From: a virus
Direction: 5' to 3' (one strand)
Length of the DNA: 21,631 nucleotides
IMG/VR virus record: IMGVR_UViG_3300025671_000633
Coordinates: 1 to 21,631 of that record
Made by a program: the position numbers and the translations under genes. Position 1 is the first letter of the stretch, and each line of letters starts with the position of its first letter. Under the pieces are notes generated by a model. It saw only the letters and a list, made by a program, of their open reading frames with translations. It did not search any database and was not told the DNA's origin. Of this stretch, positions 1 through 21,631 are shown in pieces.

Positions 1-98
1 CGCGCGAGTGAGAGTGGAACTAGCCCACTCTCGCGCCCATTATCAACTTCACCTGGCACTAGCCACCAGTATTTATCATGTTCGTTTTTTCTTCTCAT
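1..98 (-). CDS. Possible small ORF running off the left edge
   Basis: An open frame starts at an ATG at 98-96 and stays open to the window edge, giving 32 residues beginning MRRKNEHDKYWWLVPGEVD. A purine-rich stretch (GAGAGAG) lies just upstream of the ATG. I recognise no family. The last part overlaps a GC-rich inverted repeat (2-36), which is unusual inside a gene, so this may be chance. It would be the next leftward gene after the noncoding block at 99-258. Confidence 0.25.
   Translation of the reverse strand, partial: MRRKNEHDKYWWLVPGEVDNGRESGLVPLSLA
2..36. repeat. GC-rich imperfect inverted repeat (hairpin)
   Basis: GAGAGTGG at 10-17 pairs perfectly with CCACTCTC at 25-32 across a 7-base loop. 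Below a four-base bulge the stem continues with GCGC at 2-5 against GCGC at 33-36. It stands out in an AT-rich genome. No T-run follows on the plus strand, and the minus-strand downstream side is outside the window, so it cannot be called a terminator. It could also be coding if the ORF at 1-98 is real. Confidence 0.4.
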
Positions 99-113
99 TT
101 ACTCTCTCATTGT

Positions 114-147
114 GGGGGGTGTAAATGCGTTTAGCATTTCACCACCC
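114..147. repeat. Long hairpin in the left noncoding block
   Basis: AAATGC at 123-128 pairs with GCATTT at 134-139 around the loop GTTTA. With one bulged base (T122) and one mismatch (117/144), the stem extends through GGTG against CACC and GGG against CCC, about 13 pairs in total. Its plus-strand 3' side runs into an A/T stretch, not a clean T-run. It could be a weak terminator, an mRNA 3' structure for the leftward transcript, or part of a replication origin. Confidence 0.45.
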
Positions 148-148
148 T

Positions 149-162
149 ATAAAATATTTTAT
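149..162. repeat. 14-bp perfect AT-only palindrome
   Basis: ATAAAATATTTTAT is its own reverse complement and contains no G or C. It lies between the hairpin at 114-147 and the array of palindromic boxes at 187-259. AT-rich segments beside arrayed protein-binding boxes are typical of phage and plasmid origins (easily melted DNA) and of promoters. Which applies here is inference. Confidence 0.4.
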
Positions 163-186
163 TTTATGGATATTATGGTAAGTTTT

Positions 187-259
187 ACTATGGTTGTGTC
201 CCATTTTTACTATAGTTTGGGACATATTTACTATAGTTGTGTCCCATTTTTACCATAGT
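187..259. promoter_or_regulatory. Four phased palindromic boxes, candidate operator or iteron array
   Basis: Four copies of the 8-bp palindrome ACTATAGT occur at 187-194 (ACTATGGT), 209-216 (exact), 230-237 (exact) and 252-259 (ACCATAGT). Box starts are 22, 21 and 22 bp apart, about two helical turns, so all boxes face the same side of the helix. The first and third linkers (195-208 and 238-251) are identical, TGTGTCCCATTTTT; the middle linker carries the inverted core GGGACA. The array therefore also reads as a 30-bp unit repeated at 43-bp period with two mismatches. It lies immediately downstream of the leftward gene at 259-429, in a block without convincing genes. A dimeric repressor or an initiator protein would suit this geometry. 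Confidence 0.6.
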
Positions 260-429
260 TACTTTTGGTTGCCGAGCCATAATTGGTGAATAATATTCTC
301 TATAGAACGCAGCTTTCTTTTCTCCTCAGAGTTTTGTTTGGGTTTATTGACCAATGGTTTGCCATGCTCTGCGAGTGCATCAATAATGAGTTGCACTTCT
401 TGTTCACTTACTTGGATTTTTATTAGCAT
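259..429 (-). CDS. Small hypothetical phage protein, 56 aa
   Basis: The ATG at 429-427 is preceded by AAGGAG at good spacing (AAGGAGAGCAAGGATG), and the frame runs 56 residues to a TAA at 259-261. The protein starts MLIKIQVSEQEVQLIIDALAE, is charged and looks helical, with no membrane segment and no motif I can name. Its start lies inside the preceding 42-residue gene (26-base overlap), so it is probably the last gene of the coupled leftward series. The TAA overlaps the last base of the palindromic box array. Function unknown. Confidence 0.7.
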   Translation of the reverse strand: MLIKIQVSEQEVQLIIDALAEHGKPLVNKPKQNSEEKRKLRSIENIIHQLWLGNQK

Positions 430-532
430 CCTTGCTCTCCTTTTTCTTTTTCTTGTTAAATATTCTATCGAAGTTATCTCGATACTCTTGGGTATAAATT
501 AAGTCCCGGGGTTTATCTCCTTTACCACTCAT
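404..532 (-). CDS. Small basic phage protein, 42 aa (MSGKGDKPR type)
   Basis: The ATG at 532-530 is preceded by GGAGG six bases upstream. The 42-residue product begins MSGKGDKPRDLIYTQEYRDN and ends in a lysine-rich tail (five consecutive lysines near residues 27-31). The opening MSGKGDKPR followed by a YRDNFDRIF-like stretch is one I recognise from many small uncharacterised phage proteins, so I regard the gene as real. The ATG overlaps the stop of the upstream 19-residue ORF (ATGA). No function is known; the basic tail could bind nucleic acid. Confidence 0.75.
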   Translation of the reverse strand: MSGKGDKPRDLIYTQEYRDNFDRIFNKKKKKESKDANKNPSK

Positions 533-588
533 TGTTTGCCTCCAGGTAATTGTTCTGCATCAAACCAGCCACATGGGTAATTAATCAT
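529..588 (-). CDS. Tiny ORF, 19 aa, coupled between two genes
   Basis: The ATG at 588-586 lies within the last codons of the half-methyltransferase gene (8-base overlap) and is preceded by GGAGGTGG in that gene. The frame gives MINYPCGWFDAEQLPGGKQ and ends in a TGA that overlaps the next ATG (ATGA). It also contains the GGAGG that serves the next gene. It may be a translated peptide or simply a coupling relay that carries ribosomes to the 42-residue gene. Confidence 0.45.
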   Translation of the reverse strand: MINYPCGWFDAEQLPGGKQ

Positions 589-997
589 TGTCCACCTCCA
601 TATTTTTTAATAAATGACAAATAGTATTTACATTCCAACCATTCCCTAAAAGTTTGTATTTTTGACTGTCGCTCACTGGCATTTTGTAATCGTCTGGTAT
701 TGTTTGTAATCGCATACATTCAAGTGGTGTTAATTTTCTGTAATAAACATCAGAGTTATCCACTGGATGCACATATCTCATGTAGTTATAACTCGTAGCT
801 GTTAATGTGTTGCATTTGTATTTCATGTTTCTACCACGCCTTGTTTTTGATTTAATGTGTGTCATGTCAAAGCAATCACCATTTTGTATGGTTGTGTAGC
901 CCTTCTTGGTAGCCTCTTTTATGTGTAGTAATTTTCTTTTAGGATCAATTAATATCTTTCCATTTTCTTTAACAATTAAATTTTTGGAGTCAATCAT
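581..997 (-). CDS. Stand-alone C-terminal half of a C5-cytosine DNA methyltransferase
   Basis: The 138-residue product contains only the back half of a C5-methyltransferase: a short target-recognition-like stretch (CNTLTATS), motif IX (RKLTPLECMRLQ) and motif X (YKLLGNGW). The SAM-binding FxGxG motif, catalytic PCQ, ENV and QxRxR motifs are all absent. The last 54 residues match the last 54 of the full-length enzyme at 7368-8867 at 34 positions by my count. I chose the ATG at 997 because GGAGAG lies seven bases upstream; the longer frame would begin with TTG at 1012. The frame is intact and well placed behind the primase-helicase gene, so it looks expressed, not decayed. It could be a remnant, a partner in a split enzyme (split C5 enzymes such as M.AquI are known), or a specificity-altering subunit. 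Confidence 0.85.
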   Translation of the reverse strand: MIDSKNLIVKENGKILIDPKRKLLHIKEATKKGYTTIQNGDCFDMTHIKSKTRRGRNMKYKCNTLTATSYNYMRYVHPVDNSDVYYRKLTPLECMRLQTIPDDYKMPVSDSQKYKLLGNGWNVNTICHLLKNMEVDND

Positions 998-998
998 A

Positions 999-2843
999 TT
1001 AAAACTCTCCAAAGTTAAATGTTTCTTTATAAGGCTCTAAAACAGCCTCCCTTCTAAACAAGGTTTTGGTTTTGGTATCAACCTCACTACTGTTTGATTT
1101 CACCACCGCGCCCTTGACTACTCTTAATCTGTCGTACTCGACATCATTATCTAAACATATGCGTTCAGCTTCTTCTTCTTCGCCTAACCACAGGGCCATG
1201 CATAATCTGTGACTATCGACCAAGGAACTAGCGCCCCTTATTTTTCCTCTAATTTGAACTGGATCATCGTCTGCTTGTAATGCAGCTTTACTCATATGAT
1301 GAATACTTAAACAGGTGGTTTTAAACTTACTGGATATTGAGGCAGCCAACTGACCATACATCTGCCCGGCTTCGTTGTCGCTACTAATCTTTGCAGAGCC
1401 ACAGACTGCTTGTATGGGGTCTATAACTACCAGTTCAAGGTTAGGTATGTTCTCTAACTCTGCTAACAACTCGTGAGCTTGTTCTGTTAGGCCCATACCA
1501 GCAGAGGTGTCGTTGATTAATGTTAAGGGTTTAGGTTGATCTGGTATTGTGTAAGCGTAGACATCATAAGGCGCATCAAAGCGTTTGTTATGTGGGTCTA
1601 ACGCATTGATTCGTCTGTGCATCTCAACCAAGTCATCCTCGGCACTAATAATAACAACATTCCCACCTTTAGTAATTGGATGGTCAAACCAGTTGCCTTG
1701 TCCTTGGCTAATTTTAATTGCAAGATCTAACGCCATCATGGATTTACCCACACCACCAATAGATGCTAGGAGTGCTGGTTTAGATTTCTCTAATAGATTA
1801 TCAACCAACCATTCTTTCGGTGGTGGCTCTTTTACCAAGCTACGAATAGAGTGTTGAGTGATCCCCAAACCTTGATTCAATATTTCATATTTAACCCGGT
1901 CCAACCCATGTTCTTGGGCCATATCGTTGTAGTCTCCTCTCGCACTCGGTATGCGTACAAAACTGTTAGGAATAGCAGATGCTACCTCTTTAGCTTTCCT
2001 CTCGCCCACGCCACTCTCATCGTTGTCTAGGGCTATGTATAAACGAGCCTGAGATATCTTCCTAATATTACTCACAGCCTCTAGCGTAAAGTTCGCTGAA
2101 AATACGCAAACTGTCGCTATCTTCGTAGACTCAAAAACTGTTGCAGCAGTGGCATAACCTTCGACCAAAACCAACTGTTCTTGTGTGGCGAGTTGACTTA
2201 TCTCACAACCGATTAAAAAAATATTGCCTTTAATTTCACTGGCACTAACAAATCTTTTCTCACCTTTTTTATCGATATACTGTAAACTACGCAACTCTCC
2301 AGTCGTAGGAGATAACACTGGAACAATTAAACTTTCATTTAACTGTTTCAATCCATAGCTTTTAACATTTTTACTTTTTAGATACTCATGCGAAATGACA
2401 GGTTGACAGCTCTTGTACCTTTCTTGAACTTCTTTAGCTACTTCATCGTGCCTAATTTTCTTCGCTACCTCGGCCCGCTTAACAGCTTCTTCCATTTGTT
2501 TTTGTAAAGCCTGTCGGTCTACAGGTGCTAATTCATTGGTATTGATACTAGACCACTTGTGTTGTTCCCCGGTACGCCAATTGCCATAGGCTGCAAAATA
2601 ATTACCAGATAGCTCGTTGCACACATACCAGCCAGACTTTTGATTGCCTATATCTGGTTTAACATTTGGTGCTGCCCTAACAGGTACTCTAACGACTGCG
2701 CCTGTAAGATCTAAGTGGTTGACAACCAAACCTTGGTTGTTCATCTCTCGCATTAAATCATCTGTACTGTTGCCTTGAATGGCAAAAGTAAAATTCTTAT
2801 CTATGACTAACCCTTTCTCTCCATAATATTTAGTCAGATCCAT
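999..2843 (-). CDS. TOPRIM primase / RepA-like helicase fusion
   Basis: This 614-residue protein should make RNA primers and unwind DNA at the phage replication fork. A TOPRIM domain lies near residues 220-310, with the conserved glutamate in LVEGYATAA (E228) and the DxD motif at 273-275 (LDND). A RecA-like ATPase follows: Walker A at GGVGKS (363-368), AEDD at 401-404, Walker B ending in D475 (LVVIDP) and a histidine pair at 515-516. The layout matches phage and plasmid TOPRIM primases joined to an AAA_25/RepA-type helicase. No zinc-binding Cys/His cluster is present at its N-terminus, but the overlapping upstream gene encodes one. It overlaps that gene by 14 bases, and its TAA lies one base from the next ATG. 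Confidence 0.88.
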   Translation of the reverse strand: MDLTKYYGEKGLVIDKNFTFAIQGNSTDDLMREMNNQGLVVNHLDLTGAVVRVPVRAAPNVKPDIGNQKSGWYVCNELSGNYFAAYGNWRTGEQHKWSSINTNELAPVDRQALQKQMEEAVKRAEVAKKIRHDEVAKEVQERYKSCQPVISHEYLKSKNVKSYGLKQLNESLIVPVLSPTTGELRSLQYIDKKGEKRFVSASEIKGNIFLIGCEISQLATQEQLVLVEGYATAATVFESTKIATVCVFSANFTLEAVSNIRKISQARLYIALDNDESGVGERKAKEVASAIPNSFVRIPSARGDYNDMAQEHGLDRVKYEILNQGLGITQHSIRSLVKEPPPKEWLVDNLLEKSKPALLASIGGVGKSMMALDLAIKISQGQGNWFDHPITKGGNVVIISAEDDLVEMHRRINALDPHNKRFDAPYDVYAYTIPDQPKPLTLINDTSAGMGLTEQAHELLAELENIPNLELVVIDPIQAVCGSAKISSDNEAGQMYGQLAASISSKFKTTCLSIHHMSKAALQADDDPVQIRGKIRGASSLVDSHRLCMALWLGEEEEAERICLDNDVEYDRLRVVKGAVVKSNSSEVDTKTKTLFRREAVLEPYKETFNFGEF

Positions 2844-3216
2844 CTCTTAGTGTTCTCTCTAATTGTCCTGTCTCGGCTTGTTCGTTGGCCCAATTCAGGT
2901 ATTCCCTTATTGCTTTACCAAAAAGCAACTCTCTCTTTTCTCTATCCCATTCGTGCATAACATAAGAACCTGTGTCCTTGGCTATCGTGAGATAGGTGTC
3001 TTTAGTTTGTTTGATCGCATAGTCTAAACCCTCATTGCTCATCTGTGCAACATTCTTGAGTCTCTCGCCCTCGCGCACTTTCTTTAAATGAGCCATGCTA
3101 CACGCACCAAACCATGTTTCATCCTTCCCATAAACAAAACCCTTCGCTGGTGCTTTGCAGTAAGCACACAACGAGGGTCTTGATACTAATGGATTAAAAA
3201 GGGATCTTGTCACCAA
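2830..3216 (-). CDS. Small zinc-ribbon protein upstream of the primase
   Basis: The 128-residue product has a probable zinc site near its N-terminus: C17 and C20 (CAYC), then C39 and H43 (CSMAH), a CxxC...CxxxH pattern. The rest is charged and helical, with no catalytic motif I recognise. There is no ATG; the frame can begin at TTG (3216) or GTG (3213), both inside the end of the ssDNA-binding protein gene, so translation is probably coupled. The start is uncertain by a codon or more. It sits between the ssDNA-binding protein and a primase that lacks its own zinc finger, so a role in template recognition by the primase is plausible but inferred. Confidence 0.7.
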   Translation of the reverse strand: MVTRSLFNPLVSRPSLCAYCKAPAKGFVYGKDETWFGACSMAHLKKVREGERLKNVAQMSNEGLDYAIKQTKDTYLTIAKDTGSYVMHEWDREKRELLFGKAIREYLNWANEQAETGQLERTLRDGSD

Positions 3217-3676
3217 GATCGTCTTCTTTATTTTCCTCTACAGGTTTAGCCGCAGGTGTAGGTGCTTTAGCCTCTTCGACAGGTTGCCAATTCTTTCCAT
3301 AGTTTTGGTCTATCTTGAGATAACGCTCATTTTCAGGGTCTCTAATGAGTTGTCCTGAAACTGATTTACCTACTAACTCATCAGTATTTCTCATGGATGT
3401 AACGCCCATCGCTTTTAATAAGAGCTTGAGTGATATATCACCAATCTCTACAGCTTTGGGGTTATCTGATTGCAAAGTAAATGTTGTATTCATTACGATG
3501 GTAGAACCATCAATTTCAAAAAACATTTTTAAAGCAACCCAATTGTTTTTGCCTGTGATGATTTCATCACCAGCAAAATGCATGGTATATCTACCGGGTT
3601 CTAAGCCTTTACCAGTAGATTCCGTTTCATTGGCATCAAAAGCGTTGCCATTGTTATATTGCGTTAAGTCCGTCAT
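3194..3676 (-). CDS. DUF669-type single-stranded DNA-binding protein
   Basis: The 160-residue product resembles DUF669 proteins, which occupy the ssDNA-binding protein position in many phage replication and recombination modules. The core (about 25-125) contains the typical LEPGRYTMHF start, a beta-rich middle and the LVGKSVSGQLI strand. A proline/alanine-rich linker and an acidic tail follow, ending EDDLGDKIPF, much like the acidic tip through which bacterial SSB recruits partners. It should coat ssDNA during replication and annealing. The ATG at 3676 has AAAGGGAAA upstream. Neighbours are the Sak4-like ATPase and DUF2800 nuclease upstream and the primase downstream. Assignment rests on pattern and context. 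Confidence 0.78.
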   Translation of the reverse strand: MTDLTQYNNGNAFDANETESTGKGLEPGRYTMHFAGDEIITGKNNWVALKMFFEIDGSTIVMNTTFTLQSDNPKAVEIGDISLKLLLKAMGVTSMRNTDELVGKSVSGQLIRDPENERYLKIDQNYGKNWQPVEEAKAPTPAAKPVEENKEDDLGDKIPF

Positions 3677-3697
3677 ATTATTTCCCTTTTATTAAAA

Positions 3698-3898
3698 TTA
3701 ACCTGGATCATAAGAATTGTAGTCAGACAGGTGTCCAACTAAATCCTCACAGTCCGCCTCAATTGAGATAAACCAATGTAGTCCATCAAGAGGTAAAGAA
3801 TTATCATCTGGATTAATTTTATCAATGTAAGCATTGAGCTTCTCTCTGATCTCTCCAAGTAACATTTTCCCTTCCTCAACTTCTCCCAATATACTCAC
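3698..3898 (-). CDS. Hypothetical protein, 66 aa
   Basis: This acidic 66-residue protein starts at GTG, in a GTGA overlap with the stop of the ATPase gene, so it is probably translated by coupling. An N-terminal amphipathic helix (about 1-30) is followed by a HWFISIEADCEDLVGHL stretch. It has one cysteine, no zinc motif and no membrane segment. I do not recognise a family. Its place inside the recombination operon suggests an accessory role there. Confidence 0.7.
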   Translation of the reverse strand: MSILGEVEEGKMLLGEIREKLNAYIDKINPDDNSLPLDGLHWFISIEADCEDLVGHLSDYNSYDPG

Positions 3899-4629
3899 TT
3901 TATCATCGCCTCACGAATAGTGGGCCAATCAAAATCCATTTCAGCAGGAAGACCATATCTATTTTTGGCGTGATGCCCAGGTCCTTCTTGTGTGTAAATT
4001 TTTCTATCGCCTTGCAATACCTGTGTAGACATACCACCTTTGGCATTTTTCTTTTGCACGACACCAGTCTTATAGTTGGCAAAGAAAACACAGTCAGCGT
4101 GTTCAACCACCAAGTCGGCTGCTTTTCTATAGAGCTTAATACCATTTTTATCGATAGGATCGTTGGATGGGTCTTCGTAACGCTTAACTTCATTGTGTGC
4201 AATTTGCATAATCGTCATGCCTTTTTCATTACGAAGTTTGGTAAGAATATCTAAATAGTTTTTCCAAACTACAAGTGCAGCTCCGAATCCTTTTCCAAAA
4301 CTGGGACTACTGATATCCGACCATCCATTCTCCTTACACACATGGTCATTAATTAATCTTTCCAACCAATCCAAGCTGTCTACAACTACAGTTTTATAAT
4401 CATGGTCTTCTTCAAGTAATGCCAAAAGGTACTCCTCAAATCCTACATAAGTTTTTTGCACTTTAGTATGATTACATTCAATCTTACCGATTCCATCCTC
4501 ACACTGAACGATGATTGGATTGTTCATGGTAGATGCAAATGTAGTTTTACCAATACCACCTTTACCATACAAGCAAATAATCGGTGGTTTCATTTTTGCT
4601 TTGGATAATACTTTATCTAATACACTCAT
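3895..4629 (-). CDS. RecA-like AAA_24 ATPase, Sak4-like annealing protein
   Basis: The 244-residue product is a single-domain RecA-fold ATPase of the AAA_24 type, the group that includes phage Sak4 single-strand-annealing proteins. Walker A is GKGGIGKTT (residues 22-30) and Walker B ends at D84 (KTVVVDSLDW). A sensor-like region follows at MTIMQIAHNEVKRYEDP. Sak4-class proteins act with a phage SSB to promote annealing, and here the DUF669 protein is encoded just downstream with a DUF2800 nuclease upstream. The ATG overlaps the stop of the preceding gene (ATGA), as does the GTG of the next one. Confidence 0.85.
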   Translation of the reverse strand: MSVLDKVLSKAKMKPPIICLYGKGGIGKTTFASTMNNPIIVQCEDGIGKIECNHTKVQKTYVGFEEYLLALLEEDHDYKTVVVDSLDWLERLINDHVCKENGWSDISSPSFGKGFGAALVVWKNYLDILTKLRNEKGMTIMQIAHNEVKRYEDPSNDPIDKNGIKLYRKAADLVVEHADCVFFANYKTGVVQKKNAKGGMSTQVLQGDRKIYTQEGPGHHAKNRYGLPAEMDFDWPTIREAMIK

Positions 4630-4847
4630 TTTTTTCCCTCACTGTTATGCACTAAATGATGCAGTGCGTTTATTTTCTCATCTATGATTCCATTAAAAAA
4701 ATCATGGACAATCCTTTGCAACTTGAGTGTTGCTGACACTTTGTTATACAAGGGTTCTATCACAGGCGTGATATCGCTCTCATACAGCGTGTGTTCTTCT
4801 TCACCTATGCTGTAGGACAACACAGGTTCTTTCTTTTCTTTAGCCAT
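4626..4847 (-). CDS. Hypothetical protein, 73 aa
   Basis: A 73-residue protein with a lysine-rich N-terminus, an SYSIGEEEHTLYESDITP segment and a helical C-terminal half. The ATG at 4847 has AGGAGAG at good spacing and overlaps the end of the DUF2800 gene by 8 bases; its TGA overlaps the ATG of the ATPase gene. I recognise no domain. Position suggests a small accessory factor of the nuclease-ATPase pair. Confidence 0.72.
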   Translation of the reverse strand: MAKEKKEPVLSYSIGEEEHTLYESDITPVIEPLYNKVSATLKLQRIVHDFFNGIIDEKINALHHLVHNSEGKK

Positions 4848-5571
4848 ATTTCTCTCCTAGCTTAGTTTTATATTCATCACATTCTGGTTTAGCTGCACAA
4901 AATCTACAGTGATCTCCAGCAACCCGTTTTGGATTTTCTTCCTCACAAGCATCCGTTGCTTGTTTCAAATCTGTGTCTGCCCAATGCATTAGATTTGGAG
5001 AAGAAATTTCATGTGTCTTAATTGGGTTTTTTAATCTTGGTTGGACAATCGTCATTTCAATGGTTATATCCGCATCTTGATTTCCATATCTTATAAAAGC
5101 ACCAACAGCATAAATTTTTAACTGTTTATTTTTAACAGCCTCAACAGGCCACTTGCCAGATTTAAGATCTATAACGCAGATACGATCTTCAGCAATTAAA
5201 ATACAGTCAGCAGTACCAAAGCATTTATCAGATATTTCATCCATAAAGACTTTTTCTTCAATAACCATGGTAGCGTTCAGCTCTTCTTTTCTTTTAAAGA
5301 TGTATTCAACATAAGTCTCAGCACATCTAATCATGTCTTCTGTTACTTCTATTTGGAAATCTTCTATTTCAACAACTTTGCCAAGCCAATACTCTTCTAA
5401 AGTAATATCTTTAAGTCTGCCCTTTAATAACATCTCACACATCTCATGGATCAATGTCCCGGTAGCTGCTGCGATGTTAACTGTATATTCTGCTGAATAA
5501 TTCAGGTACGCACTTGCCGGGCACTCAAACCATCGGTCAGATGATGAAGGACTAAATATCGCGTGAGGCAC
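4840..5571 (-). CDS. DUF2800 family PD-(D/E)XK nuclease (RecB/Cas4-like)
   Basis: About 243 residues with the signature of phage DUF2800 nucleases. The N-terminus HAIFSPSSSDRWFECP is followed by a conserved GTLIHEM histidine (H42), FGTAD (D122) and IDLKSGK (D135, K137), the metal-binding PD-(D/E)XK core. Four cysteines, C17 plus C222, C225 and C231 (CRFC...C), match the arrangement that holds an iron-sulfur cluster in AddB- and Cas4-like nucleases. It probably resects DNA ends for recombination with the Sak4-like ATPase. I favour the GTG at 5571: AAGGG lies about nine bases upstream and the family typically begins right before this motif. A TTG at 5598 would add nine residues. It overlaps the HTH gene. 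Confidence 0.85.
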   Translation of the reverse strand: MPHAIFSPSSSDRWFECPASAYLNYSAEYTVNIAAATGTLIHEMCEMLLKGRLKDITLEEYWLGKVVEIEDFQIEVTEDMIRCAETYVEYIFKRKEELNATMVIEEKVFMDEISDKCFGTADCILIAEDRICVIDLKSGKWPVEAVKNKQLKIYAVGAFIRYGNQDADITIEMTIVQPRLKNPIKTHEISSPNLMHWADTDLKQATDACEEENPKRVAGDHCRFCAAKPECDEYKTKLGEKYG

Positions 5572-5755
5572 TGTACAAAACCCTTGAACCTTTTTCAAAG
5601 TTCTCTACATCTTCCATGTCATAGAGGATTTTTCCTTCTATCTTGTAATATGTTGGGCCGACTTGTTTGCCACGCCAGTTTTCCAGTGTTCTGGAACTTC
5701 TACCCCAGCGTTTAGCTAACTCTTTAGTGTCAATAAATTTTCTTTCGGTATGCAT
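5552..5755 (-). CDS. Small helix-turn-helix DNA-binding protein (excisionase/MerR-like)
   Basis: This 67-residue protein has the layout of small helix-turn-helix proteins of the excisionase (helix_turn_helix_17) class: TKELAKRWGRSSRTLENWR as the two helices (about 10-29), then GPTYYKIEGKILYDMEDVENF as the wing. It is the first gene of the leftward operon, with AGGGAG four bases before its ATG and a strong promoter upstream. It could regulate the divergent promoters at 5781-5815, or be the excisionase for the integrase at 6321-7175, though such genes are usually closer to the integrase. Its end overlaps the DUF2800 nuclease by 20 bases. Confidence 0.8.
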   Translation of the reverse strand: MHTERKFIDTKELAKRWGRSSRTLENWRGKQVGPTYYKIEGKILYDMEDVENFEKGSRVLYSASRDI

Positions 5756-5780
5756 TTTTCTCCCTGCTTTGATTTACCTG

Positions 5781-5809
5781 TAGACTAATATACGCTTATC
5801 CACTATCAT
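5781..5809 (+). promoter_or_regulatory. Rightward sigma70-like promoter candidate
   Basis: TAGACT (5781-5786) and TATCAT (5804-5809) are separated by 17 bases and match the -35 and -10 consensus at four and five of six positions. Transcription would start near 5816, about 25 bases before the ATG at 5841. The elements interleave with the leftward promoter, so both could not be occupied at once. Confidence 0.5.
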
Positions 5810-5815
5810 AATCAA
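5787..5815 (-). promoter_or_regulatory. Leftward sigma70-like promoter of the replication operon
   Basis: On the minus strand TTGATT (5815-5810) and TATATT (5792-5787) are separated by exactly 17 bases, a near-consensus -35/-10 pair. Transcription would start near 5780, about 25 bases before the ATG of the HTH gene. It interlocks with a plus-strand promoter candidate in the same 35 bases. Confidence 0.7.
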
Positions 5816-5840
5816 GTATTTATTAATTTGGAGATGAAAT

Positions 5841-6101
5841 ATGAGTATAGATAATGTAACCCCAAACCAATGGGACAATGCAAAGAAAGATATGGTGGAT
5901 CACCCGCCTCATTACAACGAGGGTGGCTTGGAGTGTATAGACTACATCAAGCAGCAATTAGGCGATCAGTTTCCATCCTATTTAGAAGGCTCAATAATTA
6001 AGTATATACACAGGCATAAGTACAAGGATGCAAACATCCAAGACTTAGAAAAAGCCAGGTGGTACTTAAATAGGTTAATAGAACATTACGAAAATTTATA
6101 A
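5841..6101 (+). CDS. DUF3310 family protein
   Basis: The 86-residue product has the DUF3310 pattern: VDHPPHYNEGGLECIDYI (residues 19-36), then a GSIIKYIHRHKYKDA segment and a helix LEKARWYLNRLIEH. The T7 gene 1.7 nucleotide kinase contains a DUF3310 region, so a role in nucleotide metabolism is possible, but most members are uncharacterised and this one is much shorter than gp1.7. GGAG lies upstream of the ATG. With the next gene it forms the only plus-strand transcription unit, divergent from the replication operon. Confidence 0.85.
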   Translation: MSIDNVTPNQWDNAKKDMVDHPPHYNEGGLECIDYIKQQLGDQFPSYLEGSIIKYIHRHKYKDANIQDLEKARWYLNRLIEHYENL

Positions 6102-6113
6102 CGAGGTATGGAT

Positions 6114-6320
6114 ATGAATTTAGCAGACTTTGACGATCCAATCCTTCAAGAAAGGAATGGTAGAAAACCTGTCTATATGGATAGAGTTTTAGTGTCTGAC
6201 TTTATTAAATTTTGTCGTACAGCAAATAAAGATCCACATAGCGTTGCTGAATACCTATTAAAACTAGGTATTCACACCGCTAATAAGGATGATGTTTGTA
6301 TAGATATTAATAACTTATAA
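6114..6320 (+). CDS. Hypothetical protein, 68 aa
   Basis: I chose the ATG at 6114 because GAGG at 6103-6106 lies seven bases upstream; the in-frame ATG at 6108 is only one base from it. The product begins MNLADFDDPILQERNGRKP and continues with a helical LVSDFIKFCRTANKDPHSVAEYLLKLG segment. The latter could be a small DNA-binding or interaction fold, but I recognise no family. Its TAA (6318-6320) directly abuts the integrase stop at 6321, so the two genes converge with no bases between. Confidence 0.75.
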   Translation: MNLADFDDPILQERNGRKPVYMDRVLVSDFIKFCRTANKDPHSVAEYLLKLGIHTANKDDVCIDINNL

Positions 6321-7175
6321 TTATCTATTAGCTACGATGCTATGAATGTGTTGGCTCACAACATTAGCGTTGCCTATCGCTTTCTCTTTATGGATATGTG
6401 CATATCTTTGAGTGGTCGCTACATCTGAGTGGCCCAATAGATTACCAACCTCTGATAAATTAACTTTCTCTAATGACCATGAGGCATACGAATGTCTGAT
6501 GTCATGTAGTCTTGCATCCTCGCACCCAACCTCTTTGCGTATGACATCCCATACATATCTGGGTGAATCTATGTCAAAGATTCTCTCTCCCACGCGCTCA
6601 CACTTGTCTAATATCTTTTGCACCCCGGGAGTAATAAAGATAATACGATCCTCGCCTGAGTGATCGGTCTTATGATCTTTAATAACCAACGCATTGCCTT
6701 TGATATCAGACCACTTAGCGTTTCTAATCTCACCCACACGCGCCCCAGTATAAATAAGCATCCATAGAAAGTTGCAACCTTGCTTGTATCTTGCTTTATT
6801 GCCTAAACGATCAAGCTGCTCAGTAATGGCAATCAGCTCCTCGTTGGTCAAATAGCGTTTGCGTTTAATCTCACGATTTTTACCAATGTTTAATGCCGGG
6901 TTGTTTTCTAGGTAGCTAAAGGTAATAGCCAAGTTAAACATAGCCTTGAGGATAGAAAGACATTTATTGGAGGTATAAGGAGATCTATCAGACACATCGA
7001 AGTGTAGCTGTGCTATGTCACCTCTGATGATGCTGTTTATCTCTCTATCGCCAAGAGCTAATCGGATGTCGTTGTCATAAAACTGTTTAATGCGTTTAAC
7101 AGTCTTAGCACCACGCCTGTTTAAATCTTTTGTGTATAAATCAAATAATTCGTTAAGTGTCATACTAGGTGTCAT
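6321..7175 (-). CDS. int: Tyrosine recombinase / phage integrase
   Basis: The 284-residue product should integrate the phage genome into the host chromosome. A SAM-like core-binding domain spans about 5-95 and the catalytic domain about 105-270. Catalytic residues are visible: R146 (TGARVGEI), K169 (HKTDHSG), H224 and R227 (LHDIRHSY), H249 (LLGHSD) and nucleophile Y258 (TQRYAH). No obvious arm-binding N-terminal domain is present, so it is shorter than many phage integrases. The ATG overlaps the preceding stop (ATGA) with GAGGTGG upstream. A second in-frame ATG lies four codons on. It is the last gene of the nuclease-methyltransferase cassette. I could not find a convincing attP or tRNA fragment nearby. 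Confidence 0.93.
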   Translation of the reverse strand: MTPSMTLNELFDLYTKDLNRRGAKTVKRIKQFYDNDIRLALGDREINSIIRGDIAQLHFDVSDRSPYTSNKCLSILKAMFNLAITFSYLENNPALNIGKNREIKRKRYLTNEELIAITEQLDRLGNKARYKQGCNFLWMLIYTGARVGEIRNAKWSDIKGNALVIKDHKTDHSGEDRIIFITPGVQKILDKCERVGERIFDIDSPRYVWDVIRKEVGCEDARLHDIRHSYASWSLEKVNLSEVGNLLGHSDVATTQRYAHIHKEKAIGNANVVSQHIHSIVANR

Positions 7176-7375
7176 ACTTCCACCTCTATGTGCATTTGGT
7201 CAACATACTCTTGACACTTTTCAAAGTTACCTTGTGCGTGTTCATTGATGGCTTTTCTAAGTAGGCCCAAATCAATGTTGCCATAGATTATTTCTGTCAA
7301 CCAACCTGTAGAACCATGATAATCATACTCATCAAAAAAGTTATCTACAGCCTCAAATGTAATACCTTTAAACAT
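7172..7375 (-). CDS. Hypothetical acidic protein, 67 aa
   Basis: The acidic 67-residue protein begins MFKGITFEAVDNFFDEYDYH and ends with a helical LLRKAINEHAQGNFEKCQEYVDQ-like region. I recognise no family. Its ATG lies in the last codons of the methyltransferase gene (8-base overlap), and its TGA overlaps the integrase ATG, so it is translationally coupled to both. Unlike its neighbours it has no enzyme motif; it could modulate either. Confidence 0.72.
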   Translation of the reverse strand: MFKGITFEAVDNFFDEYDYHGSTGWLTEIIYGNIDLGLLRKAINEHAQGNFEKCQEYVDQMHIEVEV

Positions 7376-8867
7376 TGTCTATTTCCATGTTTTGTAAAAT
7401 GTGTGCAATAACTTCTATAGTCCAACCATTGCCAAGCATTTTATAACGCTGAGTGTTGCTGACATAATTGGTGTAATTATCAGGAACAGTTTGCAATCTC
7501 TCGCACTCTAAGGGTGTTAGCTTTCGCCAATAGACTTCATCTTTGGTTAAAACATTATCTTTTTGAACTGTAGTAATAGTATTGGTCTTTTCGTCTTTGC
7601 GTAATTCTAACTTTTGACTTATTGAACCATCCTCGTTATATCTGCCACGATAGGCCCCTGAGACAACTTTCGGTTCTGTATTACCACCACCACAAGTAGT
7701 AACAGTTGGAGACTTACCATCAGGCGAATAGACACGCTTTAATATATCGTGTCCATTGACATCAACTGCTGTGCCTATGTGTTGAGGTTTATCGCTTTTC
7801 ATTACTTTGGGACTGTCTGATCTTGCTAGTAATGTAGGTGATTTGCCTTCTTTGGAATAAACCCTTCTTTGCCTTTCATTATCTTTTAATACATCTTTTG
7901 GTATGTCATGTATTTTTTGAGGTTTATCGCTAGTTTCTACCAACATATTGCCATTCCCTGCTGTACCACCACTTTGTGCAGAAATAGATATACCTTTTCC
8001 ATCTTTAGAATAAATACGATTGCCTTGACCACCATCTTTAATAGTGCCAACTCGCTGAGGCACTAAAGTCATACCATTATTACCTGCACCCTTATACATA
8101 GTTGCAGTCATGCAAAGCGATTTATCATCAAGCTGCTTAAGGTGTCTAGCATTACGCTCTGTTTGTTTTACAGGTTTGTGCTTGTCACCCACATAACCAT
8201 TGGCATAACCATGAGTACCTGCACATATTGTTCCAGATTTTTTATCTGAGTTATGTATGGTGTTAGCTTGGCTTTTATAGTTAGGGTTAAGTTGATTACC
8301 ACCTTTGTAGTTCTTTTGCATATTGTCACCAACATAATGTTCTGAACCAACTTGGTCTTCTAATATGTCGCGCAACACTATGCCTCGCTCTTCAGGTTGC
8401 TCAATCCCGGGAATGTTAGTCCAATAGTAACGCTGTCTTGACTGTGCGCTAACCAAAGAGCTGTTAATAAAGATAGGTTCAACTCCCATGTACTCAGAAA
8501 TAATATCTAAGTATTCTTTTTTCATTCTTACATTTTCTAATAAAAAATATTTCGGCTGTAAGTATGAGATAGCTTTGTGAAACTCAAAGAACAATGCAGA
8601 CCTTGGATCATCAAATGCCAACTGTTTACCTGCAAAGCTAAATCCTTGACAAGGTGAACCACCCATAACCAAATCAATCTTCGGCAAGGTAGATAAATCT
8701 AACTTGGTAATATCACCGACTTGAATAATGTCAGGATAGTTAGCTTGGCTAACTTGGATGGCATACTTATCAATCTCACTTGCGTAATAGTTATCTACTT
8801 TGATTCCTAAACGATCCAAAGCAATCATTCCACAAGACATTCCGTCAAATAAACTTAATACATTCAT
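7368..8867 (-). CDS. C5-cytosine DNA methyltransferase with expanded target-recognition region
   Basis: The 499-residue enzyme should transfer methyl groups from SAM to carbon 5 of cytosine in DNA. All key motifs are present: I (LFDGMSCG, 6-13), IV with catalytic C73 (GSPCQGFS), VI (LENVR, 110-114), VIII (QSRQR, 142-146), IX (RKLTPLECERLQ, 448-459) and X (YKMLGNGW, 475-482). About 300 residues separate VIII and IX, far more than in single-specificity enzymes such as M.HhaI (327 aa in all). That stretch contains repeated RVYSxxGKSPT-like modules, suggesting several target sequences. AGGGAG lies five bases before the ATG. No matching restriction enzyme is evident beyond the small nuclease upstream, so it is probably an anti-restriction enzyme. 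Confidence 0.93.
   Translation of the reverse strand: MNVLSLFDGMSCGMIALDRLGIKVDNYYASEIDKYAIQVSQANYPDIIQVGDITKLDLSTLPKIDLVMGGSPCQGFSFAGKQLAFDDPRSALFFEFHKAISYLQPKYFLLENVRMKKEYLDIISEYMGVEPIFINSSLVSAQSRQRYYWTNIPGIEQPEERGIVLRDILEDQVGSEHYVGDNMQKNYKGGNQLNPNYKSQANTIHNSDKKSGTICAGTHGYANGYVGDKHKPVKQTERNARHLKQLDDKSLCMTATMYKGAGNNGMTLVPQRVGTIKDGGQGNRIYSKDGKGISISAQSGGTAGNGNMLVETSDKPQKIHDIPKDVLKDNERQRRVYSKEGKSPTLLARSDSPKVMKSDKPQHIGTAVDVNGHDILKRVYSPDGKSPTVTTCGGGNTEPKVVSGAYRGRYNEDGSISQKLELRKDEKTNTITTVQKDNVLTKDEVYWRKLTPLECERLQTVPDNYTNYVSNTQRYKMLGNGWTIEVIAHILQNMEIDNV
7548..8285 (-). repeat. Repeated target-recognition modules within the methyltransferase
   Basis: Residues 195-440 of the methyltransferase contain about six degenerate modules ending in a ThrIle/ThrLeu-type strand: near 200-218 (ANTIHN, SGTICAG), 243-262 (LCMTATM), 272-309 (NRIYSKDGKGISISAQ), 334-354 (RRVYSKEGKSPTLLA), 377-401 (KRVYSPDGKSPTVTT) and 407-440 (RGRYNEDG, TNTITTV). 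The fourth and fifth are closest to each other. Multispecific phage C5 enzymes carry several recognition units in this position. Confidence 0.65.
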
Positions 8868-8871
8868 AATA

Positions 8872-8894
8872 TCTCCCTATAGTGTATTAGTGTA
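8872..8894 (-). promoter_or_regulatory. T7-type RNA polymerase promoter-like core
   Basis: On the minus strand, directly before the methyltransferase, stands CACTATAGGGAGA (8884-8872), identical to the initiation half of T7 and K11 phage promoters. The upstream recognition half does not match either. AGGGAGA also serves as the ribosome-binding site, which lowers the weight of the match, and no phage-type RNA polymerase gene is in the window. A promoter function is possible, not established. Confidence 0.3.
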
Positions 8895-8913
8895 GTTTAA
8901 GGGGTTTTGTTTT

Positions 8914-9312
8914 TTATTGCAAATCTTTCAGTATGTCTTTGATGTTCTTGACAGCATCGTTGTTTTTCATGTGTTCATCAGCGATGGTTAGTTGGCCCTT
9001 ATCTATAGGTTTAGAAAACACCACATTTCTGTGGGTTATAGAAACAAAAGCAAACACATCTATCTCATTATCTTTGTATTTTCTGTGTGCAACTCTTTGA
9101 CCTTTACGCATATCAAAACGCCAATTCTCTCTGTGTTCTTCTATTTTAGATTGAGTTTTTACCTGGCACTTATACAGCTTTAGGTTGTGTTCAAAGATGA
9201 TGTCTGCGGATGCGTTGTGTGGAACGATGGTTACTGTGTCAGAAACTTGAGAGAGGATTGCTGCTGTGAGATATTCACCAAAACGACCAACTCGTTCTGT
9301 TGCAAGGGGCAT
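8914..9312 (-). CDS. Small PD-(D/E)XK endonuclease-like protein
   Basis: The 132-residue protein shows the pattern of small PD-(D/E)XK enzymes resembling the PDDEXK_5 (group I intron endonuclease) family: GRFGEYLTAAIL with E13, SADIIF with D37, then CQVKTQ with Q50 and K52. Most of the rest predicts as beta strands and one C-terminal helix. It may be a resolvase-type or site-specific nuclease for phage DNA processing. It starts three bases after the ejection protein gene and is followed by a 46-base gap and the methyltransferase, so a nuclease-methyltransferase pair is possible. The ribosome-binding site is weak (AAAAAGAA). Confidence 0.7.
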   Translation of the reverse strand: MPLATERVGRFGEYLTAAILSQVSDTVTIVPHNASADIIFEHNLKLYKCQVKTQSKIEEHRENWRFDMRKGQRVAHRKYKDNEIDVFAFVSITHRNVVFSKPIDKGQLTIADEHMKNNDAVKNIKDILKDLQ

Positions 9313-9315
9313 GGG

Positions 9316-10857
9316 TTAGTTCTTTTTATTGTCTCTTAAACTGTCCAATAATTGTTGTGTTGAAAGTGATCCAAATTGACCTGATGAATATGGAATAGAT
9401 TGTTGTGCTCCACGACTAGCAATATCAATACCTTCTCTTAGTAAAATGTTGGTAGCTGGATTTTGTAAAGCTCCTAAATATGTAGCCATACCCATTCCAA
9501 CAGGAGTCAATGTGCCTGTTCCTGCCCCAATTCCTGCGCCACCACTTAAAAGTCCATAACCTAAAATGCTTCTTGGAAAAGTCCCACTTTCTGGTAATGT
9601 TCTTCCTAAAACTTCTTGACCTAATTCAGCATATTCTTGTAATGGTGCTTCGCCTTTTTTAAACTGTACTTTAGATCTTGTTTTGTCAGCCTGTTTAATA
9701 GCTGCTCTAAGTTGAGCAGGTGTATATAACTCATCAGCAGATTTAATAACTGCTTCTCCTAAAGTTTGTACTTGTTGATAAGCAGTATCTACTTGTTTAA
9801 GTTTGCCAATATTTATAGTGTTGCCTTCAACAACATCTCTTATTTGTTTTAAAACTTCGGCTTCGTCTAATATATCTACATTATCTGATTTTGATTTTGC
9901 AGTAATATCTCTTTTTATTTTTTGTAATAATTTTTGAACATCATTACCTTTAAGGTTTGTTCTATTTTGATAAGGGTTGATATATCTATTAATTAATCCT
10001 GATCTTTGTTGTTTGCTTAAAGGAGAACTATTAATAATATTTAAAGAGTCTCCTCTTACATTTTTTATATTAGAAATTTTTAAATCTTTTACAATATCAT
10101 CATATTTATTACCAAGTTGCTCTTGCACATTTTTGTACAATTTACTAACTGGTAATTTCTTATCTACTTTAATCCCTGGTACACCTTGAACTGCTTTTTC
10201 AAAACCTCTTACATTAAATGCTTCTTGACCTTTTCTTAAGGCTTTACTTACTCCTGAACCCGGAACACTTGATAATGCTTCTTCACCAATTCTTAAAGCA
10301 CCCCCAATAAGACTGCTTTTATCTCCACCCATAGCTTGACCTGGCGTTAATGGCACTCCTTCCTTCAAAAGTTTTCTTGCCTCTGGAGTAACTTTTGGTA
10401 AAACTGCTTGACCAATAGATGATCCAGCTAAACCTAAAGTACCACTAACAGCTCCGCCAACACCTCTTTGCATAAGACCTTCTTGAGTTCTTATATCTCC
10501 TTCTCCAGTTCCTACACCATACAAACCTGATTGTATTGCTGCGGTAGTTTTGGGAGCTTTTTTAATTGCTTGTGCAAGTGCTGTTCTACCTAATCCAGCA
10601 ACGCCAGTTAATAGACCACCAGCTAATTCAGACCCATAAGCTGCAACTGGTTGTTCTTCTTTAAATTGTTCAATTTCAGATCTAACCTCTTTAATGACTT
10701 CATCATATTCTTTGCCACTCAAAATAGACCTTACATATGCTTCAGCTTCATCGCCAAAACCTAAACCAAATCCTTGACCAAGTATTGCTCTAGCGTAATC
10801 TTTCACTCCGCCAGTTTTGCTTTTTTTGATTTTACTTATACCGGGTTTGTAACTCAT
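9316..10857 (-). CDS. Large internal virion / DNA-ejection protein candidate
   Basis: The 513-residue protein begins with a basic segment, then FGLGFGDEAEAYVRSIL (30-46), a stretch I associate with virion-internal proteins of short-tailed phages. Several Gly/Ala-rich hydrophobic segments follow (about 75-100, 130-155, and 430-465 near the C-terminus), separated by helical charged regions (200-420). Such segments could enter or cross the host membrane during DNA ejection, as the ejection proteins of P22- and T7-like phages do. The ATG overlaps the upstream stop by one base (TAATG). Exact family is not certain. Confidence 0.65.
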   Translation of the reverse strand: MSYKPGISKIKKSKTGGVKDYARAILGQGFGLGFGDEAEAYVRSILSGKEYDEVIKEVRSEIEQFKEEQPVAAYGSELAGGLLTGVAGLGRTALAQAIKKAPKTTAAIQSGLYGVGTGEGDIRTQEGLMQRGVGGAVSGTLGLAGSSIGQAVLPKVTPEARKLLKEGVPLTPGQAMGGDKSSLIGGALRIGEEALSSVPGSGVSKALRKGQEAFNVRGFEKAVQGVPGIKVDKKLPVSKLYKNVQEQLGNKYDDIVKDLKISNIKNVRGDSLNIINSSPLSKQQRSGLINRYINPYQNRTNLKGNDVQKLLQKIKRDITAKSKSDNVDILDEAEVLKQIRDVVEGNTINIGKLKQVDTAYQQVQTLGEAVIKSADELYTPAQLRAAIKQADKTRSKVQFKKGEAPLQEYAELGQEVLGRTLPESGTFPRSILGYGLLSGGAGIGAGTGTLTPVGMGMATYLGALQNPATNILLREGIDIASRGAQQSIPYSSGQFGSLSTQQLLDSLRDNKKN

Positions 10858-11834
10858 TAGTTGTCTGTAATATCGTCTTTTCTAAATACTTCTAATTTAC
10901 CATTGTAAATAATAATATCGCCATCTTTTAAAGAGCCTTTTTTATAAGCACTTTCTACATCTTGTTCTTCAGCAAAGTTTTGATAAATAGTTGGCAACTC
11001 ACCTTTTTGTTCAAGTTCAAGTAAATAATCATCAAAACCAAAAACACTATTATTTTTTTGTATATATTTTTCTTTTAATGATTTTAGTTTTTTATCTCGT
11101 TCTGCGGTTTGCAACCAAGTACCCATAAGTATTAAGTTACCATCTGTGGTTTTACCAAAACTAGGGGCAGCTGCTTCAAATGTTACTATTTCAAAATCAG
11201 ATGTTGATCCTGATCCCTTTTCTCTCATTCTTGGTACTAGAAATTTAAATGTAGAGTTAACAAATTCTTCCTCGCTTAAATTTTGAATGGGAAACCCAAA
11301 AGAATCAAATATTTGCTTGTATGGTAAAAAGAATTCTTGCAACTTACCAGTTTCAACATCACCACTCAATAAAAGCGTTTTTGCAGTTGATACTTTATCT
11401 ACTAATGGTTGTTGTGATGCTATTAAAGCTGAATCATCTTCGAGTTGTTTTAAACTATAATCAACAACCTTTTGACTATTTCCCAGATTAATTGTTGTGC
11501 CACCTTTTGCAATTTCTAGGGCTTCTTTATAAGTTATCTTTGGATCTTTACTCATAATCCATTGAACATTCTGCATTAAACTAGTTCCTTTTTCAGGAGC
11601 TTTTAACTTTTCTCTTTCAGCAGCACGACCAACAATGTCACGACCTGCAAAAGCATCAGATAACCTTGCAGATAACTCACGCATACCAGCAGTTTTTGCT
11701 GCTTCTTTTTGTTGGTTATAAAAAGCTAATTGTTGTGGGTCTAATTCTTGTAATTGATCTTGGCTTAGAATATCTGCACCACCAAGTCGAGAAACATAGT
11801 TTCCACCCATTGATTGTAATTTTCCTAAACTCAT
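10857..11834 (-). CDS. Virion-associated protein, probable ejection component
   Basis: This 325-residue protein is soluble-looking, mostly helical and charged, opening MSLGKLQSMGGNYVSRLGG. It contains no enzyme motif or membrane segment I recognise. It lies between two proteins with ejection-protein character and is joined to both by tight spacing (8 bases upstream, one-base overlap downstream), so it is likely a third internal virion protein. The function is inferred from position only. Confidence 0.6.
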   Translation of the reverse strand: MSLGKLQSMGGNYVSRLGGADILSQDQLQELDPQQLAFYNQQKEAAKTAGMRELSARLSDAFAGRDIVGRAAEREKLKAPEKGTSLMQNVQWIMSKDPKITYKEALEIAKGGTTINLGNSQKVVDYSLKQLEDDSALIASQQPLVDKVSTAKTLLLSGDVETGKLQEFFLPYKQIFDSFGFPIQNLSEEEFVNSTFKFLVPRMREKGSGSTSDFEIVTFEAAAPSFGKTTDGNLILMGTWLQTAERDKKLKSLKEKYIQKNNSVFGFDDYLLELEQKGELPTIYQNFAEEQDVESAYKKGSLKDGDIIIYNGKLEVFRKDDITDN

Positions 11835-11842
11835 ATTTTTTC

Positions 11843-13144
11843 CTATCCCCCCAAACCAAATAATCCAGAAAGGATATCACCCACGCCAGTTTTTGTTTTT
11901 GCTCTTGAACCAACCAACTGAGGCATACCAGACAGGCCAGAAAGTAAAGTACTAAGCTGTTCTTGACCATAACCAGAAGCTCGTAAGAATTCGTTGTAGG
12001 CTTGGTCTTGCGCTCTTTGTTGTAGTTGCTGTTGTTGTTGTCCAACGCCACCTAATAAACCTAAAGCTCGGTATTGATCTTCTAATTGACCACCAAGCAA
12101 TCCAGCTTGTTGTTGTCTTGCCCGGAGTTCTAATTCTGGTTGCATCATAGCTGTACGACCTGCTATGTCTAATTCTGCCATACCAGTTTGTTGTGCTAAA
12201 CGCGCTTGTTCTAATGCACGAGCTTGTGCTTGTTCTGCACCTAATAATCCAGCTTGTTGCTGTAATTGAGCTTGTTGTATTGCTCTTTGTGCTGCAATAT
12301 CTTGACCTGCAAGACCTGCTTGTTGAGCTAAATCTGCTTGTCTTAAAGCTCTTTCTCTTTCAGCACCAAAACCAGTTAATCCTGCTTGTTGTTCTAACTG
12401 TGCTTGTTGCAAGGCTCTTTGTTGTTCTTGTTCAGCTCCAAAGACACCTAATTGTTGTTGTCTAGCTAAATCAGCTTGAGCTGCTTGTTGTGCTTGTTGG
12501 AAACCAGACTGTCTTAAACTTGCTGCTGTTCTTGCTGCTTGTTCAGCAAAAGGTCTAGTTGCTTCTGATTCAATTAATGCAGAACGAGAGCCACCAAATG
12601 CACCCGCACCAATTGCTCTAGATTGTGCTTGACCTCTAGCAATATCAGATTGTCTCTGAATATCTTGTAAAGCCAAATCAATGACTTGTTGTTGGTATGG
12701 TGATTGGTAAGCACCAATATCAGTATCCAATAAACCTCTAAATTGTGGAGCTTGAACTGTGCCTATTTGTGCAGCAGTTGGCCCTTGCAATTGTTGTATG
12801 GTTGCCCCGCCAAATGTTGGTATCGCTTGTATACTCGCTGCCTGTGGTGCAGCTACTTGACCGATTTGTGCAGTTCTGCCTGTTACCGGGCTAATAGTTG
12901 GCGTGGGCGCGGTTGCCAATGCTTGTAAACCAGCGCGTGGATCATACTGTTGAGAAGCACCAACCATACCCCGGGTTGCTTCAAATTGTCTTAATTGATC
13001 TGGATTAAATCCTGCAACTTGTGCGCCTGTGTATGGAATAAATGGTTGCTGTGAGACACCTTTACCAAGGTTGTAAGCCTCTTCGTACATTTGTTTTTGC
13101 CATGCTGGCAATTCTGCTTTTGTTGAAGTTGATCCTTTACTCAT
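11843..13144 (-). CDS. Gln/Ala-rich repeat protein, probable ejection protein
   Basis: The 433-residue protein is dominated by glutamine and alanine. Residues 140-215 hold a conserved-looking region (SPYQQQVIDLALQDIQRQ, then GAGAFGGSRSAL) that I have seen in uncharacterised virion proteins of marine phages. Residues 243-330 form four exact-length 22-residue repeats, and a glutamine run lies near 369-376. The C-terminus ends VGDILSGLFGLGG, hydrophobic and possibly membrane-active. A long helical rod inside the virion or ejected into the cell fits this composition. The ATG overlaps the upstream stop (ATGA). Confidence 0.68.
   Translation of the reverse strand: MSKGSTSTKAELPAWQKQMYEEAYNLGKGVSQQPFIPYTGAQVAGFNPDQLRQFEATRGMVGASQQYDPRAGLQALATAPTPTISPVTGRTAQIGQVAAPQAASIQAIPTFGGATIQQLQGPTAAQIGTVQAPQFRGLLDTDIGAYQSPYQQQVIDLALQDIQRQSDIARGQAQSRAIGAGAFGGSRSALIESEATRPFAEQAARTAASLRQSGFQQAQQAAQADLARQQQLGVFGAEQEQQRALQQAQLEQQAGLTGFGAERERALRQADLAQQAGLAGQDIAAQRAIQQAQLQQQAGLLGAEQAQARALEQARLAQQTGMAELDIAGRTAMMQPELELRARQQQAGLLGGQLEDQYRALGLLGGVGQQQQQLQQRAQDQAYNEFLRASGYGQEQLSTLLSGLSGMPQLVGSRAKTKTGVGDILSGLFGLGG
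12155..12418 (-). repeat. Four 66-bp in-frame repeats (22 residues each)
   Basis: Residues 243-264, 265-286, 287-308 and 309-330 of the Q/A-rich protein align without gaps on the pattern RA(L/I)xQAxLxQQxGxxxxxxxx, beginning RALQQAQLEQQAG, RALRQADLAQQAG, RAIQQAQLQQQAG and RALEQARLAQQTG. The 22-residue period equals two hendecads, which suits a long nearly straight coiled coil. Confidence 0.8.
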
Positions 13145-13545
13145 AATTCTTTGCTAATTAAATGTTCTGATTTAAAGCCTAAATGACTTATTTTTTTTAA
13201 CCATCCTTTTCTGCCACCGCCATATAATCTTTTACAACCAGCAGCTTTTGCAAATGCCTCTAAGGATGGCAACATATCCTCTAACTCCTTGTAATCACCA
13301 CCACAAAATAGCAAGTTCATTGCTGTATTTTGAGGGAATACTACAAATTCAGTTATCATAGCCGACTTCTTAGCTGGCCATAAATGGAATATTCCATGTC
13401 TTATTTTATCCTCTATATCGTCTATTGTATAGGAATCTTGATGTTTGATAGCTTTTGCTATATATGGCTTACAGCGTTGCCACTGTACTTCCCACTCTTC
13501 GGGTTCTTTTTTAATTGGCGTGACTTTATTAATCGCCTTTTCCAT
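13141..13545 (-). CDS. GNAT-like phage protein
   Basis: The 134-residue product resembles a family of short GNAT-fold proteins often found among podophage virion genes: WQRCKPYIAKAI, a TIDDIEDKIRHGIFHLWP segment, a beta strand ITEFVVFP, then LLFCGGDYKELEDMLPSLEAFAKAAGCKRLYGGGRKGW and LGF. It may be an acetyltransferase-like scaffold; the acetyl-CoA loop is not clearly present, so catalysis is doubtful. I chose the ATG at 13545, as the longer frame begins with TTG at 13551. It overlaps the upstream gene by 17 bases and the next by 4. Confidence 0.65.
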   Translation of the reverse strand: MEKAINKVTPIKKEPEEWEVQWQRCKPYIAKAIKHQDSYTIDDIEDKIRHGIFHLWPAKKSAMITEFVVFPQNTAMNLLFCGGDYKELEDMLPSLEAFAKAAGCKRLYGGGRKGWLKKISHLGFKSEHLISKEL

Positions 13546-13894
13546 ACTCAACGATACTCATGTGTATATCTAAATTACCAGCATGATTGCCTTGTACTTT
13601 AATAATTTCACCTTGATGAATAATAATAGGTCTTTCTAATAGCTCTGTAGTGCTGTTAGCACTAATAACCTTGCCACTAAATAAATTAAAAGTATCTGTA
13701 TCATGCGTATTAGTTACATCTATTTGGGTTTGTTGACCTTGATGCTCACATACTAAAAATGATTGAATAATAGAAAAAGTAAAATCATCACCAGAAGGTG
13801 ATGTATAAACAGTGTAATCAGTGTTAGCCAAAGTAATGTTCATATGAACATTCTCCGCTCTTTGTATGTACTGTCTTTGTGAGGATAAATCCAT
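13529..13894 (-). CDS. Small virion protein, beta-rich, 121 aa
   Basis: The 121-residue protein looks mostly beta-stranded (ITLANTDYTVYTS, FTFSIIQSFLVCEH, GEIIKVQGNHAGNLDIHMSIVEYG), like small tail or head decoration proteins. No family is recognised. The ATG shares a base with the stop of the large tail gene (TAATG), which supports translation coupling and a structural role. Confidence 0.65.
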   Translation of the reverse strand: MDLSSQRQYIQRAENVHMNITLANTDYTVYTSPSGDDFTFSIIQSFLVCEHQGQQTQIDVTNTHDTDTFNLFSGKVISANSTTELLERPIIIHQGEIIKVQGNHAGNLDIHMSIVEYGKGD

Positions 13895-15405
13895 TATCTT
13901 TTACCTCTTGGTCTTACATCCAAGCGTATATTACCTACTTGGAAATCTTGTGTGGTACTACCTGTGACTGTCATTTGTACTTGTCTTGCAGTAAACCTAG
14001 CATCAGTATAACCATCATTTTCAAAAGTAAATGATCCAAAGTCCGTAACTGGGCCTAATGGAGTAAATCGACCTTTGAAACTGAGGGTAACACCAGGTAA
14101 AGAGTTAGCCTCTTCGTCTGGTAATATTTGATTGCATTGCACATAGTTATCACCATTGCCTATTTGTATAGGCCCTGTCTCACAAAATGGTACTTGTGAG
14201 TTTAGATTAGGTGAATTATTTAATGTGGTTGATTCATGCTCATAAACAAAGCCTAAACTGTCACCAGCAATGGGGTAAGTAAATGCACCTTGGTCAATCC
14301 AAAAGCCTCTGTCCATAGAACCAATAGACCATACATTGCTGTTGTAGTTCCAAATAACATATTTATTAGAAGTGTATTGTGAATTACCACTTGGGAATCC
14401 CCACCATATTTCATTAAAGTTAGAGTTGTGTCCGCCCCAACACGCGCCCCTACCCGGTACATTAATTTGGTCAAAAACATAATCATGCACTTCGCAAGGT
14501 AATTCTCTAACACTACCATCATAAATATAAAAAGCGTTTTCACCCATCCATGCAAGGAAATTACCTGTAGATACAACTGTTCTGGAACTGATTGATTTAC
14601 AGTTTGTTCCTGCATCGGCTATACCATAAACAAAAGGTGATCCAGCATAAAACATTCTGTTAATACCAGTATCACTAAAAATAATCACATCAGATCTATA
14701 TTTAACACCAAACAAGGCTCTACCGCCTGTAGGTATTTGCAAGTCTCCTGCTGTGTTTGTGGCTTTCGATGTCCAGTTGTTGCGATCTTCCCTATTTGAC
14801 CAAGCAACATTCCTAGGGTCATCTGACGAGCCTATAGCCACTAAATGTCTTTCATTGGTGACTAAGGTTGATAAGTTGCCTGTGGGTGCGTTGGTTACAA
14901 CTGTTGCGATGGTATCAGGTGAGCCACCTGAGGAGTCTGGTTGCCATTTATAAATCTTGCCATCTTTAGAAAAAGTAAAGATTAAATCTTCACCCCAGTT
15001 ATCAAAAGAAAAATAACCAGCCCGTAAAACTAAACCTGATTGACTTCTAGCATCACCATAGTTTTCTTCACCATAATGATATGCACCAAAGCCTAATGGA
15101 TCATCACTTGCATCATTAACAAAGCCTACTGGTGTGATGTCTGTCCAAGTGTTGTCATACAAGACATAAACTTTTTCTCTTGTACCAACCCCTAGAACAT
15201 TGTTACCAGCATTATCTTTATAACCATATAAACCTATGATAGATCCGTCTAATGCTGTGGCTCTGAGTTTTTCCCACCCGCCTATAGGTTTTAGATATCC
15301 GTTTTCAAAACGCACCAAATCACCATCGACCCAACGCCCTTTATTGGCGTAGTCTGTACCATTGGTTACGATTCCTGCAGGGGGTGTTATTGGAAATAAT
15401 GCCAT
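13894..15405 (-). CDS. Large tail protein, possibly P22 gp10-like hub component
   Basis: The 503-residue protein opens MALFPITPPAGIVTNGTDY followed by KGRWVDGDLVRFENGYLKPIGGW, a beginning common to large tail proteins of marine podoviruses and resembling the P22 gp10 (tail accessory factor / stabilization) class, whose length is similar (472 aa). Recurrent beta motifs ending in W or GxG and several NVWS/NNWT-type strands suggest a beta-propeller. It should form part of the tail hub below the portal. It is followed without gap by the small beta-rich protein and preceded by the three oxygenase genes. Confidence 0.65.
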   Translation of the reverse strand: MALFPITPPAGIVTNGTDYANKGRWVDGDLVRFENGYLKPIGGWEKLRATALDGSIIGLYGYKDNAGNNVLGVGTREKVYVLYDNTWTDITPVGFVNDASDDPLGFGAYHYGEENYGDARSQSGLVLRAGYFSFDNWGEDLIFTFSKDGKIYKWQPDSSGGSPDTIATVVTNAPTGNLSTLVTNERHLVAIGSSDDPRNVAWSNREDRNNWTSKATNTAGDLQIPTGGRALFGVKYRSDVIIFSDTGINRMFYAGSPFVYGIADAGTNCKSISSRTVVSTGNFLAWMGENAFYIYDGSVRELPCEVHDYVFDQINVPGRGACWGGHNSNFNEIWWGFPSGNSQYTSNKYVIWNYNSNVWSIGSMDRGFWIDQGAFTYPIAGDSLGFVYEHESTTLNNSPNLNSQVPFCETGPIQIGNGDNYVQCNQILPDEEANSLPGVTLSFKGRFTPLGPVTDFGSFTFENDGYTDARFTARQVQMTVTGSTTQDFQVGNIRLDVRPRGKR

Positions 15406-15423
15406 TTAGACATTATATATAAT

Positions 15424-16041
15424 TTATGTTTTAAAGTAAGCAGGTAATCCAATCATCGGTCTACCATCATACTTGTTGCTTTCAGCATCTTTACCACTAG
15501 CATCATTGTAGTGTAAAAACACTTGTCCACAATCTTTACCTTTAAATGGCTCACGCCAATGCTCTAATTCACAACCACGATACATCAGCATATCGCCTGG
15601 TTTTAAGTTTACTTCTACGCCTTTTTTGCCTTCTTCACCTGATGGTTCTAAAAATATAGGCCAATCATCACCACCTAAGTTCATGGTGGTAGATATCTCG
15701 CAAGAGTATCTATCTTTATGTCTTTTTAACTCATCACCTTTTTTATAGATTCTTGCATACGAATAAGTTTCAGTTAGTTTTACACCTGATTCTTTTTCCA
15801 TAATAGGTTTAACTTTTTGCAATAAAGTTTCCATAACGATATCTGAGTAATGTGAATAAGTTTCAGGTATTTGTTGATCGTTCCAAACTCCAAAGTATTC
15901 AGTAAACTGTGAAATATATTTTTCATCAAACAAATGTCTTGCTACTGCTCTTTTATTTAAAAAGTATTGATAACAAAAATCTGCTAACTCTGTTGATATA
16001 GCGTTTTTAATTACTTGGTATTTATTTTTCTTAAAGCTCAT
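15424..16041 (-). CDS. 2-oxoglutarate/Fe(II)-dependent oxygenase (third of three)
   Basis: The 205-residue product has the double-stranded beta-helix oxygenase pattern: iron-binding H108 and D110 (LKRHKDRYS) and a distal histidine at 161 (LEHWREPF). The usual arginine ten residues later is not seen; K168 or K170 may bind 2-oxoglutarate. Enzymes of this class hydroxylate proteins, nucleic acids or small molecules. I take the ATG at 16041, which overlaps the upstream stop (ATGA), rather than the longer frame starting at GTG. Substrate unknown; similar genes are common in cyanophages. Confidence 0.8.
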   Translation of the reverse strand: MSFKKNKYQVIKNAISTELADFCYQYFLNKRAVARHLFDEKYISQFTEYFGVWNDQQIPETYSHYSDIVMETLLQKVKPIMEKESGVKLTETYSYARIYKKGDELKRHKDRYSCEISTTMNLGGDDWPIFLEPSGEEGKKGVEVNLKPGDMLMYRGCELEHWREPFKGKDCGQVFLHYNDASGKDAESNKYDGRPMIGLPAYFKT

Positions 16042-16664
16042 TTGAATGGATATCCTAAATTCCAACACACTAAGGAGTGTCGTATTCCTTTGGTTACTGG
16101 TTTGACTCTATGCCAAACAAAAGATGGAAAGATAATCACGCTACCTTTCTTTCTAATTTCTTCACATATTCTTGGCTGTGAGCCTTCGTCTGTGTTTCTA
16201 AAATCAAACTCTAAATCTCCGCCTTCATATTCATCAGGATCGGTTAAAGATACAGTCATGCTAAGTTTTCTTAACTTGCCATGTACATTTTGATTTTCAG
16301 GATTGTTATAAGGTTCTTCGTAAGAGTCGCAATGCCAATCGTAAAACTGACCTTTCTTGTATTCGGTAAATTGACAAGCCTCGCTAAAATCCCATTCGAA
16401 ATTCCACCCAGCGTTATAATTTGCTTGATGGATGTAAGGTTGTATTTCGTTGTATATCCATCTATCTGACATCCATACAATATCAGACTTGCGTTTCTTT
16501 TGAATGTTTTTAAGTTCTAACTTGGTTAGTTTTTTGTTGTCTCTACCAGCGTTACCTGTAAGAGCCATTTCTTTATTTTGCTCTTGACCATAACGAACAA
16601 TCTCATCACATATTCTTTCAGGTATGACTGATTGAAAGTACCAGTAATAATATTTTAGATTCAT
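16038..16664 (-). CDS. 2-oxoglutarate/Fe(II)-dependent oxygenase (PKHD-type, second of three)
   Basis: The 208-residue enzyme has the full motif set: H111 and D113 (YDWHCDSYEE), distal H185 (VWHRVKP) and 2-oxoglutarate-binding R195 (GIRHSLVCW) exactly ten residues on. A strand EYEGGDLEFDF (145-155) fits the PKHD / PiuC-like hydroxylase family. Full length and intact residues suggest activity. Stops and starts overlap on both sides (ATGA), so it is translated together with its two relatives. The substrate is unknown. Confidence 0.88.
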   Translation of the reverse strand: MNLKYYYWYFQSVIPERICDEIVRYGQEQNKEMALTGNAGRDNKKLTKLELKNIQKKRKSDIVWMSDRWIYNEIQPYIHQANYNAGWNFEWDFSEACQFTEYKKGQFYDWHCDSYEEPYNNPENQNVHGKLRKLSMTVSLTDPDEYEGGDLEFDFRNTDEGSQPRICEEIRKKGSVIIFPSFVWHRVKPVTKGIRHSLVCWNLGYPFK

Positions 16665-17221
16665 ATATAGTTTGCTACTAAAACAATTCTATTTTCATCT
16701 ATTTTAGGCGTTCCTTGAAAATGATTATACTCGCCATTAAAAATTATAATTTTATCTTCTTCTGCTGAAATTGTATGTTGTTTGTTATTTATTTCAATAT
16801 AAGTTTTTCCGCTTGTGGTTGTAAAATAAAGAATTAAAACATTATGTGCAAAAGGTAAGTCTGTATGAGAGATGCTTTTCTTTAATGTTTGATGCGGAGT
16901 TAAATTTATATTAAGCCTGTAAACAACATTTAGTGATATGTTATTAAAATCAAGTATTTCTTTAAAAATTTTATATGTTTGTTCAAATAAATTAGAATCT
17001 ATTTTAGGAACAGGATATCTATAAGGCGTTTCTTGATAAGGTCTATCTACAATCGTATGACTAAAATAAAATATATCTTTTGGTTGGTTTTCTCTTTCGT
17101 TTTCAGAGTAAAAATGAGTTCTATGTTTAGTAAACCAAGGTATATTTCCCTCTGCTAAAACATAATTTTTATAATCTAAATAATTTTTAGTTAAAGGATT
17201 TTTTAAATTTTGTACACTCAT
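16661..17221 (-). CDS. 2-oxoglutarate/Fe(II) oxygenase-like protein (first of three)
   Basis: The 186-residue product has H119 and D121 (SHTDLPFAHN), a strand-rich region, H167 (YNHFQGT) and R178 (ENRIVLVANY), matching the HxD...H...R order of this superfamily. Its N-terminal half resembles no family I can name. It is the first gene after a 55-base gap and has a purine-rich ribosome site (AAGAGAGAGAAG) before the ATG. AT content is noticeably higher than in its neighbours, which may point to separate acquisition. Confidence 0.75.
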   Translation of the reverse strand: MSVQNLKNPLTKNYLDYKNYVLAEGNIPWFTKHRTHFYSENERENQPKDIFYFSHTIVDRPYQETPYRYPVPKIDSNLFEQTYKIFKEILDFNNISLNVVYRLNINLTPHQTLKKSISHTDLPFAHNVLILYFTTTSGKTYIEINNKQHTISAEEDKIIIFNGEYNHFQGTPKIDENRIVLVANYI

Positions 17222-17276
17222 CTTCTCTCTCTTAAGAAATAAGTATAGTTTAGATGCGGTTTAAAAGAAAGGTTGA

Positions 17277-18263
17277 TTAACCTGCTTCCCAGTCTCCATT
17301 TTTTATTTGTCTAAACACAGATCGTAAATCCCAACAACTAGAAGCATCAAAAACATAAGCTGCTCTAATACCTATAAAACCTGAACCTCCGCTACCTGCA
17401 GCAGAACTATGGTGTCCGCCACCACCGCCACCGCCAGTGTTAGCTAAACCTGATGTTGCAACTCCGTTATACCCACCATGACCGCCACCCCCACTTTGAG
17501 GCATTGTTCTTTTTGGTCCGCCAAGAGGTGCTGCATTGGTTACACCTGCCCCTCCACCGCCACCACCGAAGTAGCCAGTGCCTGGCGTAGTGTTTGATCC
17601 GTCTGTTCCATATCCAGGGAACGCTGGAAATTGTCTACCTGCTCCACCTTGACCACCTGCTTGTGGGCTAGGGTAGAGTGCTGGATTAGGGACAGATGGC
17701 CAGTCAGGTGCGCCTGAGGCTGGACCTCCGCTATCAGGGGCTGCTCCACCGCCTCCTCCGCCACCGCCATCAGCACCTGGAAAACCTGCTGAACCTGCTC
17801 CTCCATACCCAGTAAGACCACCTGCTGGATTGAGTTGGTTGGGTGATCCTCCTGCACTACCTGTAAATCCGCCTCCGCCTCCGCCTGAACCACCTGTGGT
17901 ACCTGTTGTTGCTGAACGACCTCCACCACCTCCGTAGGTGCTAACTGTTTCGGGTGCACTTATAGGATTATTAAAAACTGAATCAGCACCTGAAGCATTT
18001 ACTGCTCCACCGCCACCAACAATAAAAGGGTAAGTTGTGTTTCTTACAATAGGATAGGTTGTACCATGTGCAACTCCCCCTGCTCCACCGCCACCGCCAT
18101 GATATGCAGCATCAGGGTTTGTTCCGCCACCACCACCACCAGCAACAACTAATAGTTCAACTTCTCTTGTTGCAGGTGCAGTAAATGATCCACTGCTTGT
18201 GTAATTTTCGCTGATAGCTTCACCATAAACTGATGTTTGTGCTGCTCCGATTAATCTAGGCAT
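17277..18263 (-). CDS. Glycine-rich adhesin-like tail protein, copy 2
   Basis: The 328-residue protein has a short N-terminal strand region, the motif VELLVVAGGGGGG near residues 32-44, then about 250 residues of glycine-rich sequence in GGGGG blocks broken by A, S, P and N. The C-terminus ends with W311-D312 and W325, a spacing shared with its neighbour. Such proteins resemble the polyglycine-sandwich adhesins of some T-even-like phages (S16 gp38), which recognise host surface receptors. It overlaps the previous gene by 8 bases and is followed by the oxygenase cluster. Proline is frequent in the glycine-rich part. Confidence 0.78.
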   Translation of the reverse strand: MPRLIGAAQTSVYGEAISENYTSSGSFTAPATREVELLVVAGGGGGGTNPDAAYHGGGGGAGGVAHGTTYPIVRNTTYPFIVGGGGAVNASGADSVFNNPISAPETVSTYGGGGGRSATTGTTGGSGGGGGGFTGSAGGSPNQLNPAGGLTGYGGAGSAGFPGADGGGGGGGGAAPDSGGPASGAPDWPSVPNPALYPSPQAGGQGGAGRQFPAFPGYGTDGSNTTPGTGYFGGGGGGAGVTNAAPLGGPKRTMPQSGGGGHGGYNGVATSGLANTGGGGGGGHHSSAAGSGGSGFIGIRAAYVFDASSCWDLRSVFRQIKNGDWEAG

Positions 18264-19212
18264 TGGTCCAATTCCCTGCTTTCACATTGTCATAAAGTGC
18301 GTTCATATCCCATACTCCTGAGGCATTGGCTACTTGAGGTTCTTTTACAATAACAATTCCTGATCCACCTGCTAGTCCTGCTACATTGCTTCCAGTGAAT
18401 CTACCTCCGCCTCCGCCTCCGCCAGTGTTAGCTGTTCCTGCTGTTCCTGATGCACCAGGCGCACCATCGCCAGTACCTCCGCCACCTGCACCACCAGCTG
18501 CTGCATTAGTTTGAGAGTTTTGAGTTCCTCCTGCTGCTCCGCCTCCGCCACCTGCGTAAAAAACAGGAGAACCTGTAATTGAACTTTCTAAACCTACGCC
18601 ACCTGCTCCATTTGCGGGATTATCTGTGTTTGTAGAGTTGCTACCTGCTGCTCCTGCTCCGCCGCCACCTGCTCCTCTAAATGAATCTCCCCCTGGTAAA
18701 ACAGCAACACCAGTACCTCCGCCACCTGCGTTACCTTGTCCTGGTGGGGAGGCTGCTCCGCCTGAAGTTGCAAATCTACCTGCACCACCTCCGCCTGATC
18801 CACCAACAAGTCCATTCTGACCATCGCCAGCACCCCCACCACCGCCACCTGTAGCGGTTTTCTCAATTCCAGAGCCTGGTGCAAAGGATGAATTACTTCC
18901 ATTTGTTCCATTATTTGCACCACCAGTAAATGGTCCGCCAGCTCCAGCACCTCCTGCACCTCCACCACCAACTGCTACTGAGTAAGGAGTGTTTCCTAAA
19001 ACTGGTGTTGTAGATGTTACTAAACCACCTGCTCCACCACCGCCACCAAAACGAGAACCACCGCCTCCGCCACCTGCAACAACTAAGTATTCAATACTTG
19101 TAGTTAGTGGTTGAGTAGCAAGTGTACCGCTAGAGTTAAAAGTAGTGATTTGTTCTGCTTGAACTTGAACTGGATTATCGACACCTACTATTCCGCCATT
19201 AGAATTAGCCAT
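18256..19212 (-). CDS. Glycine-rich adhesin-like tail protein, copy 1
   Basis: The 318-residue protein is a paralogue of the next gene: N-terminal FNSSGTLATQPLTTSIEYL, VVAGGGGGGS (residues 44-53), a long glycine-rich body, and a C-terminal motif with W301-D302 and W315. Both tryptophans are 14 residues apart in each copy. The body has loops rich in N, S, T and A that could vary to change receptor binding. Codon choice for glycine (GGT/GGA/GGC) produces long open frames on other frames and strands, which I regard as shadows. Confidence 0.78.
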   Translation of the reverse strand: MANSNGGIVGVDNPVQVQAEQITTFNSSGTLATQPLTTSIEYLVVAGGGGGGSRFGGGGGAGGLVTSTTPVLGNTPYSVAVGGGGAGGAGAGGPFTGGANNGTNGSNSSFAPGSGIEKTATGGGGGGAGDGQNGLVGGSGGGGAGRFATSGGAASPPGQGNAGGGGTGVAVLPGGDSFRGAGGGGAGAAGSNSTNTDNPANGAGGVGLESSITGSPVFYAGGGGGAAGGTQNSQTNAAAGGAGGGGTGDGAPGASGTAGTANTGGGGGGGRFTGSNVAGLAGGSGIVIVKEPQVANASGVWDMNALYDNVKAGNWTNA

Positions 19213-19214
19213 GA

Positions 19215-19670
19215 TTAGACCTCATTCCATTGCAAATTAGTAGCATCCCATTCGTAATTGGTTGTAACTATTGGATCACCGCTATAGGTTGATCCTAACC
19301 ATTTTTGATTATCTTCATCCCAATTGATTAGAACTGGTTCTGAATCTATTTCTGTAATTGTTGGATAGGTAACTGGTGCTTCCCAGTCATCATTAGAATC
19401 TAATGACCAAGATGGATAAGGTTGTGGCTTAATAAATTTATTTTTTGATGAATCAAAAGTATCGCCAATACCTGCATAATGTTTTCTAAAATTATTGTTG
19501 TATGAAGTTTGTTTCCAAGCTGTTCCATCTTCTGAATGTGGAACGATAGATGCTACAAATGTTTCTGCCTCAGAGGATAGTTCTCCTCCGTTAGCTTCTA
19601 CATCATCGTTGGATATTACTATTACTCGTAATACTTCGTTGCTTGAATTAAGTTCTGCAAAGTGAGCCAT
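19215..19670 (-). CDS. Conserved marine-phage virion-associated protein, 151 aa
   Basis: The opening MAHFAELNSSNEVLRVIVIS, the central WKQTSYNNNFRKHYAGIGDTFD and KPQPYPSWSLDS match a protein found in many T4-like cyanophages and other marine phages whose function is unknown. It is usually near tail-fibre genes, as here. The product is acidic and beta-rich with several tryptophans. The stop is two bases from the next ATG. Confidence 0.75.
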   Translation of the reverse strand: MAHFAELNSSNEVLRVIVISNDDVEANGGELSSEAETFVASIVPHSEDGTAWKQTSYNNNFRKHYAGIGDTFDSSKNKFIKPQPYPSWSLDSNDDWEAPVTYPTITEIDSEPVLINWDEDNQKWLGSTYSGDPIVTTNYEWDATNLQWNEV

Positions 19671-19681
19671 ATTTGTACTCC

Positions 19682-20047
19682 TTAAGCGTCATCTAGTTCT
19701 TCGTAACTAATGGTGTAAGTTAAATCTCCATTAGCACTTGCACCACCCTCTAATACATCTCCTTCTTCAAGATAGATGCTTGAGTTCTTATCAATAAGAA
19801 CCAAAGTAGCATCTGCTGGAACAGAGATAGTTGAAGCAAATAAAACTACTGAACCACCACTTTTGATAATTCCCATTGATACATCAGCAGCGTTAGTGCC
19901 ATCAATGTTTGCAACGACAATGCTATTAATTTTAATAACCTTATCACTTGCACAAGTTAATAGATCAGTTGTGAGAGTTGTTGTTAAAGCTCCATTTATG
20001 CTATTTGCATATATCGAAGTTACATTTACTAAATTTGGATTTGCCAT
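19682..20047 (-). CDS. Small beta-rich virion protein, 121 aa
   Basis: The 121-residue protein starts MANPNLVNVTSIYANSINGA and shows alternating strands (DKVIKINSIVVANIDG, ATLVLIDKNSSIYLEEGDVLE), typical of small head or tail decoration proteins. I have seen similar MANPN-type proteins in marine phages without assigned function. It lies between two tail-fibre-region genes with close spacing. Confidence 0.7.
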   Translation of the reverse strand: MANPNLVNVTSIYANSINGALTTTLTTDLLTCASDKVIKINSIVVANIDGTNAADVSMGIIKSGGSVVLFASTISVPADATLVLIDKNSSIYLEEGDVLEGGASANGDLTYTISYEELDDA

Positions 20048-20062
20048 AATATTGTCCTAATT

Positions 20063-20425
20063 TTATCCGAAAACCAAAGCCATTGCTATAGCTTTTCCTG
20101 TTGTTGCTTTTGTATCAAGCTGACTTTGTATGCCAGATGTTACCCCATCAGTATAATTTAACTCTGTTCCTGTTGCAGTAATTGTTACACCGCCAATAGA
20201 CAAAGTTCCAGTTGAGTTTAAAGTTCCACTAGATGATAGTGTTCCTGCAACTGTTAAAGTTTTACCAGAGCCAACATTAAGGCCCACGCTTGTTCCGTTT
20301 CCTGCATCAGCAAAAATACCATCTAAAGTATCGAGGTCGGTGTTTAATTTTCCGCCCCATGTATCGGTACTTGCTCCAACCTCAGGCTTGGTTAAATTTA
20401 AGTTAGTTGTAAATGTATCTGCCAT
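20063..20425 (-). CDS. Tail-fibre-like protein, 120 aa
   Basis: The N-terminus [19 protein letters not shown] followed by LNTDLDTLD is a common virion-anchor motif in fibre-like proteins of marine phages. A short beta-rich stalk follows ([21 protein letters not shown]), then [16 protein letters not shown] and the end [11 protein letters not shown]. It is short for a fibre and may be a fibre adaptor or a fibre whose distal part is supplied by the downstream adhesins. Spacing to neighbours is 4 and 15 bases. Confidence 0.75.
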
Positions 20426-20429
20426 ATTA

Positions 20430-20975
20430 TTATGCCGCTTGTTCTTTTGTTAATTGAGTCCAGGTAGTATCAGGATTCTGTATTACCTCCCATTTTAGAC
20501 CACCACTTGCTGAAAATCCACTTGTTTGTGAGATGGTTGATGCACCTCTATCAATCTGTGTACCAATGGCAGACATATCTGATAATGCTGCAATTGTAGA
20601 AGATGCTGCTATGGTATATCGACCCTCGGCTGTCATAGACGAGGTTTGAGCTATTGTTGCAGACCCTCTATCAATTTGAGTACCTACAGCACTCATACCA
20701 GAAGTTTGTGCTATTGTGCTTGAACCAAGATGGACTCTATGGCCCACACTGGTCATGCCACTGGTTTGTGCTATGGTTGCAGATCCACGATCAACTTGAG
20801 TACCAATTGCAGACATTCCAGATGTCTGTGCAATGGTTGCAACACCACGATCTATTTGTCTGCCTATTGCAGACATAGATGATGTTTGAGCGGATGTAGC
20901 TACGCCAAGTTGAAAAACAGGTTGTCCGTAATGAGACTTCCCGTAACCGCCATATCCATAGCCTACTGAGGCCAT
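20430..20975 (-). CDS. Tail-associated protein with seven 20-residue repeats
   Basis: The 181-residue protein has a Gly/Tyr-rich head ([17 protein letters not shown]), seven tandem 20-residue repeats (24-163) on the pattern G(S/V)[18 protein letters not shown], and a C-terminal NPDTTWTQL stretch. Similar repeats with short GxATxxxTSxMxAxG units occur in tail proteins of other marine phages. Repeats of this period with alternating small and hydrophobic residues suggest a beta-solenoid or string of small beta units, perhaps a spacer on the virion surface. No enzymatic motif is seen. Confidence 0.75.
20487..20906 (-). repeat. Seven 60-bp in-frame repeats
   Basis: Residues 24-43, 44-63, 64-83, 84-103, 104-123, 124-143 and 144-163 of the preceding-described protein align without gaps; the fifth, sixth and seventh are more divergent. 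The core [11 protein letters not shown] recurs. Repeats are degenerate at DNA level, so expansion was not recent, although slippage could still change the number. Confidence 0.8.
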
Positions 20976-20979
20976 GTTA

Positions 20980-21372
20980 TTAAGCTAATGTGATGTCTAA
21001 ATCACCAGCATCAAATCTGAATACATCACCGCTTGTTACAGGTTTAGATGTATCTAAGTTTGCATAAGCAAGTAAGTTTCCACCAGTTAAGGCATCTAAA
21101 ATACCTACTGCAACTACAGTTCCGTAATCGGCTGTAGCTGTTGGATATTCAACTGCTGCTGCATTTGTCGCTGTTGTGGGGGATGTGCCTGAGACAGTAA
21201 AAGTAGAGGTTTGTCTTGCATAAGCTCCACCTGTTACTTCAGTACCACCACCAGTGTCATCAGGTGCTACTGTATACAATGCAACATAATGTGTTACAGG
21301 TGCAGTGTAGTTTGTGCCACCAAATACATGGTTAAGTACCTTGTCTTCTAAATAATCACTAAATCCAGCCAT
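20980..21372 (-). CDS. Small phage tail protein (Gp80-like)
   Basis: The 130-residue product begins MAGFSDYLEDKVLNHVFG, with a THYVALYTVAPDDTGGGTEV segment and GAYARQTSTFTVSG, a layout I recognise from a widespread family of small phage proteins annotated as tail or tail-fibre proteins (Gp80-like). It would be a structural beta-sandwich. Its ATG is 11 bases from the stop of the adaptor gene. Confidence 0.72.
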   Translation of the reverse strand: MAGFSDYLEDKVLNHVFGGTNYTAPVTHYVALYTVAPDDTGGGTEVTGGAYARQTSTFTVSGTSPTTATNAAAVEYPTATADYGTVVAVGILDALTGGNLLAYANLDTSKPVTSGDVFRFDAGDLDITLA

Positions 21373-21383
21373 TTTCTATACTC

Positions 21384-21631
21384 CTAGTTATTACCAAAAT
21401 AATAAATATCTTTTCTGCGTTTTCCGTAAGTTCTTCTTCTTTGCATTAAAGAACCTTTAGCAAACTCAGCTTTTTCTTGCTCTAATCTCATTTCTTCTAG
21501 AGCTTTCTCGAACTGTGCTGTAAATAGTGGCACTCGTTCATCTTCCATTAAATAGATAGAAGCGTGTTTTAATGATCCATAAAGGTAAGCATCTGGATAT
21601 CCTGTGGATAAAAAGTTACTCGTATTAGAAT
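21384..21631 (-). CDS. Head-tail adaptor protein, C-terminal fragment
   Basis: The frame enters from the right edge and yields 81 residues before a TAG. The text NFLSTGYPDAYLYGSLKHA followed by YLMEDERVPLF and then a helical FEKALEEMRLEQ is typical of phage adaptor proteins of the SU10-adaptor type that dock under the portal. The basic tail RRRTYGKRRKDIYYFGNN completes it. The N-terminal part and start codon lie outside the window. Confidence 0.72.
   Translation of the reverse strand, partial: SNTSNFLSTGYPDAYLYGSLKHASIYLMEDERVPLFTAQFEKALEEMRLEQEKAEFAKGSLMQRRRTYGKRRKDIYYFGNN

Follow-up and report, generated by a model that had tools for sequence, protein, structure and literature searches.

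Few 'auxiliary metabolic' genes are as common in ocean phages as those for oxygenases dependent on 2-oxoglutarate (2OG). In the parts of the pelagiphage and cyanophage literature considered here (PMC9599517, PMC11561400, PMC3037559, PMC2984593), no tested function is described for these enzymes. The locus described here resembles the clusters of pelagiphages of the HTVC023P type (PMC9599517), which comprise several distinct 2OG oxygenases and a 'ferrochelatase' of the family named oxA below. In the sections of that paper considered, the ferrochelatase is taken as real, a haem partnership is proposed, and no link is drawn to glycine-rich adhesins; in the present locus, in contrast, this partner has an oxygenase fold. 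Passages of two pelagiphage papers (PMC9599517, PMC11561400) also describe a seasonal enrichment of phage 'ferrochelatases'. Glycine-rich domains of similar style form the receptor-binding tips of phages Pam3 and S16 (PMC9608196), and the tips made by Pam3 gp24 and S16/PP01 gp38 have, like the adhesins of this locus, stretches of glycine that recur, separated by variable residues. In the literature considered, the subject of hydroxylated phage tail fibres is touched on only where PMC9301287 comments in general terms on viral prolyl 4-hydroxylase and tail-fibre collagen; the same paper relates that hydroxyproline was reported in proteins of the virus PBCV-1 (Eriksson 1999). Here, we analysed 21.6 kb of DNA from a tailed marine phage, a fragment of its genome (IMGVR_UViG_3300025671_000633, 21,631 nt, G000), hereafter referred to as the window, together with related loci and annotated phages.

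Organization of the locus

The cassette lies on the minus strand and, in the order of transcription, two glycine-rich genes precede oxC, oxB and oxA. Its features are as follows.

19215–19670, minus strand: phrog_7759-type gene immediately before the adhesins, a constant member of the neighbourhood and an independent anchor
18256–19212, minus strand: glycine-rich adhesin-like gene 2 (gly2), 33% Gly, PF21722, phrog_2295
17277–18263, minus strand: glycine-rich adhesin-like gene 1 (gly1), 30% Gly, PF21722, phrog_863
17218–17275, minus strand: 58-bp leader from the last glycine-rich gene to the first oxygenase gene, retained in a related locus
16661–17221, minus strand: oxC, 186-aa 2OG/Fe(II) oxygenase-fold protein, phrog_274 (metal triad, AlphaFold model, PF13640 in relatives)
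16038–16664, minus strand: oxB, 208-aa PKHD/PiuC-like 2OG-Fe(II) oxygenase, phrog_61 (PF13640)
15424–16041, minus strand: oxA, 205-aa oxygenase-fold protein, phrog_2954 (metal triad, AlphaFold model)
13894–15405, minus strand: virion 'stabilization protein'-like gene, an exchangeable downstream neighbour (phrog_3287, E 8e-70)

The stop codon of oxC and the start codon of oxB overlap in the four bases ATGA (16661–16664), as do the stop of oxB and the start of oxA (16038–16041). The start of oxA was taken as the ATG at 16041, the listed GTG at 16068 being less likely. A preliminary description of this DNA had noted three consecutive coupled genes with an HxD...H pattern beside two glycine-rich adhesin-like genes. 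Both features are borne out: the overlaps are present, the triads are conserved beyond chance, and the two adjoining genes both match PF21722. Its view that the three genes are not recent duplicates also holds, as hhalign found no pairwise similarity among the oxA, oxB and oxC families.

Elsewhere in the window, a tyrosine-recombinase-like integrase gene (6321–7175, judged by eye) indicates that the phage may be temperate; the cassette is nonetheless common to other pelagiphage types. A C5-cytosine methyltransferase gene (7368–8867) has a long insert repeating VYS-x-x-GKSPT-like motifs, and a second gene (581–1012) corresponds to the C-terminal third only of such an enzyme.

Three oxygenase-fold enzymes

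Sequences of each oxygenase family were gathered from viral contigs and annotated phages for residue counts. It is near certain that oxA, oxB and oxC are enzymes of the 2OG/Fe(II) oxygenase fold that are mutually undetectable by sequence. The double-stranded β-helix is given by AlphaFold (AF2) models for oxA and oxC and by PF13640 for oxB. The latter matches PF13640 (2OG-FeII_Oxy_3) with E 1.9e-15 and is similar to PiuC-type hydroxylases (PiuC E 2e-5). Its H111 and H185 are invariant (n = 122), D113 is found in 108 sequences and Glu in 9, and the usual 2OG-anchoring residue, Arg or Lys at H+10, is present in 121 of 122. PiuC/YbiX (PDB 9ghl, 3dkq) shares with oxB the PF13640 domain and a detectable sequence similarity. 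However, oxB sits in a phage tail operon and was rejected as a member of the PiuC/YbiX NCBIfam equivalog, since it scores 58.6 bits, far below the cut-off of 143; other equivalogs score lower still.

In oxA, H108, D110 and H161 (numbered from the ATG) are invariant in 101 distinct sequences. The model (pLDDT 79.6) matched the PPHD prolyl hydroxylase (4j25) with Z 17.2, and the PDB matches listed were all 2OG oxygenases: P. putida prolyl hydroxylase, PHD2, SnoN and PiuC. By this model, PPHD, PHD2 and vCPH of PBCV-1 (5c5t) are the closest solved folds. They differ from oxA in sequence, with 10–17% identity, and the Lys/Arg usually found at H+9 to H+13 is absent from oxA, where H+12 is Gln in 101/101; Arg is invariant at H+2 and at R97 (n = 101). 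A 2OG-anchoring Arg or Lys after the distal His is usual but not strictly required, and some enzymes anchor the co-substrate from other strands. As this residue is missing, oxA was classified by its fold and metal triad; judged from the sequence, its 2OG site may be atypical, with either the site or the co-substrate differing from the usual.

In oxC, H119, D121, H167 and R178 are invariant in 37 sequences, the Arg at H+11, found in 37/37, being the usual 2OG anchor. The model has a pLDDT of 91.5, and its best match is the 2OG-Fe(II) oxygenase 6n1f with Z 16.0. The PDB matches listed were again all 2OG oxygenases (6n1f, PiuC-like enzymes, PHD2, AlkB and ALKBH3). As single sequences, neither oxA nor oxC reached a Pfam 2OG family; PF13640 was matched by 11 of 25 oxC relatives, and the P-SSM2 'denV' of the oxC family passes the Pfam cut-off with 27.3 bits. 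Protein hydroxylases and AlkB-type enzymes are both among the oxC matches, and the two cannot be told apart by fold alone.

The profile of phrog_3531, which matches window positions 15424–16664, begins with an oxA-like part and continues with an oxB-like one, which may reflect a naturally occurring oxA-oxB fusion protein; in the two phages examined for phrog_3531 no fused gene was found and the two genes are separate.

Database names of oxA and oxC

In PHROGs, the oxA family (phrog_2954) is labelled 'ferrochelatase' and the oxC family (phrog_274) 'DNA endonuclease V', and both names were rejected. The ferrochelatase family PF00762 was found in 0 of 58 oxA relatives and, over its cut-off, in 0 of 19 phage records, most of which have a gene so named, while the same search matched 10 of 14 control genomes. 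The T4 EndoV/DenV family PF03013 matches no phrog_274 place; five phages have a true PF03013 gene, always elsewhere than the phrog_274 'endonuclease V' genes. Neither a ferrochelatase nor an EndoV fold was among the fold matches listed for the oxA and oxC models. In P-SSM7 (NC_015290.1, 130731–131240) and P-SSM2 (NC_006883.2, 131640–132170), the true T4-type EndoV (PF03013) is annotated 'DNA binding protein'. Some recent annotations already name single family members 2OG dioxygenases, so the relabelling is not wholly new. It removes a false haem story and a false DNA-repair story from databases and papers; published claims of phage haem genes rest on the 'ferrochelatase' label.

Glycine-rich adhesins

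Both adhesins exceed the curated cut-off of 24.3 bits for PF21722 (Gly_rich_2), with 49.6 bits (E 6.7e-13) for gly1 and 75.1 bits (E 1.1e-20) for gly2. The first also matches phrog_863 'tail fiber assembly' (E 1.1e-5), a tail-fibre match that likens it to Pam3 gp24 and S16/PP01 gp38, and the second matches phrog_2295 (E 7e-48). In a sequence search against solved structures, the window adhesins matched no solved chain. The mean identity is 0.49 for the adhesins and 0.80 for the oxygenases. With a fast-varying adhesin and conserved enzymes, the latter probably recognise conserved scaffold or loop chemistry and not the variable tip.

In a set of 152 glycine-rich proteins, Pro is over-represented behind Ser, Asn, Thr, Tyr and Phe and tends not to follow Gly, and X-Pro-Gly is not in excess. 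A collagen-like signature is therefore missing, and prolyl modification is just one option. Adhesins with and without oxC or a sulfotransferase differ by small composition shifts (Ala, Phe, Met, Trp; Leu, Arg, Trp), a comparison that gave no clear substrate residue. The only non-glycine positions that never vary among 150 adhesins are an Asn (N262 of gly2) and a Ser (S284); the N262-type motif is missing from some distant phages. The C-terminal 20 residues of gly2 carry a WDL/WDM...K.G.W motif, of which both Trp are found in 149 of 150 window-type adhesins, and HTVC023P-type adhesins have a different C-terminal end (IRYKFQ).

Conservation of the neighbourhood

A glycine-rich gene lies directly upstream of the oxygenases in all 80 distinct IMG/VR cassettes with at least 1.5 kb of upstream sequence, whereas the window's downstream gene, the product of which matches phage 'stabilization protein' entries, is present in just 12 of 65 cassettes. 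When the phrog_7759-type gene was used as the anchor, all 26 loci with at least 3 kb of downstream sequence carried a glycine-rich gene followed by oxygenases. Because related contigs are of common origin, these counts measure conservation of gene order and not independent events, and order kept partly through common descent weakens the case for the adhesin as substrate. A stronger argument than contig counts comes from pelagimyophages and several T4-like cyanophages, where the neighbourhood is found again. Genes of 23–34% Gly adjoin the cluster in HTVC033P, HTVC023P, 023Pt_psg01, HTVC008M, Mosig, S-RSM4, S-SM1 and Bellamy, and PF21722 genes are near the oxygenase cluster also in S-SSM5, Syn9, S-RIM44 and Sf-FP1, at a distance within about 6–10 kb in the last three. 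In eight large genomes, 28 of 56 PF13640 matches are at most 10 kb from PF21722, compared with 11–19% of positions (about one in eight expected), and the oxA-PF21722 distances in 11 genomes gave a combined p of 1e-4, both tests assuming uniform placement and carrying no correction for relatedness.

The adjacency on which the preliminary description relied thus recurs in the cassettes, in the anchor loci and in distant myoviruses, but it does not extend to P-SSM2, P-SSM7 and AG-345-E02, where oxygenases are distant from any PF21722 gene and some lie beside replication genes. The recurrence supports the link drawn in that description, and the exceptions come some way towards the counter-evidence it had named, oxygenase clusters elsewhere that lack glycine-rich genes; its interpretation is supported in part. 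Replication-region copies with no glycine-rich gene nearby are found in P-SSM2 and P-SSM7 and as the second copy of S-SSM5, and PF21722 had no match in S-PM2, P-SSM7 and AG-345-E08, all of which bear oxygenases. Such copies and genomes speak against hydroxylation of adhesins.

Exchange of the cassette

The related locus L006 matches the window with 97.9% identity over 14307–16664 and 95.4% over 18947–21446. In the stretch between, other adhesin sequence with no oxC takes the place of oxC, gly1 and most of gly2 as a single block, and the 58-bp leader is kept (94.8%) directly before oxB. Two further loci, L005 and L084, have oxC, oxB, oxA and adhesin sequence in common with the window, and the similarity stops at the oxA stop codon. 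The adhesin and oxC therefore change together, and the right border of the cassette is sharp. Directly after oxA, L005 has a 347-aa Asn/Thr-rich repeat protein (4520–5563), which replaces the window's downstream virion gene. Over 84 cassettes, adhesin identity is 0.491 when oxC status agrees and 0.477 when it does not (permutation, p 0.003, beyond oxB relatedness), an effect that is significant but very small, which again tells against an adhesin substrate.

The variable junction at the oxA stop would also be seen if the fibre-to-neck region were a hot spot that gathers cargo, with the oxygenases riding along and not acting on the adhesin. Hot-spot regions of this kind are described for cyanophages (PMC3037559), and the Mosig cluster is adjoined by other cargo, a haem oxygenase and pcyA. 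However, it is the glycine-rich side that stays constant while the other side changes, and oxygenases, sulfotransferases and halogenases are strongly favoured among the cargo. We consider this explanation unlikely, though with some real chance of being correct.

Co-located tailoring enzymes

A sulfotransferase (PF13469/PF00685) is encoded in 19 of 95 cassettes, and in the 17 that are resolvable, with both flanks seen, its gene sits precisely between the glycine-rich gene and oxB (17/17). The sulfotransferases belong to phrog_27463, which is unnamed in PHROGs (for example L022, 2126–2911; L013, 2383–3132; L038, 2342–3121). Other cassettes contain an additional inserted 2OG family, PF13759. Syn9, S-RIM44 and Sf-FP1 have one or two flavin (tryptophan) halogenases between the glycine-rich genes and the oxygenases; the tryptophan halogenase sites are NC_008296.2 (Syn9) 32965–36070, NC_047734.1 104633–107744 and PV340854.1 108421–109977. 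In S-SSM5 (NC_015289.1, 32513–34177), a Nol-like carbamoyltransferase gene lies between the glycine-rich gene and the oxygenases. The published idea for cyanophage tryptophan halogenases is synthesis of an antibiotic, pyrrolnitrin (PMC9964418), with which their position by fibre genes sits poorly. The sulfotransferase, halogenase and carbamoyltransferase neighbours are enzymes that decorate something stepwise.

What is decorated could be a host-surface glycan, a lipid, a small molecule or a virion glycan, and not the adhesin protein. These three kinds of neighbour are typical of glycan and natural-product tailoring, and glycosyltransferases lie near some clusters. Yet neither a glycosyltransferase nor a sulfotransferase was found in the window cassette, and the constant neighbour is a protein adhesin, and we regard a non-protein substrate as slightly less probable than a hot spot.

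Discussion

Modification or repair of DNA or RNA by AlkB- or TET-like enzymes was proposed earlier for cyanophage 2OG enzymes (PMC3037559, PMC2984593), and the preliminary description had offered, as its alternative, oxidation of the 5mC made by the window's C5-methyltransferase. The AlkB and ALKBH3 matches of oxC and the oxygenase copies that some cyanophages carry close to gp44, gp62 and dam agree with such a role. However, a C5-methyltransferase occurs in only 1 of 29 oxygenase-bearing records, the window itself, eleven of the other records being possibly incomplete contigs; DNA oxidation after C5-methylation is therefore unlikely. Tet_JBP was absent among the Pfam families reported at E ≤ 0.1 in the window and its relatives, and the cluster is placed with tail genes in the window phage and relatives. 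A role on nucleic acids thus has only a slight chance. Least probable is auxiliary metabolism, proposed for cyanophages (PMC3037559) and pelagiphages (PMC9599517, PMC11561400), in which 2OG drawdown would steer host nitrogen metabolism or the enzymes would serve haem metabolism with ferrochelatase: the 'ferrochelatase' is itself of oxygenase fold, with PF00762 over its cut-off in none of the 19 phage records and found in controls, and draining 2OG would need no sequence-diverse enzyme set. Neither 2OG drawdown nor DNA repair (PMC3037559, PMC2984593) explains the many unlike enzymes or the linkage to adhesins.

From the observed folds, metal triads, neighbourhood and cassette exchange, we infer that the cassette hydroxylates side chains of the adjacent, variable, gp38-like glycine-rich tail adhesins, a proposal to which we give about an even chance; that the fold fits AlkB-type enzymes as well as protein hydroxylases weighs against it. 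The three enzymes would be non-redundant iron-dependent oxygenases that, transcribed in the same direction as the tail and virion genes, are probably made late together with the tail and virion proteins. As virions assemble, they would hydroxylate the glycine-rich adhesins with O2 and, for at least oxB and oxC, probably 2-oxoglutarate as co-substrate. Enzymes so unlike one another could serve three sites or successive steps, and sulfotransferases and flavin halogenases join them in relatives, as would be expected if one product were decorated stepwise. The benefit may be altered receptor binding, solubility or stability.

The recurrence of the cassette in distant ocean phages, seen at the level of sequence, suggests that the host-gripping protein is chemically modified. 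It is possible, although we lean against so broad a reading, that marine phages of unrelated tail types share an exchangeable adhesin-maturation cassette, made of oxygenases with or without a sulfotransferase or a tryptophan halogenase, that diversifies host recognition. The pairing with receptor-binding adhesins makes the function of these oxygenases cheaply and concretely testable. If the broad reading is true, post-translational tailoring of a fast-evolving receptor-binding protein, akin to that of natural-product peptides, would diversify phage host recognition.
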